This document shows positions 1 through 64,000 of a DNA stretch of 64,000 nucleotides, one piece after another. The position numbers and the translations under genes are program-made. Where the stretch lies: NCBI GenBank assembly GCA_003697085.1, contig RFFU01000040.1, positions 48,271-112,270 of the forward strand, in the 5' to 3' direction. Within the stretch, counting starts at the first letter, position 1; each line of letters starts with the position of its first letter. The notes beneath the pieces are model-generated. The model was not told the origin of the DNA. It ran no database searches and saw nothing but the letters and a program-made list of their open reading frames with translations. Source of the stretch: Candidatus Hydrogenedentota bacterium (GTDB taxonomy: Bacteria; UBA8481; J006).

Positions 1-2
1 AC

Positions 3-3000
3 GCGACGGGTTATACGGGCGAGACACCAGCCAACCAGACTTCCTTGGTCAACGTTACGAATGACAATTTGATTTTGCTGAAGAAGAACGGCGACACGAC
101 GAGTGAGTATTTGGCGGAGGTGGTGGATGCCGTCGGATACGGTGCCTGGGCGGCACCGACATCACTGGCTGCGCAGGAATCGGGCTATTGGCGCTCGGCG
201 TTTTACGAAGGCAGCGGATTGGCGTCCAATCCCGCGGCGAATGGGAGTTTGATGCGGTTGCCGGGGGGGATCGGCGGGGAGCATTCGGACAGTCAAGACA
301 ACGCCAACGATTTCATAACGCTTTCCGCGTCGATGCCGAGAAACAAGACAGGTTACAGGACTCCTTACACTTTTTCGGACACGGTTTCCCCTTCCTCAGT
401 CGTTTCGGGAGAGACCTTTCTCTTAACGATGGTGGTGAAGGACTGGTTGGGGGAGACGGTGGGTCTCTATTCGGATACCGCGGATCTGAGTGTTTCGGCG
501 GGAACGATCAATCCGAAGAAGACACAAGCCTTTTCAGCGGGAACACGGAGCGAATCGGCCAGCATCACCGGTGCGCCGGCGACCGTGACGATCACGACGA
601 CGGCTCCGGACGGCTCCTTTCAAGGAACGGTGGATATCACGGTGACGCCGGATCTTGTCAACGGATGGCATATACCAAAGAACAACGAGCCGGATACGGC
701 GGTGGATGCGGACAGTTTTATGAGGACGGCAACGAATACGGAAGGGGGGACGAACAACGATACGATGTGGCCGCGACGACGGACCACGGACAATCCGATT
801 CTTTTGTGGGTGGGGAAGGCTCCTGTGGATCCGGACTCTCCGCAGAGCGCGGCTTTTCGATATCAGACGGCTACGACGGCGTGGTCGGCGTGGCAGAATT
901 TCGACGACACGGTGATCGTGGGGGGGAATCTCTACTATCGTTTTACGTTGAACCAGGGCGCAACGACGGACTGGGATTTCCGGGATACGGTGGCGTACTA
1001 TTTCCGCCTGGAGCAGGTCGGCAAGGACACGACCTACATTTACGGGAGCGGCGTGGCGGACGATGTCACGACGAGCCAAAAGACACCGGTCGAGGCGACC
1101 GCGCAGGCGAGCCCGTTTATCTACAAGATTCGTTCGACCCGTCCCTTGCCGCCGGATACCGCGATCTCACCGACCGACGGCCAGACGGATGTCGGGACGA
1201 GGAAACCGACGTTCACCTGGAAGGAGTCGTTCGACATCGACACGGCGGCGGGGGACACGATCGTCGATTACTATTTCGAGATTGCGACGAAGCCGGATAT
1301 GAGTGACAGCGCCTCGCTGGGGTTGTCGAAGTGGTTGGGTTCGGGGAACACCTCGTACACGATCGATTCACCGCTTCAAGCCTTCACGTGGTACTACTGG
1401 AGGGTTCGCGCCAAGGATTCCGGGAGTCAGGTCAGCGACTATTCCGAGACCTTCCAGTTCAAGATCAACGCGATCATCGCCGTGGACGGGGACATATCGG
1501 ACTGGATTCTGGGAGAGACGTTCCCGACGATCAACGCGGGGAATATGAGTCATTCGACCTCGATGGGGATCACGTGGGATTCCAACAGTATCTATGTGAT
1601 GTGGGACAAGAAGGAGTCGCTTCACGATTCGGACGTGCTTTTCATTTACATCGATGCGGTTCCGGGGGGGAGCAACACGTCGATCAATTGGAGCGGAACG
1701 CACAATCTCCCGTTCGCGGCCGACACGGCGTTTCATATGGAACCGAAAGGACTGAAGTTCGAGTATCGGTACTGGAACGGGGGGGCGTGGGTCTGGAAGG
1801 GGGCGATCGGACAAAAGGCCCAGAATTACGCCGGCGGGATCGCGGAAGTCAGTTTCCCGTGGTCGTTGATTGGTTCGCCGTCCCGATTCAAGATTCTCGT
1901 CTATGCAATGAACAACGCCTCGTCAAACCATAACATTTACTCGATCATTCCGGTCCAGAATCGAACCGGCCCTTCTTCCCAAAAACTGGTGAATTACTTC
2001 GAGTTCCCGTCCTCGCAATCGACGGTTCCGAACACGCCGAAGTATTATAAGACGACGGTTGTGTGGCCGGCGGCCTCCAAAGGGGTGACTTCCTTCACGC
2101 CCTTGATCGACGGGGTGAAGGACCCCGGCTGGGGCGACGTACCGACGGCCACGAGCGCCTCGTACCGCCAGCCGTTCCCGGGGCCGGCGGACACTCCGAT
2201 CGAGGTACCCCCCGGCGGAATTTGCCGCGACGTCTATGTGACAAACGACGCGCAGTGGCTCTATATCGGGTGGGAAGCCTTCAGTGATCCGTACCAATTG
2301 GAGACGGATAACACCGAGCAGAATGCCGATTATGGCTTCTTCGTGACGGACACGGGCGTTTGGGGATCGCCGGTGGATCCTTGGCGATGGTACGATGCGA
2401 ACCGAAACTTCAATGCGACCCACCGTACGACGGGATACGGCGTCAACGTTGTTGCAAATGGGACGGTCGGGTTTCAGGAATCGAACTTTTCGAGTGCCTT
2501 CAAGTACACGACGGTTGATGGCGTCAACTGGGAGAACGGAGTGACGATGACGATCGACGAGGACTGGTCCGCCGACTTCAACGATTCCGGCCAGGGGTGG
2601 GGAGAACTGAGAATACCGTTATCGGATATTCGGGCGGACATCGGGCCGGGAGACACGATCGCCATCGTTCATTTCGGGCGTCATTCCGCTGCAAAGCCTG
2701 GGGTGAACGATGTCACGCCGTTCGACGGAGCGGCGGCGAGCAACTGGGCGGACAACAATGCCGTCCACGAGATGGGGGACACGGCGGTTTTCGTCTATGT
2801 GATTCAGCCGGGGGTGATCGACGCCTTTCACATACCCGATTCCGCTCCCGTACTGGGCCGTGGTTTGATGCGGCAGCCGGCGTCTCCCAATACCTCCGAC
2901 AACATCGAACTCTTCCTCCGGGCCAATCCCGAGGGCGTGGCGACGACGGTCGATCTTATCTATTCGACGGACACGTGGGCGAGCAGTACGAGTACCTCGA

Positions 3001-6000
3001 TGGCGGTGGCCTACGCCAGTGGAGGAGCGGATTTCTGGTCTGTGACGCTTCCCTCGATCCCCGCCGGCACGATCTTGCGTTATTACTTCAAGGCGCAGTC
3101 GGATGTGATGACGACGTACGTCTACGGTTATGACACGCAATCGTACACGACTTCGGTTCAAGCGACGGCGCAAGCGAACGCATTCTCCGTTTTGCTCGGG
3201 AACACTCCCCCGACCACTCCTACCGAGGTGACACTTTTGCCGACGTCGCCTTCGACAAACGACACACTGGTGGCAACCGCCTCCGGCGCTTCCGACTCAG
3301 ACGTGGATGTCGGGGTGGACACGCTGATCTATCGTTTCCGCTGGTACAAGGGGGAGGTGTTCCAGTTCGAGACGTTCGATTCGGTGCCGCCTTATACCTC
3401 GCAAGTCGTTCCGGCTTCCACTGCCTCGGGCGAGACGTGGTTCGTGAAGGTTGCCGCGGGGGACGGGGAAGACACATCGAGCGAGATCACGAGCGCGGTA
3501 CGCCTGATCTCGACGTTGGCCGTCTGGCCCGCTCCCTTGCACGACCGTGTCAACTCCGCGCGGATCGTCACCAGTGTCAGCGGAGGGAAGCAGGTGAGAG
3601 AGTGGGTTTGGAAGGACAAGGACGGCGACGTCCGCTCGGGCCGAAGTGATCTCGACTTGAAGGAAGTGCGGATTCAAGCGGATACCGATTACATCTATTT
3701 CCTCTTACGGCTCGGGACCTTCTCGATCGACAAACCATTTATCGCGATCGCGGTCGATACGAGCCTGGATGCTTCAGGGGGAACGGAGATGGGGGATCAG
3801 ACGGCGCTTCTTCTCGGAGGCGGTTTTGCCACGCCCGCGCTGAAATTCGAACGAATGATCGCGATTCACGCGGTTTCGAGCGGGAGTCTTGCGGTGGAAT
3901 TGGATACAGGGGCGGGGGTTCCTGATTGGGGAACGCCCCGTTCCGGCTACCTTTTGAATGTACGGCGCGAAGCGGGAACGATCGAGGTGCGGTTGGCCCG
4001 CTCGGATCTTCTGCTTAAAGGAATCTGTACGGCTCGGTTTGCCGTGGCGACCTTCGACAACGTCGTGGGGTCGGCGGCGGCGATCGATGCTACGAAGGAT
4101 TACAGCGGCAACGATGCGTTCGACGCCGTCTCAATGCCCGCGTTTTCGTCGAACGATGCGGACTTTTCGATGTCAGCCTGGGATGAAGATCTCTCCGACA
4201 ACGACCTCGATTACTGGTTCCAACTTTCCTTTGCGGACACGATTCTCGAGGCGAACGATTCCCCCTCGAGTACGCCCGGAATGCTTCCGGCAACGGGAGA
4301 CAGCGAGACGACCAACCCTCCGTTTTTCAGTTGGGGGCAGCCGGATGATTTGGGGACGAACGATACGGTCATTGCGTACATCTTCGAGTTGGGAGACTCG
4401 GGGGCGGACTTCGAGCAAGCCGTAACGTACAGGGTGATAACGAGCGCTCGGAATTACACTCCGCCGACCTTTCTCACGGACAGCACCTACCATTCGTGGC
4501 TTGTCCGAGCCGTGGATCGAAGCGGGCAGATCGGAACGGCGGTCGTCCAGACCTATTTCCAAGAGAATGCCACTTCGATTCTTGTCACGGCTCCCGATGA
4601 CAAGCAGAACCTCAATAACCTTGGAGCGAGGAATGGAGACGAAGTTGCGGTGACCTCGATCATTTGGACCTGGCCGGCGGCGATTCATTCGGAAAGTGCT
4701 CCGATCGATTCGTACATCATCGAGATCGATACCTCCACGGCGTTCACGAAACCGATCCTTGTGGATACGCTGCCCGGTTCGCAGAGGAGTTACACGTATG
4801 CGGGAGCGGTGCGAGGCGAGGTCTATTACGCCAGACTCAAAGCGGTTGATACGGGAGGTTTCACCGGCACATCGTCGCCTTCGGACGGAATCTATGTCAG
4901 CCGGAGGTACGCCAACGGTGACTCGACCGATTGGGCCTCGGCGGGCGGAATGGCTCCGGACACCATCAACACGCCGGCGGCTCCGTCGTGGGAAGGAATC
5001 TGGATGGATTCGGTGACGGACAACCGAACGGACGACGCCGGAAACGCGTCCCGAGATCTGAAGGAGTTCCACGTGACCGCCGATTCCTTCAACCTTTATC
5101 TCCTAATGACTTTTCGAGATTTCACGAACGATGCCATCATCCAGGTCGCGGTTTCGACGGACAATTCCTCCGACAAGCGTGTTTACGAAGGGCGAAGCGT
5201 TTATGCGGAGGATTCCTATACGTCGGTGGAGGGAGCCTGGGAACGAATGATACGGGTGAGGACGGGAAACGACGATGTTTACACCTTAAACACGGCCTTT
5301 GCCGGCCAAGCGGCGAAATATACCGAGAATGTGTCGCAGAGAATGGTGGAGGTGGCGGTGCCGCTTTCGCGGTTGGGAGGTCGGGAGAAGATCTTGGGAA
5401 ACACGGTAGGGTTCACGGTGGCGACCTTCATTAATTCAGCGGGAAGCGTCGGGCAGAACGGAGCGAACAATTCGAACATCGTCGATGTAATCACGACGAA
5501 CAACGGCACGGGGACGTGGGGCGAGGTGAGCGATCGGGACGTCGATTTCCTCTTGAATGTGACGTTCGATGGCGAAGGGAGGGTTACGGCGATCTCGGCC
5601 GATACCGTCTCGAGCACGATTCCTGACGAACCGACGCAGACGGGAGCCGCTGCTTCTTCAAACTTTGATCTCATCTTCTACAATCTCTTCGTCGATCGCT
5701 TTCTTTCTGGGCGGAGTGACAATCCTCCTTCCGATCTGGATATGACCGGCGGCGATCTCGAGGGTATCGCGGATTCTTTCACCTATTTCAACAAGATGGG
5801 GGTCACCTGCGTGTATCTTTCGCCGATCATGGATTTCGGCGGCGGGGTTTGGGGATACAATCAGAGCGATCTGTATCGTCTCCAATGGAGTTTTGGTTCG
5901 CCGAGTGCGCCGCGGAATGGAACGCTGGATTTCGTCGATTTCGTCAAACGCGCCCGCCATCACAATCTCAAAGTGGGTTTCGACTGGGTTCCGGGACAGG

Positions 6001-9000
6001 TATATAACGGGCGAACCGTTTCGAATCATCCGGAACTCTTCGAGGGAAAGCGATTCGGCGGCGAGGCGGTGCGGCAGGAATCGGTCGAGGCGCGGCAGTT
6101 CTTCTCGGACCATTCGCTTTTCTGGGCGGCGCTGGGGTCGTCGGCGTATCGTGTCGATAATCCCAAATTCTACCCAGATGATTACACGACCGGTTTGCCT
6201 TTCTTTGCTTACACGCGTGAGTTTTGGGACAAGTACGTTCCCGACCTGTACACCTTTGGAGAGGTGCCGGACAACGAGGGAGTGGTGGGGGCGTTTTGTA
6301 AGGACGGGCAGAGGCTCACGGGGATGCTTGACTTTCCGATGATGTTCGGATTGCAGCAGTGGGCCGCCGGAAACAAGAATGCCAGCGATTTCAAGACACA
6401 GGATATCGAAGGAAAGGAGCCGAGTTACCAAGGAGCCGTGAAGGCGTTGATGGCGACTCTTATCGAAAATCACGATCATAGTCGGACTTATCATCAAGTC
6501 GGCGGAGGTCCGGATCTGGACGGATCGAAGGATCCGGCGATCATGGCGAACATTCAGTTGGCGTATCTCTTTGCCGGCGCGCACAGTCACAATCCGGTGA
6601 TCTGGTACGGCGACGAGGTCCCCATTACGGGATGGAAGGATTACACCTATCCGGGGTTCACCTATACGACGAGCACGAGCAAATTCGGGAATACCAGGGC
6701 CTTCCCGTGGGATTTCCCGGACGGGACGTGGTTGCGAGACAATTTTCGGGCGATCTTCACCGCACGGAACATCTTCCGCGCGCTTCGGACGGACAATGCC
6801 GGGCGCTTTTTCGATATTCCGGATCTCAATGTGATGACGATGCAGAGATTCACTGGGGGAGCGGGGGATTACGAGAAGGTGGTGGCGGTGATCAACAACG
6901 CCAATGTGGACAAGAATGTTACGATTGCCACGGGCGACAGCAACAAGTTCTTCCGCGATTGGCTCAACCCCGCCGTGACGGGGACCACGGATGCTTCCGG
7001 AAATCTCGTCGGCTGGAATGTGCCGTCGAACTGGGGGTTTTATCTTGTGCGCGGGGGATTCGGACAGAGGCAGTTGCACGTGGATGCGGGAATGAGCGGT
7101 GTGATCGTCTCGATAGACAATACTTCTTCCTGGACTTGTGTGACGGGGGACGACGGGAGTTGCACGATCACGCGGATTCTCGTCAACGACGAAGGCAATG
7201 GGAACTTTAATTCGTGGGATCGCACCTTGCGGGCCTGGAAGAAAGGGTACAAGGAGTACGTCGGGACGTACACCTTCGGTTCCTCGAACGGAGTGGCGGC
7301 GGTTGCCGATGACACGACGATTACGTTGCAAGCGGATGATGGCGTTCCCCCGGCGGCTCCGCAGGGCCTTTCGGCCCAGCCGCGGGACCGAGCCGCGTTC
7401 CTGACCTGGGAGAAGAACAATGAAAGCGATTTCGAGTCGTACAAGGTCTATCGATCCAAAACGCCCAACGATCCCTCACCGACCTTGATCGCCGAAACAC
7501 TTCGTCCGTTCCTTTACGATAACGATCTCGATAACTTTCTGACCAACGGCGATACCTATTATTACAAGGTTCGCGCGATGGACTGGAACGAGAACTTGTC
7601 CGGGTTTTCGAACGAGGTGGCGGTGGTTCCGGGAAAGTACAACGTGAAGTTTTATTTGGAACTTGAAGGTTCGGGACTGAGCGGAGTGCAATACGCCATG
7701 ATTGCAGGGAACCATGACGCCCTCGGCGCCTGGACTCCAGTTCAGATGACACAGGTCGATACCACGCTCTGGATGATAGAGACTGAGATGGATCCGACCT
7801 CGATGCCGGAGTACAAATATGTTGTTCAAACGGCTTCCGGGCAGATATGGGAGAACGATTTCGGTAACAACAAAATCTTCACGCAGAACCGCCTCGTGGA
7901 CATTGTCGATCACACGGGAAATCGCGAAGCGATCTTCACGAACAAGTGGAACATTGCCGGGGACGCGGCGCCGCGGCAGGTGAAGAATGTCACCGCGGTG
8001 AGCGCGGATTCAGGGGTAAAGGTGGGATGGAGTCCGAATCCCGAGCCGGACGTGGTTCGGTATGTTATCCAGCGGGCCACGAACCCCGCCGGACCGTTTA
8101 CCTATTTGGGTGACGCCGATGCTTCTCAGAACGTTTTTTGGGATACGAATGTGACGTTGGGATTGACGTATTACTATCAGGTTCGAGCCGTCGATTGGTG
8201 GAACTCGGGCGGGGATTTCTCCGCCAACGCGTCCGTGACGGTCTCTCCAGCCGACCTTGTCGCCCCGGCGGCTCCCACCGGCCTCACGCTCAATCCCGCT
8301 GGAACGTCCTCGATCAAACTCACGTGGTTGGCAAATTCCGAAGGGGATGTTTCTGGGTACGATGTGTATCGGAGTACCGATCCGACGGTTCCGATTGCCC
8401 CGGAAAACAAGGTGAACGCGAGTCGGATCTTGCATTCGTTGTCACCGAGCTACACGGATACGGGGGTGACGGCGGGGCAGCGATATTACTACCGCGTCGT
8501 TGCCATCGACAATGCGAACAACCAATCCTCGGGGAGCGACACGGCTTCCGCGTATCTTGTCGCGGCGACCTTCGTTCTTGATTTGGGCAATGTGTCGCCG
8601 TCTTCGGTCGAAATCTCGGGGAATGCGGCGACAATGGGCCCGAGTCCGTCGCGGGTTAAACTTTCGAGCATCGGAGGAAGCCAGTGGTCCGTCACATTGG
8701 GAGTCTTTGCCGGCGTGCAACTGACGTATAAGTACAGCTACAACAACGGAACGGTCGAGGAAGCAAATTTTCAGACGAATTCGCTCAAGAGGGAGTGGAC
8801 CCCCTCGGAGCAAGCCAGCGTAACTCGGCAGGAAGATTGGGAGGAGGAGCCCGCCGGAGTAAGATCGCCGGCCGGTTATCCTGGAAATAAAAAGGCATAT
8901 CTCAGCTGGACTGGGGATTCCAGCGTGGATGTGTACGCCTACGTCATCGATCGCGCATCGGCCTCCGATACCACTTTTCATAGACTGACTCCTTCTCCGA

Positions 9001-9209
9001 CGACCAATACGTATTACACCGATTCCAATCTGACGAACGGAGAGACCTACTATTACGTGATTCGTTCGGTCGATGCGGGGACGTTTCAGTTGGAGAGTCC
9101 GCCGTCGAAGATGCTGGTAGTGATGCCGAATGAGCCGATTTGGGTACGGTTTCGCGTCGAGCGGCCGGATGCGGATCGGATTCGAAGGCCGAAGGTGGTT
9201 TGGAGATGA
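3..9209 (+). CDS. Giant secreted GH13 alpha-amylase-like protein with DOMON/CBM9-like and FN3 domains (5' truncated by window)
   Basis: The reading frame is open to the window edge, so the N-terminus and any signal peptide lie upstream; over 3,060 residues are visible. A GH13-type barrel spans about 5665-7060. Nucleophile Asp sits in AYRVDNP (codon 6156), acid/base Glu in FGEVP (6261) and the third Asp in ENHDH (6474). Region I, normally DxxxNH, is degenerate (FDWVPGQ, about 5980). Upstream are Ig/FN3-like modules and four DOMON/CBM9-like beta-sandwiches that open with motifs such as DGDISDW (about 1480-1960, 2095-2810, 3515-4210, 4900-5560). Two similar modules beginning WHIP or FHIP (about 665-1130 and 2830-3200) look like an internal duplication. 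Downstream come FN3 domains and starch-binding-like sandwiches (about 7640-7900 and 8560-8830). The likely role is extracellular alpha-glucan degradation. The stop overlaps the next start (ATGA). Catalysis is inferred. Confidence 0.85.
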   Translation, partial: ATGYTGETPANQTSLVNVTNDNLILLKKNGDTTSEYLAEVVDAVGYGAWAAPTSLAAQESGYWRSAFYEGSGLASNPAANGSLMRLPGGIGGEHSDSQDNANDFITLSASMPRNKTGYRTPYTFSDTVSPSSVVSGETFLLTMVVKDWLGETVGLYSDTADLSVSAGTINPKKTQAFSAGTRSESASITGAPATVTITTTAPDGSFQGTVDITVTPDLVNGWHIPKNNEPDTAVDADSFMRTATNTEGGTNNDTMWPRRRTTDNPILLWVGKAPVDPDSPQSAAFRYQTATTAWSAWQNFDDTVIVGGNLYYRFTLNQGATTDWDFRDTVAYYFRLEQVGKDTTYIYGSGVADDVTTSQKTPVEATAQASPFIYKIRSTRPLPPDTAISPTDGQTDVGTRKPTFTWKESFDIDTAAGDTIVDYYFEIATKPDMSDSASLGLSKWLGSGNTSYTIDSPLQAFTWYYWRVRAKDSGSQVSDYSETFQFKINAIIAVDGDISDWILGETFPTINAGNMSHSTSMGITWDSNSIYVMWDKKESLHDSDVLFIYIDAVPGGSNTSINWSGTHNLPFAADTAFHMEPKGLKFEYRYWNGGAWVWKGAIGQKAQNYAGGIAEVSFPWSLIGSPSRFKILVYAMNNASSNHNIYSIIPVQNRTGPSSQKLVNYFEFPSSQSTVPNTPKYYKTTVVWPAASKGVTSFTPLIDGVKDPGWGDVPTATSASYRQPFPGPADTPIEVPPGGICRDVYVTNDAQWLYIGWEAFSDPYQLETDNTEQNADYGFFVTDTGVWGSPVDPWRWYDANRNFNATHRTTGYGVNVVANGTVGFQESNFSSAFKYTTVDGVNWENGVTMTIDEDWSADFNDSGQGWGELRIPLSDIRADIGPGDTIAIVHFGRHSAAKPGVNDVTPFDGAAASNWADNNAVHEMGDTAVFVYVIQPGVIDAFHIPDSAPVLGRGLMRQPASPNTSDNIELFLRANPEGVATTVDLIYSTDTWASSTSTSMAVAYASGGADFWSVTLPSIPAGTILRYYFKAQSDVMTTYVYGYDTQSYTTSVQATAQANAFSVLLGNTPPTTPTEVTLLPTSPSTNDTLVATASGASDSDVDVGVDTLIYRFRWYKGEVFQFETFDSVPPYTSQVVPASTASGETWFVKVAAGDGEDTSSEITSAVRLISTLAVWPAPLHDRVNSARIVTSVSGGKQVREWVWKDKDGDVRSGRSDLDLKEVRIQADTDYIYFLLRLGTFSIDKPFIAIAVDTSLDASGGTEMGDQTALLLGGGFATPALKFERMIAIHAVSSGSLAVELDTGAGVPDWGTPRSGYLLNVRREAGTIEVRLARSDLLLKGICTARFAVATFDNVVGSAAAIDATKDYSGNDAFDAVSMPAFSSNDADFSMSAWDEDLSDNDLDYWFQLSFADTILEANDSPSSTPGMLPATGDSETTNPPFFSWGQPDDLGTNDTVIAYIFELGDSGADFEQAVTYRVITSARNYTPPTFLTDSTYHSWLVRAVDRSGQIGTAVVQTYFQENATSILVTAPDDKQNLNNLGARNGDEVAVTSIIWTWPAAIHSESAPIDSYIIEIDTSTAFTKPILVDTLPGSQRSYTYAGAVRGEVYYARLKAVDTGGFTGTSSPSDGIYVSRRYANGDSTDWASAGGMAPDTINTPAAPSWEGIWMDSVTDNRTDDAGNASRDLKEFHVTADSFNLYLLMTFRDFTNDAIIQVAVSTDNSSDKRVYEGRSVYAEDSYTSVEGAWERMIRVRTGNDDVYTLNTAFAGQAAKYTENVSQRMVEVAVPLSRLGGREKILGNTVGFTVATFINSAGSVGQNGANNSNIVDVITTNNGTGTWGEVSDRDVDFLLNVTFDGEGRVTAISADTVSSTIPDEPTQTGAAASSNFDLIFYNLFVDRFLSGRSDNPPSDLDMTGGDLEGIADSFTYFNKMGVTCVYLSPIMDFGGGVWGYNQSDLYRLQWSFGSPSAPRNGTLDFVDFVKRARHHNLKVGFDWVPGQVYNGRTVSNHPELFEGKRFGGEAVRQESVEARQFFSDHSLFWAALGSSAYRVDNPKFYPDDYTTGLPFFAYTREFWDKYVPDLYTFGEVPDNEGVVGAFCKDGQRLTGMLDFPMMFGLQQWAAGNKNASDFKTQDIEGKEPSYQGAVKALMATLIENHDHSRTYHQVGGGPDLDGSKDPAIMANIQLAYLFAGAHSHNPVIWYGDEVPITGWKDYTYPGFTYTTSTSKFGNTRAFPWDFPDGTWLRDNFRAIFTARNIFRALRTDNAGRFFDIPDLNVMTMQRFTGGAGDYEKVVAVINNANVDKNVTIATGDSNKFFRDWLNPAVTGTTDASGNLVGWNVPSNWGFYLVRGGFGQRQLHVDAGMSGVIVSIDNTSSWTCVTGDDGSCTITRILVNDEGNGNFNSWDRTLRAWKKGYKEYVGTYTFGSSNGVAAVADDTTITLQADDGVPPAAPQGLSAQPRDRAAFLTWEKNNESDFESYKVYRSKTPNDPSPTLIAETLRPFLYDNDLDNFLTNGDTYYYKVRAMDWNENLSGFSNEVAVVPGKYNVKFYLELEGSGLSGVQYAMIAGNHDALGAWTPVQMTQVDTTLWMIETEMDPTSMPEYKYVVQTASGQIWENDFGNNKIFTQNRLVDIVDHTGNREAIFTNKWNIAGDAAPRQVKNVTAVSADSGVKVGWSPNPEPDVVRYVIQRATNPAGPFTYLGDADASQNVFWDTNVTLGLTYYYQVRAVDWWNSGGDFSANASVTVSPADLVAPAAPTGLTLNPAGTSSIKLTWLANSEGDVSGYDVYRSTDPTVPIAPENKVNASRILHSLSPSYTDTGVTAGQRYYYRVVAIDNANNQSSGSDTASAYLVAATFVLDLGNVSPSSVEISGNAATMGPSPSRVKLSSIGGSQWSVTLGVFAGVQLTYKYSYNNGTVEEANFQTNSLKREWTPSEQASVTRQEDWEEEPAGVRSPAGYPGNKKAYLSWTGDSSVDVYAYVIDRASASDTTFHRLTPSPTTNTYYTDSNLTNGETYYYVIRSVDAGTFQLESPPSKMLVVMPNEPIWVRFRVERPDADRIRRPKVVWR

Positions 9210-10297
9210 GCCGATCTGTGTTCCGGATCGCGGTAGCGATAGCGCTCTTTCTCTGCGCGGCCCCTTCGACTTATGCTCAGACGGCGCGTGACACGTGGGC
9301 GCAGGTGACAAAGACGATCGTGGTCCAACCGGGCTTGGACGTCTCTTGTTGGAAGGATGCCGGAAGAAGTCAGATTACGGAAGGGCCGATGACGATGACC
9401 GCGGTCGGCGATGGTACCTATGAGGCGATTATCGGCCTTCAGCGGGGACAAAAATACAACTATCTCTTTTTTGCCAATGCCGGATTTCCCGCGCCCGGCG
9501 GTTTGATGGATTTCAACGAATATTACGATGTCGTACCCACAAGCGGTTTCATCCGGGCTTCGACAAACGGCGTTACGGTGAACGATACCGTTTCAGCATA
9601 TTACGGATCCGTAGGGCTCACCTTCGATGCGCGGCGAATTCTCTCCGTTCCAACGACGATTCCTCCGGGAGACACGCTTTGGGTCTTCAACAATTTCGGG
9701 GAAACTCCGGGCATCGTCTCTTCCTTTTCGGCGTTTCCGGAGGGAGAAACGAAAATTCGGCTCGTTTGGGGAGATCCTTATGGGTTTTGGGGTCAGAATG
9801 GAGAGGCCTTCAAGGCGGCGGATGTTTTGGCGGGAGGGCAGTTTCTGATCTACCGGAGTCTGAGTGAGTCCGGTCCGTTTCGATTGATAGCCGCGTTGGA
9901 CGGCAAGGAGAACACCTTCGTGGACGACAGCGGAACGACGGGACTTGCCATGGCCGAGACCTATTACTACGTCATCCGGTGTCGCGACGCGTACGAGGGA
10001 ACGAACCTGGCGACCGATTCTTTTCCTACACTTTCCAGTGACTCTTCGAATGTGGTTCATGCCACGACCAGCGGGCCGCTCATCGGGTTCTTTGTGGTTC
10101 AGGCGGCGGATTGGCATGTTATTGAAAGAACCCGTGGTCGTGTCTTTCTCTCGCCTCCGGAAGCTCCTCCGTGGGGAAGGAAGTATGAGGCTCGAATGGT
10201 GCGGGTTTATCTCCCTCCTGGAGATTTGCGAAAAAACGCGTTTATTGATTCAGGATCATCGAACATGGAGAAAAGAAAAAGAGGAAGGGAAGAATAA
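9206..10297 (+). CDS. Exported starch-binding-like/FN3-like protein, companion of the giant amylase
   Basis: This 363-residue protein starts at ATG 9206, overlapping the amylase stop by 4 bases, so translation is probably coupled. A start further upstream would sit inside the amylase gene. Residues 1-24 form a Sec signal peptide (basic SRSVFR, hydrophobic IAVAIALFLCAA, cleavage near TYAQ). Residues about 35-130 resemble the starch-binding-like sandwiches in the amylase C-terminus (RGQKYNYLFF). Residues about 150-285 are FN3-like, with the same TYYYVIR strand seen in the neighbour. The last 75 residues have no recognisable fold and end in a Lys/Arg/Glu tail, so a late frameshift near 10090 is possible. 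The likely role is binding alpha-glucan beside the amylase. No catalytic motif is visible. Confidence 0.75.
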   Translation: MSRSVFRIAVAIALFLCAAPSTYAQTARDTWAQVTKTIVVQPGLDVSCWKDAGRSQITEGPMTMTAVGDGTYEAIIGLQRGQKYNYLFFANAGFPAPGGLMDFNEYYDVVPTSGFIRASTNGVTVNDTVSAYYGSVGLTFDARRILSVPTTIPPGDTLWVFNNFGETPGIVSSFSAFPEGETKIRLVWGDPYGFWGQNGEAFKAADVLAGGQFLIYRSLSESGPFRLIAALDGKENTFVDDSGTTGLAMAETYYYVIRCRDAYEGTNLATDSFPTLSSDSSNVVHATTSGPLIGFFVVQAADWHVIERTRGRVFLSPPEAPPWGRKYEARMVRVYLPPGDLRKNAFIDSGSSNMEKRKRGREE

Positions 10298-10367
10298 AGG
10301 AAAACACCGGATGCGAGCGTAGCGCACCGAGGGGAAACGTGGAAGTCAATGGAATCCCGTGGAAATC

Positions 10368-10442
10368 TGTCCCCAACGGGATTCGAACCCGTGTCTTCAC
10401 CGTGAAAGGGTGATGTCCTAGGCCTGCCTAGACGATGGGGAC
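10368..10442 (-). tRNA. tRNA-Glu(UUC)
   Basis: The reverse strand folds into a complete cloverleaf: acceptor GTCCCCA/TGGGGAC with discriminator A, anticodon stem TCACC/GGTGA around loop CTTTCAC (anticodon TTC), and T-arm ACGGG-TTCGAAT-CCCGT. CCA is not encoded. It lies 174 nt downstream of tRNA-Pro on the same strand. Confidence 0.96.
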
Positions 10443-10616
10443 GATGAGAGGAACGCATTGTACGGCAAACTCCCTCTCCAGGACAAGCGAAAAGGGGGAA
10501 AAGGTGTCGGGAAAAGGTGTCATTCTTCCATTTTGCCAATTTTGTTCGAGAAAGAGAGAGGGGAAAAAGAGAGGAACTTTTTGCCGGATTTTCGTTTTTT
10601 TTTCAAGGATTGCCAC

Positions 10617-10693
<77 letters not shown>

Positions 10694-10765
10694 ACGGCGA
10701 CGGCCCGCTGGTATTTGAATTTGCCGAAGGAAACTGTTTCACGGTGCAAACCGCCACCAAAATTT

Positions 10766-10793
10766 ATTTTACCATCCTTTTCCCGCAAGGCAA
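10766..10793 (-). promoter_or_regulatory. Possible sigma70-like promoter for tRNA-Pro
   Basis: Reading the minus strand, TTGCCT (10793-10788) is followed after 16 nt by TAAAAT (10771-10766), about 70 nt upstream of tRNA-Pro. The -10 box is good and the -35 box moderate. The stretch 10694-10873 between tRNA-Pro and the kinase gene holds nothing else I can name. Confidence 0.4.
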
Positions 10794-10873
10794 AAAAAAT
10801 CCTCTTTTTGAAACGATTCGGCCAGGCGCGGTCGACTTTGGTCCATCGAATATCATTTATTTCCCAGCAGATC

Positions 10874-12235
10874 TTATACTCCACTGTAATCGTAGGACGA
10901 GCCTCCGATGAATTCCCGCAACAAGGCGTTTTTAGGGATCACCGTTTCGTCTTCCCAAGAAGAGAGGGAGTCAAGCAATTTCGAGACTCGCGCCGCACGC
11001 CGGGCCGCATCGGCGTGTTCCGTATTATCGGTATACTCCTGTGTCCATTGGCGGAAAAGATTGCCTACGCGCGCGGCCCAGAGGGGAAGTTCATAGGGAA
11101 GAGAACTGTTAATGACATAATCGGCGGAGTTTGCGTGCGGTACGATGTAGCGAAGTTCCGATCGGCGCACGTAGTGCCAATGTTCCAGCGTTTGTTTCGG
11201 CGCGACGTTCCTGTCGCGACTGTCTCGGACGATCCTACGGATCAGTCGGATGTCCGTCCAGCGAATATAGCCTCCATCGGGGGAGCGGCACTGAAGGAGC
11301 GGCTCGATGTAAAGACGGCATTTCGCCTCGTTCGGTATGCCCGCCGTTACCGGATCGTGAAGGCCGTGAAGAGAGTCGATCAAGAGGATTTCACCGGGAC
11401 CGATCCGGACGGGGGGAGCGGTTCCTTCGCGTTTCCCCGTCTTGAAATTGAAGAACGGTGGACGAACCTCCTTCCCTTCGTAAAGCGCTCGCAGGTCTCT
11501 ATTGAGCAATTCGAGGTCGATCGCTTCCGGGGTTTCATAGTCATAATCTCCGTGTTCGTCCTTTGGGTGAAGTTCCAGATCAAGAAAATAATTGTCCACG
11601 TGAAACGGCACGAAGACGAACCCCTCATTTCGAAGATGTTCGGCGACTTTGATTGTGCTGGTGGTCTTACCCGAGGAGCTCGGGCCCGCCACGATCACGA
11701 AGCGAATCTCGTCCCGCCGCCGTAGAATCCGATCCGCGGCGCGGGCAATGTCCAGTTGATAGGCCTCCTCGCATTCCCGTACCAGTTCCCGGAAAGAGCC
11801 GTCGGTGACCCGAGCATTAAGTTGTTCGACGGTGAAGACGTTGTGATCGATCGCCCAGTTGAGCGACTTCCAGACCTTGCGCCAAGGAATGCCGTCGCCA
11901 CGGGCGGGGCTGTCGCCAAGAGTTTCGCGCTCGGCACGGTTCCGCGCTCGTTCGTTCCGATAAAGGATGAAGGCCTTGGCCGTTTGTGCGTGGCCCTGTT
12001 CGATCAAGACCTTCTCGATCGCATCTTGAATCTGCTCGACGTGCGGCGGATCGGCAATCTCGGGTTTCTTCAGAAGATATCGGATGACCCGCGTCGTGAG
12101 ATATTCGGCGGTGCGCCGGTCGCGCCCTCCGACGGCGATCGCGGCACGATAGATCGCGTTCGTGATTCGCACGTCCGTGAAGGGAACGACGGATCCGTCT
12201 CGCTTGACAACGTGAGTGAACGGGGTGGTTTCCAT
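10874..12235 (-). CDS. ATP-cone domain fused to a uridine-kinase-like P-loop kinase
   Basis: The protein has 453 residues. Residues about 6-95 match an ATP-cone, the nucleotide-sensing domain best known from ribonucleotide reductases (VKRDGSVVPF, then ITNAIYRAA). A linker leads to a P-loop kinase domain from about residue 175, with Walker A GPSSSGKTT at 184-192, HVDNYF at 212-217 as in uridine kinase/phosphoribulokinase-family enzymes, and LLIDSLHGL as the Walker B region. This suggests a cytoplasmic nucleoside or small-metabolite kinase regulated by adenine nucleotides. ATP-cone/kinase fusions are also known for archaeal 2-phosphoglycerate kinase, so the substrate is not settled by sequence. 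It stands alone on the minus strand with about 145 nt upstream to the next gene. Confidence 0.8.
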   Translation of the reverse strand: METTPFTHVVKRDGSVVPFTDVRITNAIYRAAIAVGGRDRRTAEYLTTRVIRYLLKKPEIADPPHVEQIQDAIEKVLIEQGHAQTAKAFILYRNERARNRAERETLGDSPARGDGIPWRKVWKSLNWAIDHNVFTVEQLNARVTDGSFRELVRECEEAYQLDIARAADRILRRRDEIRFVIVAGPSSSGKTTSTIKVAEHLRNEGFVFVPFHVDNYFLDLELHPKDEHGDYDYETPEAIDLELLNRDLRALYEGKEVRPPFFNFKTGKREGTAPPVRIGPGEILLIDSLHGLHDPVTAGIPNEAKCRLYIEPLLQCRSPDGGYIRWTDIRLIRRIVRDSRDRNVAPKQTLEHWHYVRRSELRYIVPHANSADYVINSSLPYELPLWAARVGNLFRQWTQEYTDNTEHADAARRAARVSKLLDSLSSWEDETVIPKNALLREFIGGSSYDYSGV

Positions 12236-12381
12236 ATCTCTACGCTATCGAAGAAGCCCCGCGATGACAAGTCGCGCCGCGGGGGGCGTGCCTTCTCCGT
12301 GTTCCCTGTGCACCGCTGGCGGATATCCTTTTCGAGCGACTTACACGGTCCCGGTGGTCAATGTTACTTGCCGCTTTCCGG

Positions 12382-12600
12382 TTAAAATCCGAAATAGGAG
12401 ACAAGAATGACCGAAAGGCCGAGTGTGACAAGGACGATGCGTTCAAACCAGAGAAGGGATTCCCAGCGGTGCCGGCGTTTCTTTTTCAGGATGAGGCGCC
12501 AGTAGGTATGGTTGTAATAGAGTTCGCTGGCGACGTAGATCAAGAGGACGAAGTAGAACGCGCCGGCCAACGTAAAGACGATCAGGCGTTGAACGGTCAT
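12382..12600 (-). CDS. Small two-helix membrane protein (72 aa), hypothetical
   Basis: The protein has two hydrophobic segments (about residues 5-24 and 52-70) separated by a basic loop (KKKRRHRW), which predicts a hairpin with the loop in the cytoplasm. Its ATG overlaps the stop of the upstream gene by one base (TGATG), so the two are translationally coupled. I recognise no family. The position behind gspM and the sensor-like membrane protein suggests it belongs to the same transcription unit. That it is a real gene is supported by the coupling and by codon use; its function is unknown. Confidence 0.6.
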   Translation of the reverse strand: MTVQRLIVFTLAGAFYFVLLIYVASELYYNHTYWRLILKKKRRHRWESLLWFERIVLVTLGLSVILVSYFGF

Positions 12601-13280
12601 CAGTGCAAGGCGATGACGCGCTTCCAGAGAAACGCGAGAAGAATTCCTGTCAGGACCATGGCGGTTGCGATGAAGAGGAGGGAGCGGTCGAGGATGCGCG
12701 ATTGCCGTTGGATCGCCTTGTGGAGCAATTCGAGCCTGGAGCGACTTCCCGCCGCGGCGCTACGCAACTCCTCCTGCGCCTCGACCAACACCCGCGTCTC
12801 CGTGACGGCCTTTAGGGGCCGCCGCGCCGCTGCGTCCTCCTTCATTCGCCGCCATAATTGATCGCGGGCTCGGAGGTCCTCAAGCGCGGCCGTGAGCGTT
12901 TCGCGGGCACGCTCCCATTCCGGTGCGAGGGGTTCCTTGCGCGCCAGGATATCCGACGCCCGGCTCACCGCGATCGTGTATGTGGTCGTCGCTTCCTCGT
13001 TGCCGCGCATTCGTGAAGCCAACGCCCGCGAGCCGGCCTCGAGGTCCATCAAGGCCAGGGTCAAGTCGCGCAGAGTGGCTTCCTCGGTCAGACTCTTTCC
13101 CAAAAGGTCGGAGAGCGTGCCGGCGTTGTAGAGAGCCAAGGCTTGGCTGACGATCGTGAGGAAGAGAACGGAAAAGAAGGCGAAGAGAAGCGCCCGGCTG
13201 ATGGGCTCCGGAGGCGCCCCCGCCTCTTCCTCGCTCTCGTTCCGAGTCTCCAGTGCCTTCTCGTCATCCCAATCGCTCAT
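12600..13280 (-). CDS. Bitopic membrane protein with CHASE3-like helical extracytoplasmic region, no output domain
   Basis: The 226-residue protein has an acidic N-terminal tail (about 25 residues), a first TM helix near residues 29-50 and a second near 200-221. Between them lies a roughly 145-residue, charged, helix-favouring region rich in Leu, Ala, Glu and Arg. This is the topology of CHASE3 or four-helix-bundle sensor domains, but only a few residues follow the second TM, so no kinase, cyclase or HAMP domain is attached. It lies 32 nt after gspM and overlaps the following 72-aa ORF. It may be a secretion-system accessory protein or a stand-alone sensor partner. The fold assignment is by topology only. 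Confidence 0.6.
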   Translation of the reverse strand: MSDWDDEKALETRNESEEEAGAPPEPISRALLFAFFSVLFLTIVSQALALYNAGTLSDLLGKSLTEEATLRDLTLALMDLEAGSRALASRMRGNEEATTTYTIAVSRASDILARKEPLAPEWERARETLTAALEDLRARDQLWRRMKEDAAARRPLKAVTETRVLVEAQEELRSAAAGSRSRLELLHKAIQRQSRILDRSLLFIATAMVLTGILLAFLWKRVIALH

Positions 13281-13312
13281 TTTCGAGGCCCCTTTCGTTC
13301 AACAGCGGTCCA

Positions 13313-13870
13313 TCAAATTTCGGAGGTTCTCCCGCCCGACAACATCTTCGAGTCCCGCTCTTCCTTCCTTGGAACGCGCCATTCCTTTCCGGAAAGGTAG
13401 CCGAGGATGACATCGGCGTCGAGTCGATCGTTGCGATCGAGCGAGCGGCGGATCGTCAACTCGCGCACGACGATTCCGGGACCGGACGTTTCCAGAGACG
13501 CCAGATATGTGAAGAGACGATCGGGTTCGAGGTCGCGGAGGGAAAGCGAAATCCGAGATTCCCCCTCCGTTTCCGGAAGGCTGCTGACGGATCGGATCGA
13601 GATGCCGCTTGCTGTTCCCTTATCCTGAACAAGTTTGACCGCGGCGGGCGTCTCCGCGATTCTCGCGTGGATCCGGTTCACTTCGGACCGGAGTCGAACA
13701 TATTCCTTCGCGAAACGTTCGATCTTTTCCGCTTGCGCGCGCAACGCACGCACGCGAGCGGAATTCGCCGCGAGGCGGTCCGAGCCGGCCAGAAAGGCAA
13801 CGGCGAGGAGGACAAATCCCAGAATCCGAAGAACCGGAGAGGCGAGAAATTCGCGAAAAGATTCGTTCAT
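13313..13870 (-). CDS. gspM: Type II secretion system protein M-like (GspM)
   Basis: The 185-residue protein starts at MNESFREF, where ATG 13870 overlaps the gspL stop (ATGA). A longer open frame upstream lies inside gspL and is discounted. There is a single TM at about residues 14-30, then a coiled-coil stretch (about 35-75) and a small alpha/beta domain (about 85-165) that fits the ferredoxin-like periplasmic domain of GspM/PilO proteins. In type II secretion GspM partners GspL in the inner-membrane platform that contacts the secretion ATPase and the pseudopilus. The assignment rests mainly on topology and on gene order G-H-I-J-K-L-M; sequence similarity in this family is low. Confidence 0.75.
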   Translation of the reverse strand: MNESFREFLASPVLRILGFVLLAVAFLAGSDRLAANSARVRALRAQAEKIERFAKEYVRLRSEVNRIHARIAETPAAVKLVQDKGTASGISIRSVSSLPETEGESRISLSLRDLEPDRLFTYLASLETSGPGIVVRELTIRRSLDRNDRLDADVILGYLSGKEWRVPRKEERDSKMLSGGRTSEI

Positions 13871-15168
13871 TTCCGCCGAGCCTCGATCGAGAAGTCGAAA
13901 CGGTCTCCCGAACGTTGAACGTCCGGATCGGAAACGACGAGTTCTTCGCCGGGAAGGTATTTCCCGGCTCGTTCCCTGAGCCGCGTGGCGAACTGTTGCG
14001 CCTCCGCGATTCCCGCGCATCGGCCGGAGACCTTGATGGTGTGTTCTCCGATTCCGGCGTCATCGAATGTCAGATCCAGTCCCTCGGCCGCGTCCGCCAA
14101 AAGGCTCCATGCGTTCAAGGCCGAACCCCGTTTCTCCAACCGAGTCAGAAGGGAATCCCGTTCGGAACGGATTCCCTTCAGCGCGCGACGCAATTGTTCC
14201 TCCGGCGCCACCATCCTCTTCGCCGGCAGCGCTCGATGAAAGGCCTTCTCCATTTCCGCGTGCAAAAGTTTCTCGTCGGCACGGATGGTTCGCAGACGCA
14301 GTCCTCCTCCCGCAAGTAAAAGAAGGATCGTAATCGCCGCCAGGAAAGAGGTGAAATGCCGAAAGAAAAAGGCTCTCCGGCGCGGTTTCGCCACCCAAGC
14401 CCCCCGTGGCGCGCTTCCGCCTGCGCGTGAAAACAACTCTATCGCCTCGTATTTCTTCCAGGCGAGAGGGGGAGATTTATCGAGCGCGGAAAGAAGAACT
14501 TCGTGGCGCATTTCCCTGTCGGGGCCGCACTGGCAGAGCCGCCAACGTCCGCCCGAAGCGAATCCGCTCCAGGAATCATAGTCATAGCCGCCGTCGTCCG
14601 GTTTGGTCATGACGGCGGGCACCGGGCCGATCCACTCCGGCTTTGGAGGAGTGATCCCGTCCGGAACGCGGGCGTAATACCAGGCTTCGGCGGCCGTGAG
14701 AAATTTCCTTCCGGTTACCGCCGCTAAAACCTCACGGTTTCTCCTGGGTCTCTCAGAAGGAAAACAGATCGCGGTTTCTTCCACGTGGAAGGGTAATGTG
14801 GTCTCGAGTTCACTCAGGACTGTTGAGAGCAATTCCTCCGGTTCAACCGGAGGAATGAAGGTCTCCCGGTAGAAGGTCTTGCCCGTGAAAAGGATCCTGA
14901 CGGCCGGAACGGGCGCGAACCAGTCGGCGGGAAACCGTTTCTCGGCGCTAAGACCACTTTCCCTCTTGGGCGCCTCCGACGCTTCCTCCAATGTGCCGGC
15001 CTTCTCCCCTTCCGGCTCCGTACTTCCGAATTCGCTTCTATTGGCCGCGGGTGGTTCCGGCGAATCCGTTTCGTCCTCGAAAGAGGAGATCAAGCGGGTT
15101 CCGGTAGCACGATGCTCGATCAACCCCGCCTTTCCTTCCGGCCATAGAATGACGATGATCCGTTTCAA
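13867..15168 (-). CDS. gspL: Type II secretion system protein L-like (GspL)
   Basis: The 433-residue protein starts at TTG 15168, with an AAGGAG ribosome-binding site 8 nt upstream. Residues 1-275 form a cytoplasmic region like the degenerate actin-like (ASKHA) domain of GspL/PilM. A basic stretch precedes one TM helix at about residues 282-300 (LAAITILLLLAGGG). Residues 310-433 form a coiled coil plus a ferredoxin-like periplasmic domain. An acidic low-complexity insert (about residues 30-75) looks unlike canonical GspL. The 3' end overlaps gspM. GspL normally anchors the GspE ATPase to the inner membrane. The 202-nt gap separating it from gspK is filled by a purine-rich repeat. Confidence 0.78.
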   Translation of the reverse strand: MKRIIVILWPEGKAGLIEHRATGTRLISSFEDETDSPEPPAANRSEFGSTEPEGEKAGTLEEASEAPKRESGLSAEKRFPADWFAPVPAVRILFTGKTFYRETFIPPVEPEELLSTVLSELETTLPFHVEETAICFPSERPRRNREVLAAVTGRKFLTAAEAWYYARVPDGITPPKPEWIGPVPAVMTKPDDGGYDYDSWSGFASGGRWRLCQCGPDREMRHEVLLSALDKSPPLAWKKYEAIELFSRAGGSAPRGAWVAKPRRRAFFFRHFTSFLAAITILLLLAGGGLRLRTIRADEKLLHAEMEKAFHRALPAKRMVAPEEQLRRALKGIRSERDSLLTRLEKRGSALNAWSLLADAAEGLDLTFDDAGIGEHTIKVSGRCAGIAEAQQFATRLRERAGKYLPGEELVVSDPDVQRSGDRFDFSIEARRK

Positions 15169-15272
15169 TGCCGCTGCTCCTTGCTTCTCTTCGCCCGCAT
15201 TTCCGTCCGCCGATCATCTCCGCCTTTCGGCCGACGCCGGTTAGTGTAGCGGAAAATGAGGTTGACGCATCC

Positions 15273-15345
15273 GGAAAAGGCAAAAGGAAGAAGGCAAAAG
15301 GAAGAAAGCAAAAGGCAAAAGGGAGAAGGGAAAGGAGGCGTTCCG
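15273..15345. repeat. Purine-rich GGCAAAAGG-type low-complexity tract inside the gsp operon
   Basis: The plus strand is almost pure purine, built from degenerate copies of GGCAAAAGG and GGAAGAA. It fills the gspK-gspL gap, although the other gsp junctions that can be read (J-K, I-J, L-M) overlap by 4 nt. Related tracts occur at 24395-24550 and 51196-51290, also just upstream of minus-strand membrane-protein genes. Confidence 0.7.
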
Positions 15346-15370
15346 AGGTCAAGTTTTCCGCGGCGAGCGT

Positions 15371-16330
15371 TCAGCGAATCTCCTCCCTTTCGAGGAGCAA
15401 GTCGCCGTTCGGGGACCGTTTCAGAACCGCCGTCAAGGTTACCTTGGCCCGCCCTTTTTTCGCGGTTGCCGTAACGAGGTACGCATCGGAAGAGACCGAA
15501 AGATACGGCGCCAATTCCGCGAATTCCTCGTCCGTCAAATCCGTGTACGGCTTCACGTCCTCGACCGCGTTGAAGGGGTGAAGCCGGGCCTGCGAATGAA
15601 TTCTTCCGGCGTCGGCAAGCGTAAGGGACGGCGCGAGCGCCGCCAGAACATCCGGCTTCGCCGTGTTGACATTGACCGAGCCGGAGCCGAAGAGCGTGAG
15701 GCGTGCGACCAGGTCGGAATCGATTTCGTCCGTCATTCCCAGGACCCGGCCCAGTTCCGAGAGATGGTAAAGCGGCCGGTTGTTGGGAAGCGTGGGAGGA
15801 TCCTGGGCGAAATACCGATCACGTTCGGCTCCGTTCGCCAGCGGAGCGTCGTCGGGGTCGATGAAATCCGCGATGCGATCCGCCAGATTGTGGGGACGAG
15901 CGAGGAGCGCGAAAAGCCGCTCCAGCTGATCCCGCCGTGCGATATCGAGTCGTCCGTCCGGTTTTACGAGCGTATGGATCGGGAAGAAGCGGTTGGTGTC
16001 GCGAATCCGCACTGCGACCTTTGCTCCGGGGCGGGAAAGGTTCAACGGCTGCGCCCACGGTTCCAAAAGATCGTCCCGGCCGTTCCGGTCGGCGGCAAGG
16101 AGGAGGCGGGCGGCGAGGAGGCCGTCGCGTGCATAGAGTTCCGCCTGCAATCGATCCCGCTCCGAGCGGATCCTTTCCCCATCAACACGGACCAGCGCGG
16201 CGATTTCGAGCGTGATGGCGGCGGCCAGTGCCGTTATCGCCAAAACCGCGATCAGGACGGCTCCGGCTCGGTCTTCTCCGGTGCTTTTCTTCCGGCGCGT
16301 TACTCGGTCCGCCGTCGCGTATCTTCTCAT
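15371..16330 (-). CDS. gspK: Type II secretion system minor pseudopilin K (GspK)
   Basis: The 319-residue protein starts at MRRYATADR, where ATG 16330 overlaps the gspJ stop (ATGA). The N-terminal type IV pilin-like segment is unusual: GAVLIAVLAITALAAAI follows a basic leader, as in GspK where the usual Glu at position +5 is absent. The remaining length (about 300 residues) and the LFGSGSVNVNTAKPDVLAAL helix-hairpin-helix-like motif are characteristic of GspK, which caps the pseudopilus tip with GspI and GspJ. DPDDAPL near the middle could be part of the known calcium site, but I cannot confirm this. It sits last among the pseudopilin genes, as in other gsp operons. Confidence 0.88.
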   Translation of the reverse strand: MRRYATADRVTRRKKSTGEDRAGAVLIAVLAITALAAAITLEIAALVRVDGERIRSERDRLQAELYARDGLLAARLLLAADRNGRDDLLEPWAQPLNLSRPGAKVAVRIRDTNRFFPIHTLVKPDGRLDIARRDQLERLFALLARPHNLADRIADFIDPDDAPLANGAERDRYFAQDPPTLPNNRPLYHLSELGRVLGMTDEIDSDLVARLTLFGSGSVNVNTAKPDVLAALAPSLTLADAGRIHSQARLHPFNAVEDVKPYTDLTDEEFAELAPYLSVSSDAYLVTATAKKGRAKVTLTAVLKRSPNGDLLLEREEIR

Positions 16331-16866
16331 CGCGTCACGATCGTTCCGTAATGCTTCCGTCCGATCCGAAGTTCGATCGCCAAACCCCGGGGAGGCTGAT
16401 CCTTCTTCCACTCCGCGCTCCACCCTTCCTTACCGTAGTAACGGAGTCCAAGTCCCGTCACGTCCGGAATTACATCCACCACGGGAGGCGAGAGTGACGG
16501 TGAGGTCCGGGAGATTCGAACGAGTCGGTCACCCTCCCAACGATAGGTGACGCGTTTCGGCGTCTCCTCCGCCGAGGTCCACCAGGTCACTTCATCCCGG
16601 TCACCGAAGTTTCGGGTAAGGAGGGGGATCGTATCGGAAGGATAGAGAAGCGAAATGAATTCACGGGCGAGGGAATCGAGGAGGCGTCGCGCGATGCGGT
16701 CCTCTCGGGACATCCGCGAGACGGAATCCTCCAACCGCGTCACGGAAGCCATGATTTGTTGTAGGGAAGCCAAGACCAGCACACCGATCGTCAGGGCCAA
16801 CAAAACCTCCAGCAGCGTCAGGCCGCGTGGGCGACAAAAACGCCGCGCGCTCCCCCGACGGTTCAT
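16327..16866 (-). CDS. gspJ: Type II secretion system minor pseudopilin J (GspJ)
   Basis: The 179-residue protein starts at MNRRGSARRF, where ATG 16866 overlaps the gspI stop. It has a prepilin-type leader: a short basic segment then RGLTLLEVLLALTIGVLVL, with Leu in place of Phe at +1 and Glu at +5. The GspO-type prepilin peptidase is expected to cut after Gly. The hydrophobic helix is followed by about 140 residues of beta-rich C-terminal domain (WWTSAEETPKRVTYRW), consistent with GspJ, a component of the I-J-K tip complex. Tight overlaps with both neighbours indicate co-translation. Length matches the family. Confidence 0.87.
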   Translation of the reverse strand: MNRRGSARRFCRPRGLTLLEVLLALTIGVLVLASLQQIMASVTRLEDSVSRMSREDRIARRLLDSLAREFISLLYPSDTIPLLTRNFGDRDEVTWWTSAEETPKRVTYRWEGDRLVRISRTSPSLSPPVVDVIPDVTGLGLRYYGKEGWSAEWKKDQPPRGLAIELRIGRKHYGTIVTR

Positions 16867-17262
16867 CGTGGATTCGTCGGAGCCCACATCCGCATTCGGA
16901 TCATGATGTGATGGGGACTTTCGACGGTGAGGGTCAGGGAACGGATCGCGTCGGCTTCTTTTCCGAGCGGAAGGTTCGAAAGGTCGGGCTCGTCCATCTC
17001 GATCGTCCAATGATAATCGCGATGGGTATCGAAGGAGCCGGTTCGCTTCCGGGGAATCCCGCGAAGCGCGATATCGGAGGCAAGAGCGCGGGCGAGGTAG
17101 ACGAGTTGAACGTCATCCGCGAACCGCTTCGTCTGTCCCGTCATTACGAGAAGCGACCCGAGAATGCCCACGGTAAGCACGGCGAGCACGGCTGTCGCGA
17201 CGAGGACTTCCGCCAAGGTGAACCCCGACCACGCCGGAGAAAGGCGCCGTCCTTCGGCGCAT
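16863..17262 (-). CDS. gspI: Type II secretion system minor pseudopilin I (GspI); start disrupted by an apparent 1-nt frameshift
   Basis: The coding frame contains the prepilin motif GFTLAEVLVATAVLAVL followed by about 110 residues typical of GspI. Read literally, this frame has no ATG, GTG or TTG between the motif and codons 17348/17381, both inside a REP-like repeat, which would give an implausible leader of 40-50 residues. If the CCCC run near 17222-17226 had one base less, ATG 17262 would enter frame and give MRRRTAPFSGVVGFTLAEV, an ideal 13-residue prepilin leader. I therefore set the gene start at 17262. Whether the extra base is real or an assembly error cannot be told from sequence. 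The 3' end overlaps gspJ by 4 nt. Confidence 0.82.
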
Positions 17263-17493
17263 GTTGAGTCGGGTGGCCTGGGGGAGGAACGGCGAATTGC
17301 CCGCAGGATTGAATTCCGGTAAACAGGACTTCCTGGGAGCGCCGGCATCTTGTCTGCAAAAACGGGTTTGTGGAGGATCACCCTTCAGCTCCCCCGACCA
17401 GGTGTGGGTTTCCGCTCGGGGAAGGCTTGGCACGATCCGGCAAAAAGCGCGCGTTTTTCGCCATGCACCGGAGAAGGGGAAGCGTCGGGAACA

Positions 17494-17931
17494 TCACGTC
17501 CGTTCCTCGAGCAATCCCGTGAACGGATTGAGCGATTTGATTTTGTGCTCGATCCGGACTGAGAAACGAGGCGTTCGTCCGCGGGCGTCCACGGGAACCT
17601 CGAACCGCCCCCGCGAGCGGAAGGAAACGTCCTTTTCCCCCCGAACCGCGATCGATAGTTCTTCGTTCCACGTGAAAGCAATGTGCGTTTCCGGTACGAA
17701 GACGCGATGTTGCGAGAAATCGAAGACGATCCGAACCGGGCGTCCGAGGAGTACCGCGTAATCCTGCGCCTCCGTGATGGTCGCGGCCAAAATTCTCCAA
17801 GCGCGGTTCTCCGTTCCCGCGCTCGTGATCGCCTCGTATCGGGGGATCATGAAGAGCGTGAGGATTCCGATTATGACAAGAACGACGAGAATCTCGGCGA
17901 GGGTAAAACCGGAAGGGGTGTCGCGGAACAG
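17494..17931 (-). CDS. gspH: Type II secretion system minor pseudopilin H (GspH), probable non-ATG start
   Basis: The prepilin motif PSGFTLAEILVVLVIIGIL has Phe at +1 and Glu at +5, followed by a GspH-like domain of about 120 residues (ILAATITEAQDYAVLLGRPV). No ATG, GTG or TTG lies in frame between the end of gspG (17985) and the motif; the first in-frame ATG (18102) lies well inside gspG. CTG 17931 would give a compact leader (MFRDTPSG) of normal length, so it is proposed as the start. An ATA or a sequence error are alternatives. GspH joins the major pseudopilin filament near the tip. It is the gene directly after gspG, in the usual order. Confidence 0.83.
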   Translation of the reverse strand: MFRDTPSGFTLAEILVVLVIIGILTLFMIPRYEAITSAGTENRAWRILAATITEAQDYAVLLGRPVRIVFDFSQHRVFVPETHIAFTWNEELSIAVRGEKDVSFRSRGRFEVPVDARGRTPRFSVRIEHKIKSLNPFTGLLEERT

Positions 17932-17984
17932 GGGGCGGCTGCGGAAAAGCGAACCGCGACGATTGCCCGAAACGGAAAGGAACG

Positions 17985-18422
17985 TTATTGCCAGTTTCCG
18001 ATGTCGTCGTCCGTGCCCGAAAGACCATCGGGCCCGGAAGACCAGAGATCGTAGTCGTAATTGTGTTCCCCTGGTTGGAGATAATGGTAGGGGTTCCCCC
18101 ACGGATCGGTGGGGACCGCAGTGGTTTTCTCGAGATACGGCCCATGGCCGTCCTTGTCTTTTTTTAACAGGGCCTCGAGTCCCTCGTCGGTCGTGGGAAA
18201 GCGGTCGTGATCTATGTTGTAGTTCCGCAGGGCCGTCGCCAGGGCGGCGATCTCGCCGCGGGCCGCCGTCAGTCGGGCCTCCTCGGTCTTCCCGACAAAA
18301 CGCGGAAGTACGAAGGCGGCCAGGATTCCGATGATGACGACGACCACAAGGATTTCGGCCAAAGTGAAGCCGGAATCGGGTTCCGACGCTGGAAGTCGTC
18401 TCTCTCGGGGCTTCGGTATCAT
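17985..18422 (-). CDS. gspG: Type II secretion system major pseudopilin G (GspG)
   Basis: The 145-residue protein starts at MIPKPRERR (ATG 18422). It has a leader then SGFTLAEILVVVVIIGILA, the canonical N-methylated pilin helix, followed by the family hallmarks RFPTTDEGLEALL, DPWGNPYHY and an Asp-rich C-terminal loop (LSGTDDDIGNW) corresponding to the calcium-binding loop of GspG. It is the main subunit of the type II secretion pseudopilus. Longer upstream extensions run into a REP-like repeat and are discounted. It is the first gsp gene here; gspC, D, E and F are not in the window, so the rest of the system must be encoded elsewhere. Confidence 0.95.
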   Translation of the reverse strand: MIPKPRERRLPASEPDSGFTLAEILVVVVIIGILAAFVLPRFVGKTEEARLTAARGEIAALATALRNYNIDHDRFPTTDEGLEALLKKDKDGHGPYLEKTTAVPTDPWGNPYHYLQPGEHNYDYDLWSSGPDGLSGTDDDIGNWQ

Positions 18423-18554
18423 GGAAGAAATTATAAAGGTGATCGGGTTTTGCGAAAGAGAAAACTGCGGCACGAAGGATAGGGCACGGATCGGCGGTGA
18501 GCCGTTGCCAGGACGGGAGATAAGAAGCCGGTGTCGAAGCGCGATCCCCGGAAT

Positions 18555-18574
18555 CGCCGGCATCTTGCCTGCGG
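18555..18574. repeat. REP-like hairpin copy (GCCGGCATCTTGCCTGC type)
   Basis: A degenerate copy of the dispersed imperfect palindrome seen at 20822, 56365 and 56432, located 130 nt upstream of gspG. Another degenerate copy at about 17336-17357 lies upstream of gspI. The remainder of 18423-18660 shows no gene. Confidence 0.6.
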
Positions 18575-18673
18575 GAACCGGTTTAGGAAGGCCTTCCACG
18601 AACGTCCGCTCCGTACCTAGGCCGAATACGAAGCGGAACTTCAACAGCGGAGATGCATTCTATGCGCCGCCGA

Positions 18674-18702
18674 TTGACATTTGAACGCACGCTACGTATA
18701 TT
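18674..18702 (+). promoter_or_regulatory. Consensus sigma70 promoter TTGACA-17-TATATT
   Basis: TTGACA at 18674-18679 and TATATT at 18697-18702 are separated by exactly 17 nt, among the best housekeeping promoters in the window. Transcription would begin near 18709, a few bases before the ATG at 18716, and could continue into tRNA-Arg at 18854. Confidence 0.75.
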
Positions 18703-18715
18703 CCTCTCTAAGAAA

Positions 18716-18829
18716 ATGAATATCGCATTGACGGACGATCTTGCTTCAGAAGCGGTGAAGTACGGTTCCAGCAAGACGAAGAAGGGACTGAACGAGGAAG
18801 CGCTTCGGACCTTGAAGAGAGGTACGTGA
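18716..18829 (+). CDS. Very short VapB/RHH-antitoxin-like protein (37 aa), possibly a remnant
   Basis: The ORF encodes MNIALTDDLASEAVKYG, then SSKTKKGLNEEALRTLKRGT. The pattern of a short beta strand, an Asp-Asp turn, a helix, a KTK turn and a second helix resembles the N-terminal ribbon-helix-helix of VapB-type antitoxins (hxhDDxLhxEAhxxTGxKTKxxxhxxAL). It ends where the toxin-binding tail would begin, and no toxin gene follows; tRNA-Arg starts 24 nt downstream. The same frame is open up to ATG 18662, but the promoter lies inside that extension, so 18716 is preferred. It may be an orphan antitoxin, a decayed TA remnant or a small DNA-binding protein. Confidence 0.5.
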   Translation: MNIALTDDLASEAVKYGSSKTKKGLNEEALRTLKRGT

Positions 18830-18853
18830 CACGAAACCGATAATTTCAACCCA

Positions 18854-18927
18854 GCGCCCTTAGCTCAGCTGGATAGAGCGTCTGACTACGAATCAGAAGG
18901 ACGGAGGTTCGAATCCTCCAGGGCGCG
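18854..18927 (+). tRNA. tRNA-Arg(ACG)
   Basis: A full cloverleaf is visible: acceptor GCGCCCT/AGGGCGC with discriminator G, D-arm GCTC...GAGC, anticodon stem TCTGA/TCAGA around loop CTACGAA (anticodon ACG), and T-arm GGAGG-TTCGAAT-CCTCC. CCA is not encoded. Its 3' end is the start of a duplicated segment. Confidence 0.97.
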
Positions 18928-19135
18928 AAAGGAAGAGGGAAAGAATAGAGGGAGGATTCGAAGCCGGGCGAGCGTGCAGCCCGACGGCTGCCGAGCGCCA
19001 AGGAGGGCGCGAGAGCGAGACCGGCGGGGCCGGAACGGAGGACGCAGGAAGCGACCGGAGTGAAGGCCGAATCCTCCAGGGCGCGAAAGGAAAAGGGAAA
19101 GAATAGAGGGAGGATTCGAAGCCGGGCGGGCGTGC
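18910..19135. repeat. 158-bp-offset direct repeat containing the tRNA-Arg 3' end
   Basis: About 65 bp beginning in the T-loop of tRNA-Arg (18910-18977) recur almost exactly at 19068-19135. Each copy carries the last 18 bases of the tRNA (18910-18927; 19068-19085), a purine-rich spacer and GGAGGATTCGAA, the inverse of the T-arm sequence TTCGAATCCTCC (18908-18919 against 18951-18962, and 19109-19120 in copy two). The intervening DNA is GC-rich and codes for nothing recognisable. Confidence 0.8.
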
Positions 19136-19194
19136 GGCCGCGTGGCTGGGGGAAGCGAAACGGCACGTTGAAGGGAGAAGAAGGAAGGGACGAA

Positions 19195-19839
19195 ATGAGT
19201 GACGAAGAGAAAGAAATAACGAACCGGATGCCGGTTGCCGCTGAGGAGAGGCTTCAGGCGGCGGATGAGGGGGAGTGTCCGTTTTGTTTTGATCGCCGTG
19301 TGTCTCAGGTTACGGACTGTTTCGACGCCAATCATCAAAAGATCTGTGAGTTGTGGTACTGTCAAGTATGCGGAGGATTTTTTCCGCGGAGTGTGGCGAT
19401 TACGCCGGCCGAGAAGGCGCGGCGACTCCAGGCGGAACAGAAGGAACGAGAGGAGAAGAAGGAAGCGGAGGAAGATCGCCGACGGGCTCCGCGCTTTCCG
19501 GTTCAGTTTGTCGTCCAGGTCGATTTTGGAGACGACATCGAAAAGGGGGCGGGGCATGGATTCGGCGCTCGGCGCGGAGGGATGTCCGAGCCGATCGTGG
19601 CCATGGTGATGAACGCCGGAATGGGAGGACTCTGTTTCCGATATCCGAAACACATCGAGGAGGGGAAGGAAGCGCTGATGAAGATTTCCCTCCCCAGCGC
19701 TCAAAGGTCCTTTTCGGCGAAAGGGCGTGTCGTTCGTTCCACGCTTCTTCCGGACGGTTCCTACGGGTTGGGGGTTCAGTTTGTGGATGTCGAGCCGGAA
19801 TATCGCGTTGCTCTGAAAAGGTACGTGTCCCTGGATTGA
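19195..19839 (+). CDS. PilZ domain protein with N-terminal Cys-rich zinc-ribbon-like segment
   Basis: The 214-residue protein starts at ATG 19195, behind a purine-rich ribosome-binding region. Residues about 28-60 carry CPFC and CQVCG pairs spaced like a zinc ribbon. A charged helical linker (about 70-100) follows. The PilZ domain then begins at RRRAPRFPVQF, where the Arg-rich motif normally contacts c-di-GMP, and continues through NAGMGGLCF, which replaces the classic D/NxSxxG. The usual Ser is Gly here, so ligand affinity is uncertain. The C-terminal strand YGLGVQFVDV fits the fold. It precedes a HEAT-repeat membrane protein by 41 nt, probably in one operon. Function is inferred as c-di-GMP-dependent regulation of surface structures. 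Confidence 0.8.
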   Translation: MSDEEKEITNRMPVAAEERLQAADEGECPFCFDRRVSQVTDCFDANHQKICELWYCQVCGGFFPRSVAITPAEKARRLQAEQKEREEKKEAEEDRRRAPRFPVQFVVQVDFGDDIEKGAGHGFGARRGGMSEPIVAMVMNAGMGGLCFRYPKHIEEGKEALMKISLPSAQRSFSAKGRVVRSTLLPDGSYGLGVQFVDVEPEYRVALKRYVSLD

Positions 19840-19880
19840 TGACTTTCGCCGGGGATCGCTGAAGGAAACGGGAGAGGCGT

Positions 19881-20744
19881 ATGGAACCGGGAAAAGGATT
19901 ACCGAAGGCGAAGCAGCTTGACAAGGGAACCAAGACCTTCGTCACGGTTTTTTGGTTGATGGCGGGCGCGGCGCTGTTGATCCTTCTCTTCGTGGCGGTT
20001 ATGTACCAGATGGAGTTGACGGCGGCGGAGCCGGAGGAGTTGAGGACGGAATCGGCGATGAAGGAGATCAAGGAAGAGGCCGAGCGCCCCGACGATCGAT
20101 TGCGTCGCGATCCCTTCCCGATTGGAATGAAGAAACTTCAGTCCAAGGCGATCGCCGAGAAGATCAAGGGAATGAATATCATTATGGCCGCGGATCAGAA
20201 ACGGGCGGCGCCGATTATCCGAAAAATGCTTTTCGATCGGAACGCGGAGATACGCATCGAAGCGGTTCGTCTCTTGGGAAATTACCAGGTCAAGAATGCC
20301 GGAAACTATATTGCACGTTTGCTTGTGGATCGCGAACCACGGGTGCGGTCAATAGCGGCCGCGACCTTGCCGAAGTTCCGCGGCGAGCCCGGGGTGATGA
20401 ATCTCGTCGGTTCCGCCTTGCGCGACCGCGATCCGGCCGTGGTGAAGAACGCTTTGAGTTGCTGGGCGGTGATTCTTCCGACGGAACGAAGTGAAGGGGT
20501 GCGTGTGCTACGCTTCCCGCTGGCCTCGACCGATCCTGAGATCGCCACGGCGGCCGTCAGCGCCTCTTCTCCCGTTTTGAAGAAAGACGAGGTGGAACGT
20601 CTCAAGAACCTTTTCGATAAAATTGCGGCGCGGTGGAAGGATCGAGCGGTTGCCTTTATGGTCTATGATCTCTATTTTCGAAATGGAATGATCAGTGTTG
20701 AAGAGTATCGAAAACTCACTCGCAATAGAAACAAGAGTCCGTAA
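19881..20744 (+). CDS. Membrane-anchored HEAT-repeat protein
   Basis: The 287-residue protein has a single TM helix at about residues 22-43 (VFWLMAGAALLILLFVAVMY) with a basic cytoplasmic N-terminus. The rest is a periplasmic region with HEAT-like helical repeats, clearest in IIRKMLFDRNAEIRIEAVRL, YIARLLVDREPRVRSIAAAT and LVGSALRDRDPAVVKNAL (about residues 112-200). Such solenoids are protein-protein docking platforms. A GGGAGAGG ribosome-binding site precedes ATG 19881. It follows the PilZ gene closely and converges with the Tad genes. No enzymatic motif is seen, so the role is likely a scaffold. Confidence 0.75.
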   Translation: MEPGKGLPKAKQLDKGTKTFVTVFWLMAGAALLILLFVAVMYQMELTAAEPEELRTESAMKEIKEEAERPDDRLRRDPFPIGMKKLQSKAIAEKIKGMNIIMAADQKRAAPIIRKMLFDRNAEIRIEAVRLLGNYQVKNAGNYIARLLVDREPRVRSIAAATLPKFRGEPGVMNLVGSALRDRDPAVVKNALSCWAVILPTERSEGVRVLRFPLASTDPEIATAAVSASSPVLKKDEVERLKNLFDKIAARWKDRAVAFMVYDLYFRNGMISVEEYRKLTRNRNKSP

Positions 20745-20821
20745 AGAGGGGGAACGTAAAAACTGGAAATCGCGCTCGACGGCGGGAAAGAAGTGCAGCA
20801 ATGGTTTTCGAACCTGGGAGC

Positions 20822-20867
20822 GCAGGCATCCTGCCTGCAGAAAGGAAACGCAGGTTCTCCAACCTGC
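20822..20867. repeat. Two adjacent REP-like hairpins in a convergent intergenic region
   Basis: GCAGGCATCCTGCCTGC (20822-20838) has 7-bp arms around TCC, and GCAGGTTCTCCAACCTGC (20850-20867) has 7-bp arms around CTCC. They lie between the convergent HEAT-repeat and TadG genes and could act as bidirectional terminators, although no U-tract follows. The second hairpin recurs exactly at 38654-38671. Confidence 0.75.
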
Positions 20868-20958
20868 GGGGCGGATTCGCGTTTCGCAGACGGGAGAATC
20901 CGCAATCCATGCTTGATTGGATGGCTCGCCGGTGTCGTGCCCTCTTGCTTTTCGGCGG

Positions 20959-22494
20959 CTATTCAAGCAGCGCGACTCGGGGAAGAGAGGGACGCAAGGG
21001 TGATTGGGAATTCTCGGCGTCAGGCCCCTTGATCAACCCCTCGTCGTACCAGACCTTGAAGTTGGTGCCGTTGACATCGAGCCCATGGGCGTAGAGGGCG
21101 CCTTTGACAAAGCCGTTCCCGTCGGCATCGTAACCGCCGCTGCTTCCGGGATCGCTTGAAGATTCGTTGCTCATAGTTCCATTCCATTCGGCGATTCCCT
21201 TCGTGTAAAGGAGACCGTAAACGTTTAGGGCTTTACCGTTATCGGTGAACGTGACATCGTTTTCCGACAAGGCGGAACCGGAATGGATAGCCAGACCCGG
21301 ATTGTCCTTGCCATCAACGGCGAGGTCTTCGCGGACGGCACGAATTTCGGAGTTGTTGGTCAGATTCGTGAATTTGCCGGATACCACGAAGGAACCATAC
21401 CAATACTTCTGGGTGGCGGGTCCGCCACCTCCCTGAGGGCCTTCGAGGTCCAGATCGCCGACGACATTGATGTCCAGTCCGTTTCCGATGTTGACACCCC
21501 CGACATCGGTCCCGGTGATGTTCATATTATTGGGGTGAGTTGTAATTTTCCAGTCAGGATTCCCGGCCGGAAAATATTCGACATCGACATTGGGATGGGT
21601 GATATCGTCCGCGGTGCCGTAAAGCCCATCCGGGCCATTATCGAGGACGAGCGGCGCACGGCCGGTATAGTAGGCCGTGACGGCCGGGTCGTTCTTGTCG
21701 AGCGTGACGTCGGCGACGAATTGGCCCGGATCGACGATGGGAGGTTCGATATAATTCGTCGGAACCTCCGTGGCGCCGTCCACGCCGCCGTTGTCAAAAC
21801 ATTGAGCCTCGAAAGTTCCCGAATCAATGTCGGGGTATTGCGCCGGGGGAGGGGATACGTCGGCGCAGGCATTGAGATGAGCGGATCCGATCGTCCACAT
21901 TCCGTTTCCGTCGAAATGCGACGAGAGGGTCGTATCTCCGAGAAAGAGGGCGTAATCGCCGAAGTTTCCGTCCTTGTAGGGACCGGCCGTCGTCTCGCTC
22001 TCCCAGGTCATCTTCATCACGGCGATCGCGTACCGGCTGATGGCGTAGGTGGAATCGGTGTTTCCGAGCCAGCGCGGCATGAATTGCGCCGTCCACATTC
22101 CCTTCACGAGAACGCCGACGGTTCCGGAGGAGTTGTCGGGTGCGACGGCGATCTGGATGTCGTTGACTGTATCGGGTTGGTACCAATTGCCGGCGACCTG
22201 CTGAATATATCGTTCGACGACGGTGCGGGATTTCGGAACGTCCGGCAGGGCTAAGGCTCCGGCTACAGCCGCTGCATCGGCGACATCCTGGGCCAGTTGT
22301 TCGAGACGGTATTTCCGGGCGATATCGACGCCGAGCAGGGCGGCCAGCAGAAGCATCACGAGTACGAAGGCGGCAAGGACAAGATAGGAACCTTCTTGAC
22401 GGCGCCGGTGAATCGTTCGAGTGCGGTGTCTGTGGAACGGTTCCCTTTCCGAATCCGACTCTTCTCCGTGATTCCTTTTCGACCAAACGACCAT
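20959..22494 (-). CDS. TadG-like pilus assembly / secreted surface protein
   Basis: The protein has about 511 residues, starting at ATG 22494 (MVVWSKRN) behind an AGGTGAGG ribosome-binding site; a GTG nine bases upstream is an alternative. A basic N-terminus leads to a TM segment (SYLVLAAFVLVMLLLAALLG, about residues 36-56) followed by VDIARKYRLEQLAQDVADAAAVAGA, the signature of TadE/TadG-like Flp pilus proteins. The remaining 430 residues are a beta-rich, Gly/Asn/Asp-rich exported domain with Ca-binding-like strings (DNGPDGLYGTADD, YDADGNGF). No von Willebrand A motif typical of full TadG is visible. It sits just downstream of two TadE-like genes and may be a minor pilus component or an anchored surface protein. 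Confidence 0.75.
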   Translation of the reverse strand: MVVWSKRNHGEESDSEREPFHRHRTRTIHRRRQEGSYLVLAAFVLVMLLLAALLGVDIARKYRLEQLAQDVADAAAVAGALALPDVPKSRTVVERYIQQVAGNWYQPDTVNDIQIAVAPDNSSGTVGVLVKGMWTAQFMPRWLGNTDSTYAISRYAIAVMKMTWESETTAGPYKDGNFGDYALFLGDTTLSSHFDGNGMWTIGSAHLNACADVSPPPAQYPDIDSGTFEAQCFDNGGVDGATEVPTNYIEPPIVDPGQFVADVTLDKNDPAVTAYYTGRAPLVLDNGPDGLYGTADDITHPNVDVEYFPAGNPDWKITTHPNNMNITGTDVGGVNIGNGLDINVVGDLDLEGPQGGGGPATQKYWYGSFVVSGKFTNLTNNSEIRAVREDLAVDGKDNPGLAIHSGSALSENDVTFTDNGKALNVYGLLYTKGIAEWNGTMSNESSSDPGSSGGYDADGNGFVKGALYAHGLDVNGTNFKVWYDEGLIKGPDAENSQSPLRPSLPRVALLE

Positions 22495-22694
22495 CGTCCT
22501 CACCTCACCTTTCTTTTACCGCGGTTCGACCGCCCGTGTAACAGACAAGACCAGCGTCCTCATTTTTAATTGTACGGATGCGACATTTCGAATGCCAAGA
22601 GGAAAAAAGTCATAAAGAGAGTGAAAAAAGATGCGCATTGGAGGAAGTGGTCGGGTCCCGGCCGAGCGGTCTTCGGCGCGGGAGAAACGAGGGA

Positions 22695-23513
22695 TCAAAG
22701 CGTAATTTTCTGACCTCCGATGACGGGGTGTTTGAGGAGATTGTCGTTGGGGTCGTTCCGGTCGATCCAGCCGTCGTTGTCGTAATCGTAGAGCGCAAAT
22801 CCCTGCTCCACGGCGTCGGCGTAGGTATCGCCGTCGATGTTGGCACTCGCCTTGTCCGAAACCCCGCTGTCCATATGATCGATCGGCATCCATTGAGTGT
22901 CCGGCCAATCCGCCATTCCGATGAAAAGTTCCGGTTCGTAGAGATCGACTAGGCCGTCGCGATCGTCGTCGTTCTCGGCGATGATGGCCTGGCTGGCGAC
23001 CAAAGGCACGTCGATCTTAAAGACGGGTTCGGCGCCGAAGAAGGGGGAGACGAACCCGGCGGTATAATCGACCCCAAGTCGGATATTGTTTCCCTGGGCG
23101 CGGTAAACGTAGGCGGCGCGATCAGGCCTCCCCGGCGAAAGACCTCCGTCATGCGTGATGGCCTGGGGGGCGATCTGAACCTCACCGGTGGGTGTCATTG
23201 TCCAGACCGTGATTGCGAAATTCGTGACATAGTGATCGAAGAAGCTGGAGTGGATCACCTGGGTATCGGCGTCCGAGATCGCCGCGGCGATGTCCTCGTC
23301 CGTTCCGCCCATCGAGGCGACCCAGGCGCCCTGTTTCAGTGCGTTGTTGACGGTATTGACGTTGTGGTAAACCACGGCGATCTCGAACAGCGCGATCGAG
23401 ACGAAGAAGAAGAGGATGATGGCGAAATAGAGTTCGATCAGCGCCTGGCCGGATTCCGAGAGGGACCGAGTTTCAATGCCTCGCCGGGGTAAAGAGCGTC
23501 TAGTACGGAACAT
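22695..23513 (-). CDS. TadE-like protein with DxDxDG calcium-binding-type repeats
   Basis: The 272-residue protein starts at MFRTRRSLPRRG (ATG 23513), overlapping the upstream gene by 14 nt; longer starts lie within that gene. The TadE-like helix SGQALIELYFAIILFFFVSI (about residues 22-42) has the Glu typical of TadE/TadF pseudopilins, followed by an amphipathic helix. The C-terminal half has acidic loops (DDDRDGLVDLYEPEL, DNDGWIDRNDPNDN) resembling thrombospondin type-3 or dockerin-like calcium sites. It is likely a minor pseudopilin or Tad-system surface subunit. Calcium binding is inferred from the loop pattern only. Confidence 0.75.
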   Translation of the reverse strand: MFRTRRSLPRRGIETRSLSESGQALIELYFAIILFFFVSIALFEIAVVYHNVNTVNNALKQGAWVASMGGTDEDIAAAISDADTQVIHSSFFDHYVTNFAITVWTMTPTGEVQIAPQAITHDGGLSPGRPDRAAYVYRAQGNNIRLGVDYTAGFVSPFFGAEPVFKIDVPLVASQAIIAENDDDRDGLVDLYEPELFIGMADWPDTQWMPIDHMDSGVSDKASANIDGDTYADAVEQGFALYDYDNDGWIDRNDPNDNLLKHPVIGGQKITL

Positions 23514-24366
23514 AGCGATCCGACCATCCATCGTTGTCGGCGTCATACGAGAGATCGACCGTGATGTAGAGATTCGTGTTTTCGACCCCGGAAAGGTCCC
23601 GCGGAATGGCCCGCGGCAGGTAGGGCCAATTCTCCACGAAGGTGCTGCCGTCGGAAAGCGGCCAGAGAATCCGCGTCGCGAACCGCCCGTTCGCCAGCGA
23701 GGGATTCGGGACTTCCCCGCTTCCGGTGTTGATGACGTAAGCCGCTCCGTTCCAGCGTATGGTTCCCTTGTCCAGACTGTCGATGATTCCGTCGTTATCG
23801 ACGTCGGAGTCTGAGGAATCAACGATTCCGTCGTTGTCGTGATCGTTCGGGAAGGCCTCTACGGCATCGTTGAGACCGTCTTGGTCTTCGTCGTTATGGG
23901 TAATAACGCGGAGTTTCGAGGAGACGGGAAAGGTCAGTTCAAGGTTTCCCAGCGGTCCGAGTGACATTCCGGTGGTATAACCGAGATTGATCTGAACCGG
24001 AAATCCCTCGACGCGGTAGAGCAGATCGTTGGGAACGACGAAACTGGTCGGATCGAAATTCGGCTTCGAGATGAGAATGAAGGACGAGAACATTTTTGTG
24101 GCGAATTGATCGTAGATGACGTCGGCGATCTGGGAGTTCGAGGCGCCGACCGCGGCTTTCCGAGCCGCCTCCCACGCGGCTCGCTGCGCCGTGTCGAGAT
24201 TGTACCCGATCAGAATGAGGTTGACGCAGGCCAGGACGATGAAGACGAAGACGGTGATCGTCAGGCCGAATTCGACCATATATTGACCGATTGTACCGCG
24301 AAGCCGTCTACAGCCGCGGCGATTTCCCCAGCAGGAACGAAGAGATGAAATCTCCGATGGCATCAT
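23500..24366 (-). CDS. TadE-like protein, second copy, with Asp-rich thrombospondin-3-like repeats
   Basis: The 288-residue protein starts at MMPSEISSLR (ATG 24366). An open extension upstream is only a low-complexity Phe/Leu/Ser translation of the purine tract and is discounted. The TadE-type helix TIGQYMVEFGLTITVFVFIV (about residues 24-44) is followed by an exported region with consecutive acidic loops: NDEDQDGLNDAVEAFPND, then HDNDGIVDSSDSDVDNDGII. These match thrombospondin type-3 calcium-binding repeats. The C-terminus (DADNDGWSDRYVPY) is again acidic. It overlaps the second tadE-like gene, so the two are co-expressed. The other Tad genes (tadA, B, C, V) are absent from the window. Confidence 0.78.
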   Translation of the reverse strand: MMPSEISSLRSCWGNRRGCRRLRGTIGQYMVEFGLTITVFVFIVLACVNLILIGYNLDTAQRAAWEAARKAAVGASNSQIADVIYDQFATKMFSSFILISKPNFDPTSFVVPNDLLYRVEGFPVQINLGYTTGMSLGPLGNLELTFPVSSKLRVITHNDEDQDGLNDAVEAFPNDHDNDGIVDSSDSDVDNDGIIDSLDKGTIRWNGAAYVINTGSGEVPNPSLANGRFATRILWPLSDGSTFVENWPYLPRAIPRDLSGVENTNLYITVDLSYDADNDGWSDRYVPY

Positions 24367-24394
24367 TTCTAATTTTAGGTCTCGGCGGATCAAG

Positions 24395-24550
24395 AAAGCA
24401 ATAGGAAAAAAGTCACACAAGAGGGAAAAGGAAAAAGGCAAAAGGAAAAGGGCAAAAGGAAAAAGGGAGAAGGGAGGAGGGAGGAGGGAGAAGGGAAAAG
24501 AGAGAAGAGAGAAGAGAGAAGAGAGAAAAGGAAAGGAGGAAGGAGGGGGC
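24395..24550. repeat. Purine-rich low-complexity tract (GGCAAAAGG / GAGAGAA type)
   Basis: About 155 nt of nearly pure purine on the plus strand, grading from GGCAAAAGG-like units to GGGAGGA and then GAGAAGA repeats. It separates the divergent tadE-like and HD-GYP genes (24367-24687), a region that otherwise holds no gene. It could form triplex (H-DNA) structures and may contain the promoters of both genes, though none is clear. Confidence 0.75.
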
Positions 24551-24687
24551 GGAGTGAGCCGATGAAATAGCGCGGATCGGGAGCGGCGCGTTCCCGTGCG
24601 GAGCACGGGAACGCGGGAAGACCACCATAAACGGCGTCCCAATTGTGGACCAACAAGACATTTCAGCTTTGCGTTGACAGCGACGAA

Positions 24688-26265
24688 ATGCGCTCTGGAC
24701 CGAAGGAAGGAAACCTGCGAAAATTCCGCGTTATGGAGAGAGAAAAAGAACGGATCGAAGACGAACTGGAACGGTATCGGGGTCGGGAACAGCGCTTGGT
24801 CGAGATGATGGGGCTTTTGTCCCACAAGATTTCGCTTAATGACCTCCTCGATCGTCTGGTACGGACGTTGCGGGAGGCGACGGTTTCGGATGCGGGAAGC
24901 ATCTATCTGGTGGAGGAATACGAGACGTTGCGCTTCGCCGTCGCACAGACGGACTCGTGCGAGATTCCGTTCACGAGTTTCACGATTCCGATCTCGGATT
25001 CAACGATCGCGGGCTATGTGGCGAAGACGGGCGAGACTCTCCGCTTCGCCGACGTTTACGCGATCGACGCCTCTTATCCGTTCCACTTCAACGCGGACTT
25101 CGACAAGAAATTCGGGTATCGAACGCGCTCGATGATCGCGGCGCCGTTGAAGAATCAGAAGAACGAGATCATCGGTGTTGTTCAATTGATCAATCGAAAG
25201 ACGGCATGGGAGGAGCGCGTACGATCGCCAGAGGATGCGGACCGCTGCGTGCTGCCGTACACGAACTACGACGAGGATTTTCTCAACATCCTCGCGGCGG
25301 CGGCCGCGATCGCGATTGAACGCGCCTCGTTATACGAGGGAATTGAGCGATTATTACGGGGGATCGTCGAATCCTCGGCGGCCTCGATCGAATCCCGCGA
25401 CAAAACCACCGCGGGCCATTCCCAGAGGATCGCCGCCTATATGGTTGTGTTGGCGAAGCGGATCGATAAATGTCAGGAGGGATTTTGGAAGGACGTTCAT
25501 TTTGACCGGGATCAGATCCGGGAGGTCTTCTACGCTGCGATGCTTCACGATATCGGTAAGATCGGGGTGCGCGAGCACGTTCTGACGAAGGCGAACAAAC
25601 TTTCGGACGACCGCCTCGAGACGATCCGCCTCCGTATCGAACTTCAGAAGATGCGCGAGCCGGAGCGAGCGGAGGAGTGGGACGAGATATTCCGCTTTAT
25701 CAGCGAGGTGAACATTCCCGGTTTCCTTGAAGACGAGCGATACGAGCGGTTGAAGGAGATCGCGGGAATTCCCATTGTCGTCGCGGGGCAAACGAGACCT
25801 CTTCTGGATGACTTCGAGTTCGAGAATCTCTCTGTTCGGAAGGGGAATCTGACCGAGGCGGAGAGGAAGGAGATCGAGAGTCACGTCGCGCATTCTTTGG
25901 AGATACTGAAACGAATTCCGTGGACCGATGATTTGAAGAATGTACCGATCATCGCCGGAACGCACCATGAGAAACTCAACGGCAAGGGGTATCCGTCCGG
26001 TTTGCGCAAGGAGGAAATTCCTCTTGAAGGGAGGATGCTGGCGGTCGTGGATATCTTCGAGGCTCTGACCGCGATGGATCGGCCGTACAAGCGCGCGATG
26101 CCGGTCGAAAAGGCTCTGGAGATACTCAGGACCGAGGCGAAATTCGGGGGGCTTCAATCGGAGATCGTTGAGTTTTTCATCGAGAAGAAGGTCTATGAGG
26201 TGATTTCCGACGAGTTGCGGAAGAATTTCACGCTGACTTCGGAAGAGATCCTCGCTTTGGAATAG
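24688..26265 (+). CDS. GAF domain HD-GYP phosphodiesterase-like response protein
   Basis: An N-terminal coiled coil (EREKERIEDELERY) leads to a GAF domain (about 24830-25340) with typical strands (GSIYLVEEY, IGVVQLINR). The C-terminal HD-GYP domain follows: HSQRIAAYMVVLAKRI, the metal-binding AAMLHDIGKIG, and the diagnostic GTHHEKLNGKGYPSGL and AVVDIFEALTAMDRPYK. HD-GYP proteins hydrolyse c-di-GMP. A roughly 100-residue insert separates the HD and GYP halves (25590-25870), unusual for the family. The exact start is uncertain: ATG 24688 (525 aa) is chosen, with TTG 24643 and ATG 24733 as alternatives, none with a strong ribosome-binding site. With the two PilZ proteins it supports active c-di-GMP signalling. 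Confidence 0.9.
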   Translation: MRSGPKEGNLRKFRVMEREKERIEDELERYRGREQRLVEMMGLLSHKISLNDLLDRLVRTLREATVSDAGSIYLVEEYETLRFAVAQTDSCEIPFTSFTIPISDSTIAGYVAKTGETLRFADVYAIDASYPFHFNADFDKKFGYRTRSMIAAPLKNQKNEIIGVVQLINRKTAWEERVRSPEDADRCVLPYTNYDEDFLNILAAAAAIAIERASLYEGIERLLRGIVESSAASIESRDKTTAGHSQRIAAYMVVLAKRIDKCQEGFWKDVHFDRDQIREVFYAAMLHDIGKIGVREHVLTKANKLSDDRLETIRLRIELQKMREPERAEEWDEIFRFISEVNIPGFLEDERYERLKEIAGIPIVVAGQTRPLLDDFEFENLSVRKGNLTEAERKEIESHVAHSLEILKRIPWTDDLKNVPIIAGTHHEKLNGKGYPSGLRKEEIPLEGRMLAVVDIFEALTAMDRPYKRAMPVEKALEILRTEAKFGGLQSEIVEFFIEKKVYEVISDELRKNFTLTSEEILALE

Positions 26266-26280
26266 CGGGTTCGCGGTACC

Positions 26281-28224
26281 GTGTGCGGAATCGCGGGCAT
26301 TGTCGAGTGGAAGAACGGCTCCGGTGATCGACGGAGGCGGCGGGTCTGGGAGATGGTTCGAGGGTTGGCGCATCGAGGAGGCGACGGCGCGGCGATTCAC
26401 GAAGAGCAACACTGCACGCTCGGCGCGAACCGGCTGGCTCTGATGGATCCCGAGCGAGGACATCAGCCGTACCGTTTCGAATCACTCCCCCTCGTTGCCG
26501 TTTTCAACGGAGAAATCTATAACCACAACGAATTGCGGAACGCGTTGGAGAAGAAGGGGCACGTCTTTCGTAACACGTGCGACGGCGAAGTCATTCTGCC
26601 GCTCTACGCGGAATACGGCCTGGATTGCGCCGCCCGTCTCTCGGGAATGTTTGCCGTCGCAATCTGGAACGCGGCGGAAAGGGCGCTCGTGCTCTTTCGG
26701 GATTTCCTGGGAATGAAGCCGCTTTACTTCAGACTTCACGATCACGGCGTGGCTTTCGCCTCCGAGGCACGCTTCCTTCGTGAGGCTTTTCCGGGGCAAG
26801 TCCGGTTGCGGCACGAGGCCTTTCAAGAGACGGCCGTCTTCGGGCATCCGCTTCCTCCCGGAACCTTCTTCGAAGAGATCGAGGAGGTGCCGCCGGGATG
26901 TGGCATTGTCTTCAGGAGGGACGGAAAGCGGGAGTTTTGTTTCAGAAAGTTTCCGGAATTCCGGGATAAATTCGAAAGATCGGAAGAGATTCTCGGCCAC
27001 TTGGATGCGGCCTTACGCGAATCCGTCGCGCGGCATTCTGCCGCGGACCGTCCGGTCGGAGCGTACCTGTCGAGCGGCATCGACTCGACTCTGGCGACCT
27101 TCCTTCATCTCAGAAACCCCGGAACGAAGAAGGGCGCCGTCTATTCTCTGGCCTTTCCGGGGGAGGAGGAGGACGAGTCGGAAAGGATCGCGCCGGAGAT
27201 TAAACCCTTCATCGAATCTCATGAAGTCGTTTCCTTTGCGGCCGCGGATTTGGAGCATCTTCGGACCGCCGTGCGGTATTGCGAACAGCCGTTTCTTTCC
27301 GGAATCGCCGCCGCGTTGATTCATCTCGCTGGACGCGTTCGGTCACGTGGAGAGAAATGCGTGGTTTCCGGTGAAGGGGCGGATGAACTCTTTTGGGGGT
27401 ATCGTCATTTTCGCTTGAGCGCCGTTCGCGAGGTGTGGAAGCGCCGCCCCCGCCTTCTCCAGGCGTTGGGAAGAGTCTTCCTCAAGATGGGCAGCGGAAT
27501 TCCCGGTTACGAGGGGAGAGAACTGCTGCGGATTCTGGACTGCCCCAGCGCCGAGGTGGAAGCCGATTTCGGGTTTTTCAGCCTTCGTTCTCGAAACTGG
27601 TACAGAGCCGGTGATACATGGCGGTGCATGCGAAACGAGCAGCGGGATTGGAGGGGACTGGAGCGAATCTATGCAGGGTACGGTGAGGCTGTGCGGAGGA
27701 GGTGCGGGGAGATTCCGCAAAATCCTCTCGAAGCCGCGGCAGCGGCGGATCTTCTCGTCCGTTTGCCCTCCTGGGTCTTGCGGCTGGGGGACCGGTGTGC
27801 AATGGCGCGCGGGGTTGAAGTGAGGATGCCGTACCTCGATGACGCCGTCGTCGATCGAGCGTTGCGGGTACCGGATCGGTGGAAAATATCGCCTTTGGAA
27901 GAGAAGATATGCCTGCGCCGTGTGGCGCGGACCTATCTCGCCGAAGAGACGGCGCAAAGGCCGAAACGACCGCTGCTGCTTCCGCCGGCATTTCTGGCGG
28001 TTCCGGGAAGGCCGGAATGGATCGAAGAGTATCTCTCCGATGAGATGACCCGGAAGGCCGGAATATTCCGCCCGGAAGCGGTGAGGCGACTGCGTGAGGT
28101 TCTGCGCTCCGAGAACGCCGAGCGAATCGGTGTTCGAGACACGGATGCTCAACAATGCGCCTTCTTCGTCTTGACGGCGCATCTCTTCTTCCAGGAATTC
28201 TCCGACCGGGTGGCAGGCTGGTGA
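26281..28224 (+). CDS. asnB: Asparagine synthase (glutamine-hydrolysing)
   Basis: The 647-residue protein starts with GTG at 26281, which makes Cys2 of MCGIAGI the N-terminal nucleophile of the class II glutaminase domain. FNGEIYNHNELR and the glutamine-site region follow. The synthetase half carries the ATP-binding pyrophosphatase motif YLSSGIDSTLATF (SGGxDS with Gly-to-Ser and Gly-to-Ile changes that retain the final Asp-Ser) and VVSGEGADELFWGY. It transfers glutamine-derived ammonia to aspartate, or to another carboxylate in surface-polysaccharide clusters. The stop overlaps the GTG start of the GT39-like gene, so a role in glycan modification is possible. Confidence 0.93.
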   Translation: MCGIAGIVEWKNGSGDRRRRRVWEMVRGLAHRGGDGAAIHEEQHCTLGANRLALMDPERGHQPYRFESLPLVAVFNGEIYNHNELRNALEKKGHVFRNTCDGEVILPLYAEYGLDCAARLSGMFAVAIWNAAERALVLFRDFLGMKPLYFRLHDHGVAFASEARFLREAFPGQVRLRHEAFQETAVFGHPLPPGTFFEEIEEVPPGCGIVFRRDGKREFCFRKFPEFRDKFERSEEILGHLDAALRESVARHSAADRPVGAYLSSGIDSTLATFLHLRNPGTKKGAVYSLAFPGEEEDESERIAPEIKPFIESHEVVSFAAADLEHLRTAVRYCEQPFLSGIAAALIHLAGRVRSRGEKCVVSGEGADELFWGYRHFRLSAVREVWKRRPRLLQALGRVFLKMGSGIPGYEGRELLRILDCPSAEVEADFGFFSLRSRNWYRAGDTWRCMRNEQRDWRGLERIYAGYGEAVRRRCGEIPQNPLEAAAAADLLVRLPSWVLRLGDRCAMARGVEVRMPYLDDAVVDRALRVPDRWKISPLEEKICLRRVARTYLAEETAQRPKRPLLLPPAFLAVPGRPEWIEEYLSDEMTRKAGIFRPEAVRRLREVLRSENAERIGVRDTDAQQCAFFVLTAHLFFQEFSDRVAGW

Positions 28225-29867
28225 AGAGAACGATCTTTTCGGCGCAAACCGGTCCGGTGTTCGTTCGATTGCTCCTTCTGCTTTGTCTAGCCTTCGAGAT
28301 GACGGCGCAAGCCGTCACGACGTCGCATACCTTCGACGAGATCGCCTATCCCGCCGCCGGCTACTCGTACTGGCGTACCGGCGATATTCGGCTCGATATC
28401 CTACATCATCCGCCGCTGGCCCTCTATATCATGAGTGTGCCTTATTTCGTGTTGCGACCCGATCTGCCCCTCGATTCGATGGCTTGGAAGAAGAAGGATC
28501 ATTACCTCTTCGGCGAGATATTTCTCTATGGAGACTCCCGCTACTCGGCGCGCTTCCTGACCATCGCCGCGCGGCTGGGAGTGATTCTCTTTACTCTTGC
28601 CGGTATCGGTTTCGCGTCTCTTTGGATCGATCGGCTCTTCGGCGTCCCCACAGGCCTCCTTTTTCTCTTCTTGGCGGTCTTCGAGCCGAACATTGTGGCG
28701 AACGGTGCTCTGGCAACGAATGATATCGTCGTTGCGGTCTTCTGGTTCGCGACGGTTTTGGCGGGAATGGAATATCTGAGGCGGCCGCGTCTTTCGCGCG
28801 CCGTGGCCCTTGGGGGATTTCTGGGAGCGGCCCTCTTGAGCAAACACACCGCGCTCGTGCTGGTCCCGACCGCCGTGCTGCCAATCTTTTTTGGCCCGAA
28901 ACGATCGGCGAAGGAACGATTCTTCTCTCTTCTCATTGTCCTCGGAATTCCGTCGGCCATGATTGCCCTTCTCTACGGACGCTATCTTCCGTTCTACTTC
29001 GCTTCGTTGCTCGGTCGGACCCGGGATCTGGCTGGGATCAGCGAGGGAAAACCCTTTTATCTTCTGGGAGAATTGAGCGACACGGGTTGGTGGTATTATT
29101 ATCCCGTTGCGCTGCTGGTGAAGGTTCCCTTGGCGACGTTGATTTTCGCCGCAGCGGGGGCTGTCGTGATGGCGAAAAAACGTTTTGCGGACTTCGTTCT
29201 TCTTGCGCTCCCCGTTGTTCTGCTCATTTCAGTCTGTATGGTCTCGCACAAGGATCTCGGATACCGCTATCTTCTTCCGTGCTCGTTGACTGCAGCTCTT
29301 TTGGGAACCGTCTTCGTTGTGGGGTTCATTCGGAATTTTCCGCGGAAGTCCGCGCGGGCGGCCCTCGGTCTTCTCCTTCTTTTGCCCGTCCTCGAGTCCG
29401 CTGTCGTCTTCCCTCATTTTCTCTCCTATTTCAACGTTGTGGCGGGAGGACCGCGGAACGGAAGCCGATGGCTTCTCGATTCCAACCTCGATTGGGGGCA
29501 GGACCTTCCTGCGCTCGCCGATGCTTGGAATCGCGCATCCCGCCCGCCGCTTCTGCTTTCGTACTTCGGAAGCGCCCGCCCCGAGGCCTGGGGCGTGAAG
29601 GGATTGAGGTTCTATCCGCAAAATCCTGCGCCGGAAGAATGGAGGCGGTTCCCGTGGAAGAGCAACACGGTCTGGTGGGCGGTCAGCGCGACGTATCGGC
29701 CGAGGATCGCGCGGGACATTCCTGGTATGAAGGAGTGGTTTTCGAAACACAAACCGATCTTCACCGCGGGTTATTCGATCTTTGTTTATGACGGTTCTTC
29801 CCTGAGATATACTTTGTTTTCGAGCAAAAAGACCGGTGCGGTGAATGTCGCTCCGAAGGAAATTTGA
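28221..29867 (+). CDS. GT39-like polytopic glycosyltransferase (PMT/ArnT superfamily)
   Basis: The 548-residue membrane protein starts at GTG 28221 within GTGA overlapping the asnB stop. It has about ten hydrophobic segments. After the first TM comes an acidic pair in the first periplasmic loop (TSHTFDEIAYPAAGYSY), the catalytic-Asp position of GT-C enzymes of the mannosyltransferase/ArnT type. HHPPLALY, further along, is the common HPPL motif of this superfamily. The C-terminal soluble part contains DSNLDWGQDLPAL, typical of these transferases. It probably uses a polyprenyl-phosphate sugar donor and acts on the periplasmic side of the inner membrane. The acceptor is unknown. Confidence 0.85.
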   Translation: MKRTIFSAQTGPVFVRLLLLLCLAFEMTAQAVTTSHTFDEIAYPAAGYSYWRTGDIRLDILHHPPLALYIMSVPYFVLRPDLPLDSMAWKKKDHYLFGEIFLYGDSRYSARFLTIAARLGVILFTLAGIGFASLWIDRLFGVPTGLLFLFLAVFEPNIVANGALATNDIVVAVFWFATVLAGMEYLRRPRLSRAVALGGFLGAALLSKHTALVLVPTAVLPIFFGPKRSAKERFFSLLIVLGIPSAMIALLYGRYLPFYFASLLGRTRDLAGISEGKPFYLLGELSDTGWWYYYPVALLVKVPLATLIFAAAGAVVMAKKRFADFVLLALPVVLLISVCMVSHKDLGYRYLLPCSLTAALLGTVFVVGFIRNFPRKSARAALGLLLLLPVLESAVVFPHFLSYFNVVAGGPRNGSRWLLDSNLDWGQDLPALADAWNRASRPPLLLSYFGSARPEAWGVKGLRFYPQNPAPEEWRRFPWKSNTVWWAVSATYRPRIARDIPGMKEWFSKHKPIFTAGYSIFVYDGSSLRYTLFSSKKTGAVNVAPKEI

Positions 29868-29964
29868 TCCGGAGTTCTTCTGTCCGCGGCGAACGTTTGT
29901 TTCATCTTGTTGCTGTTGATACGGCGCGGAAAGCCGCGGGAAATCGGAAGAGAGAGAAGTGGGA

Positions 29965-32706
29965 ATGAAGAAAAGGAAAAAGGGTGTCTCTTTCTTGTCC
30001 TCGTTCGCGAAGATTACCCCCCATCTGCTTCTTCTCGGGCTTCTAGCCTGTGGCGCGGGGGGAGGGGCGCCCGGTGCGCCGCGCCGCGGCGGTGAGGAAA
30101 TCAAGGGATCGGCGGCGGGAACGACAAGACCGGCGGCCTTGGAGGTTGAAGAGAGGGAGGAAGGAAAAGCGGGAACGGAGAGGAGAGCGGAAATGAGTGG
30201 AACGGAAGGCGAGAAGGGGAGAGAAACGAAGAGGGGAGAGGGAGGGGAAGGAGCGGGAGGGCTGCCGAGCCGTGAGGAGATTGCGAAACTGCCGCCGGAC
30301 GGCGGCCCGGAGTTCAATCGTCTGATCTTCGAGAAGAGCCCGTATCTCCTTCAACACGCGCGGAACCCGGTGGACTGGTATCCGTGGGGAGAAGAAGCCT
30401 TTGCGAAGGCGCGCCGGGAGGGGAAACCGATCTTCCTTTCGGTCGGGTACTCGAGCTGTCATTGGTGCCATGTGATGGAACGGGAGTCCTTCTCGAACGA
30501 AGAGATCGCGGCGATCCTGAACGAGTATTTCGTCGCGATCAAGGTTGATCGCGAGGAGAGGCCGGACATCGACGAGATCTATATGACGGCGACGCAGGTC
30601 TTTACGGGTTCGGGAGGATGGCCGAACTCCGTCTTTCTCCTTCCCGACGGACGGCCGTTTTACGCGGGCACGTACTTTCCTCCGGAGGATCGTTACGGGA
30701 GGATCGGTTTCAAGAGTCTGCTTTTGAGGCTTGCGGAGATTTATCGCACGCGGCGAGAGGATGTCGAGGAACAGGCGCGGCAACTTTCGGAGGCGATGAA
30801 GAGGGTGGCGGAGCACGGGGCGGCGGCGTCCTCCGCATCCTTTCGGCTCGAGGACGTGGACCGCCTCGTGAGCGAGGCGATGGCGCGTTATTCCGCCGAT
30901 TTCGACGCGGCGAACGGCGGATTCGGCTCCGCGCCGAAATTCCCCCCGCACACGAGGCTGCGTCTTCTGTTTGATCTGGCCGCTTCCCGAGCGCCCGAAC
31001 GGGATACGGCGGCGCGCTTCGCCTTGGAGACCTTGGATGCGATGGCGGCGGGCGGGATCCAGGATCACGTCGGGGGAGGGTTCCACCGTTATTCCACGGA
31101 CGCCGTCTGGCTCGTTCCTCATTTCGAAAAGATGCTTTACGACAATGCGCTCCTTCTCTGGTCATACGCGGAAGGCTATGCCCGAAGCCGAGAGCCGTAT
31201 TATCGGATCGTCGCGGCCCACCTCGTGGAATGGTTGAACCGGGAGATGACGGTCGGCGGCGCCGGCTTCGCATCGGCGCTGGATGCGGACGCCGGCGGCG
31301 AGGAAGGAGCCACGTATCTTTGGCGGGTCTCGGAGTTGGAGGAGGTGTTGTCCGGGCCGGACGCCTCCTTCGCCCGTGGGATATTCGGTGTGGAGGAGAA
31401 AGGGAATTTTGTCGATCCTACGATCGGGCGGCCGGACGGCCGAAATATCCTTCATTTTCCCGATCGGTCGCGCCGAGTCGCGATGAGGTTCGGAATGGCC
31501 TATAAGGATTTTTTGAGGCGCTATCGGGAGGTTACGGAGGAATTGCTGACGGCACGGAACGGACGGATTCAGCCGTTCCGCGATGACAAGGTCATTGCCG
31601 CGTGGAACGGGTTGGCGATCGCGGGGTTGGCGCACGCGGGAAGAATCTTCGGTGAGGAGGAATGGATCGCGCGGGCCGAGGAGGCGGCGGGATTTCTCGA
31701 GAAGAATCTCTCGAAGAAGGGGCGCTTGGCGCGTGCGTGGAGGATGGGCGAGGCAATGGGAGACGGCGTGCTCAACGACTATGCCTTTTTCATCGACGGT
31801 CTCCTCGAACTTCACGAGGCGACGGGAAAGAGACGATATTTGGGAGAAGCGCGGCGCCTCGCCGACGAGATGCTCGAACATTTCGAGGACGAGTCGAGCG
31901 GCGGGTTCTTTGCAACGGCCGACGACGGAGAGAAACTTCTCTTCCGATCGAAGGAGGCGACCGATCGGGCGGTTCCCTCCGGCAACGGTGTCGCCGCGCG
32001 GGTGCTCTTTCGGTTGGGAAGACTCACGGGAAAGAAGGCCTATTCCGAAGCCGCACTGCGGACGGTGAGGGCCTTCGGAATTCTTTTGGAACGCGCTCCG
32101 ACGGCGGTGGAGACGCTTTTGGACGCGGTCTGGACCGAACGGCACGGACGCGGGGCGGGGGCGCCGGCGAAGGGAGTCTCTCGCCGGAAGAGTGAAGAAA
32201 CAGCCGGCGGGAAGAAGAGCGATGACTTTCCTGAGATCGGATACGGCGGAAAACGCATCGCCGTCTCTGATGCGGCGCATGTGCGGGGAGCGCTGTACGT
32301 CGCGGAAGCGGCGAGGGGGGAGAAGAACCGCGGGGAATCGAAAGGGATCGCGGGCGGAATTCCCTTTCGCATCGTCTTGCGGATCGAGCCGGGGTGGCAC
32401 ATCAACAGTCACAGGCCGCGGCAGGAATATCTGCGTCCGACGACGGTGACCGTGGCCGAGAAAAGGGGGTATCGTTTGAAGGAGGTTTCGTATCCTCAGG
32501 GAAAGGAGAAGCGCCTGGGGTTTTCCAAGGAAGCGCTTTCCGTTTACGAGGGGGAAATCGTCATTCACGGTGTTCTGGAGCACGTGGGAGGTGAGGAAAG
32601 AGAAGGAGCGGAAGAGCAGGGGAGGCGGTTGGCGGGGATTCTTTCCGTGGCGGTTCAGACTTGCAATGACGAGCGGTGTGATCGTCCGGAGAGGATCCAG
32701 TTTTGA
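29965..32706 (+). CDS. Exported DUF255/YyaL (SSP411-like) thioredoxin-glycosidase-fold lipoprotein with C-terminal DsbD-alpha-like domain
   Basis: The protein has about 913 residues. A lipobox signal ([10 protein letters not shown], Cys about residue 30) suggests a lipoprotein. A charged low-complexity linker (about 35-110) leads to a thioredoxin-like DUF255 domain with [20 protein letters not shown] and the redox-like [10 protein letters not shown] motif, then [13 protein letters not shown]. The middle is a six-hairpin (alpha/alpha) glycosidase-like region ([21 protein letters not shown], broken at mid-motif). The C-terminal 130 residues ([18 protein letters not shown], ending [12 protein letters not shown]) resemble the DsbD N-terminal/DsbC-corrector domain. 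Most YyaL proteins are cytoplasmic and lack this domain, so an envelope redox role is plausible. ATG 29965 follows a purine-rich site; GTG 29959 is an alternative. Confidence 0.88.
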
Positions 32707-32803
32707 GGGGAAGGGAAGGATTGGCGATCCCGGATGGATTTCGTTTCCTTCAGGGTGCTTTCGAAGCCTTCCGAAGTTGGTTGAAAAAATTGAGCGCGAT
32801 TGG

Positions 32804-32832
32804 TTGATTTTGGTTTCCGGATAGGTTAACAT
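32804..32832 (+). promoter_or_regulatory. Sigma70-like promoter TTGATT-17-TAACAT
   Basis: TTGATT (32804-32809) and TAACAT (32827-32832) are 17 nt apart, about 100 nt upstream of the 69-aa ORF at 32934 and downstream of the YyaL stop, making that small gene the first of its own transcript. Confidence 0.6.
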
Positions 32833-32933
32833 TTCAATAGTTCGAGAGAGGGAGCGCCGAGGCCGAAGAGGAGTGGGCCAAGGAGAATCGGGCTCCGGGA
32901 AAGAAAGAAGGAGAGAGGCATGGAGGCGCAAGG

Positions 32934-33143
32934 ATGGCAGTGAGTCCCGTCGATGTGAGGATACAAGGCGCGCCGCTGGTGGAATCCATTCAATCCCAAG
33001 CGAAGGCGACTCCCGTCGGAGGAGATGGGATCTTTTTCATCGGCCGTCAGAGATCGATCCCGCGCCAGGCGACCGTCAAGCCGGCGGAGATGGATCGTAT
33101 ACAGATGACGGGATTAGGAGCGATCTTCGACGCCCGCGCGTGA
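32934..33143 (+). CDS. Hypothetical small protein (69 aa)
   Basis: The ORF starts MAVSPVDVRIQGAPLVES and has a good GGAGG-type ribosome-binding site (ATGGAGGCGCAAGG ends at the ATG) and a promoter 100 nt upstream. No TM, signal peptide or Cys pairs are seen. The composition is ordinary and soluble, with many Gln, Pro and Arg residues (RQRSIPRQATVKP). I recognise no family. Expression signals make it likelier real than random. The 219 nt between it and the SDR gene hold nothing apparent. Confidence 0.55.
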   Translation: MAVSPVDVRIQGAPLVESIQSQAKATPVGGDGIFFIGRQRSIPRQATVKPAEMDRIQMTGLGAIFDARA

Positions 33144-33362
33144 AAAACGTCATCCGCATTTAGTAGGTTTTCCTTTAAAATCAAATCCGATATCACCGTT
33201 TCACGGTTTCGGGGGGCGACCGGTGGATGATGTCGTGGAAAGACAGGATGTGGGCGTAACAAGGAAAACGTCATGGCTGTGCTTTGGTTGGGATCGCCGG
33301 ACGGAATCCTGAGGGGACGTCTGGATTTCGGGCGGAAGAGAAAAATTTGAAGGAGAAATCGA

Positions 33363-34121
33363 ATGGGACGATTCAGTGTGGCGGGAAAGACGGTTTTGGT
33401 CACGGGAGCCGCGAAGCGTCTTGGGCGCGCGTTCGCGCTCGACTTCGCCTCCCGGGGGGCTCATCTCGCCGTGCACTATCGCTCGTCGCGTAAGGAAGCA
33501 GAGATTGTCGTTCACGAGATAGTCGGGAAGGGGGGAGTCGCGAAGGCGTTTCGGGCCGATCTTAGAGTTCGTGAGGAAGTGGAGAAGATGGCGGAGGAGG
33601 TGATTTCGTGGAGCGCTCCGCGAGGTTTGGCCGCGGTTGTCGCCAGCGCTTCTCGTTTCCACAAGACGCCTTGGGAGACGCTGAGCGAACAGGATTGGGA
33701 GGAGATGATCGAGACGAACCTGACAGCGGTCTTTCGTCTCGCCCGTCTCTTCGCACCGGCGCTTGTCACCAACGGCTCTTTTATCACGATCGGGGACTGG
33801 GCGGCGGAGCGGCCTTATCGCGGCTTTCTCCCGTATTGTGTCTCGAAGGCGGGAGTTGCGGCCCTGACGAAGGCGCTGGCCGTTGAACTGGCGCCCGGGA
33901 TTCGTGCCAATGCGGTCTGTCCCGGAACGGTTCTTCCTCCCGATTCCGCGAAACCGGAGGTGATCGAGAGGATTCGCGGGCGAACGCCCTTGGGCCGGAT
34001 CGGCTCGCCGGAGGACGTCGCCGCCGCCGTTCGTTTTCTCGTGGAAGAGACGGATTTCGCTACGGGAACGTGTCTCGTGATTGACGGCGGAAGGCTGGTA
34101 TCCGATCCCGGTTACGGATAA
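33363..34121 (+). CDS. Short-chain dehydrogenase resembling pteridine reductase (FolM/PTR1 type)
   Basis: The 252-residue Rossmann-fold protein has TGAAKRLG (residues 14-21) in the coenzyme loop; the Arg in this loop is typical of NADPH-dependent pteridine reductases. The catalytic Tyr/Lys pair is Y158-x3-K162 (YCVSK). The usual SDR Ser is absent: the equivalent stretch reads ITIGD145, and the D145-Y158-K162 spacing (13 and 4) equals the Asp-Tyr-Lys triad of PTR1-type pteridine reductase. AELAPGIRANAVCPG and a FATGTCLVIDGG ending complete the family pattern. The next gene, 42 nt downstream, is a pterin carbinolamine dehydratase, which strengthens a role in reducing dihydropterins. The physiological substrate is inferred. 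Confidence 0.85.
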   Translation: MGRFSVAGKTVLVTGAAKRLGRAFALDFASRGAHLAVHYRSSRKEAEIVVHEIVGKGGVAKAFRADLRVREEVEKMAEEVISWSAPRGLAAVVASASRFHKTPWETLSEQDWEEMIETNLTAVFRLARLFAPALVTNGSFITIGDWAAERPYRGFLPYCVSKAGVAALTKALAVELAPGIRANAVCPGTVLPPDSAKPEVIERIRGRTPLGRIGSPEDVAAAVRFLVEETDFATGTCLVIDGGRLVSDPGYG

Positions 34122-34163
34122 AATAGGACTCTGAAAATCCCAATTTTACAGGAGGGCAAGCCG

Positions 34164-34463
34164 ATGGAGGACAAGACACCGTTGAACGAAGAGGAAGTGG
34201 CGCAGGCCTTGAGGACGTTACCGGGGTGGCGTGTGGAAGGAAAGGAACTGTGCAAGGATTACCGGTTCGAGAATTTTCAGCAGATCAATCGGTTTCTTCC
34301 GCGGCTGGCGGCGACGATCGTGGAACAGAATCACCATCCGGATTTCGTTTTTGCCCCCGGCGAGAAGCGGTTGTCGATCCGGACGACGACGCATTCGACG
34401 GGAGGTCTGACGCAGGCGGATCTGGATCTGGCGCGCGCCCTCGAACGAGAAGCGAGGTCTTAG
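34164..34463 (+). CDS. Pterin-4a-carbinolamine dehydratase (PCD/DCoH family)
   Basis: The 99-residue protein matches the family in length. It carries the active-site signature NHHPD (residues 56-60) and the C-terminal THSTGGLTQADLDLA, which holds the third conserved His of the pterin pocket. An AGGAGGG ribosome-binding site precedes ATG 34164. The enzyme dehydrates 4a-hydroxytetrahydropterin to quinonoid dihydropterin for recycling. No aromatic amino-acid hydroxylase lies in this window. Pairing with the PTR1-like reductase suggests a small pterin-recycling module, or a pterin role in molybdenum-cofactor metabolism, where PCD-like proteins have also been proposed. Confidence 0.93.
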   Translation: MEDKTPLNEEEVAQALRTLPGWRVEGKELCKDYRFENFQQINRFLPRLAATIVEQNHHPDFVFAPGEKRLSIRTTTHSTGGLTQADLDLARALEREARS

Positions 34464-34564
34464 AAACGAAGTCTTAGAAGAGGAGTCCCGTACCTTGCCG
34501 CGGGAGAGGAACCTGCCACGGAGAAGAGAGGGAAAGGGAGAAGAAATGTCTTGTCCGTTCCTTC

Positions 34565-34700
34565 CGTGTATTCCGTGTCTTCCATGGTTTCCCTTCCGCG
34601 TATTCGGTGTCTTCGGTGGTTTCCCTTCCGCGTATTCGGTGGTTCCTATTCTTCCGCGCGTTCCGTGTATTCGGTGGTTTCATTCCTTCCGCGTATTCCG
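34565..34700. repeat. Degenerate TTCCGCGTATTCGGTGG tandem repeat
   Basis: Roughly 17-22-nt units of the type CTTCCGCGTATTCGG plus TGGTTTC recur imperfectly about six times between the PCD gene and the convergent 88-aa ORF. On the minus strand they read as NTRNTR and TEDTEYAEG-like peptides, which I regard as translation of a non-coding repeat. Confidence 0.7.
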
Positions 34701-34703
34701 AGG

Positions 34704-34970
34704 TTATGGTTTGCCGATTTCCCGATTCAGCAGCGTCTCGAAACTCTCGCCGGTCTCCTTGAATTCTTCCGTGAATCGCGGGGTCTCCGCCGGACTTTTC
34801 TTTTCTGCTGGAATCTTCACCGCGGCGGCATGTTTTGAGGGGCTGTTCGCCAGCGCTTCTTCGACAGGAATCCCTTCCTCGCGCGCGTCGATCGCCCGCT
34901 TCAATCGGTTGATCTGCACGGGCGTGAGCGTGTCGAACAATACCCAATGGTCCAGTTCGTAGGTCTTCAT
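34704..34970 (-). CDS. Hypothetical small protein (88 aa)
   Basis: The ORF starts MKTYELDHWVLFDTLTP with a strong GGGAGG ribosome-binding site 6 nt before the ATG. The N-terminal 40 residues look folded (helical QINRLKRAIDAREEGIPVEE), while the C-terminal half is Lys/Glu/Pro-rich and probably disordered. There are no TM segments and no known motif. It is divergent from the CoA-transferase gene, and the 294 nt between them hold no other gene. Codon use and the ribosome-binding site make it a plausible real gene; function is unknown. Confidence 0.55.
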   Translation of the reverse strand: MKTYELDHWVLFDTLTPVQINRLKRAIDAREEGIPVEEALANSPSKHAAAVKIPAEKKSPAETPRFTEEFKETGESFETLLNREIGKP

Positions 34971-35264
34971 ACATTACCTCCCTGTAAACAAAGACATTTG
35001 TGAGCCGTTCCCTGGCTTCCAATTTCACCTATCGGCTGCTCAGTCGAAAACTTTATACCGTTTCGAAGAAAAACAAAGATCATCGAAATTTCGCAATCTT
35101 TTCCAAACGAACGGCATCTTCTCGCGTCTTTTTTTGTTCCGTAGAGACGTCTTCCGGCGGGAGGGTTCCGCTTTGCCCTTTTCGTTTTTATTCTTCCCAA
35201 CGATGACAAAGGCGACATTATCTCCTATTCTGGTCCCGATTCTAATATCGAAAAGGAGTTCTCG

Positions 35265-36452
35265 ATGGGCGTTCTCGACGGCATCAAGGTATTGGACCTC
35301 TCGCGCATTCTCGCCGGTCCCTACGGCACCCAGATACTGGCCGACCACGGCGCGGACGTTTGGAAGATCGAGATACCGAAAAAAGGAGACGACACTCGGC
35401 ATTTCGGCCCCCCCTTTCTCAACGGCGAATCGGCCTACTTTCTTTCGGTCAATCGGAACAAGCGAAGTATTACCGTGAACCTCAAGACGGAGCGCGGGGT
35501 TGAGATCGTCCGCCGCTTGGCGGCCAAGGCCGACGTGGTCATCGAGAATTTCCGTCCCGGCGCGCTTGTAAAATACGGCCTCGACGGTCCTACGCTCCTC
35601 CGCGATCATCCGCGCTTAATCTATTGTTCGATCTCCGGTTTCGGTCAAACCGGTCCCTGGGCCGAACGGCCGGGATACGACTTGGCCATTCAAGGTATGG
35701 GAGGTTTGATGTCCCTGACCGGTGAACCCGACGGGCCGCCGATGAAAGTCGGAACCTCGATCGCCGATATTCTCAGCGGCATCTATGCCGCTCAGGGGAT
35801 TCTTCTGGCTCTCTACCACCGCGAGAGAACCGGACGCGGTCAACTCGTGGACGTCTCGATGCTCGACGGCCAGGTCTCGCTTCTCACCTACCAGGCCGGA
35901 ATATACTTCGCGGAAGGCGTCTCCCCGACCCGGAAGGGCAACCAGCACCCGACGATCTGTCCCTACGAGACCTTTCGCGCCGCCGACGGTTACTTCAATC
36001 TCGCCGTCGGTAACGATAAACTCTGGTCGATCTTCTGCGGCGTCATTCACCGGCGGGATTTGGAAGAGGACGAACGGTTTCGAACGAATCCCGACCGAGT
36101 GCGAAACCGCGACCTCCTCTTTCCGATTCTTCAAGAGATTTTCTCACGTGAACCCGTGGCCTTCTGGTTGGAAGAACTGGAAAAGGTGGGGATTCCAGCC
36201 GGACCGATCTTCAGCGTCGGCGAGGTTCTGGAGTTGGAGCAGACGCGGGCGCGCGAGATGGTTGTTGAGGCGGAGCATCCGCGCGCCGGGCGCATCCGTA
36301 TGACGGGAATTCCGATCAAGTTGAGCGAGGAGCCGGGGGAGGTCAAGTCGGCGCCGCCGCTTCTGGGAGAGCATACGGAGGAGATCCTGCGCGAAGTTCT
36401 TGAGATGGACGACGACACGATTCGGAGACTGAAAAACGACGGCGTCATCTGA
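35265..36452 (+). CDS. CaiB/BaiF class III CoA-transferase
   Basis: The 395-residue protein starts at ATG 35265 behind AAGGAG. Family hallmarks are the N-terminal GIKVLDLSRILAGPY, the CoA-contacting region VVIENFRPGAL, and Asp168 in VGTSIADILSG, aligned with the catalytic aspartate that forms the anhydride intermediate in formyl-CoA transferase. The C-terminal GRIRMTGIPIKLSE is also typical. It interconverts an acyl-CoA and a free carboxylate (oxalate, carnitine, aromatic acids and others in the family); the substrate cannot be told from sequence or neighbours. The DinG-like helicase frame begins around its stop. Confidence 0.93.
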   Translation: MGVLDGIKVLDLSRILAGPYGTQILADHGADVWKIEIPKKGDDTRHFGPPFLNGESAYFLSVNRNKRSITVNLKTERGVEIVRRLAAKADVVIENFRPGALVKYGLDGPTLLRDHPRLIYCSISGFGQTGPWAERPGYDLAIQGMGGLMSLTGEPDGPPMKVGTSIADILSGIYAAQGILLALYHRERTGRGQLVDVSMLDGQVSLLTYQAGIYFAEGVSPTRKGNQHPTICPYETFRAADGYFNLAVGNDKLWSIFCGVIHRRDLEEDERFRTNPDRVRNRDLLFPILQEIFSREPVAFWLEELEKVGIPAGPIFSVGEVLELEQTRAREMVVEAEHPRAGRIRMTGIPIKLSEEPGEVKSAPPLLGEHTEEILREVLEMDDDTIRRLKNDGVI

Positions 36453-38508
36453 ATTAGAGAAGATTCTCGGCCCCGTCGGCCTTCTCTCTCGGAAACTTGC
36501 TGATTTCACCTTTCGGCCTGAACAACTCCGGTACGCCGAAGCGGTCGCCGCGCTGATCGAGCGCAACTCGGTCGGCCTCATCGAAGGCGGGACCGGAGTC
36601 GGAAAGACACTTGCCTACCTTGTTCCCCATATTCTCGCCGCCAAGAGGGAGGAGGAAAAGGTCCTGGTGGTGACGAAGACGCGCAATCTTCAGGACCAGA
36701 TTTTCTCCCGTGATCTTCCGCGGATCGCCGAGTTCTTTCAGATCAGATTTGTTCTGCTGAAGGGACGCGAGAATATGATCTGCAGCCGAAGACTGGAGGA
36801 GGCTGCCTTGGAGGATACTCTTCTCTCCCGCGAACCGTATTTCCGGGCTCTGAAGTATCTCAAACATTTCAATGAGAAACATCAAACGGGTGACATCGAG
36901 GAGGCGCTGCGCTTTCTGCGGCGTTACGGCAACGACGGCCGCCGCGCTCTCGAGGATGTCCGCGCCACGGACGATACCTGCACGCCGGACCATCGTTACC
37001 AGTGCCGTCATTACCAGACGATTGCCGCGGCGAGGCGGGCCGATGTCATCGTCGCGAATCACCATCTGGCTTTGTTGTGGCCCGACTATTATCCCGAGGT
37101 CTCCCGGATTGTGATCGACGAGGCGCATTCCTTCGAGGATGCGGCGACGGATGTGCTCGGTCTGAGTTTCTCCCCCTTTTTCGTCACGAAGCGCCTGCGC
37201 CGTCTCTGGAATCCACGGAGAAGAAGGCTCTCTCTTCTGGGAAGGGTACCGGACGGGATGTTCCGAAACGACGAGGGGGTTGCGGAGATTCTCGATGCGG
37301 TTGAATCGGTCCGGCGGGCGGTCGATGAATGGCGCGCGCAAGCGGAATCTTTCGCGGGAGCCTTCGGGGGAGGCCGGGTGTGGATTCGAGAAGAAATCCT
37401 TTCTTCCCAAAATTACGACGCCCTTCGAGAAGAAAGCCTATCGCTTGCCGACCGCCTCGGGACACTCACGCGCCTTCTTCGCCGAACCGCTCGCGAATGG
37501 AGGACGCTTCCCCGATTGGAGGACATCGCCGAGCGGATGGGACGAACCGCGGACGGCTTCGAGGCTTTGGAAACGGAGATCGAGGCGCTTTTCAAAACGG
37601 ATCCCTCGGAGGAAACGGTGTTCTGGTACGAAAGCGGTTCGCGATCCCCTACCTTCCACCGCTCGCCCTTGCATCCCGGACGCCTGCTCCGCGATAACTT
37701 TTATCCGCGGTTCAAGAGCGTTCTCTTCACCTCGGCAACGCTTCAGACGGGCGGGAATTTTGATTATCTCCTCAAGCGCTTGGGGCTTGCCGGCGAAGAA
37801 CCTTATTTGTCCGAGGGGGAAGCGGCCCCGTTTCCGAGAGTTGCTCTGGCCGTGAGTGAACCCGTGGCGGTCGGCCATCCCTTCCGTTACGAAGAAGCGG
37901 CGTTGATCGGTATCTATTCCGACAACGAGGGAGCACGCGATCCCGTCAATCTCGCCGAACGAATCGATCGACTCGCAACGATAAGAAAGGGACGGCTTTT
38001 GGCTCTTTTTACGAACAAGGAGCGGATGTTAGAGACCGCTGAAATTCTCGATGAACTCTCCGGTGGGCGCTACCGCGTTCTTTCGCAATACCGGGACGGA
38101 GGGCGCCATTTTCTCGCGAGGAAACTCCGTCACGATCCAGGCATCGTTCTTCTCGGAAGCCGATCCTTTTGGGAGGGAATCGATATCCCGGGGGAAGCGC
38201 TCGAGATCGTGGTGTTGGAGAAGATCCCGTTCCGGGCTCCCGGCGATCCGCTCTACGACGCGCGATGTGAAGCGTTGGGAGACCGCTGGTTTCGAGAGTA
38301 CGCGCTGCCCGAGGCGCTTTTGACTCTCCGGCAGGGATTCGGGCGGTTGATTCGGACGGAACGAGATCGCGGTGCGGTGGCCCTGCTCGATCCCGGAAAG
38401 CGCTCCTACCTGGCCGCGATCCGAGCCTCGCTGCCTCCTTGCCGAACAATCATCGGCTCGGAAGAAGAGATCCTCGAAGCGATGAGGCTGTTCTTCCACG
38501 GCGTGTGA
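36433..38508 (+). CDS. DinG/XPD-family superfamily 2 helicase without a canonical start codon
   Basis: The conserved frame runs back past the first in-frame ATG/GTG region to a stop at 36430. It includes EKILGPVGLLSRKLADF, RPEQLRYAEAV and Walker A EGGTGVGKT (about 36573-36599), all essential parts of DinG-type helicases, yet no ATG, GTG or TTG lies in frame upstream of them. ATT 36463 or a sequencing indel near the CoA-transferase stop are the likely explanations, so the left boundary given is the limit of the open frame. The DEAH box is VIDEAHSFED and the C-terminal motif ALLDPGKRSY. Three Cys (NMICS, DTCTPD, YQCRH) sit where DinG/XPD proteins bind a 4Fe-4S cluster; a fourth is not evident. 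The role is probably 5'-3' DNA unwinding in repair. Confidence 0.87.
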   Translation, partial: KTTASSELEKILGPVGLLSRKLADFTFRPEQLRYAEAVAALIERNSVGLIEGGTGVGKTLAYLVPHILAAKREEEKVLVVTKTRNLQDQIFSRDLPRIAEFFQIRFVLLKGRENMICSRRLEEAALEDTLLSREPYFRALKYLKHFNEKHQTGDIEEALRFLRRYGNDGRRALEDVRATDDTCTPDHRYQCRHYQTIAAARRADVIVANHHLALLWPDYYPEVSRIVIDEAHSFEDAATDVLGLSFSPFFVTKRLRRLWNPRRRRLSLLGRVPDGMFRNDEGVAEILDAVESVRRAVDEWRAQAESFAGAFGGGRVWIREEILSSQNYDALREESLSLADRLGTLTRLLRRTAREWRTLPRLEDIAERMGRTADGFEALETEIEALFKTDPSEETVFWYESGSRSPTFHRSPLHPGRLLRDNFYPRFKSVLFTSATLQTGGNFDYLLKRLGLAGEEPYLSEGEAAPFPRVALAVSEPVAVGHPFRYEEAALIGIYSDNEGARDPVNLAERIDRLATIRKGRLLALFTNKERMLETAEILDELSGGRYRVLSQYRDGGRHFLARKLRHDPGIVLLGSRSFWEGIDIPGEALEIVVLEKIPFRAPGDPLYDARCEALGDRWFREYALPEALLTLRQGFGRLIRTERDRGAVALLDPGKRSYLAAIRASLPPCRTIIGSEEEILEAMRLFFHGV

Positions 38509-38653
38509 CGAGAAATTGAAGAAATGCCCGTAAAGAGAAGGCAAAAGGGAACTCCGCCCACATTGAAGCGCGGGTATCTTTGTCCGCGGAACGCCCCCCC
38601 TCACTTTTCGATTCTTCTGACGGAGAGGCAGGTGTTGGAGGCAGGGCGGGAGC

Positions 38654-38671
38654 GCAGGTTCTCCAACCTGC
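38654..38671. repeat. REP-like hairpin GCAGGTTCTCCAACCTGC
   Basis: An 18-nt perfect palindrome with a 4-nt loop, identical to 20850-20867, again lies between convergent genes (DinG-like helicase and the exported CFI-box protein). The rest of 38509-38745 has no gene. Confidence 0.75.
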
Positions 38672-38745
38672 GAATGCACGGGCGGGCGGGGATGCCCATC
38701 CCTTCCTCGCTTCGTTTGTCGTCCTGGCCGTCCGGCTCGAAGGAA

Positions 38746-40878
38746 TCAGAGGTTTGAAAGGAAGTAGTAAAACCGCGTGGCAATCCTGCCAAACCAAGAA
38801 TCGAGCAAAAGATCGCGGAAGAGCCGGAGATTCTCCAGAACCTCGGAATTCGCCGTCGCTCTTCGAGCAAGGCAGACTTTGTCGCCGGTGGTCGTATCGC
38901 CGGAGGAAGAGGCCTGGGAGGCGGAAGCGGTGGAAGAGGAAGTAATCGTAGCGGAATCGATGTCGAGATTATTTTGGGCCGCTACGGCTGTTTTCCCGTT
39001 GACGCTGACTATCGTCGGTACACTGTTCTTGAGATTGATTCCCGACGGAGAACCGGCGGTTTTATTTGCGTTCTGAAAGGTTCCGGGAATCGTAAGGATG
39101 GGAGAAGCGCCCAGCGTAATGATCATTCTGTTCCCACCGGGAAAGGAGATCGAAGCACCGTTCCCTACGTTGTCTCCCACGACGGGAAAGACCAAATCAT
39201 CTACAGTAGCAGAGGAATTGGACGCAAGATTGGTATCGAAAAGAACGAGAATCGTATCCCCCTGTGAGACGTAGCCGTTGGTGTCATTGTCGTACCACAC
39301 CGCCGAATCCGGAAAGGGCCCGTCGCCGGTGCCCCCCGCCACCGCCGGGGAATCGACGATCGCGAGCACGTTTCCGTAGAGAATGGGCATCACGATGCTT
39401 GCGGGATTCGTCGTTACCTGTTCGTGAGCGGAGATTTCAGTCCCGGAGGGGATGTAGGCCTGGAAGGTCAACGGAGGGTTGATAATGGGAACATCGTTCT
39501 CGAAGGTATAAGTCAGCAAGAGATGTACGGCGGCGGGGTCGGTCGCCAAACCGGTCGGGGTCTGAACGGAAATATTGAGGTTCGAGAAAGTGACCTTGTC
39601 TCCGGAAAACGTGGCCGAAGCGAACGAGGAACCGTCCACGGCCGTGAGCACGCCGTTCTTGTCGATGTCCACGTAAAGTTGCGCTTTCTTGATGTGAGTG
39701 AAGGCCGTTCCGGTCCCGGAATCGAAAATATTGATTTCGTCTAAAATGATGGTATGCCCCGAATCGCTGTAAAAGATCATCTCGAGAGCCGTCGTTTCGC
39801 TTTCCGTCAGGGCATTCTGGGAATCCGACAAGAACCCGTTGTTCGTCACGAAGAGCGTGGGCTGCAGTGGCACGGTTCCCGCAACGGTCAGAACCGGGCC
39901 GCGGTACGGCGGTTTGAATCCGACGGTCTCTGCGATGAAATTCGTGACAACACTTTGGTTGAGACTGAATTGATCGCCGCCTCCCAGCCCATCTTTGTAT
40001 CCGAGCCCACTTGTCAAACCATCCCAGTCAATATCGTCAATCGACTCGAATGCCACTCGAAACGTGCGTGCCGGCTCAACCGTCGCCTTGAAATCGTATC
40101 CGATGAGAAAATCGGCGATGCCGTTCGTATCCGGAGTATTGGAATCCCAAGTGATCTTGTAACCAATATTCGAGAATGTGATTGTGGGATTGAAGCCTTC
40201 CGAAACGACGTAGTTTCCCGAAGCCAGAAGAGGATCGCCCCCATCGATCCTCCCGTTCGCATTCGAATCCCGGTAAAGTTTGACAAGGGAGATATCGAAG
40301 GTATCCGAACCGGAACCCAGACCGTGAAACTTCAATGTTTTGATTTCAATATCCTCGCCATGTGCGACCATTCGAAATTGCGCCGCTTCGACATCCGTTG
40401 CTCCCGGTTCGACGGAAGTATCCACGCCCATTAAAGGGCCGGAATCAAAGTCGAGCAGTCCTACAATCGTGATGGAATAGACGGCTCCATCACTCTGTCC
40501 ACCGCCCGGTGTATCCGCAGTTATACCGAAGAGCAAGCCTTTTACCGCGCGTGTCGGTGTACCCGAAAGAACTCCGGTTGCGGCATCGAGGGTAAGACCG
40601 TAAGACGCTAATGTTGCGGCCGAACCTCCCAGGCTCCAGTTTTCTCCACCATCCACTCCCCCGAGTGCAATCGATCCGTTTGCCCGGAACGTGAAGGCAT
40701 AGGGAACGCCTACTTGCGCGTTGTCGACATCGGTGGTTTCTATGGTAAAGGGCTGGGCCGCATGAACAGCTGTCATTATTGAAACGGAGAAGTGCGCCGC
40801 ACCGAGAACCAACAATATGACGGTGGCAATAACGTTTTCAGTAAGACGGCGCTGTGGGTTTGGTTTTTGTTCCTTCAT
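38746..40878 (-). CDS. Large exported protein with putative Ig domain and CFI-box-like C-terminal tail
   Basis: The 710-residue protein starts at ATG 40878 behind AGGAGA; ATG 40974 with a GAGGGAG site is an alternative adding 32 residues. A Sec signal peptide (NVIATVILLVLGAAHFSVSI, cleavage near VHAAQ) is followed by a putative Ig domain ending LTLDAATGVLSGTPT. Several beta-rich Ca-loop-containing domains (DSNANGRIDGGD, DIDKNGVL, DNDTNGYVSQGD) follow. After a Ser/Thr linker the last 45 residues read VCLARRATANSEV...LRLFRDLLL...GRIATRFYYFLSN. This matches the layout of CFI-box C-terminal domains (Cys, then LRxFRDxxL, then GR..xxYY), but the core is degenerate. It is probably a secreted or surface-anchored protein; its biochemical role is unknown. 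Confidence 0.78.
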   Translation of the reverse strand: MKEQKPNPQRRLTENVIATVILLVLGAAHFSVSIMTAVHAAQPFTIETTDVDNAQVGVPYAFTFRANGSIALGGVDGGENWSLGGSAATLASYGLTLDAATGVLSGTPTRAVKGLLFGITADTPGGGQSDGAVYSITIVGLLDFDSGPLMGVDTSVEPGATDVEAAQFRMVAHGEDIEIKTLKFHGLGSGSDTFDISLVKLYRDSNANGRIDGGDPLLASGNYVVSEGFNPTITFSNIGYKITWDSNTPDTNGIADFLIGYDFKATVEPARTFRVAFESIDDIDWDGLTSGLGYKDGLGGGDQFSLNQSVVTNFIAETVGFKPPYRGPVLTVAGTVPLQPTLFVTNNGFLSDSQNALTESETTALEMIFYSDSGHTIILDEINIFDSGTGTAFTHIKKAQLYVDIDKNGVLTAVDGSSFASATFSGDKVTFSNLNISVQTPTGLATDPAAVHLLLTYTFENDVPIINPPLTFQAYIPSGTEISAHEQVTTNPASIVMPILYGNVLAIVDSPAVAGGTGDGPFPDSAVWYDNDTNGYVSQGDTILVLFDTNLASNSSATVDDLVFPVVGDNVGNGASISFPGGNRMIITLGASPILTIPGTFQNANKTAGSPSGINLKNSVPTIVSVNGKTAVAAQNNLDIDSATITSSSTASASQASSSGDTTTGDKVCLARRATANSEVLENLRLFRDLLLDSWFGRIATRFYYFLSNL

Positions 40879-40974
40879 CTGCTCTCCTTGGGCACTCATC
40901 CCGCATTGCTCCAACCACTCGTCGGTTGAAATCTTGTGGAAAAGCCGGCGGATACCGACACCTCGCCGTTTCAT

Positions 40975-41529
40975 TTATCGACTCCCTCACCCTATTTTAT
41001 GACCAACTTTCACCGGAAATCTAGTCTGTTTCGTTGGATTGGGCAAGTTTGAACTGTTTTGTACAAAAAATTAATCTAAACGCCGGGAGCGATGATCGGA
41101 GCCTCCGAGTCGCCTTTTCCGTCCCCCATCCTTACTGCTTCCGGGGCCCCGCCTGGGAGCGGTGTTCTGCGCTGTATGCGGTGGCGCCGGGAAATCGGCT
41201 CTTCGGGCCGGGGGCGCCGGAAGGAAAGGTCAGAGTTGACTTTCAACGGAGGATTTCTCTTTTGGCCTTGTTCCCCGAAGGTTTTCTCGCCACAAGAGTT
41301 CACAGAGAGCGACAGGCAAGGAAGGAGGAGGGAGGCCACTGTTTCTCAAACAAGGTTTTTCACCCATCAAGTGAAAACAAGGGTGAACTTCCGATCTGCT
41401 CCGTGTTCGAGTCAAATCCCGTCTAATTTCTGCTTTTTCTTTATTCCTTCTCTGTTTTTCTTCTCTATTAATCTCTCGTGTACTCTCGTGGTGAAATCTT
41501 CTTCCGGGATTCAGATTTAGGATAAGAGA
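40975..41529. other. Intergenic region without a gene
   Basis: About 555 nt between the divergent exported-protein gene and tRNA-Gly show no convincing coding region. Near 41280-41500 the sequence has low-complexity repeats (CTCTCGTG, CACGAGAG-like words) similar in style to the 34565-34700 tract. A GGGGCCCCGCC run lies near 41140. Open frames here lack ribosome-binding sites and have atypical composition. Confidence 0.5.
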
Positions 41530-41559
41530 TTGACAAATCTCGGGAGAAGGGAACATAAT
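41530..41559 (+). promoter_or_regulatory. Sigma70-like promoter TTGACA-18-CATAAT for tRNA-Gly
   Basis: TTGACA (41530-41535) and CATAAT (41554-41559) are 18 nt apart, placing initiation near 41566, about 26 nt upstream of tRNA-Gly. Confidence 0.7.
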
Positions 41560-41591
41560 TGCGTAGAGAATTTGAGACTTGCGAACGAGAT

Positions 41592-41664
41592 GCGGGCGTA
41601 GCTCAGTCGGTAGAGCATCAGCTTCCCAAGCTGAGGGTCGCGAGTTCGAGCCTCGTCGCCCGCT
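41592..41664 (+). tRNA. tRNA-Gly(CCC)
   Basis: A full cloverleaf is visible: acceptor GCGGGCG/CGCCCGC with discriminator T (usual for tRNA-Gly), anticodon stem TCAGC/GCTGA around loop TTCCCAA (anticodon CCC), and T-arm GCGAG-TTCGAGC-CTCGT. CCA is not encoded. A GCCGGAGCCGGC hairpin follows at about 41673. Confidence 0.96.
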
Positions 41665-41893
41665 CGTTTCTGGCCGGAGCCGGCACGAGAGTCGCGCAAA
41701 GGCTGGGAATCCCCAAGAGCGCCGCACCACAACCAAGGGTAATCCGCAATCCGCGCCGCACGAGGCGCGGCAATGACCGAGGTTTTCCTAACGGGTTCTA
41801 AGTAAGTTTTTTTACACGGTCCCCGTGGTGACAAAAACAACAGTTTCCTTTAAACTTGCCCCGGGAGGAAGATTCGATATTGTGGCGCGTATT

Positions 41894-42235
41894 ATGAGAT
41901 GTCGGAGGCGCTTTCCGCGCATCGAAAGGTCCGTGGTTACCTATTATCGAAAGTTGGGGAACCCGGCTCTCGAATTGGCCGGATTGTCCCGCAATCTTTC
42001 TCGTGGTGGAATTTTGTTGTCGTTGGAGGATTCCTTCGATATTGGAGATGTCTTATCGCTGGAGATGGTTCTTTTCGAGGGGCGGACGCCCGTGAACGCG
42101 ATCGGGCGCGTCGTGCGCAAGGAAGACGGCAGCGTGGCACTGGAATTCCTCGAAGTGGACGGGGATGGAGATGCCCAATTGAAGGAATATATCGAAGCCA
42201 GGAGAAAAAAGGAACCGGAGGAAGGCGCGCGATGA
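41894..42235 (+). CDS. Stand-alone PilZ domain protein
   Basis: The 113-residue protein starts at ATG 41894 (MRCRRRFPRIERSV); GTG 41825 would add 23 residues. The PilZ N-terminal Arg motif is RRRFPRIER, and the second motif NLSRGGILLSLED corresponds to D/NxSxxG, so both c-di-GMP-contacting elements are intact, unlike the PilZ protein at 19195. The core ends with GSVALEFLEV. A basic-acidic tail (EARRKKEPEEGAR) follows. Its stop overlaps the HDOD gene start (ATGA), indicating co-expression and possibly physical partnership. Confidence 0.82.
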   Translation: MRCRRRFPRIERSVVTYYRKLGNPALELAGLSRNLSRGGILLSLEDSFDIGDVLSLEMVLFEGRTPVNAIGRVVRKEDGSVALEFLEVDGDGDAQLKEYIEARRKKEPEEGAR

Positions 42236-43110
42236 TGGAGCGCTTTGAGGTTCGGGATTTTCTCAAAAATGTTGAGAAACTTCCGACGCTTCCGGGGATC
42301 GCGATGCGGATCATCGAGATGGCGAACAATCCCAAGTCCGCTGCGGATGATCTCTCGCGAATCATCGTCAGCGATCAGTCTCTCTCCGCCAAGGTTTTGC
42401 GTCTTGTTAATTCGGCGTATTATGGGATTCGGAACCGCGTCAGTTCCGTCAAACAGGCCACTGTGATACTCGGCTTCAATACGATCAAGTCGCTGGCGCT
42501 TTCGACGGCCATTATGGATAAATTCGCGACAACGGGTGTTGTGGAGGGCTTTTCGCGCGGGGAATTCTGGAAACATAGTCTAGGCGTAGCAATCACCAAC
42601 CGGATTCTGGCTCGGAAAACAGGTATGAGGAAGGACGAGGAAGAGACCTTTTTTATGGCGGGATTACTGCACGACATCGGAAAGGTCATTTTGGATCAGT
42701 ATTTTCACGAAGAGTTCGTCCGGGTCTTACAGCATTTGAACACATACGGAGGGTCGTTTCATTCGGCGGAGAAGGAAGTCAACGGGCTCACGCATGCGGA
42801 GATTGGAGGGTTGCTCGCCAGCCAGTGGCAGTTACCGGAGGAGTTGATTGCAGCGATCCGCTTCCACCACGCGCCGCAGAACCGGACTGAGCACGTTAAG
42901 TACATCGCGGCGACCCATTTCGCCGATATCCTCGTCAAAACGAAGGGATTCGGCAGCGGCGGCGATCAGGATTTGTCGGGGCTGGACGAGTCGGTGGTCG
43001 GGACGCTGGGAATCAGCGAAGCGGATGTCGCCGTGATCGTGGGGGTCGAGATGGATCGCGAATATCAGAACGCGTCCGAATTCCTTCGCCTTATGGAAAT
43101 CGAATCCTAG
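42232..43110 (+). CDS. HDOD domain signalling protein
   Basis: The 292-residue protein starts at ATG 42232 within ATGA overlapping the PilZ gene, with GGAGG upstream; ATG 42235 is equally possible. The family signature LPTLPGIAMRIIEMANNPKS near the N-terminus, LVNSAYYGIRNRVSSVKQAT, and the HD-like GLLHDIGKVILDQYF in the middle define an HDOD domain. HDOD proteins are usually catalytically silent relatives of HD phosphohydrolases that act in signalling, virulence and motility pathways. The coupling to a PilZ protein suggests c-di-GMP input. A transglutaminase gene follows 4 nt later. Confidence 0.92.
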   Translation: MMERFEVRDFLKNVEKLPTLPGIAMRIIEMANNPKSAADDLSRIIVSDQSLSAKVLRLVNSAYYGIRNRVSSVKQATVILGFNTIKSLALSTAIMDKFATTGVVEGFSRGEFWKHSLGVAITNRILARKTGMRKDEEETFFMAGLLHDIGKVILDQYFHEEFVRVLQHLNTYGGSFHSAEKEVNGLTHAEIGGLLASQWQLPEELIAAIRFHHAPQNRTEHVKYIAATHFADILVKTKGFGSGGDQDLSGLDESVVGTLGISEADVAVIVGVEMDREYQNASEFLRLMEIES

Positions 43111-43114
43111 GGGA

Positions 43115-44656
43115 ATGCCTTCCCGACGGCTGGCTGTCATCGTCGGTTCCACCGGCGTTCTTCTTTTGGCGGGAACCGTGCGGCTTGCCGTCAGCAGTAT
43201 CTCCCGTGGGGAAAGAGTGGAGGCTCATTTTCCGATGTCGGCGCCGGTCCGATCCGCGACGAAGAATGATCCTCCGAATCCCCTCCCTCTCAATGCTCTG
43301 GAACCGAGAACGTCATGGATGGGGCTTTATATCCAGAAAAAGAAGGTCGGTTGGGGACGTTTCGCCTTGAAGCGTCTCACCGCCTCCGGCGGTTCGGAGC
43401 GGTATCGGATGGAGCAGTTTACCTATATGAATGTTGCGACGATGGGAGTAAGTCAGGAATCACGGATCAATTTTACACTCGACTTTACCTCCGATCTTCA
43501 GCCGCTCTCCTACACCTTCAGTCTCGAAGCGCCCGGGTTCTGGACGAAGTCGAAGGGTGAGGTCCACGAGGGAGTTCTCAAGACGAGAATTTCGGCTCCC
43601 GGAGGAGACCGGGAATACGAGTTTTCCATCGACAGCGGCGTGGACCTCTTCGGGCTTTCCGAGTTGCGAGAGGCGATCGACGGGTACGAAGTCGGAAAGA
43701 AAGTCTCGGGAGAGATTTTCGAGCCGAATGTGTTCGGGGTCGTTCCCTACTCCTTCAAGGTCTTGGCGGAGGAATCGGTTCGCGTGGGCGACGCAGTCGA
43801 GACGGCCTATCGAATTCACTCCGTGATTCGCGACGTTGTGACGGAGTCGCTGGTTCTTCCCAACGGCGATATTCTCCGCTCGGAGGGGCCGATGGGGATC
43901 GTGATGGTTCGCGAACCTGAGGCGGTGGCGAAGAAGATGGATGCCGGTACGGATCTCACCGATCTCGTCTTCAAATTCTCCATACCCGCCGAAACTTCGA
44001 TCCCCGACTTCGAGGATGTGCGGCGAGTGAGAATGAGCGTTACGATGGAGGGAGGGATCTTGGCGGATTCCGGGGCGAGCCAGAGGGTTTTTCTCCGGGG
44101 GGATACGCGGGCCGAGGTCGAGATGGATGTCATTCATCCGTATCGCGTGTCATTGACGGAAGAAGAAAGAGAGAAATGGACCGCCCCGACGCCGTTCCTT
44201 CAGGCGGACGATCCGCGTGTCCGGGAAAAGGCCCGTGAGATAACGAAAGGGGCCGGGTCGGATTGGGAAAAAGTAACGCGGGTGGTTCATTGGGTGTATC
44301 AGAATGTAGAGAAGGTTCCCGCGTTTACTCTGCCCTCCACCGTGGATGTTCTTGAAAGTATGCGTGGAGATTGCAACGAACATGCGGCGTTGGTGGGTGG
44401 TTTGGTTCGTTCCCTGGGAATTCCGTGCCGGACGGCGGCGGGAGTTGTCTTTTTGCAAGGCGCCTTCTTCTATCACGCCTGGAACGAGGTCTACCTCGGT
44501 GGAACGTGGAAGCCTGTGGATGCGACGTTCGATCAGATCCCCGCGAATGCCCTCCGCTTGCGGATGATTACCGGCAGTCTCGATCGCCAGGTCGGCATCG
44601 CCGCGGCCGTCGGGAGGACGAAGATCGAGGTTGAGAGCATTTCGAGAGAACCGTAG
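43115..44656 (+). CDS. Membrane-anchored transglutaminase-like protein
   Basis: The 513-residue protein has an N-terminal signal-anchor (RRLAVIVGSTGVLLLAGTVRL). A beta-rich region of about 300 residues comes next, then a C-terminal transglutaminase-like core. The papain-like triad is visible: Cys420 in RGDCNEHAAL, His454 in FYHAWNEV, Asp469 in WKPVDATFD. Bacterial enzymes of this fold act as proteases, amidases or cross-linkers of envelope peptides. It lies 4 nt after the HDOD gene and 33 nt before the acidic protein, within the putative signalling operon. Periplasmic location is inferred from the N-terminal hydrophobic segment. Confidence 0.87.
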   Translation: MPSRRLAVIVGSTGVLLLAGTVRLAVSSISRGERVEAHFPMSAPVRSATKNDPPNPLPLNALEPRTSWMGLYIQKKKVGWGRFALKRLTASGGSERYRMEQFTYMNVATMGVSQESRINFTLDFTSDLQPLSYTFSLEAPGFWTKSKGEVHEGVLKTRISAPGGDREYEFSIDSGVDLFGLSELREAIDGYEVGKKVSGEIFEPNVFGVVPYSFKVLAEESVRVGDAVETAYRIHSVIRDVVTESLVLPNGDILRSEGPMGIVMVREPEAVAKKMDAGTDLTDLVFKFSIPAETSIPDFEDVRRVRMSVTMEGGILADSGASQRVFLRGDTRAEVEMDVIHPYRVSLTEEEREKWTAPTPFLQADDPRVREKAREITKGAGSDWEKVTRVVHWVYQNVEKVPAFTLPSTVDVLESMRGDCNEHAALVGGLVRSLGIPCRTAAGVVFLQGAFFYHAWNEVYLGGTWKPVDATFDQIPANALRLRMITGSLDRQVGIAAAVGRTKIEVESISREP

Positions 44657-44689
44657 GATAGGGGGGAGTGGAAGGGAGCCGAGAGAGGA

Positions 44690-45805
44690 ATGAAGACATT
44701 CGAGGAACTGGGCGAGACGCTGGTCGAGATTCGTGATCAACTGAAAGGCATCCACGAGATCCTTCGAAAATTGGAGGGACGGTTCGCAGTTTCCGGGATA
44801 CCGAACGAGGGTTTGTCAGGCATCTCTTCTTCGGCCTCTACTCGTGACGAGGACCGGGAACGGGATCCTTTTCCGGAAAGGATCTCCTCGGAAGGAGAAG
44901 GTCCTCTGCGCGAACCATCCTTCGATAGCGAAGTTTCGGAAGAGGCTGGGGCGTCGATTCCGCGAGAGCAGGCACCGGTCGGGAGGCCTGCATCCGATGA
45001 GGAGACCGAGATTTCGGCCGTTGAGGAAAAAGGAACGGAGGAGGAGCGCGACGAAGTCCCCCCGCCCGAGGCGTCGTCCGAGTCCGAGGGAGAAATGGCC
45101 GGAGTCGAAGGGGAATTCTCGTCTATTTCTTCCGAACCCGCCCTCTCTGGGGCTGAAACCGCTTCCGAACCCTCAGAGGACCTCTTCGAACTGGCGGAAC
45201 TTCCGGACCTCGATGATCTCCTCGGCGGAACTTTTCCCGAGGAGAAAGCGGAATCGAAAGAGAAAGAGCCGATGGCGGGAGGTTCTTCCGATGAGGTCTC
45301 GAAGGACGGCGGGCTATCGGAAGAGGAGCCGATGGATATTCCCGAGATCGACGAATTGTTGGGACCGGTGGAATCCGCCCAGAAGGGGGAGGCGAGAGGG
45401 GAGGAGAATGTGACGACCGCGGTCGATGAAGGCGACCCGATATCCGTCGTCGAGGCGGAGTCGGAAGGGAGAGAAGCGGATGTCAAGGGGAAGGACACGG
45501 AAACAGAGGCGGCGGGTTTGATCCAGGAGACGGTGACTTCCCCCGTTCTCGCCGGTGATGGGCGGGCAGCGGGGGAGATGGAGGAACGATTCGAGGCGGG
45601 AGGGTCGGGGGAGCCCGCCCCCGAGGAAGAGAAGCCGGTGGACGACGACGCGCTTGCGGGAATGTTGGAGGAATTTCAGAAGAGTCTCGAATCGGCTCCG
45701 GAAGAGAAGAGGGAGGAGGCGGAGAAGGGTTCGGCGGAGGAGAAGGAGAAGTTTGATCTTTCCGTGGACGATTTCGAGAAGATTCTCGAGAAGGATTCCG
45801 GATAG
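44690..45805 (+). CDS. Highly acidic, mostly disordered protein with recurrent short helical motifs
   Basis: The 371-residue protein begins with a coiled-coil-like stretch (ELGETLVEIRDQLKGIHEIL, residues about 5-30). The rest is dominated by Glu, Asp, Ser, Pro and Gly with no folded domain. Short hydrophobic-acidic motifs recur: LPDLDDLLGG, IPEIDELLGP, DDALAGMLEEF and a C-terminal SVDDFEKILEKD. Such repeats are the pattern of linear docking motifs in an intrinsically disordered scaffold. The reading frame is genuine: an overlapping 100-residue Arg-rich frame is its compositional shadow. It sits between a transglutaminase and a histidine kinase, so a role as a docking protein for that pathway is an inference. 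Confidence 0.7.
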   Translation: MKTFEELGETLVEIRDQLKGIHEILRKLEGRFAVSGIPNEGLSGISSSASTRDEDRERDPFPERISSEGEGPLREPSFDSEVSEEAGASIPREQAPVGRPASDEETEISAVEEKGTEEERDEVPPPEASSESEGEMAGVEGEFSSISSEPALSGAETASEPSEDLFELAELPDLDDLLGGTFPEEKAESKEKEPMAGGSSDEVSKDGGLSEEEPMDIPEIDELLGPVESAQKGEARGEENVTTAVDEGDPISVVEAESEGREADVKGKDTETEAAGLIQETVTSPVLAGDGRAAGEMEERFEAGGSGEPAPEEEKPVDDDALAGMLEEFQKSLESAPEEKREEAEKGSAEEKEKFDLSVDDFEKILEKDSG

Positions 45806-45893
45806 CGAGGGACGGAGAAGCGGTGCGCGAAAAGCACGTTATACCGAAGCCAAACGTGGGGACATACCTTGGCGAGGGGGCTGTCTGGGTCTG

Positions 45894-48443
45894 GTGACGT
45901 CCGAGCCCACGCCGGAAAGTGCAAAAAGAATTCTCGAAAATTCAACCGGGTTTTCCGAACAGGCCGTGTTGGAGGGGGCGCGAACGGGAAGGGGAATTGG
46001 TCCCTCCCGAAATCTTTCGACAACGGAATTTCCACGCCATCTTTCCCGGATTCTCTTCGAACCGCTTCTGAAGGAGGAATTCAGTCTTTCGGACGAGGAA
46101 GCGTTCTTGAACGGGGTTGTCGAGGAGATTCGGAAGGTTACGGGTGCGGGGGCTGTTTCGATTTTGTTGAAAGAGGCGCGGAGCGAACGTGAGACGTTTC
46201 TTCTCAGGGCCACGGCCGGTCTGAATCCGGATTGTGTGGGACGCACGAGGATTGTTGCGGGGGAAGGGATCTCGGGGGAAGCGATTCGGCTCCGGCGAAC
46301 GCTTGTTTCTCGGAATGTCCACGAGGACGGGAGGTACCTTTTGAGAAGGGAGACGGGGGAAGAGCGATTTCAGGGGTTGATCGCTGCACCGCTTGTGCGG
46401 GGAGAAAAGAGTATCGGCATACTCGTTTTTCACTATGAAGACGGAACGCGGATCGACGAAAACCAGGAGCGGATGATCAGTGTCGCAGTGGAGCAGTTGG
46501 TTTTTGCGTTGGAAGGGGCTGCTTTGGCGCGGTTGGCGGCGCGGCGTCACAGGGTGCTCGCTGCCCTCAACGAAGTGGCGAGCCTCGTGGGTAGTTCTCT
46601 CAGCGTTCGAGACGTGATCGAGCAGCTGGCGCGCCGCGCCCTGACGATCATCGGTGTCGAGGCGCTCTTGATTCGGCTTCTGGAACCGCTCACGGGAAGA
46701 CTCGTTCCCGCCGCCTCCCGAGGACGCTTTCCATCGGGCTCCGCTTTGCCGACGGCGTGTGACGTGGATACCTCACTTCCCGGCCAAAGCGTTATTCGAC
46801 GGCAGGGGGTTGTCTTCGAAAATCCGTCCCGTGCTTCTGAAGATCCTTTTTATGCCCAATTTCGCAATGTGCTACTTGTTCCGATCCTGGGCCGAACGCG
46901 GGTCATCGGAACTCTCGAACTTTTCAATCGTATTCACAGAGAGACGAGAACGCCCGATCGGTTCGACGAGTATGATCTCCGTGTCATGAGCACGTTGGGG
47001 ACGGCCGCGGGGCAAGCCTATGCCAAGGCGGACCTTTATGCCGAAATCGAGGCGGTTGCGCTCAATTATCGCCGGCGGAACAAGGAACTCTCCTTCCTCA
47101 ATAAACTCTCCCGCCAGGTCCTGGGCTCCCTCTCCGAAGAGGAAATTCTTCATGTCATCTTGACCGGAATCACCTCGGGGCATGGTTTGGGCTTCAATCG
47201 TGCCCTCATCTTGCTTGTGGATGACGAGGGCCGAAATCTCTGCGGGCGTTTCGGTATCGGCCCGACGACGGAGGAAGTGGAAGGAATCTGGAAGGAAGTT
47301 CCGAAACGGTATCGGACCTTGGAGGATTTTTTCGAGTCGGTCGAATACTCCGATTTGGAAAAAAGCCCTTTCAACCGCCTGGTTGTTTCCCTCTCTTTTC
47401 CTCTTTCCGATTCACGTTCTCTTTTGGCGCGGGTGATTTCCGAGCGCCGGGCGTTTAATCTTCGCAACGTCTCGACGCTGATGGGAATCGACGGGCAACT
47501 GGCGCGGGCGGTCGGGTTGGAGAGCTTTACCGCTGTGCCGATCTTGACTCGCGAATTGGCCATCGGAGTCATTCTCGTGGACAACTGTTTCACACGGCGT
47601 CCCATCCCCGATTCCGACTTGACGATTCTTCAGACCGTGGCCAACCACTGCGGAATGGCGTTGGAGGGCGCGAGAATGATGGAGCAGATTCAGTCCGCCG
47701 CGCGGAAACTCGAGACCACGACAGCAAAACTGGTGGAATCCGAAAGATTGGCCGCGATAGGAGAGATCGCTGCTGGCGTTGCTCACGACATCCGCAATCC
47801 GCTTACGGCCATCGGAGGCTTTACCAACCGCCTCGCCCGGCGCCTCCCAGAAGGAGATCCGGGATTCCGCTATGTCGAGATCATCCGGAAGGAAGTGCGG
47901 CGCCTGGAAAAACTCGCCCGCGATGTCCTTGACCTTGCATCCGCTCAAAAGACCCCCTCCCGCCGCGTCGTGATCAATAAACTTCTCGTCCAGTGGTACG
48001 AGACGAATGCGGAAATCCTGAAGGAAAAACGAATTCGCATGGAGATTCCCGAAGAGCAATTCACCGTTCCGGGAGATCCGATCCTTTTGGGACAAGCCGT
48101 TACCAACATCCTAACGAATGCGCTCGAGGCGATCGGCGAGGACGGTATCATCAAATGCCGGATCACCGAGCAGGATTCCGCAAAGGAGGGGCGAGCAACG
48201 GGCGTGTGCCTCGAAATTACGGATACGGGCGGCGGAATGCCGGAGGCTCTCAGGAATCGCATCTTCGAACCGTTCTTCACAACCAAGACGGAGGGGACGG
48301 GGTTGGGGCTTTCCTTGGCCTTGAAAGCGGTCAGAGCACACGGAGGAGAGATCGACGTGGCGGCGCGGGAGAACGAGGGGACGACCTTTCGGATATTTCT
48401 TCCCCACGGAGAGATTGAGGAGAGCGCCCCGGACGAGGTATGA
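45894..48443 (+). CDS. Multi-GAF sensor histidine kinase
   Basis: The 849-residue protein starts at GTG 45894 (VTSEPTPES); a longer frame upstream lies in the acidic-protein gene. Three GAF-like regions are visible (about 46090-46520, 46560-47000 and 47080-47680). The kinase core follows: H-box GVAHDIRNPL with the phosphoacceptor His631, N-box NILTNALEAIG, and ATP-lid motifs DTGGGMPEA and GTGLGLSLA. It has no TM segments, so it is a cytoplasmic sensor. No receiver domain or response regulator gene lies nearby. It directly follows the acidic protein, probably in the same operon. Confidence 0.92.
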   Translation: MTSEPTPESAKRILENSTGFSEQAVLEGARTGRGIGPSRNLSTTEFPRHLSRILFEPLLKEEFSLSDEEAFLNGVVEEIRKVTGAGAVSILLKEARSERETFLLRATAGLNPDCVGRTRIVAGEGISGEAIRLRRTLVSRNVHEDGRYLLRRETGEERFQGLIAAPLVRGEKSIGILVFHYEDGTRIDENQERMISVAVEQLVFALEGAALARLAARRHRVLAALNEVASLVGSSLSVRDVIEQLARRALTIIGVEALLIRLLEPLTGRLVPAASRGRFPSGSALPTACDVDTSLPGQSVIRRQGVVFENPSRASEDPFYAQFRNVLLVPILGRTRVIGTLELFNRIHRETRTPDRFDEYDLRVMSTLGTAAGQAYAKADLYAEIEAVALNYRRRNKELSFLNKLSRQVLGSLSEEEILHVILTGITSGHGLGFNRALILLVDDEGRNLCGRFGIGPTTEEVEGIWKEVPKRYRTLEDFFESVEYSDLEKSPFNRLVVSLSFPLSDSRSLLARVISERRAFNLRNVSTLMGIDGQLARAVGLESFTAVPILTRELAIGVILVDNCFTRRPIPDSDLTILQTVANHCGMALEGARMMEQIQSAARKLETTTAKLVESERLAAIGEIAAGVAHDIRNPLTAIGGFTNRLARRLPEGDPGFRYVEIIRKEVRRLEKLARDVLDLASAQKTPSRRVVINKLLVQWYETNAEILKEKRIRMEIPEEQFTVPGDPILLGQAVTNILTNALEAIGEDGIIKCRITEQDSAKEGRATGVCLEITDTGGGMPEALRNRIFEPFFTTKTEGTGLGLSLALKAVRAHGGEIDVAARENEGTTFRIFLPHGEIEESAPDEV

Positions 48444-48555
48444 GCCTCGGGAAAGTGGAACGCTTTCCGATGCGATCTTCCGGTGGAGCGCGGACACTCT
48501 TGTCCACGGAGGCCGCACTCGCCTTGCGAGGCCTGAAAACCTGCGCCGCCGTTCT

Positions 48556-49653
48556 CTATCTCTCCAAGTAAGGCCGGTATAGATTCCAGTACGCTTCGAC
48601 CATTCGGCTCGCGGGGAAGTTTTTTCGAATGTAGTCCGTTCCGTTTTCTCGCGCGCGTTTCCGTTTTGTTTCATTTTCCCACAGTGCCGAGATCGCGCGA
48701 GTCAGGTCGGCGACATCCTCCGGCTCGAAAAATTCTCCGTATTCCTCGGTTAAAATCTCGAGATTCCCCCCGATTCTCGACGCAACGCAGGGCAAACCCA
48801 TACCGAGAGCTTCGAGAAGAACGCCGGGAAATCCTTCCTCGCGAGATGGGAGAACGAAGAGATCGAGCGACGGAAGGACGCTTCGGACGTCCTCGACGAA
48901 TCCGAGAAAGCGGATGTGGTCTTCGAGGCGGAGATCCTGAACCAGCGAACGGATTGCCGGCATCTCCGGCCCATCGCCTCCCAAAACGAGTCCCGCCGTG
49001 GGACAGACATCCAGAAATCTCCGAAAGGCCTGAACGAGAACGGGCAGCGACTTTTCTCTTCGAAACCCGCAGATCGTGCCGATCAACGGCGAGGTCCCGG
49101 GAAGAAGGTCGTCTCGTGATCGTGCTGGAGGAGGATTTTCAAAGAAGGAGTTCGGAAGTCCGTTGGGGATGACGTGAATCTTTTCCTCGGGGATTCGTTC
49201 GCGGTGAATCAATATGGTCTGGACGGCTTGCGACACTGCGGTGACGGCAACGGCACGTCGCGCGGCATGACGGGTCAGGAGAACCTGTGCGTACCGCCTG
49301 TTCAGGTCGAGGCATCGTTCGGAGAGGAAAAGGCTGGTGGATGGGAAAAGTGGGTGAAGAAGGCCTGCCCAAGCATTGGCGCGAAACAAAAAGGTCTGGA
49401 GAACGGTCGGGCGCAGTCTTCTGAGTTCTCGTTCGAGCCGGTGTGCTCCGAAGGGATCGAGGAAGAACCGGAAATTCAGAGCCCGGGCCTCGATGTCCGC
49501 CTTCCGTGCCTGCTCTAACAACGGCCCCTCTCCTTTGATGACCAGGATTGATTTCTTTTCGGGGTCTATAGGAAGAGCCTCGAGCAGACGCAGGGCCATA
49601 TGTTCCGTACCGTTCCATTCGGCCGAGGTGAGAAGGAAACAGAGCGACTTCAT
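48556..49653 (-). CDS. GT4-family glycosyltransferase
   Basis: The 365-residue protein is GT-B fold. Its N-terminal domain opens with CFLLTSAEWNGTEHMALRLL. The C-terminal donor domain carries PLIGTICGFRREKSLPVLVQ and the EX7E-type motif SREEGFPGVLLEALGMGLP, diagnostic of GT4 retaining transferases. It transfers a sugar from a nucleotide donor, probably to a cell-surface glycan. Its ATG overlaps the stop of the upstream GT-C-like gene (ATGA). The 112 nt between its stop and the histidine kinase stop contain short palindromes (such as GGACACTCTTGTCC) that may serve as a bidirectional terminator. Confidence 0.92.
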   Translation of the reverse strand: MKSLCFLLTSAEWNGTEHMALRLLEALPIDPEKKSILVIKGEGPLLEQARKADIEARALNFRFFLDPFGAHRLERELRRLRPTVLQTFLFRANAWAGLLHPLFPSTSLFLSERCLDLNRRYAQVLLTRHAARRAVAVTAVSQAVQTILIHRERIPEEKIHVIPNGLPNSFFENPPPARSRDDLLPGTSPLIGTICGFRREKSLPVLVQAFRRFLDVCPTAGLVLGGDGPEMPAIRSLVQDLRLEDHIRFLGFVEDVRSVLPSLDLFVLPSREEGFPGVLLEALGMGLPCVASRIGGNLEILTEEYGEFFEPEDVADLTRAISALWENETKRKRARENGTDYIRKNFPASRMVEAYWNLYRPYLER

Positions 49654-51191
49654 CGCCCTGCGCTCAGGGAAAGAAGGGGCTTGCGGAAGAAGACGGTTGC
49701 ATTCGGACCGGAGAATCTGGCGGTCCAGTGGGGATCGCTCGCCAATAAGTGTTCAAGAGGACCGTGGCGGGGAGCAAGGACGATTTCCGCGCCGTACCGG
49801 TCGAGCAGGGGAAGGGCGTCCGCCGTGCCGCGGAAGATTTGAAATTGCCACTCACGGATGGTTTCGAGCGGATAGACGGTGTCGTAGCGAAGATCGAGTG
49901 AGACGCGGTACCGAGGCCAGAGATGCCAGGAAAGGTAGGTTCCCCAGTTGAGTGGTGTTCCGAGATTTCGATAGGGAGTTGCAATCGTACGGAGAAAAAG
50001 CATTTCCCGGCGCGGCATCCGATCGGGGATGCGAACGAGAAAGAGTGTCGCGGGAGAGGGGAGGCGAAGGAGGACGGCGAAGAGAGCGACGGCCAGCGCG
50101 AGGTTCGAGACGATCCTGATCGAAGCGGAACGGGACGAATTTCGCTCATGGCGTTCTTTAACCTTTACCTCGGACCGGAAGGCCGCGGCCAACGGAACGG
50201 GTACAAGAAGAGCGAAGAGCGGGAGATTACGGACGGCGAGCAGTGCTCCCGCCAACCCCGCGCTCAAGAGAAACGCACTGCGGCATCGGTGCCGAAGGAT
50301 TTCGCGGCAGATCGCCGCGAGGGTCGCGGCGCCAAGAACGAAGAAGGCCCACGTCGTCGGCGAACGCAGTTTCGGGTTCCAAGCGCGCCACTCCGAGAGG
50401 TGCGTTCCTGTCAGGGGATTCGTCAATCCGCGGACGAGCCATTGCCAAAGCGAAAAACCGTAGGGATTGATCAGTGTTGCGGGAAAGGAGAGGAGAAGGA
50501 GGAAAAGGAGGGGACGAAGGGGGCCGCGATAGGTGTGGTTTGCCGGGAAGTGTTTTTCGAAAAACCCGCCGAGCAACCAAACGGAGAGATACCCGAGCCC
50601 GATGATAAATCCGCCGTGGCAATTCGCCCAGAGTGTGATCAGAGGAACAAAAAGGAAAGAATGAAAATGGAAACGGTCCGTATCGGGGGGCAGAAGAAGC
50701 GGAAGCAAGGCGATCGAGAAATAGGTGATGAGATGCGGTCGGAAGGAGAAGCCGGGTTGGCAAAGCAGCGCGACGGGCAGAAGAAGGAAATACGCGAGCG
50801 GTCTCGTGGCGGGAGGAAGCCGAGAGCGGACCTGAAGGAAGAGAAGAAGAAAGGTGGAAAAGACGAGGAGAAGTCGGACGAGGTGAAGTCCGAACGCCCC
50901 GAGAAGGTCCGCGACCGCCGAGAGCGTGACGGCGTAAAGCCACTCGTGGTTGTGCCACGGTCGTCCGACGGCGGTGAAGGAGAAAACGTCGGCCTTGGGA
51001 ATCCTTCCGGCTTTCAAGATGAGGTTCCCGGAGAGGAGATGAATAAAGAGATCGGGCGTCGCCGGCGTCGAGAGAACGAGGTAGAGGAGAAAGAGGAGAG
51101 CCAAGAGAGGAAGGAAGAGAGAGCGAAACCGTTCGGCCGGGGGGCCTTCAGATTCGAAGAGAGCGTACGGTTTCCACGAAACTCCTAACAC
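49650..51191 (-). CDS. Polytopic membrane protein, GT-C-like glycosyltransferase-related
   Basis: The protein has about 513 residues, starting at GTG 51191 with a GGGAGAGGGG ribosome-binding region; longer frames run through the pyrimidine-rich repeat and are discounted. Roughly ten hydrophobic segments are predicted. After the first TM comes TPDLFIHLLSGNLILKAGRIP, broken here as a family signature, then HNHEWLYAV. This pattern (PDxxxHxxxG, then NHEW) recurs in GT-C-like membrane proteins of polysaccharide clusters. The C-terminal soluble part (YDTVYPLETI, YGAEIVLAPRHG) also occurs in these. It is coupled to the GT4 gene and probably acts with it in glycan or lipid glycosylation. Confidence 0.75.
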   Translation of the reverse strand: MLGVSWKPYALFESEGPPAERFRSLFLPLLALLFLLYLVLSTPATPDLFIHLLSGNLILKAGRIPKADVFSFTAVGRPWHNHEWLYAVTLSAVADLLGAFGLHLVRLLLVFSTFLLLFLQVRSRLPPATRPLAYFLLLPVALLCQPGFSFRPHLITYFSIALLPLLLPPDTDRFHFHSFLFVPLITLWANCHGGFIIGLGYLSVWLLGGFFEKHFPANHTYRGPLRPLLFLLLLSFPATLINPYGFSLWQWLVRGLTNPLTGTHLSEWRAWNPKLRSPTTWAFFVLGAATLAAICREILRHRCRSAFLLSAGLAGALLAVRNLPLFALLVPVPLAAAFRSEVKVKERHERNSSRSASIRIVSNLALAVALFAVLLRLPSPATLFLVRIPDRMPRREMLFLRTIATPYRNLGTPLNWGTYLSWHLWPRYRVSLDLRYDTVYPLETIREWQFQIFRGTADALPLLDRYGAEIVLAPRHGPLEHLLASDPHWTARFSGPNATVFFRKPLLSLSAGR

Positions 51192-51195
51192 GCTT

Positions 51196-51290
51196 TTCCC
51201 CTCTCCCTTTTTCCTTTTTTTCCTTTCTCGTTTTGCCTTTTCCCTTTTGCCGTTGTCCCTTTGCCCTTTGCCTTTCCATGCTTTCGTTTC
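51196..51290. repeat. Pyrimidine-rich (CTTTTGCCTTTTCCC)-type tract
   Basis: Degenerate repeats of TTTTGCC, CCCTTTTGCC and CTTTGCC lie between the HAD gene and the start of the GT-C-like gene. The minus strand is purine-rich and matches the GGCAAAAGG words of the tracts at 15273 and 24395, in inverted orientation. Confidence 0.75.
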
Positions 51291-51312
51291 CTCTCGGTCT
51301 TTTCCGGGGGTT

Positions 51313-52026
51313 TCAGCCGAGGGGCTTTTTTTTCGAGCGGCTTGCCTCATTGGGGGCGGAAAAACGCCGGGAGAAGAAGTCGGGCAATTCCCGGATATTA
51401 TCCAGAACGAAGGGGGTTTCACTTTCGAGGCGGGAACGGGGATAGGTATGGGTGACGGCAACGACATCCAGGCCGGCCGCCTTTGCCGCACGGATACCGC
51501 CAAGGGAATCTTCAACCGCGATAAATTCGGACGGTGACGCGGAAAGACGTTCCAGAGCAAGGAGATAGGATTCGGGATCGGGCTTGGAATGTTTCACGTC
51601 ATCGGAGGCGACGATTGTTTGGAAAATCCCGGTGAGGTTTTCGTACTGAAGGATCTTTTCGATCTCGATCCGCCGTGCTCCCGAGACGAGCGCGAGCCGA
51701 AAATTTTTGGAGAGCGTTCGAACGACCTCGACGGCTCCGGGGAAGTAAGGAGGAGCATCACCGAGCAATTCGAGATAGAGGACGAGTTTCTCGTGGAGGA
51801 GGCGTTCGAGCGGCGGAACGGCTCCTTCACCAGGTCGAAGTCCGTGATTCGCGAACGCGATTCGGAAGGATTCGCGATCATCATAAGCGAGGTAGCGGTC
51901 CCAGTATTCCTCCTCGGTCAATTCTAGTCCGTGGCGGCGCAAGACGCCTTGAAGGGCGCGGCAATGTAACGGCTCGTCGTCGACGAGGACGCCGTTGAAG
52001 TCGAGGAGAATGCCGGAAGGGGTCAT
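51313..52026 (-). CDS. HAD-superfamily hydrolase, beta-phosphoglucomutase-like, with altered motif I
   Basis: The 237-residue protein starts at ATG 52026 within ATGA overlapping the upstream membrane protein. Motif I reads LLDFNGVLVDDEP: the nucleophile Asp is present but the general acid/base Asp two positions later is Asn. Motif II is LVSGARR, and motifs III/IV are SKPDPESYLLA and AVEDSLGGIRAAKAAG. The helical cap (about residues 15-80) is of the PGMB subfamily type. It may be a small-molecule phosphatase or mutase with altered catalysis. The DFNG variant recurs in other HAD proteins. Its substrate is not predictable. Confidence 0.87.
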   Translation of the reverse strand: MTPSGILLDFNGVLVDDEPLHCRALQGVLRRHGLELTEEEYWDRYLAYDDRESFRIAFANHGLRPGEGAVPPLERLLHEKLVLYLELLGDAPPYFPGAVEVVRTLSKNFRLALVSGARRIEIEKILQYENLTGIFQTIVASDDVKHSKPDPESYLLALERLSASPSEFIAVEDSLGGIRAAKAAGLDVVAVTHTYPRSRLESETPFVLDNIRELPDFFSRRFSAPNEASRSKKKPLG

Positions 52027-52658
52027 GAAGACGCCAGTCTTGCGGCGAAGGCAAGGAGAAGATGTTCCAGGGGAACGAAGAGCGCCGAAAGAAAAAGGGC
52101 CAGCGGAAGAAAGGGAATCCTACTCGCCCAGGTTCCGAGGTTGAGGAGGAAGAGAAAAGACCAGAAACCGGCGGCCGCGCTGAGAAAGAGAAAGGTTCCG
52201 ACGAGCGGGCGGTGGTTTTGAGTCAGAAGAGGCATAAGGAGCGCGGGTACGAGGATAAGAAGTCCCGCGCCGGCCTTTTTTCGTGGAACGGGTGGAGGGA
52301 GAAGAGCAGGAAGCACGGAGCCAGTCATTACGGCGGCGAGCCCTGAACCGGCGACGAGTGCGAACGCGAGAATAACAGGAAGCGAGATGCGATAAGAGGT
52401 AAAACGAAGGAGGAAGGCGTGAAGGAGAGTGAAGGCGGTGGCGTACACGACGAGGAGCCGGTAGGGGCGGGCGGGACCTTCCCGGCCGGCGAAGGAATTC
52501 GCGAAACTCGTCCAGAAGAAGGCGGAGAAGAGTGCCAACAGGATCGGTGAGACGGTGAGGAAGCCGCTCGGGAGGAGGGCGAGTGCTATGTTTTCATCCC
52601 GCGTCGTGGCCAGAAACGAGAGGAACGAAAAGGAGGAGAGAGCCAGCGGAGTGCGCAA
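52023..52658 (-). CDS. Polytopic membrane protein, hypothetical
   Basis: The protein has about 211 residues with six to seven hydrophobic helices (LALSSFSFLSFLATT, VSPILLALFSAFFWTSF and others). TTG 52658 preceded by GAGGG is the chosen start; a much longer open frame upstream lies inside the subtilase gene. It sits between the subtilase (18 nt away) and the HAD gene (ATGA overlap), so the three are probably co-transcribed. I recognise no family. The motif RFTSYRISLPVILAFALVAG may be a substrate-facing helix, but this is guesswork. Confidence 0.6.
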   Translation of the reverse strand: MRTPLALSSFSFLSFLATTRDENIALALLPSGFLTVSPILLALFSAFFWTSFANSFAGREGPARPYRLLVVYATAFTLLHAFLLRFTSYRISLPVILAFALVAGSGLAAVMTGSVLPALLPPPVPRKKAGAGLLILVPALLMPLLTQNHRPLVGTFLFLSAAAGFWSFLFLLNLGTWASRIPFLPLALFLSALFVPLEHLLLAFAARLASS

Positions 52659-52675
52659 GAAACCCTCGGGAGGTC

Positions 52676-54991
52676 TCAGCCGATACCGCGCGCCGCGGCG
52701 TAATAGGCGGAGATAACGAAGCGGCCGGAATGGTTCGAAAGGAATCGATCGCGAAGACGGCGAAGCCTTGAAAGAAGGCGGGAAAAGAGAGAATTGGGTG
52801 GGAGACGGTTGAAGAGACACCCCCCGCTGGGACTTCCGGCGCTTCCGCCCACGTTGACGATCGAGGGTGCCGAAACGGTGAAGGGCGCCGCGGAATAGGC
52901 GAACGCCTGTTCCGGTCCCGTTGCGAAGGCGGTGGTCGTGGCGTCGGTCGCTACTGCGAAAATGTAATACGTCTGGCCGACGGTGAGCGGGGAGAGGTCG
53001 AGCGTTTCGTGCTCGTCGTTCTCGAGATTCTGGGCGAGGAGAACTCCATTTCGACCGGTACGGTCCGTGTCCGCGTAAATGTCGATCGTGATGGCATTCG
53101 TTTCGCTCTGATAAGCCTTCCAGCCGACGTCGATGCTGGAAACGACGACGCTGGCGCTTGCCTGGGATTCCACCTTCAGGAAGAGCGCCGAAGGAAAGTG
53201 AACGACCTGTGTCCCCGCGAAAGCCAGTTTGGAGTAGACCCCGCGTGCGCTTTCGGCTCCCCCCAAGGAGACCGGAGCACCTACGTATAGAGTTTCGGAG
53301 GCCGGCGGACCTCCGGTGATGCCGTTGGACGCTTCCGATTCCCCGTTGATATAGAGGATCATCCCGCTGTCGCCGTAAGTGACGGCGATATGGTACCATT
53401 GGCTGTCGTTGAGAGTGGTGGTGGAGACAAGGGTACCGGAATCCGTCAGGCGGTATTCGACCTTGCTGTCGGAGCGAAGGATCAGGTCGAGGTTGCCGGA
53501 GGAATGCCCGAGGTTGCCGCGTTGCGTCAGCAGAAAAGCCGTGTCCGAGGGCTGAGTTCCGGCGAAAGGCTTGAAATAAAACTGAATCGTTCCCTTGTTC
53601 TTCGTCAGATCTCCGGCGAAGCCGACATTGGAATCCGTTCCGGTCAGAAAAAGTCCCTTTTCGGATTGACGTCCGCCGGAGGAAAGATCAGCCGTGCCGG
53701 TATCTTTTCCGAAGACGGGCGAGAAGGAGTCGGGATAGGCCGTGCCTGCTCCGCCGACGGAGAGGAGCCGGCGCAGGTTGACCCGGCCCGCTCCCGTCTT
53801 CTCATCGAATCCCGCTTCTCCGATGTCGTCCGCCGTCGATCGAAGGAAATGGAGAAATTGATCGGGGCTGAGGTTGGGGCGGAGCGAGCGGAGAAGGGTT
53901 GCGGCGGCCGAAACGACCGGCGCGGAAAAGGAGGTTCCACTTTGATAACCGGTTTTATTCTCCAGTTTGAGAACTTTCACGTTTTGCCCTGGAGCGACTA
54001 CATCCACCCCGTTGAGACTCGACGTAGGCTGACCGTATTTGGAGAACGAAGCGAGAGCGTCCGAGGAAGTCGAGGTGCCGACCGCGATGGTGTTTGTTGA
54101 ACTAGCGGGATAATCGATCGGTGTGGGGTTATTCCCAAAGGTTTGGTCATTTCCCGCGGCCGCAACGACGATCACTCCGGCGTCGACGGCATCGACGATG
54201 GCTTGTTCCACAACGTTATCAACGAGTCCGCCGGTTCCCTCGAAACCCAAGGAGAGATTGATCACCCGGGCTCCCAACGCCACGGCCTTTCGGATACCCG
54301 TCTCGATATCGAGACTCGTGCCGATTGCGTCCTCCCCGCTCAAGACACGCACGGGCAACAGCGGCGCGTTCCAATCCGTTCCCGCCAGCAACACCCCGTT
54401 GTTCGTGATGGCTCCCGCCACGCCGGCGACTTCCGTGCCGTGGCCGCTTCCACCGCCTTCACTCTTCGTATCGTTCGGGTCGTTGTCGTTGTCGATGATA
54501 TCGACCTTCTCGCCGTAAACGAGACGTCCCGCGAGATCAATGTGGTCGGTGTCGGCGCCGGAATCGACGATCGCGATCGTTTCCGAGGTGGAACCTCTTG
54601 TGATCTCCCACGCATCGAAGGCATCGATCAGCCGGAGAGTGAATTGATCCCCGAGTTCGGGATCGTTCGGGACGACCGAGGCCGCGTGGTAGAGATAATT
54701 CGGCTGGGCAAATTCGACGTCGGGATCCGCAGAAAGCTCCGCAACGGCTGCGGGCACGGACTGTCCTGTTCGCGGAGAGAGGACGGCCAACTTTCCTTTC
54801 CGGGTCAGGATCGAAAAGCCTTTCGCGGCGGCGGTTTGAGCCTTCTTTCCCGCCCCGGGACGATACTTGACGATCACTTGTCCGGGAACGTACGGCGGCG
54901 AGGTTGCCGCAACGGCCAAGGCTGGAGCCAGTATCCGGGCGGCTACGAACGAGAAGAGAAGCAATGACAGCAGCGGAAGAAACCTTTTCAT
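52676..54991 (-). CDS. Secreted subtilisin-like serine protease with LamG-like domain and CFI-box-like C-terminus
   Basis: The 771-residue protein has a signal peptide (LPLLSLLLFSFVAARILAPA), then an inhibitor-I9-type propeptide (YVPGQVIVKYRPGA...LYHAASVVPND). The S8 catalytic domain has the full triad: D143 in IVDSGAD, H184 in GHGTEVAGV, S354 in SGTSFSAPVV, with oxyanion N281 in AAAGND. Residues about 440-605 form a LamG/concanavalin-like sandwich (SDTAFLLTQRGNL, WYHIAVTY), and about 620-730 a further beta domain. The last 45 residues, GGCLFNRL...LRRLRDRFLSNHSGRFVISAYY, have the Cys/LRxxRDxxL/GRF/YY layout of the CFI-box tail and match the protein at 38746. Its expected role is extracellular proteolysis, possibly surface-retained. 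Confidence 0.93.
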   Translation of the reverse strand: MKRFLPLLSLLLFSFVAARILAPALAVAATSPPYVPGQVIVKYRPGAGKKAQTAAAKGFSILTRKGKLAVLSPRTGQSVPAAVAELSADPDVEFAQPNYLYHAASVVPNDPELGDQFTLRLIDAFDAWEITRGSTSETIAIVDSGADTDHIDLAGRLVYGEKVDIIDNDNDPNDTKSEGGGSGHGTEVAGVAGAITNNGVLLAGTDWNAPLLPVRVLSGEDAIGTSLDIETGIRKAVALGARVINLSLGFEGTGGLVDNVVEQAIVDAVDAGVIVVAAAGNDQTFGNNPTPIDYPASSTNTIAVGTSTSSDALASFSKYGQPTSSLNGVDVVAPGQNVKVLKLENKTGYQSGTSFSAPVVSAAATLLRSLRPNLSPDQFLHFLRSTADDIGEAGFDEKTGAGRVNLRRLLSVGGAGTAYPDSFSPVFGKDTGTADLSSGGRQSEKGLFLTGTDSNVGFAGDLTKNKGTIQFYFKPFAGTQPSDTAFLLTQRGNLGHSSGNLDLILRSDSKVEYRLTDSGTLVSTTTLNDSQWYHIAVTYGDSGMILYINGESEASNGITGGPPASETLYVGAPVSLGGAESARGVYSKLAFAGTQVVHFPSALFLKVESQASASVVVSSIDVGWKAYQSETNAITIDIYADTDRTGRNGVLLAQNLENDEHETLDLSPLTVGQTYYIFAVATDATTTAFATGPEQAFAYSAAPFTVSAPSIVNVGGSAGSPSGGCLFNRLPPNSLFSRLLSRLRRLRDRFLSNHSGRFVISAYYAAARGIG

Positions 54992-55115
54992 AACACGCGA
55001 TTTAATAAGAAATTATGCGAAAATCAAGACCCATCGCTTCTGCCGCCTTTCCTGCTTCTCCTGCTTCGTTCCTTGGTTGGACCCGGAAAAGGCGATTCCA
55101 CGAGGAGTAAAGTCA

Positions 55116-56243
55116 TCAGGGATTTTCGAACACGAACCGCTTTCCTTTCGGACGGAGTATCTTCGCCTTCCCGTTCGGCCAGCGGAATTCGAGGAATCCG
55201 ACCTTTCGGCCGGCGGAGGGACGAAGGTCCTTGATCATATCCCAGTGCAGCGCGGAGTCGTTCTTTCCCCGGCACTCGCGATAGGCGGAACCGAGCGCGA
55301 GATGAACCGTGCCTCCGATCTTTTCGTCGAAGAGAATCTCGCAGGTCGCGCGCTGGATTCCGAAATTCGTTCCGATTCCCAATTCTCCCAGACGTGAGGC
55401 CCCAGGATCCGTCGCGAGCATCTTTCGAAGGTATTCCTCTCCCCGCTCCGCCGTCGCCTCCACGACGCGCCCCTTGCGGAATGTCAGTCGGATATTCTCC
55501 ACGCGCACGCCGTCTCGCGCCGTGGGAAGATCGAAGTAAATCGTTCCTTCCGTCGAGGTTTCCACCGGTGCCGTGAAGATCTCGCCGCTGGGAAGATTGT
55601 TCGTGGCGATCGAATTCACGAAGATGCGGTTTCGGATCGAAAAGGAGAGATCCGTCTCCTCGCCCACGATTCGCACACTCGTCGCTCCCTTCAATTTCCG
55701 TATCAGATCGGCTTGCATCCGTTCGATCTTTTTCCACTCGGCAATCGGATTCTTCTTGTCGCAAAAGAGGCCGGCGTAAACGAAATCCTGATAGTCTTCC
55801 AAAGGCATCTCCGCTTCCTGCGCCAAAGCCTCAGTCGGATGCAACGTCAGACACCATCGCGTCTTGTTGATGACGTAGTCCTTGATGGGCTTTCGGGCCC
55901 GGGCCGCCTTGGCGAGCCGCTTCGGATCGACACCGGAGAGAGCCCGCGTATTCGCGTCGGAGAGAATCACGACGCGGGCTTGCTGCTCCCGTGCTTCCGC
56001 CCAGTCGAGCTTGCTCAAATGGGTGAGTTGTTTTTCGTTGGCGTTTCGATAAAAGAAGGGGGCCAATGAGGGGATGGAAAGGCGTACGAAGGGATACGCC
56101 CCGGCGCGAAGCGCCTCGCGGTAAACGGCTTCCACAAGAGGCTCCGCAAGGGTCGTCCCGTAAATTCCTACCGTTTCGCCGGGGCGCAACCGGGTCGAAT
56201 ATTTGACGATGATTTCTGCGTGGGCTTTCACTCGCGGATCCAT
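55116..56243 (-). CDS. M29-family thermophilic-type aminopeptidase
   Basis: The 375-residue protein matches M29 metallopeptidases (aminopeptidase T/S type) in length and layout. The N-terminal domain starts HAEIIVKYSTRLRPGE. The C-terminal domain carries the metal- and catalysis-related motifs NLPSGEIFTAPVE, STEGTIYFD, HLALGSAYREC and DSALHWDMIKDLR. M29 enzymes are dinuclear metal, cytoplasmic aminopeptidases. ATG 56243 is preceded by a good AGGAGG-type site within TTCACCTCCTGAAG read on the minus strand. Its upstream flank is a repeat cluster and its downstream flank the subtilase promoter region. Confidence 0.93.
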   Translation of the reverse strand: MDPRVKAHAEIIVKYSTRLRPGETVGIYGTTLAEPLVEAVYREALRAGAYPFVRLSIPSLAPFFYRNANEKQLTHLSKLDWAEAREQQARVVILSDANTRALSGVDPKRLAKAARARKPIKDYVINKTRWCLTLHPTEALAQEAEMPLEDYQDFVYAGLFCDKKNPIAEWKKIERMQADLIRKLKGATSVRIVGEETDLSFSIRNRIFVNSIATNNLPSGEIFTAPVETSTEGTIYFDLPTARDGVRVENIRLTFRKGRVVEATAERGEEYLRKMLATDPGASRLGELGIGTNFGIQRATCEILFDEKIGGTVHLALGSAYRECRGKNDSALHWDMIKDLRPSAGRKVGFLEFRWPNGKAKILRPKGKRFVFENP

Positions 56244-56354
56244 AACTTGTTCACCTCCTGAAGCCGCGATGTTAGCGGAAAAAGAGAAAAAGGATAGAAG
56301 AAATGTAAGGGAAAAGGGAACGCGGAGATGAACGAACCAAGCGCAAGTTTCTCA

Positions 56355-56510
56355 AGCCGGGAACGCAGGCATCTTGCTTGCAGGAAAATTGCTTGCAGGA
56401 AAACTCGCGAAGGGCGCAATCCCCTGGGAGCGCAGGCATCTTGCTTGCAGGAAAACCCGCGAAGGGCGCAGCCGCGGGACCTCGGGCACCGTGCCTGCGG
56501 GAAGACAGCG
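56355..56510. repeat. Cluster of REP-like repeats (tandem 67-bp units)
   Basis: GCAGGCATCTTGCTTGC occurs at 56365-56381 and 56432-56448, each followed by GGAAAAC, CGCGAAGGGCGCA and related words, so two units of about 67 bp are tandem. A third degenerate unit (GGCACCGTGCCTGCGGGAA) follows near 56488. The block lies upstream of the M29 gene and downstream of the broken mazF. Confidence 0.75.
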
Positions 56511-56532
56511 CAGGTTTTGCAACATGACCATA

Positions 56533-56870
56533 TTAAAGGCTGATGATGTCGTTAAGCCCCTCGATAACGCGCGCTAAATCTTCTGGCGTGACTCGCGTGA
56601 GACGCTTCCCAATTCTCTCAACGGAAAGCGTACGAATCTGACTGATTTTCACCCACGACGTTCGTGGGAGACCGGCCGTGGAAAGTTTGAGTGTCAAAGG
56701 AAATCCGGCCCTTTGCGGTTGGCTGGTCAGCGCCATGGTGATCACGGTGCCTGAACGATCGTTGAAGACATCATGGCTTATGATCAACACGGGGCGCTCC
56801 CGTCCTGTTCGCGTCCGCGCTCCGGATTCAAATCCGCCCCTCGAATGTCGTCCCTCAATATGCGGGCCAT
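56533..56870 (-). pseudogene. MazF/PemK-family toxin, frameshifted
   Basis: From ATG 56870 the frame reads MARILRDDIRGADLNPERGR, the N-terminal strand and loop of MazF/PemK toxins, then EQDG, and hits a stop after a few residues. The adjacent frame continues the family sequence without loss: RPVLIISHDVFNDRSGTVIT and a normal C-terminus to 56533. One missing base near 56795-56797 accounts for the switch. MazF toxins are mRNA interferases. The antitoxin gene upstream overlaps it and is also frameshifted. Either the pair is decaying or both sites are assembly errors. A single lesion would suggest error; two within 260 bp argue for real decay or a poorly covered spot. Confidence 0.8.
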
Positions 56871-57099
56871 GTCGGCGCGTCTTCAGCGAGCCCTTCTTCA
56901 GCCAACGCCTTTTCGAAATCTGGATCGAGATTTGCGCCTTCAACCGCCAACCGCCTCCGGTTCAACCGCGCTAGTTTTTCCTGGACGGCCTCTTGAATGG
57001 CCTGGCTGCGGCTCGGAAACAGGGCCTCCGCCACTAGCTGATCGATATCTGTCGGAGCGTCTGCTCATCGAGTGAAATTGCTATTTTGGCCCGCGCCAT
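56855..57099 (-). pseudogene. RHH antitoxin partner of mazF, frameshifted
   Basis: From ATG 57099 behind a GGGAGG site the frame starts MARAKIAISLDEQTLRQI and stops after about 20 codons. The next frame continues DQLVAEALFPSRSQAIQEAV, then a helical linker and DPDFEKALAEEGLAED, ending PTWPAY at 56855. This is a typical ribbon-helix-helix antitoxin with a C-terminal toxin-binding tail. The lesion is one missing base (or two extra) near 57042-57049. It overlaps the mazF start as intact pairs do. Promoter elements for the pair are not clear, although TATGATGTAATG-type AT-rich DNA lies upstream. Confidence 0.78.
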
Positions 57100-57370
57100 A
57101 ACCTCCCTCGCGTCTAGGAAAAATCGAGTATGACATTACATCATACCGTTCAGAGGTATCAACTCTGCTCTATTATCTATCGCCGTCGGAATCTATCGGC
57201 TTCGGAGGCTTCGTCGCCGGCCGGGGGTTCGGGGCTGGGCTTGAGGGCAGGGGGTTGACACGGTGACACTTTTTACGTCCCAGAGCAGAGCAGAGCAGCC
57301 CCGTGCGTTATCCGGAAGAGGCGAGATTCCTTGTGGCAAAATCCAAATTCTTATGATACATTTATGTATT

Positions 57371-57712
57371 ATGATGCGGTCTGTTCAAAAGAAGGTTCGT
57401 TCTCTTCTCGAAGAACGGGGAATGTCCGTTGCCGACCTCGCGGCCCGAACGGGGCGATCCTATTCGGATGTGCGGCGGAGCCTGACCGAACCGCATTGCT
57501 GGCGACTCGATCGCCTCTTCGATTACGCCGAAGCCCTGGAAACGGCACCTGCTTTTCTTTTGCCCGCTGGCGGTGAAGCGGTGAAGGGGTTATCCGGTAT
57601 GCCTGATCGAATGACGGGGTTTCCGATCGAGGAGCGGCTCCGATCCGCCGCGCTTTCTGGACGACTGGTGGCGGCTTTGAACCGGATCGGCCGGCGGAAC
57701 CGGCGGCGATGA
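57371..57712 (+). CDS. HTH-domain protein, likely antitoxin/regulator of the downstream nucleotidyltransferase
   Basis: The protein has about 113 residues. Starts at ATG 57371 and 57374 are adjacent; upstream extension is low-complexity. Residues about 10-45 (LLEERGMSVADLAARTGRSYSDVRRSL) form a Cro/XRE-like helix-turn-helix. The C-terminal half is helical with an LxxLPxGGE-type linker. Its stop overlaps the nucleotidyltransferase ATG (ATGA), so the two are translated together. The arrangement of a small HTH protein before an NTase-fold protein is the usual order of MNT/AbiE-type toxin-antitoxin modules. Antitoxin function is an inference. Confidence 0.7.
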   Translation: MMRSVQKKVRSLLEERGMSVADLAARTGRSYSDVRRSLTEPHCWRLDRLFDYAEALETAPAFLLPAGGEAVKGLSGMPDRMTGFPIEERLRSAALSGRLVAALNRIGRRNRRR

Positions 57713-58233
57713 CAGGCGAGGGGCTCTTTTCTTTCGAGTTTCTGCGCGCGATGGCTGAAAAAGAGGTGGAGGCTCTTTTGATCGGGCGGCAGGCGATGGC
57801 GGTTTACGGCGCTCCCACGGCGACGAACGATCTGGATGTACTGGTTGTTTCCAAAAAGGCGGAGAGGATTCTTGGAGAACTCGCCGAGAGTTTCGGATTG
57901 GTCAAGGTACTCGAGGAAGAAAGAGGGATGGTGTGGAAGAGGAGGCAGGTTCGTTATACCGACGATCCCGAGATACCTTCAGCCGCCGGTGTTTGGCCTC
58001 GGGTCGTGGACATTCTGACCATTCCGCGTATGCGCGGCTTCGCCTTTGAGACGGCCTGGCGGCGTCGCGTGCCGATCAAATTGGAAACCGGCGGCGCATT
58101 CTTCGTGCCCCATATCGATGATCTGATCGTGCTCAAGCGCCGTCGCAACAGCGACCGGGACAAGGAGGATATAGCGTGGTTGAAACGCCACCGCCGTGAG
58201 ATCGTGGAAGAATTCCCCGGCGTCGGCGGGTAG
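57709..58233 (+). CDS. Nucleotidyltransferase-fold protein (DUF6036/AbiEii-like), probable toxin partner
   Basis: The 174-residue protein has an N-terminal core with GRQAMAVYGAPTATNDLDVLV, where the TxDLDV strand carries the two Asp of the nucleotidyltransferase metal site. The C-terminal helical part contains VPHIDDLIVLKRRRNSDRDK, typical of the DUF6036/AbiEii family (DLIxLK...DxxDI). These proteins act as toxins in HTH-paired TA systems by modifying tRNA or similar targets, although many are uncharacterised. It overlaps the HTH gene. Its last 12 codons (REIVEEFPGVGG) lie inside the 64-bp repeat that flanks the following cassette, which is thus inserted exactly at its 3' end. Confidence 0.78.
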   Translation: MTGEGLFSFEFLRAMAEKEVEALLIGRQAMAVYGAPTATNDLDVLVVSKKAERILGELAESFGLVKVLEEERGMVWKRRQVRYTDDPEIPSAAGVWPRVVDILTIPRMRGFAFETAWRRRVPIKLETGGAFFVPHIDDLIVLKRRRNSDRDKEDIAWLKRHRREIVEEFPGVGG

Positions 58234-58320
58234 CGATTCCTGTTGCGGGAATCGGTCGCCTTTTTTTCCGAGTTTCCACATTTAGTGCGTTCGGATAGCC
58301 GGAGGAAAAGGATACGAGGA

Positions 58321-58387
58321 GAGGGCAAGGGCAGGGGCAGGGGCAAGGGCATGATCAATCAAGGGCAGGGGCAGGGGCAAGGGCAAG
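58321..58387 (+). repeat. Left hexanucleotide array (GGGCAA/GGGCAG)
   Basis: Two blocks of tandem GGGCAA and GGGCAG units are separated by TGATCAATCA. The array reads in the sense of the downstream gene. It is the approximate reverse complement of the array at 58796-58841. Confidence 0.85.
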
Positions 58388-58433
58388 GAAAAGAACGGTT
58401 TGTCGGCTTATAGAACGTTGGTATCATCCCGAT

Positions 58434-58790
58434 ATGGTGAAATCCTCGGATGAATTCGACCATGAACGCCTTCAGGTATATCAAAAGGCGGCACTGTTTG
58501 CCGGAAATGCGGATCGTATAGCCAAGAAACTCAGGAGAAGACGGCGAGATCTTGCCGATCAGCTGGAAAGGGCTTCATCGTCCATATTGTTGAACATTGC
58601 GGAAGGTGCTGGCGAATATTCAAGGCCGGAAAAGAAGCGATTTTTCCGGATGGCAAAACGTTCTGGAGCCGAGTGTGCCGGGATTCTCGATCTTTCTCAT
58701 CGAATCGGCTGTATTACTCCCAAAGTCTACTCAGTGAATCGAGAATTGTTGTTGGAAATTATTCGAATGCTCGTTGCACTATGCAGATAG
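58434..58790 (+). CDS. Four-helix-bundle protein (23S rRNA intervening-sequence protein family)
   Basis: The 118-residue protein belongs by pattern to the IVS/four-helix-bundle family: FDHERLQVYQKAALFA at the N-terminus, then ADQLERASSSILLNIAEGAG, the family's most conserved stretch, and RFFRMAKRSGAECAGILDLS. The family includes proteins encoded in 23S rRNA intervening sequences and, more distantly, Avd accessory proteins of diversity-generating retroelements. Here it is not in an rRNA gene but within a repeat-bounded cassette between inverted GGGCAA arrays. ATG 58434 lacks a strong ribosome-binding site. Function is unknown; nucleic-acid binding is reported for relatives. Confidence 0.85.
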   Translation: MVKSSDEFDHERLQVYQKAALFAGNADRIAKKLRRRRRDLADQLERASSSILLNIAEGAGEYSRPEKKRFFRMAKRSGAECAGILDLSHRIGCITPKVYSVNRELLLEIIRMLVALCR

Positions 58791-58795
58791 CACGG

Positions 58796-58841
58796 CCCTT
58801 GCCCATGTCCTTGCCCTTGCCCTTGCCCTTGCCCTTGCCCT
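58796..58841 (-). repeat. Right hexanucleotide array (TTGCCC), inverse of the left array
   Basis: About seven TTGCCC-type units with one variant (CCCATGTCC) immediately follow the four-helix-bundle stop codon. With the left array they could pair into a long stem enclosing the gene. Confidence 0.85.
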
Positions 58842-59008
58842 TAATGGGTTAGTGCTGTCTCGAAAAACACAGAATCTCGCTAATCACTCATTAGCGCCTC
58901 ACAACGAGACTTTAGAAAATCAAAGTTTTCCACAGTGGAAACTCGGGAGATCGTGGAAGAATTCCCCGGCGTCGGCGGGTAGCGATTCCTGTTGCGGGAA
59001 TCGGTCGC

Positions 59009-62000
59009 CTATTTTTCTTCCGCGAGTCGCTTGACCGCCGCCAGGTCGATCTTGCCCGTGCCCAGAAGCGGGATTTCATCGACACGGCGGAAGGCGGTCG
59101 GTTTCGGGATCCAGAGGTTCGGCAACTTGTACTCCTCCCGCAGAGCATTCACGACCTCCCGGGGATCCAGTTCCAGTGTATGGAGAACGACCAGTTCCTC
59201 CCGTCCGGAGGCGTCGCGGCGTCCGGTCACGACCGCCGGCGGACCGCTTCTGCTCGGTTCGTCATCCGCCTTCCGTGCGCGGGCGATGTGATCGAGTACG
59301 GCTTCCTCGACTCGTCCGTGCGGCACCATCTCGCCGCCGATCTTGGAGAAGCGTTCGAGCCGCCCGACGATGCGGAGAAATCCGTCTTTTTCCAGGACGG
59401 CGACGTCACCGGTCCGGTACCAACCGTCCCGGAGCACCTCGGCCGTTCGGTCGGGATCCCGCAGGTATCCCTTCATCACGTTTGCGCCTTTCACCCAGAG
59501 GATCCCCTCTTCGCCGGTCGAGCATTCTTCTTGCGTCTCCGGGTTCCGGATTCGGACGGCGACCCCGGGCAAGGGATGGCCGATGCTTCCGGGCTTTCTC
59601 TTGGCGGGCACGTTGATGGCGATGACCGGAGCGCACTCTGTCGCGCCGTAGCCCTCGAGAAGCGGACAAGAGAATCTTTCCTCCCACGCCTTCGCCACTT
59701 CCGGGGGCAAGGTCTCGGCTCCCGCGAAAGCCAACCGCAGGCTCTGGAAGTTCTCGGGGGGAATCCGGCGCAGGTAGGCTCGCGCGAAGGTGGGGGTGGT
59801 GAGGAGAATCGTGGCGTTGGCGTCCCGGCAGGCCTTCCCGATAGTGTGCGTGTCGAGCGGATTGGCGTGGTAAATCGCGGAGAACGAACCTAGAAGAGGA
59901 AACCAGAGGGTGCCGGTGTAGCCGAAGGAATGGAAGAAGGGAAGGATGCCGAGGATGCAGTCGGATTTCCGCGTATCGAAGACGTCGGAAAGACCCAAGA
60001 CGTTGGCGAGGATGTTGGCGTGGGTGAGGACGACGCCCTTGGGGGTTCCAGTCGAGCCGGAGGAGAAGATGACCGTGGCGGCATCGTCCGGTTGCCGCCG
60101 GCTTCCGGGCAGGAGACGTTCGATGACGGGAAGGGGAAGGAAGGAGAAGAGAAGATACCAAAGGACGATCTTGAGGCGTGGCAGGGAAGAGGTCAGGTCC
60201 TCGAGATAAAGAACGCGCGCGGGGGGAAGCGGCGCCGCGATCTTCTGGAGAAACTTTCGGGAAGTGAAGATTCGGGAGATGCGCGCACTCCGGACGGCGA
60301 AACCCAACGCTTCCGCGGAAGCCGTGAAGTTGAGGTTGACGGAAATCTTGCCGCAAAGCGTGCAAGCGATGTTCACCATCGCGGCGGCGGTGCCCGCGGG
60401 GAGGAGAATCCCGATGGATTCGGGATCTTCGGGATCCTCGGCTCGACGGTTTTCTTTCGGTTCCGTTTTCGTCGATTCCGAACCGTTCTGGCGGCCGCAA
60501 AGGTAGGTTTGCGCGAAGACGTGAGAGACGGCGACGAGCCGACCGAAGGGGAGGGACGAGCCGAGCGTATCCTGGACGGCGGTCCGGAACCAGGAAAGGC
60601 GTGCGGCGCGCAGGAGGGCGCGGGTGAGATTCCGGTGACGGGCGGCGCGGAGCCGCATCGCCTCGGCGCCCAATTCGAGAACACTTTGGCGGACGGTATC
60701 GGCCTTCGTTCGGCTTGGAAGGGGTTGTCCGAGCGAGACGGTGACCGGATAGGGGATCCTCCGCGGAATCTTCCAGAGGAGACGTCCCTCGGAGAAGGAG
60801 AAGATGGAGCCCCAGACGCCGTCGAGGTGGACCGGGATTACGGGAACGCTCGCGGTGTCCGCCACTGTTTCGAATCCCCTCCGAAACGTCGTCGGCAGTC
60901 CGGTCCGCGTGATCTGTCCTTCGGCGAAGATGCAGACGAGTTCTCCTTCCATTGCGGCGTTCGCCGCCTCCCGTAGAGCGGCTCGTACGCTCTCGCGCCT
61001 TCCCGGGGCGATGGGAATGGCGCGCATCAGGCGGCAGAACGGGTGGAAGAGGCGGTGGTTGTAGTAGTCTTCGAGCATCAGGAAGCGGATCGGGCGTTCG
61101 ATGGCGCTTCCGATAAGGAGGGCGTCGATGAAGGAGACGTGGTTCGAGACGAGGACGGCTCCGCCCGTTGCGGGAATATGTTCCCGTCCGAGAATGCGCA
61201 AGCGGTAGATGGTCGTTGTGAGGAGCCACCCGGAGAAACGAACGACGAACTCGGCCAGCCAGAGGCAGAGGAGGATGCCGATGACCAGCGTGGCGAATCC
61301 GAGGAGAAGGAAGAGAGTTCGGGGAGAGATGCCTGCTTTCTCGACGGCGGCGAATATCGCGGATGCGGCGAGGACGGCGGAGAAGACGAGGAAGTTGGAG
61401 GCTGCCAGAACACCGCCTCGATCCGCGCGGGGTGCTCGTTCCTGGACAGCGGCCTGGAGCGGTACGATGAAGAGACCCGAGGCGAAACCGAGAAAGAGGT
61501 AGGTCACCACTCCGCTGGAAAGGCCGTGCGCCGCCGTGGCGATCAGGACGAGCCCGACGGCGGTTCCGAGTTCGCCCAGCGGCACCAGCCCGATCTCGAC
61601 CATATTCCGCGACCACCGGCCGGCGACGAGCGAGCCGACGCCGATACCGATGGAGAGCGTCGTCATAAGGATGCTCGTCTGCGTTTCGAAATCGGCTCCC
61701 GTCGCGGTGTTGAAGAGGTCGGAGCGCGCGAAGAGGAGGGTTGCGAAATAGACCATCTGCCCGAGGAACCAGAAGAAGGCCAGTCCGATCATCGGTGCTC
61801 CAAGGGACCTTTTCGGGAGGGATTCGGAAAGGCGGCGGAAGATGTCGCCGAACGGGTTCCGCCACTCGATCTTCTTTTCCGGCGCGACGGCCGGCGCCGG
61901 CGGGACGGCGAGGGAGACGAGCCAGGCGAGCGCGGCGAGGACGGCGCAAGCGAGCGAGGCGGACGTCGGGTCGCCGTGGAGGTAATGGAGCGCCGCTCCG

Positions 62001-62527
62001 CCGAACGCGGTGCCCAGGACGATCGCCCCGAACGTGGCGGCTTCCAGGACGCCGTTGGCCCGGGAAAGATGCTCGACGGGGAGGGTCTCCGGGAGGATGC
62101 CGTACTTGGCCGGCGAATAGAAGGCGGATTGCGCTCCCGCCCAGAACAACGCGGCCAACACGAGATGGAAGGCGCCGAAGTGGAACGCGACCGCCGCCAG
62201 AAGCATTCCGAAGACCCCGTACAACTGCATCACGATGAAGACGGTTCGTTTCGAGTACTTGTCGGCAAGCGCTCCGGCCCAGGAGGAGAAGAGAAGGAAC
62301 GGGATGATGAAGAGCGCTCCGATAACCGACAGGATCACTCCGCCCTCGCTGGTGCTCGAAGGAATGGAACGGAGGAGAACGAGGCTGACGATCAGCTTGA
62401 AGGCGTTGTCGTTAAAGGCGTTGAGGAAGACGGCGACGTAGTAGGCGACGAATCCCTTCCGCCTGAGGGGGGAAGCCTCGGACGGTGTCGTAGTGGTGCG
62501 GTCGGGGGAGGGAACGGGCTTGACCAT
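59009..62527 (-). CDS. Fused MFS (LplT-like) transporter, 1-acylglycerophosphate acyltransferase and acyl-ACP/CoA ligase (Aas-like)
   Basis: The protein has about 1,172 residues, starting at MVKPVPSPDR (ATG 62527), 1 nt after the CPBP stop. The N-terminal third is an MFS transporter (FNDNAFKLIVSLVLL, LADKYSKRTVF) of the LplT lysophospholipid-flippase type. Next is a PlsC acyltransferase with the NHxxxD motif (SNHVSFIDALLIG). The C-terminus is an adenylate-forming ligase with SSGSTGTPKGVVLTH and GYGATECAP. Together they import lysophospholipid, activate a fatty acid and re-acylate the lipid at the inner membrane. The three-way fusion exists elsewhere in bacteria. Stop 59009 touches the direct repeat of the adjacent cassette. 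TetR operators upstream suggest lipid-responsive control. Confidence 0.92.
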   Translation of the reverse strand: MVKPVPSPDRTTTTPSEASPLRRKGFVAYYVAVFLNAFNDNAFKLIVSLVLLRSIPSSTSEGGVILSVIGALFIIPFLLFSSWAGALADKYSKRTVFIVMQLYGVFGMLLAAVAFHFGAFHLVLAALFWAGAQSAFYSPAKYGILPETLPVEHLSRANGVLEAATFGAIVLGTAFGGAALHYLHGDPTSASLACAVLAALAWLVSLAVPPAPAVAPEKKIEWRNPFGDIFRRLSESLPKRSLGAPMIGLAFFWFLGQMVYFATLLFARSDLFNTATGADFETQTSILMTTLSIGIGVGSLVAGRWSRNMVEIGLVPLGELGTAVGLVLIATAAHGLSSGVVTYLFLGFASGLFIVPLQAAVQERAPRADRGGVLAASNFLVFSAVLAASAIFAAVEKAGISPRTLFLLLGFATLVIGILLCLWLAEFVVRFSGWLLTTTIYRLRILGREHIPATGGAVLVSNHVSFIDALLIGSAIERPIRFLMLEDYYNHRLFHPFCRLMRAIPIAPGRRESVRAALREAANAAMEGELVCIFAEGQITRTGLPTTFRRGFETVADTASVPVIPVHLDGVWGSIFSFSEGRLLWKIPRRIPYPVTVSLGQPLPSRTKADTVRQSVLELGAEAMRLRAARHRNLTRALLRAARLSWFRTAVQDTLGSSLPFGRLVAVSHVFAQTYLCGRQNGSESTKTEPKENRRAEDPEDPESIGILLPAGTAAAMVNIACTLCGKISVNLNFTASAEALGFAVRSARISRIFTSRKFLQKIAAPLPPARVLYLEDLTSSLPRLKIVLWYLLFSFLPLPVIERLLPGSRRQPDDAATVIFSSGSTGTPKGVVLTHANILANVLGLSDVFDTRKSDCILGILPFFHSFGYTGTLWFPLLGSFSAIYHANPLDTHTIGKACRDANATILLTTPTFARAYLRRIPPENFQSLRLAFAGAETLPPEVAKAWEERFSCPLLEGYGATECAPVIAINVPAKRKPGSIGHPLPGVAVRIRNPETQEECSTGEEGILWVKGANVMKGYLRDPDRTAEVLRDGWYRTGDVAVLEKDGFLRIVGRLERFSKIGGEMVPHGRVEEAVLDHIARARKADDEPSRSGPPAVVTGRRDASGREELVVLHTLELDPREVVNALREEYKLPNLWIPKPTAFRRVDEIPLLGTGKIDLAAVKRLAEEK

Positions 62528-62528
62528 T

Positions 62529-63143
62529 TCAGAAGTACCCCAGGAAGAAGAGGCCGCCGCCCAGCAGGACGAGGTCCGCGGCGACATGGCTCAAGAAAGG
62601 TTCCTGGATTCGTCCGCCGCGGGAGAGGAATGACCAGACGAGCCCGGCGGGATAGACGGCCGCTCCGGTGCAAAGCGCGGCGGAAACGGAACCGAGCCCC
62701 GCCAGGACGATGACGTGCTGGAGCGCGAAGCAGAACGCGGAGGCCGGAGGACCGATCTGTTCGTCGAGGAATCCCCGGTAGAACCACTCTTCCAGAAGCG
62801 CGTTGGCCGTGGCGATGAGAAGGGCGGCGGCGGCGGCCGTGGCGGGGGAATATCCGTAGCGGACATCGAAAGCGTGCCGGAGTTCACCGGGCGCGATGAA
62901 GAGAGGAAGAAAGAGCCAGACGAGGCCGAATGCGACGCCCCCCAACACAAGTCCACTGAGGATTGCCGGAAGTGTTTCCGGCCGTTTCGGCGGGCGGGGC
63001 GGACGGAGTTTCTTCCCGTAGAGAAACGGAAGGAGCAGAAGCGCGATCTTGTAGAGGCCGAAACCGAGCCAACCGTGTCCGAGGAACGGGCCGGCGGCGG
63101 CCAAGAGAAGCGGCACGGCCGCGATGAAATATCCGCCGTTCAC
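62529..63143 (-). CDS. CPBP (CAAX-type) intramembrane metalloprotease
   Basis: The 204-residue protein has six to seven TM segments. The family catalytic motif EExxxR appears in LLEEWFYRGFL, with further metal-binding His in ALQHVIVL and SHVAADLVLL, as in CPBP proteins (Rce1-like). These act as intramembrane proteases or chaperones in envelope stress and, in some bacteria, bacteriocin immunity. It is the first gene of the minus-strand pair with the lipid-recycling fusion and lies 80 nt from tetR. A TetR-type palindrome sits at 63179-63198, just upstream of the ATG, so it is probably repressed by the neighbour. Confidence 0.9.
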   Translation of the reverse strand: MNGGYFIAAVPLLLAAAGPFLGHGWLGFGLYKIALLLLPFLYGKKLRPPRPPKRPETLPAILSGLVLGGVAFGLVWLFLPLFIAPGELRHAFDVRYGYSPATAAAAALLIATANALLEEWFYRGFLDEQIGPPASAFCFALQHVIVLAGLGSVSAALCTGAAVYPAGLVWSFLSRGGRIQEPFLSHVAADLVLLGGGLFFLGYF

Positions 63144-63178
63144 CGAAGGGCGCTTTCCGGCTCGGCCGGAGCCACTGA

Positions 63179-63198
63179 AAGTGAGTATGTGCTCACTT
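63179..63198. promoter_or_regulatory. TetR-type operator AAGTGAGTATGTGCTCACTT
   Basis: A 20-bp palindrome with 7-bp arms (AAGTGAG/CTCACTT) around TATGTG lies between tetR and the CPBP gene. It shares GTGAG-N6-CTCAC with the site upstream of tetR, so the TetR protein probably binds both. A CATACT -10-like sequence overlaps it on the minus strand. Confidence 0.75.
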
Positions 63199-63222
63199 GC
63201 ATCGTCCGCGCCGGTTCGTCCG

Positions 63223-63795
63223 TCACCGGGCCAACCGTTCCAACCGCCGCGCGGTCTCGACTACGAGCGTTCGCAGATCAGGCAATTCGTTGTAGATACG
63301 GAAGACGATACAGCGCATTACGCCGCCGAAGACGAGGGCCGTGGTCAAGGCCAGGCCTTCTTCGCTCCAACCGCGCTTGGCCGCGGTGGGGGCCAGCGCG
63401 GTTCGGAAGGCATCGCTGGGAAAGCGGTAATCGCGTGGAAGGCGCCGCAGTTGCTGGAATTGGGAGAAGAGCACGAAGCGGGAGAGCATCGGTTCTTCCT
63501 CGTAGGAAGTGAAAATCACGCGGATGAGCGCTTCCAGATTGGCACGGAGCGGCCGGTCGGGTTGAAGCGCGGCGAAGAGGCGGTCGGTCAGTTCGTCGAG
63601 ATTCTCGCGGTAGAGTGTGAAGGCGAGTTCGTCTTTCGAGCGGAAGTGGCGGTAGAGCGTGCCCTCGGCGACGCCGGCCGCTTCGGCGATCGCGCGCGTC
63701 GTGGTCCCCTCCACCCCCTTCTCGACGAAGAGGCGCGTGGCGGCCGCCAGAATCCGCGGCAGAAGGGTACGGGCTTTCCGAGCATCGATCCGCAT
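63223..63795 (-). CDS. TetR-family transcriptional regulator
   Basis: The 190-residue protein has a canonical N-terminal TetR HTH: ILAAATRLFVEKGVEGTTTR, AIAEAAGVAEGTLYRHFRSK, then KDELAFTLYREN. The C-terminal ligand-binding domain (about residues 70-190) is helical, with the FGGVMRCIVFRI segment. Regulators of this type adjacent to acyl-ligase or acyltransferase genes commonly sense acyl-CoA. Predicted operators at 63179 and 63802 indicate autoregulation and control of the CPBP/lipid-recycling operon. ATG 63795 lies directly behind the promoter at 63805-63833. Confidence 0.94.
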   Translation of the reverse strand: MRIDARKARTLLPRILAAATRLFVEKGVEGTTTRAIAEAAGVAEGTLYRHFRSKDELAFTLYRENLDELTDRLFAALQPDRPLRANLEALIRVIFTSYEEEPMLSRFVLFSQFQQLRRLPRDYRFPSDAFRTALAPTAAKRGWSEEGLALTTALVFGGVMRCIVFRIYNELPDLRTLVVETARRLERLAR

Positions 63796-63801
63796 CGTAA
63801 T

Positions 63802-63833
63802 GTGAGTATATGCTCACTCTATGGAGATGTCAA
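63802..63833 (-). promoter_or_regulatory. tetR promoter (TTGACA-17-TATACT) with overlapping operator GTGAGTATATGCTCAC
   Basis: On the minus strand TTGACA (63833-63828) is followed after 17 nt by TATACT (63810-63805). The palindrome GTGAGTATATGCTCAC (63802-63817) covers the -10 box, the classical layout for autorepression. From 63834 to the window end no gene is visible; a degenerate REP-like fragment lies near 63856-63890. Confidence 0.82.
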
Positions 63834-64000
63834 GAGAAAAAAGGGAAAAACCGCCGGGGCCGCAGGCTTCTTTCCTCCAAGAACCGGTTCGGGGGAGCGC
63901 ACCTTTCGCCCTCGGTTCTTCTTTCGGCGTCCGAGGTTGTGTGTGGATTTCCCGTCCAAGGAAGTTTCGCGCTCGTTGTGGCATGAACGCTCATTTTTCG

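Follow-up and report, generated by a model that had tools for sequence, protein, structure and literature searches.

The window analysed here, 64,000 nucleotides of contig RFFU01000040.1 from a Candidatus Hydrogenedentota genome, contains an 813-bp arrangement (58198-59010) in which two copies of a 64-bp direct repeat enclose an insert that carries a gene of the S23 family. The arrangement lies between two convergent host genes, and the features of the locus are as follows.

57709-58233, + strand: host gene for a DUF6036-like nucleotidyltransferase (PF19502 at its cut-off, E 4.9e-5)
58198-58261, no strand: left copy of the 64-bp direct repeat (58198-58268 with one mismatch), a probable target duplication
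58234-58268, + strand: terminator-like hairpin and T tract (stem 58234-58242/58246-58254, T tract 58261-58267), read from the sequence and its fold
58268-58279, + strand: left terminal inverted repeat, CCGAGTTTCCAC
58268-58321, + strand: left end sequence, with related copies at G000:C124:21607 and on contig C50
58322-58388, + strand: upstream tandem array (AGGGCA)n, TRF period 6
58400-58427, + strand: promoter-like site immediately before the S23 start (one site against 0.7 expected by chance)
58434-58790, + strand: intact S23/four-helix-bundle protein gene, 118 aa (PF05635, E 1.4e-22; TIGR02436, E 2.5e-20)
58795-58842, + strand: downstream inverted tandem array (GCCCTT)n, TRF period 6
58935-58946, - strand: right terminal inverted repeat, GTGGAAACTCGG
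58947-59010, no strand: right copy of the 64-bp direct repeat
59009-62587, - strand: convergent host gene for an MFS-acyltransferase-AMP-binding fusion, Aas-like (PF07690, PF01553, PF00501)

Repeats, arms and gene of the cassette

The two copies of the direct repeat are identical at 64/64 positions, and the repeat lengthens to 74 nt if two mismatches are admitted. It takes in the final 36 nt of the nucleotidyltransferase gene, including the stop codon, together with the terminator-like hairpin, and the insert proper starts 35 nt past that stop codon, at the end of the hairpin and its tract of seven T. The stop codon of the Aas-like fusion gene overlaps the right repeat copy by 2 bp. If the insert and either repeat copy were removed, the host genes would converge on a single hairpin, their ends about 26 bp from each other. 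The fold z of this hairpin is only -0.9, and it is missing from the terminator scan because six bases separate its stem from the T tract. The right direct repeat directly adjoins the inverted repeat that ends the insert, and the left one does so too if the T tract is counted as target. The inverted repeat, just inside the direct repeat, is perfect over its 12 bp; by our estimate the chance of finding such a repeat within about 10 bp of both inner direct-repeat ends is about 100 x 4^-12, or about 6e-6. The preliminary description of this DNA, which had reported a perfect 64-bp direct repeat, a 12-bp inverted repeat just inside it, a single four-helix-bundle gene of the 23S IVS family and a position at the nucleotidyltransferase 3' end, is borne out on all four counts, the direct repeat being exact to the base. 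It had passed over the inverted (AGGGCA)n and (GCCCTT)n arrays and the convergent downstream neighbour.

The product of 58434-58790 belongs to PF05635 (23S_rRNA_IVP) and TIGR02436 (four helix bundle protein). Until now this family has been described chiefly from insertions within ribosomal RNA. The protein retains each of the nine residues invariant across an alignment of 12 family members and is matched by PDB entry 2gsc (E 2.5e-6), and the profile built from the twelve members matches the solved structures 2gsc (E 2.8e-36) and 2rld. Single-sequence structure prediction of the protein gave a pLDDT of 61, too low for use as a query in a structure search. The insert contains no gene besides S23 and neither a transposase nor an integrase. 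The two hexanucleotide arrays bracket the S23 gene inversely, with 30-nt arms that are 93% complementary, and within 1.5 kb of the other main short-unit arrays of the window (at 15275, 24422, and 51193) there is no inverted partner comparable to these. When the insert is folded as RNA, the 12-bp ends close it and the arrays pair (z -8.0). The insert thus has two of the marks of an S23-type rRNA intervening sequence (IVS), namely complementary, stem-forming bounds and a gene encoding S23. An Rfam search of the whole window returned tRNAs alone, with no match in the insert itself.

The source genome is a draft assembly of 145 contigs, several of which break at arrays of this kind. The left 54 bp of the insert recur on contigs C124 and C50, where each copy is followed by a GGGCAA array and no S23 gene was detected, and the right end was not found elsewhere in the source genome. 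A second S23 gene of the genome spans contigs C99 and C46, with arrays that differ from those of the window. The genome search for the repeats that had been suggested at the outset returned left ends but no second full copy of the element in the source genome, as covered by the stretches around the matches. In the search for an empty version of the window locus, a genome_contigs scan for the S23 protein recovered three partial, distant relatives.

S23 genes and their flanks across bacteria

PF05635 is present in 139 genomes out of a sample of 389 that covers many families. We aligned the 400 bp upstream of the gene to the reverse complement of the 400 bp downstream at 62 S23 loci from diverse bacteria, with 480 matched windows from the same contigs as controls. 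The median score was 18.5 at the S23 loci against 9.5 in the controls (MWU p 4e-26), with 45/62 loci above the 99th percentile of the controls. Tandem arrays of period 5-9 occur in 94/120 S23 flanks against 33/360 control windows, on at least one side at 55 of 60 loci and on both sides at 39. Their period is 7 in 92 cases, 8 in 20, 9 in seven and 6 in two; the array sequence varies between loci, but at a given locus the upstream array is often the reverse complement of the downstream one. Two copies whose flanking sequence, as we read it, places them in rRNA genes, L057 inside a 16S gene and an Azospirillum unit (L182) inside a 23S gene and with the same arms, are built like the loci outside rRNA, and therefore S23 units in and outside rRNA have one anatomy. 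Inverted tandem arrays around the gene are the general anatomy of S23 genes, in rRNA or elsewhere. The earlier view that the architecture of the window cassette is foreign to such proteins accordingly falls, since inverted arms are usual around S23 genes in both settings. No S23 gene was found in phage records.

Filled and empty sites support the mobility of these units as a class, as judged from sequence comparison. Six comparisons of cyanobacterial plasmids show the S23 unit to be an insertion between genes, since the relatives compared lack it. A 420-bp unit lies between two genes of Trichormus plasmid C, where GTAAT is duplicated, and Fremyella and Aulosira plasmids lack the unit while their flanks are 97-98% identical. 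In Nostoc plasmids, S23 units occupy two different gaps of one conserved operon; the first gap is filled in pNsp_a, C052_D, and N6 and empty in the pNsp_c reference, with TTCTA duplicated, and a further filled/empty Nostoc pair is formed by the unit of pNsp_c and C052_A/B without it. Insertions also lie between cmr2 and cmr3 in Picosynechococcus 7003 (compared with 7002), between cas6 and cas4 in Pseudanabaena, between nrdB and nrdA in Nostoc edaphicum, and after an integrase gene in Calothrix NIES-22, in comparisons whose flank identity of 84-95% does not allow the junctions to be fixed to the base. A further pair of genomes (G138/G374) was rejected as a source of a clean empty site because the left flank, as far as the array, is conserved and the right flank is not. 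The resolved target duplications of these other units are 0-6 bp long, the best-resolved ones about 5 bp. Some S23 loci stay in place between related genomes, so that not all insertions are recent.

The preliminary description had proposed a repeat-bounded mobile S23 cassette and had named the lack of an empty site anywhere as the finding that would speak against it. At the level of the class, such empty sites exist in closely related plasmids and the proposal is supported; for the window copy itself, movement is suggested by its anatomy.

Explanations of the window cassette

We think it likely that the window cassette is a mobile S23 unit of the rRNA-IVS type, inserted at the terminator common to two convergent genes. 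The unit would consist of the S23 gene within inverted tandem-repeat arms, with the 12-bp inverted repeat as its outer closure. It would have entered just past the T tract, where staggered cleavage and fill-in would duplicate 64-71 bp of the target, and our best guess is that an enzyme of the host, or one resident in it, copies or moves the unit into the staggered break. The RNA of the insert is predicted to form one long hairpin with the S23 frame in its loop, and transcripts could therefore tolerate the insert as rRNAs tolerate an IVS, probably by way of RNase III cutting; in the case of rRNA IVS, RNase III excises the sequence from the transcript and no ligation follows. Because PF05635 resembles Avd, the accessory protein of diversity-generating retroelements (PMC10053308), S23 may act as a nucleic-acid-binding helper in mobilization.

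Like the window unit, the S23-encoding IVS of bacterial 16S/23S rRNA genes, as in Coxiella and Leptospira, have one S23 gene, complementary stem-forming arms, a length of about 0.4-0.7 kb and no transposase, and in the Coxiella IVS tandem heptamers (GACAGAT) lie just upstream of the S23 gene (PMC4990558). Unlike them, the window unit lies between convergent protein genes rather than within an rRNA gene; arrays of hexamers flank its gene on either side, a 12-bp inverted repeat closes it on the outside, and a duplication of 64 bp borders it. Its terminal inverted repeats and flanking direct repeats are shared with MITEs and insertion sequences, but it carries an S23 gene and no transposase. A DDE-transposase insertion sequence or MITE was rejected on these grounds, the S23 gene being alone in the element and the repeat being 64 bp rather than of a short fixed length; all duplications of IS families known to us are far shorter.

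Several observations weigh against this explanation. The one genome of the same order that we compared contains no match to the window nucleotidyltransferase and offered no empty version of the window site; no second full copy was found in the source genome; the period of the window arrays is 6, where 7 is usual; and 17/62 S23 loci fall below the inverted-flank threshold, while some loci are conserved in place. The long repeat is a further point, since a scan of about 90 other S23 loci found no long unique direct repeat, the direct matches examined there fall in arrays or array-like sequence, and resolved duplications are 5-6 bp or less. The window's 64-71 bp duplication is exceptional among S23 loci, and since the class as a whole does not share it, the element is not defined by it.

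The same rarity is what speaks for an alternative in which a tandem duplication of the 64 bp came first, for instance through slippage during replication of the terminator, and an S23 unit then landed exactly at the junction of the two copies, itself adding a short duplication or no duplication at all, as the 0-6 bp at resolved insertions would suggest. Such a history takes two events and places the second one precisely on the edge of the first, and an insertion off the junction would not give two full copies flush with the insert ends, whereas flush repeats are as predicted by a 64-71 bp target duplication; we regard the two-step history as unlikely and infer that the repeat is a target duplication. 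It is also rather improbable that the S23 unit (arrays and gene, 58322-58842) is nested in an older small element with CCGAGTTTCCAC ends that had itself made the 64-bp duplication. The recurrence of the left 54 bp on two contigs with no S23 gene detected fits such nesting, but these left ends run straight into the GGGCAA array, so that the array seems part of one unit, and the right end was found nowhere else. Long direct repeats recall att sites when they lie at the 3' end of a gene, and the 64-bp copies could on that reading be attL and attR of a site-specific integration with a recombinase supplied in trans. The insert is without an integrase gene, for which reason a site-specific integrative element was rejected; inverted repeats at the insert ends are not a feature of att integration, and S23 units elsewhere enter many unrelated sites with short duplications, which together make this origin very improbable. 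The fragmentation of the draft genome, with contigs broken at such arrays, raises the thought of an assembly artefact, to which we give almost no weight: the overlap of exactly 95 bases between two contig ends points to a k-mer exceeding the 64 bp of the repeat, which should therefore have been resolvable, and each copy has flanks of its own.

As to the enzyme that would move the unit under the preferred explanation of an inserted S23 element, a reverse transcriptase was rejected as mobilizer, as was a diversity-generating retroelement, which has such an enzyme, because no RVT_1 match at E<=1e-10 was found in the source genome. A group II (IIC) intron at the terminator was discarded for the same reason and for lack of an Rfam intron match even at E<=5. 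Across genomes the co-occurrence of S23 with RVT_1 is weak (51/139 against 59/250 genomes, or 37% against 24%, raw and ignoring kinship and genome size). Co-occurrence with Y1_Tnp is stronger (92/139 against 82/250, or 66% against 33%; odds ratio 4, p 2e-10, again ignoring kinship and genome size). A Y1 transposase is nevertheless a lead only, since this statistic ignores phylogeny, the source genome has a single weak Y1_Tnp match, and single-strand Y1 transposition is not known to leave duplications. The target duplications differ in length (5, 5-6, about 3, and 64 bp), which, provided that all of them are true, speaks against a fixed-stagger enzyme; such variable lengths fit better with repair-like or RNA-primed insertion than with a fixed-stagger transposase.

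Significance for S23 genes and short repeats

S23 IVS in rRNA and heptanucleotide repeats are both already known, and we do not claim the window element as a new category. The repeats known as cyanobacterial STRR, the TAACTGA repeats of Beggiatoaceae and the Geobacter heptamers resemble the window arrays in being short, mostly intergenic and built of units of about 7 bp. Heptanucleotide repeats have been reported from Geobacter (PMC2700814), and for the TAACTGA repeats, which have no evident mechanism of spread, a repeat-binding protein has been suggested as a possible mobile element (PMC4679880). The reports of such repeats draw no link to S23 genes, whereas the window arrays are paired and inverted around one. 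In the literature covered, which comprised open-access papers and few subscription papers and no bioRxiv preprints, we found no paper that links S23 genes with inverted heptanucleotide arrays generally; with coverage of this extent, the link may have been noted elsewhere.

We tentatively suggest, at somewhat less than even confidence, that the S23 genes flanked by inverted heptanucleotide arrays belong to a single family of mobile elements spread across bacteria, that rRNA IVS are merely those copies that landed in rRNA genes, that many bacterial genomes owe their unexplained heptanucleotide repeats in part to this family, and that the window copy shows how insertion can duplicate up to 64-71 bp. 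To our knowledge there is no known way in which rRNA IVS move, and we know of no accepted origin of bacterial heptanucleotide repeats. S23 proteins have no known function (PMC4990558). The class-wide association of S23 genes with arrays joins these three puzzles, the function of S23, the movement of rRNA IVS and the origin of heptanucleotide repeats, and the empty sites now make it testable which S23 units move, what they need in order to do so and whether the arrays follow.

Repeat arrays and a second S23 gene in the window genome

Three heptamer arrays lie in the window without an S23 (four-helix-bundle, PF05635) gene or a comparable inverted partner:

15273-15333, array of AAAAGGC
24422-24538, array of AGGGAGA
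51193-51269, array of CTTTTCC

Many more arrays, of GGGCAA, occur throughout the genome. Its second S23 gene is broken across two contigs, the end of C99 and the start of C46 (L012 and L013), which overlap there by 95 bp, and it is flanked by heptamer-like arrays whose sequence differs between the two sides.

S23 loci of two other genomes

Genome G009 holds at least 12 S23-like matches, L050 and L072 among them, many of which are paired in divergent orientation at a spacing of a few hundred bases, in one case with long imperfect palindromes; these loci are possibly a miniature derivative assembled from pieces of the S23 gene. The complete genome G247 carries a pair of S23 units, gene plus flanking arms (L107, C1:1520320; L108, C1:1736797), that share 95% identity across 532 bp; each contains a premature stop and adjoins CRISPR-like repeat arrays. 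A further unit (L109, C1:1947854) is flanked by genes that we read as arsD-like and arsA-like, and the ArsA-like protein apparently gains its N-terminus (MSKLFTTSPLHPF..) from translation of the unit's right array.

Co-occurrence with Y1 transposases and placement in CRISPR-cas operons

Across 389 genomes, the presence of an S23 gene was associated with that of a Y1_Tnp transposase (odds ratio 4.0), both with and without an RVT_1 reverse transcriptase in the genome, all uncorrected for phylogeny. Two S23 units lie within CRISPR-cas operons, in the gap between cmr2 and cmr3 (L181) and that between cas6 and cas4 (L185). Since relatives lack the unit at these same positions, its presence there need not imply a role in CRISPR defence.

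Follow-up and report, generated by a model that had tools for sequence, protein, structure and literature searches.

Why should a single short gene be enclosed by tandem repeats of a hexanucleotide on one side and by their reverse complement on the other? The question is raised by a locus of a Candidatus Hydrogenedentota bacterium, located in a window of 64,000 nucleotides, a term used here for the whole stretch of DNA that was analysed. A preliminary description, made from the sequence alone, had recorded inverted GGGCAA/TTGCCC arrays flanking a gene for a putative four-helix-bundle protein and had proposed that the arrays pair to form a long stem around that gene. The best answer that we can offer, with a probability of about 0.55, is that gene and arrays constitute a compact mobile element, in which one S23 gene lies between inverted arrays of short tandem repeats, mostly with 7-nt units, and in which the S23 protein serves as the element's own factor.

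The gene product belongs to the S23 family, for which structures 2GSC and 2RLD are available, and it matches the Pfam model PF05635 (1.4e-22, 80.3 bits) and the NCBIfam model TIGR02436 (2.5e-20, 72.7 bits) above their respective cut-offs of 33.8 (curated) and 24. Tandem Repeats Finder identified the arrays as (AGGGCA)11.5 and (GCCCTT)8, the former consisting of two blocks lying 8 nt apart, and in a repeat search they constituted inverted arms with up to 93% complementarity over 30 nt. All 11 matches to GGGCARGGGCA in the window fall within these two arrays, against 0.07 expected and a maximum of one in 100 shuffled sequences, such that repeat finding, arm pairing and shuffle counts all bear out the description of an inverted pair. 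The proposed stem also emerged when RNA extending over positions 58300-58860 was folded, the arrays being predicted to pair around the S23 gene with an energy of -228.8 kcal/mol and a z-score of -6.48, and none of 100 shuffled sequences folded as well. The positions of the different components are given in Table 1.

Table 1. Components and neighbours of the S23 cassette, and further repeat arrays of the window
Feature	Position	Strand	Remarks
Period-7 array, no adjoining S23 gene	15275-15333		AAAAGGC; purine or pyrimidine tract
Period-7 array, no adjoining S23 gene	24422-24527		AGGGAGA; purine or pyrimidine tract
Period-7 array, no adjoining S23 gene	51193-51269		CTTTTCC; purine or pyrimidine tract
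Upstream neighbour, DUF6036 nucleotidyltransferase-like gene	57709..58233	+	3' end duplicated
74-nt direct duplication, left copy	58195..58268	+	DUF6036 gene end and hairpin terminator
Left terminal inverted repeat, 12 nt	58268..58279	+	CCGAGTTTCCAC
Left end of element outside array	58269..58321	+	similar end 5' of GGGCAA arrays on contigs C50 (end) and C124
Left arm, tandem GGGCAA/GGGCAG array	58322..58388	+	two blocks, 58322-58351 and 58360-58388
S23 (four-helix-bundle) gene, 118 aa	58434..58790	+	PF05635 23S_rRNA_IVP, TIGR02436
Right arm, reverse-complement array	58795..58842	-	(GCCCTT)n on + strand
Right end of element outside array	58843..58943	+	
Right terminal inverted repeat, 12 nt	58935..58946	-	GTGGAAACTCGG on + strand
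74-nt direct duplication, right copy	58944..59017	+	97% identical to left copy
Downstream neighbour, acyl-ACP--phospholipid O-acyltransferase gene	59009..62587	-	

A direct duplication of 74 nt and an inverted repeat of 12 nt, moreover, surround the whole cassette, and both had escaped the preliminary description. As a standard target duplication the former is only putative, being far longer than the 8-12 bp seen at other sites (see below). The convergent acyltransferase gene takes its stop codon from the right copy of this duplication, and comparably long outer duplications were observed at L061 (61 nt) and L108 (36 nt). Of the two sequences resembling the left end of the element, that on contig C50 is followed by a GGGCAA array within which the contig ends, and that on C124 is degenerate; no second copy of the right end was found in the source genome. 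The window element carries neither a transposase in general nor the Y1 HUH transposase gene that would define a REPIN/RAYT system, S23 being its sole gene. No rRNA family was detected in the window, and the reverse transcriptase and template repeat of diversity-generating retroelements, whose accessory protein Avd is homologous to S23 (PMC10053308), are also absent; the cassette lies between the DUF6036 and phospholipid acyltransferase genes and not inside an rRNA gene.

The arrays are not exclusive to the gene, and about 15-20 further sites in the source genome carry GGGCAR arrays without an S23 gene. The source genome has a second S23 gene, which is split over the ends of contigs C46 and C99 and is flanked by arrays that do not match one another. 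The earlier suggestion of a common origin for the arrays and for other purine tracts of the window is plausible, given that three such tracts are period-7 arrays (Table 1) and that solitary arrays of 7- or 8-nt units mark genomes bearing S23 genes. A dispersed repeat (GGAGCGCAGGCATCTTGCCTGCAGGAA... and GCAGGTTCTCCAACCTGCG) was also seen beside many array sites of the source genome (L006, L027, L033, L038 and, in the window, at about 56320-56440).

In order to generalise beyond one locus, PF05635 genes were collected from 60 domain-wide genomes, from one phylum represented by three genomes, from 199 genomes of another phylum and from 80 named loci of Cyanobacteria, Bacteroidota, Planctomycetota, Verrucomicrobiota, Acidobacteriota, Chloroflexota and others, the named loci being skewed to one S23 clade because they were found with a single S23 protein query. 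Complementarity was scored for the 183 S23 genes whose flanks were complete, by aligning the sequence upstream of each gene with the reverse complement of that downstream. The median score was 20, compared with 12 both for flanks paired across loci (p = 9e-42) and for further ORFs from these loci (p = 6e-21), and scores of at least 20 were reached by 50% of the S23 genes, 3.6% of the mismatched pairs and 5.6% of the neighbouring genes. For 77 divergent S23 representatives the contrast amounted to 62% versus 0.5% of mismatched pairs. Thus, the layout of an S23 gene between inverted arrays recurs in many phyla, while about 38-50% of S23 genes, including the second one of the source genome, lack clear complementary arms. 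The 23S rRNA signature motif was not found in any S23 locus examined. At four Balneola loci (L324, L325, L333, L335) the S23 matches are preceded by a common TTTTTGTAAGGAAT...GTCTTAC motif and possibly belong to another protein family.

Arrays are therefore very strongly enriched beside four-helix-bundle genes elsewhere, contrary to the outcome that would have refuted the preliminary description, but the unit is usually of 7 nt and varies from locus to locus, and is not GGGCAA. A period of 7 was detected in 45% of upstream and 34% of downstream S23 flanks as against 2% of control segments, and a period of 8 in 6-9% as against 0%; among the scored flank arrays the best period was 7 in 118, 14 in 41, 8 in 28 and 6 in only 2, so that the 6-nt unit of the window is a rare variant. 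Units vary between loci, even among copies within one genome, and yet a common polarity was apparent, with G exceeding C in 82 of 90 upstream arms and the G-rich strand pointing inward. Within the group the window copy is best regarded as old or atypical, since its unit is of 6 nt, it has additional ends, the duplication around it measures 74 nt and its downstream neighbour lies on the opposite strand.

Insertion of the S23 unit, with target duplications of 8-12 bp, was observed in Anabaena. A 452-bp cassette of Anabaena catenula (L132) is missing from the corresponding place in its sister species A. lutea, where the 12-bp sequence CATTAAAAGTCA occurs once in the empty site, and it is found twice around the A. 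catenula insert. A 97% identical copy of the same cassette lies elsewhere in A. catenula and is also found in A. lutea at the position orthologous to that copy, where the S23 gene has acquired a stop codon and the arms consist of 2 units on the left and 7 on the right, compared with about 20 and 3 in A. catenula. Two further empty sites in Anabaena and its kin yielded duplications of 9 bp (GGTGACAGG) and of about 8 bp (TTAAAATC), the latter being approximate, with a counterpart that is 79% identical.

Mobility is also indicated outside Anabaena. At one Balneola site, two close genomes carry S23 elements whose proteins are only 51% identical (L301:9560-10330 and L302:9210-9940) and a third genome (L303) is empty, which suggests either replacement or a hot spot. 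Most S23 loci are common to two close Balneola genomes, implying that movement is slow. At a Cytophagales site, one genome has an S23 gene and the other an inverted array pair lacking S23, and several S23 copies contain internal stops. Over all loci, outer direct repeats scored at least 10 in 25% of cases versus 6% of mismatched controls, and at least 12 in 5% versus 0.7%; they were undetectable at most S23 loci and, since the excess is modest, target duplications were taken solely from sites with an empty counterpart.

For the compact mobile element that we favour, the following scheme can be proposed. The S23 protein, a pentameric ring in a solved family member, would recognise the arms of its own element, in the form of either hairpin DNA or hairpin RNA, and would itself mobilise or maintain that element, and stray arrays and inverted pairs lacking S23 may represent non-autonomous or decayed derivatives that relate to it as REPINs do to RAYTs. 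Co-transcribed arms would generate an RNA stem that isolates the cassette, and RNase III probably cleaves this stem as it does in the S23-coding intervening sequences of 23S rRNA; such isolation could render insertion within operons tolerable. To our knowledge, no catalytic activity has been attributed to S23 and none is visible in it; its most likely role is recognition of the arrays together with their spread or maintenance.

The L317 insertion and the window element have additional inverted ends beyond their arrays, as though an IS element or MITE had carried them, and a transposase acting in trans is possible on the basis of these two copies. If S23 and its arms were MITE-like cargo that ordinary IS transposases mobilise in trans, the arrays would be a by-product. 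The imperfect outer inverted ends (GGAGC...) and 9-bp duplication of the A. catenula C20 copy, with part of the end recurring near contig ends, could be accommodated in this way, as could the 12-nt outer inverted repeat of the window element and the twofold repetition of its left end in the genome. We consider this unlikely, because at L132, which is the cleanest case, the array directly abuts the 12-bp duplication with no separate IS end, and because it is the arms and not the outer ends which are common across phyla, with an arm unit that follows the S23 lineage. Nor would cargo be expected to show the strong sense bias of the S23 cassettes, 92 of which are oriented in sense to both neighbours and 7 in antisense to both (p = 5e-20 versus equal numbers).

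The repeat unit of the arms follows the lineage of the S23 protein, and the two were coupled in a Mantel-like test (0 of 500 permutations). At 55-80% protein identity, mostly between different phyla, arms share the unit, scoring 18-19 versus 11-12 when shuffled, and there is no decay across this range. Shared descent alone was judged an unlikely cause of this conservation, given that synonymous sites are mostly saturated at the same identities, and the sharing would best be explained if the S23 protein recognises the unit. Below 50% identity the similarity of arms between loci falls to background and their self-complementarity is still about 25. A site upstream of obgE illustrates the process: each of eight cyanobacteria carries an inverted array pair there, with units that are mostly individual, and S23 is intact in one genome, survives as a homologous remnant in two others and is absent from five. 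Private units at a fixed site imply that both arms change in concert, and slippage within arms combined with hairpin-templated copying between them could keep the arms matched despite sequence drift. Arms whose complementarity persists through replacement of their sequence would provide a natural record of hairpin-templated DNA copying.

S23-less inverted pairs at orthologous sites, together with the plentiful arrays located far from S23 in Anabaena and in the source genome, could also arise if S23 were a passenger contributing nothing to an autonomous process, such as replication slippage and template switching, which generates inverted and solitary arrays alike. This is distinctly unlikely in view of the covariation of unit and protein lineage and of the distribution of stray arrays: away from S23, 22 arrays of 7- or 8-nt units were found in 615 kb (13 of 40 regions) of genomes with several S23 genes, whereas genomes of that phylum which lack S23 had none (348 kb, 0 of 20 regions). 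Counted by region, the hypergeometric probability of this contrast is about 0.002, although the regions are few and the value is uncorrected for phylogeny. Stray arrays of other periods differed little between genomes with and without S23. In Pseudomonadota, GGGAATC arrays occurred in only one of 395 genomes sampled, and two heptad patterns gave no separation, S23 being present in 5 of 6 pattern-bearing genomes and in 18 of 32 others. The reversed control pattern (CTAAGGG)3 matched repeatedly in five Pseudomonadota genomes (G545, G585, G393, G526, G352) and constitutes another heptad family.

S23 proteins evolve under purifying selection, with a median dN/dS of 0.13, and thus are not debris. 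Such selection would equally be expected of an ordinary host gene in an operon, flanked by neutral simple repeats that quasipalindrome correction holds inverted, and the orientation of the cassettes resembles that of host genes, 92 of 126 being fully co-directional compared with 198 of 309 small host genes (30 of 309 antisense) from a partly different genome set; the sharing of most loci by close Balneola genomes would also agree. This explanation is nevertheless improbable, and for the Anabaena elements it is largely refuted by the empty sites, since a host gene would account neither for near-identical copies at different sites with target duplications, nor for multiple copies per genome with different units, several of them with internal stops, and other ORFs at the same loci lack inverted arrays. 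The excess of 92 over 7 implies that the elements are normally placed for co-transcription, as are rRNA intervening sequences. An inversion switch operating between the arms was also considered and is unsupported, the orientation being one-sided. It is highly improbable that the arrays are G-quadruplex or repeat-number switches (phase variation) for the gene or its neighbours: upstream arrays are G-rich, array length varies among orthologs and G4 folding has been studied for the Xanthomonas GGGAATC arrays (PMC4692102), but many units lack G-runs (GAATTCA, AGTTATT, ATTTTAG) and the conserved trait is arm complementarity, which a one-sided regulator does not need.

A broader reading, to which we would give rather less than even odds, is that S23 proteins drive a distinct class of transposase-less bacterial mobile elements, in which each S23 lineage recognises a heptad of its own and both spreads and rewrites inverted arrays of it throughout the genome. 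The intervening sequences known from rRNA and the surplus of 7-nt repeats in bacterial genomes would then both be products of this class. We know of no function for S23, although its structure was solved two decades ago. The S23-array layout would join this matter to two others, the mobility of rRNA intervening sequences and the heptamer excess, and each is testable in culturable cyanobacteria. The intervening sequences have been suspected of being mobile, without a mechanism (PMC4990558), and the excess of heptameric repeats in bacterial genomes has been reported without a detailed explanation (PMC4692102). In the open-licence literature we found nothing tying S23 genes outside rRNA to inverted repeat arrays.

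Several known systems share some of these properties. The foldback transposons FB, Tetris and Galileo also have terminal inverted repeats built of internal tandem subrepeats, as seen in the window and in the family, and give rise to dispersed tandem arrays; the 8-10 bp target duplications of Drosophila Tetris (PMC4079207) resemble the 12, 9 and about 8 bp of Anabaena and its kin, the 74-nt duplication of the window being only putative in this respect. In contrast to the S23 element, which is bacterial, has S23 as its only gene and uses units of 7-8 nt, foldback transposons are eukaryotic and employ Mutator- or P-type transposases. REPIN/RAYT systems consist of a single-gene element with inverted short repeats and many scattered, intergenic, non-autonomous repeats, and the repeat tracks the protein lineage. 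The S23 element likewise combines one gene with many gene-less repeats, but the RAYT is an HUH tyrosine transposase to which S23, with no recognisable catalytic site, is unrelated, and REPINs are single palindromes where S23 units form tandem arrays.

Intergenic tandem arrays of 7-nt units are also known as the heptameric repeats of Nostoc (STRR) and Xanthomonas (GGGAATC) (PMC4692102) and of Beggiatoaceae (TAACTGA) (PMC4679880), which differ in having been described as free-standing. Four-helix-bundle genes go unmentioned in the main texts of both papers. Xanthomonas carries 70-75 convergent inverted heptamer pairs (PMC4692102), and it encodes the S23 protein XCC0516, the subject of structure 2GSC.

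The closest relatives are the S23-coding intervening sequences in the 23S rRNA genes of Coxiella and Leptospira, which share the protein family, a comparable size (428-444 nt in the intervening sequences), complementary ends that form a stem around the ORF, as in the window, and a sense orientation within a transcribed unit. That of Coxiella has an S23 ORF and a 28-bp terminal stem, is excised by RNase III and carries GACAGAT heptads 5' of the ORF in a strain-dependent number (PMC4990558). The S23 cassettes described here differ in being intergenic in protein-coding regions and not in rRNA, in using inverted tandem arrays as the stem and in showing several copies per genome and target duplications. 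The heptads, a local feature in Coxiella according to that report (PMC4990558), appear here as a hallmark of the S23 family, and on our best reading the classical intervening sequences of rRNA represent the part so far recognised of an S23 mobile element that is foldback-like and widespread.
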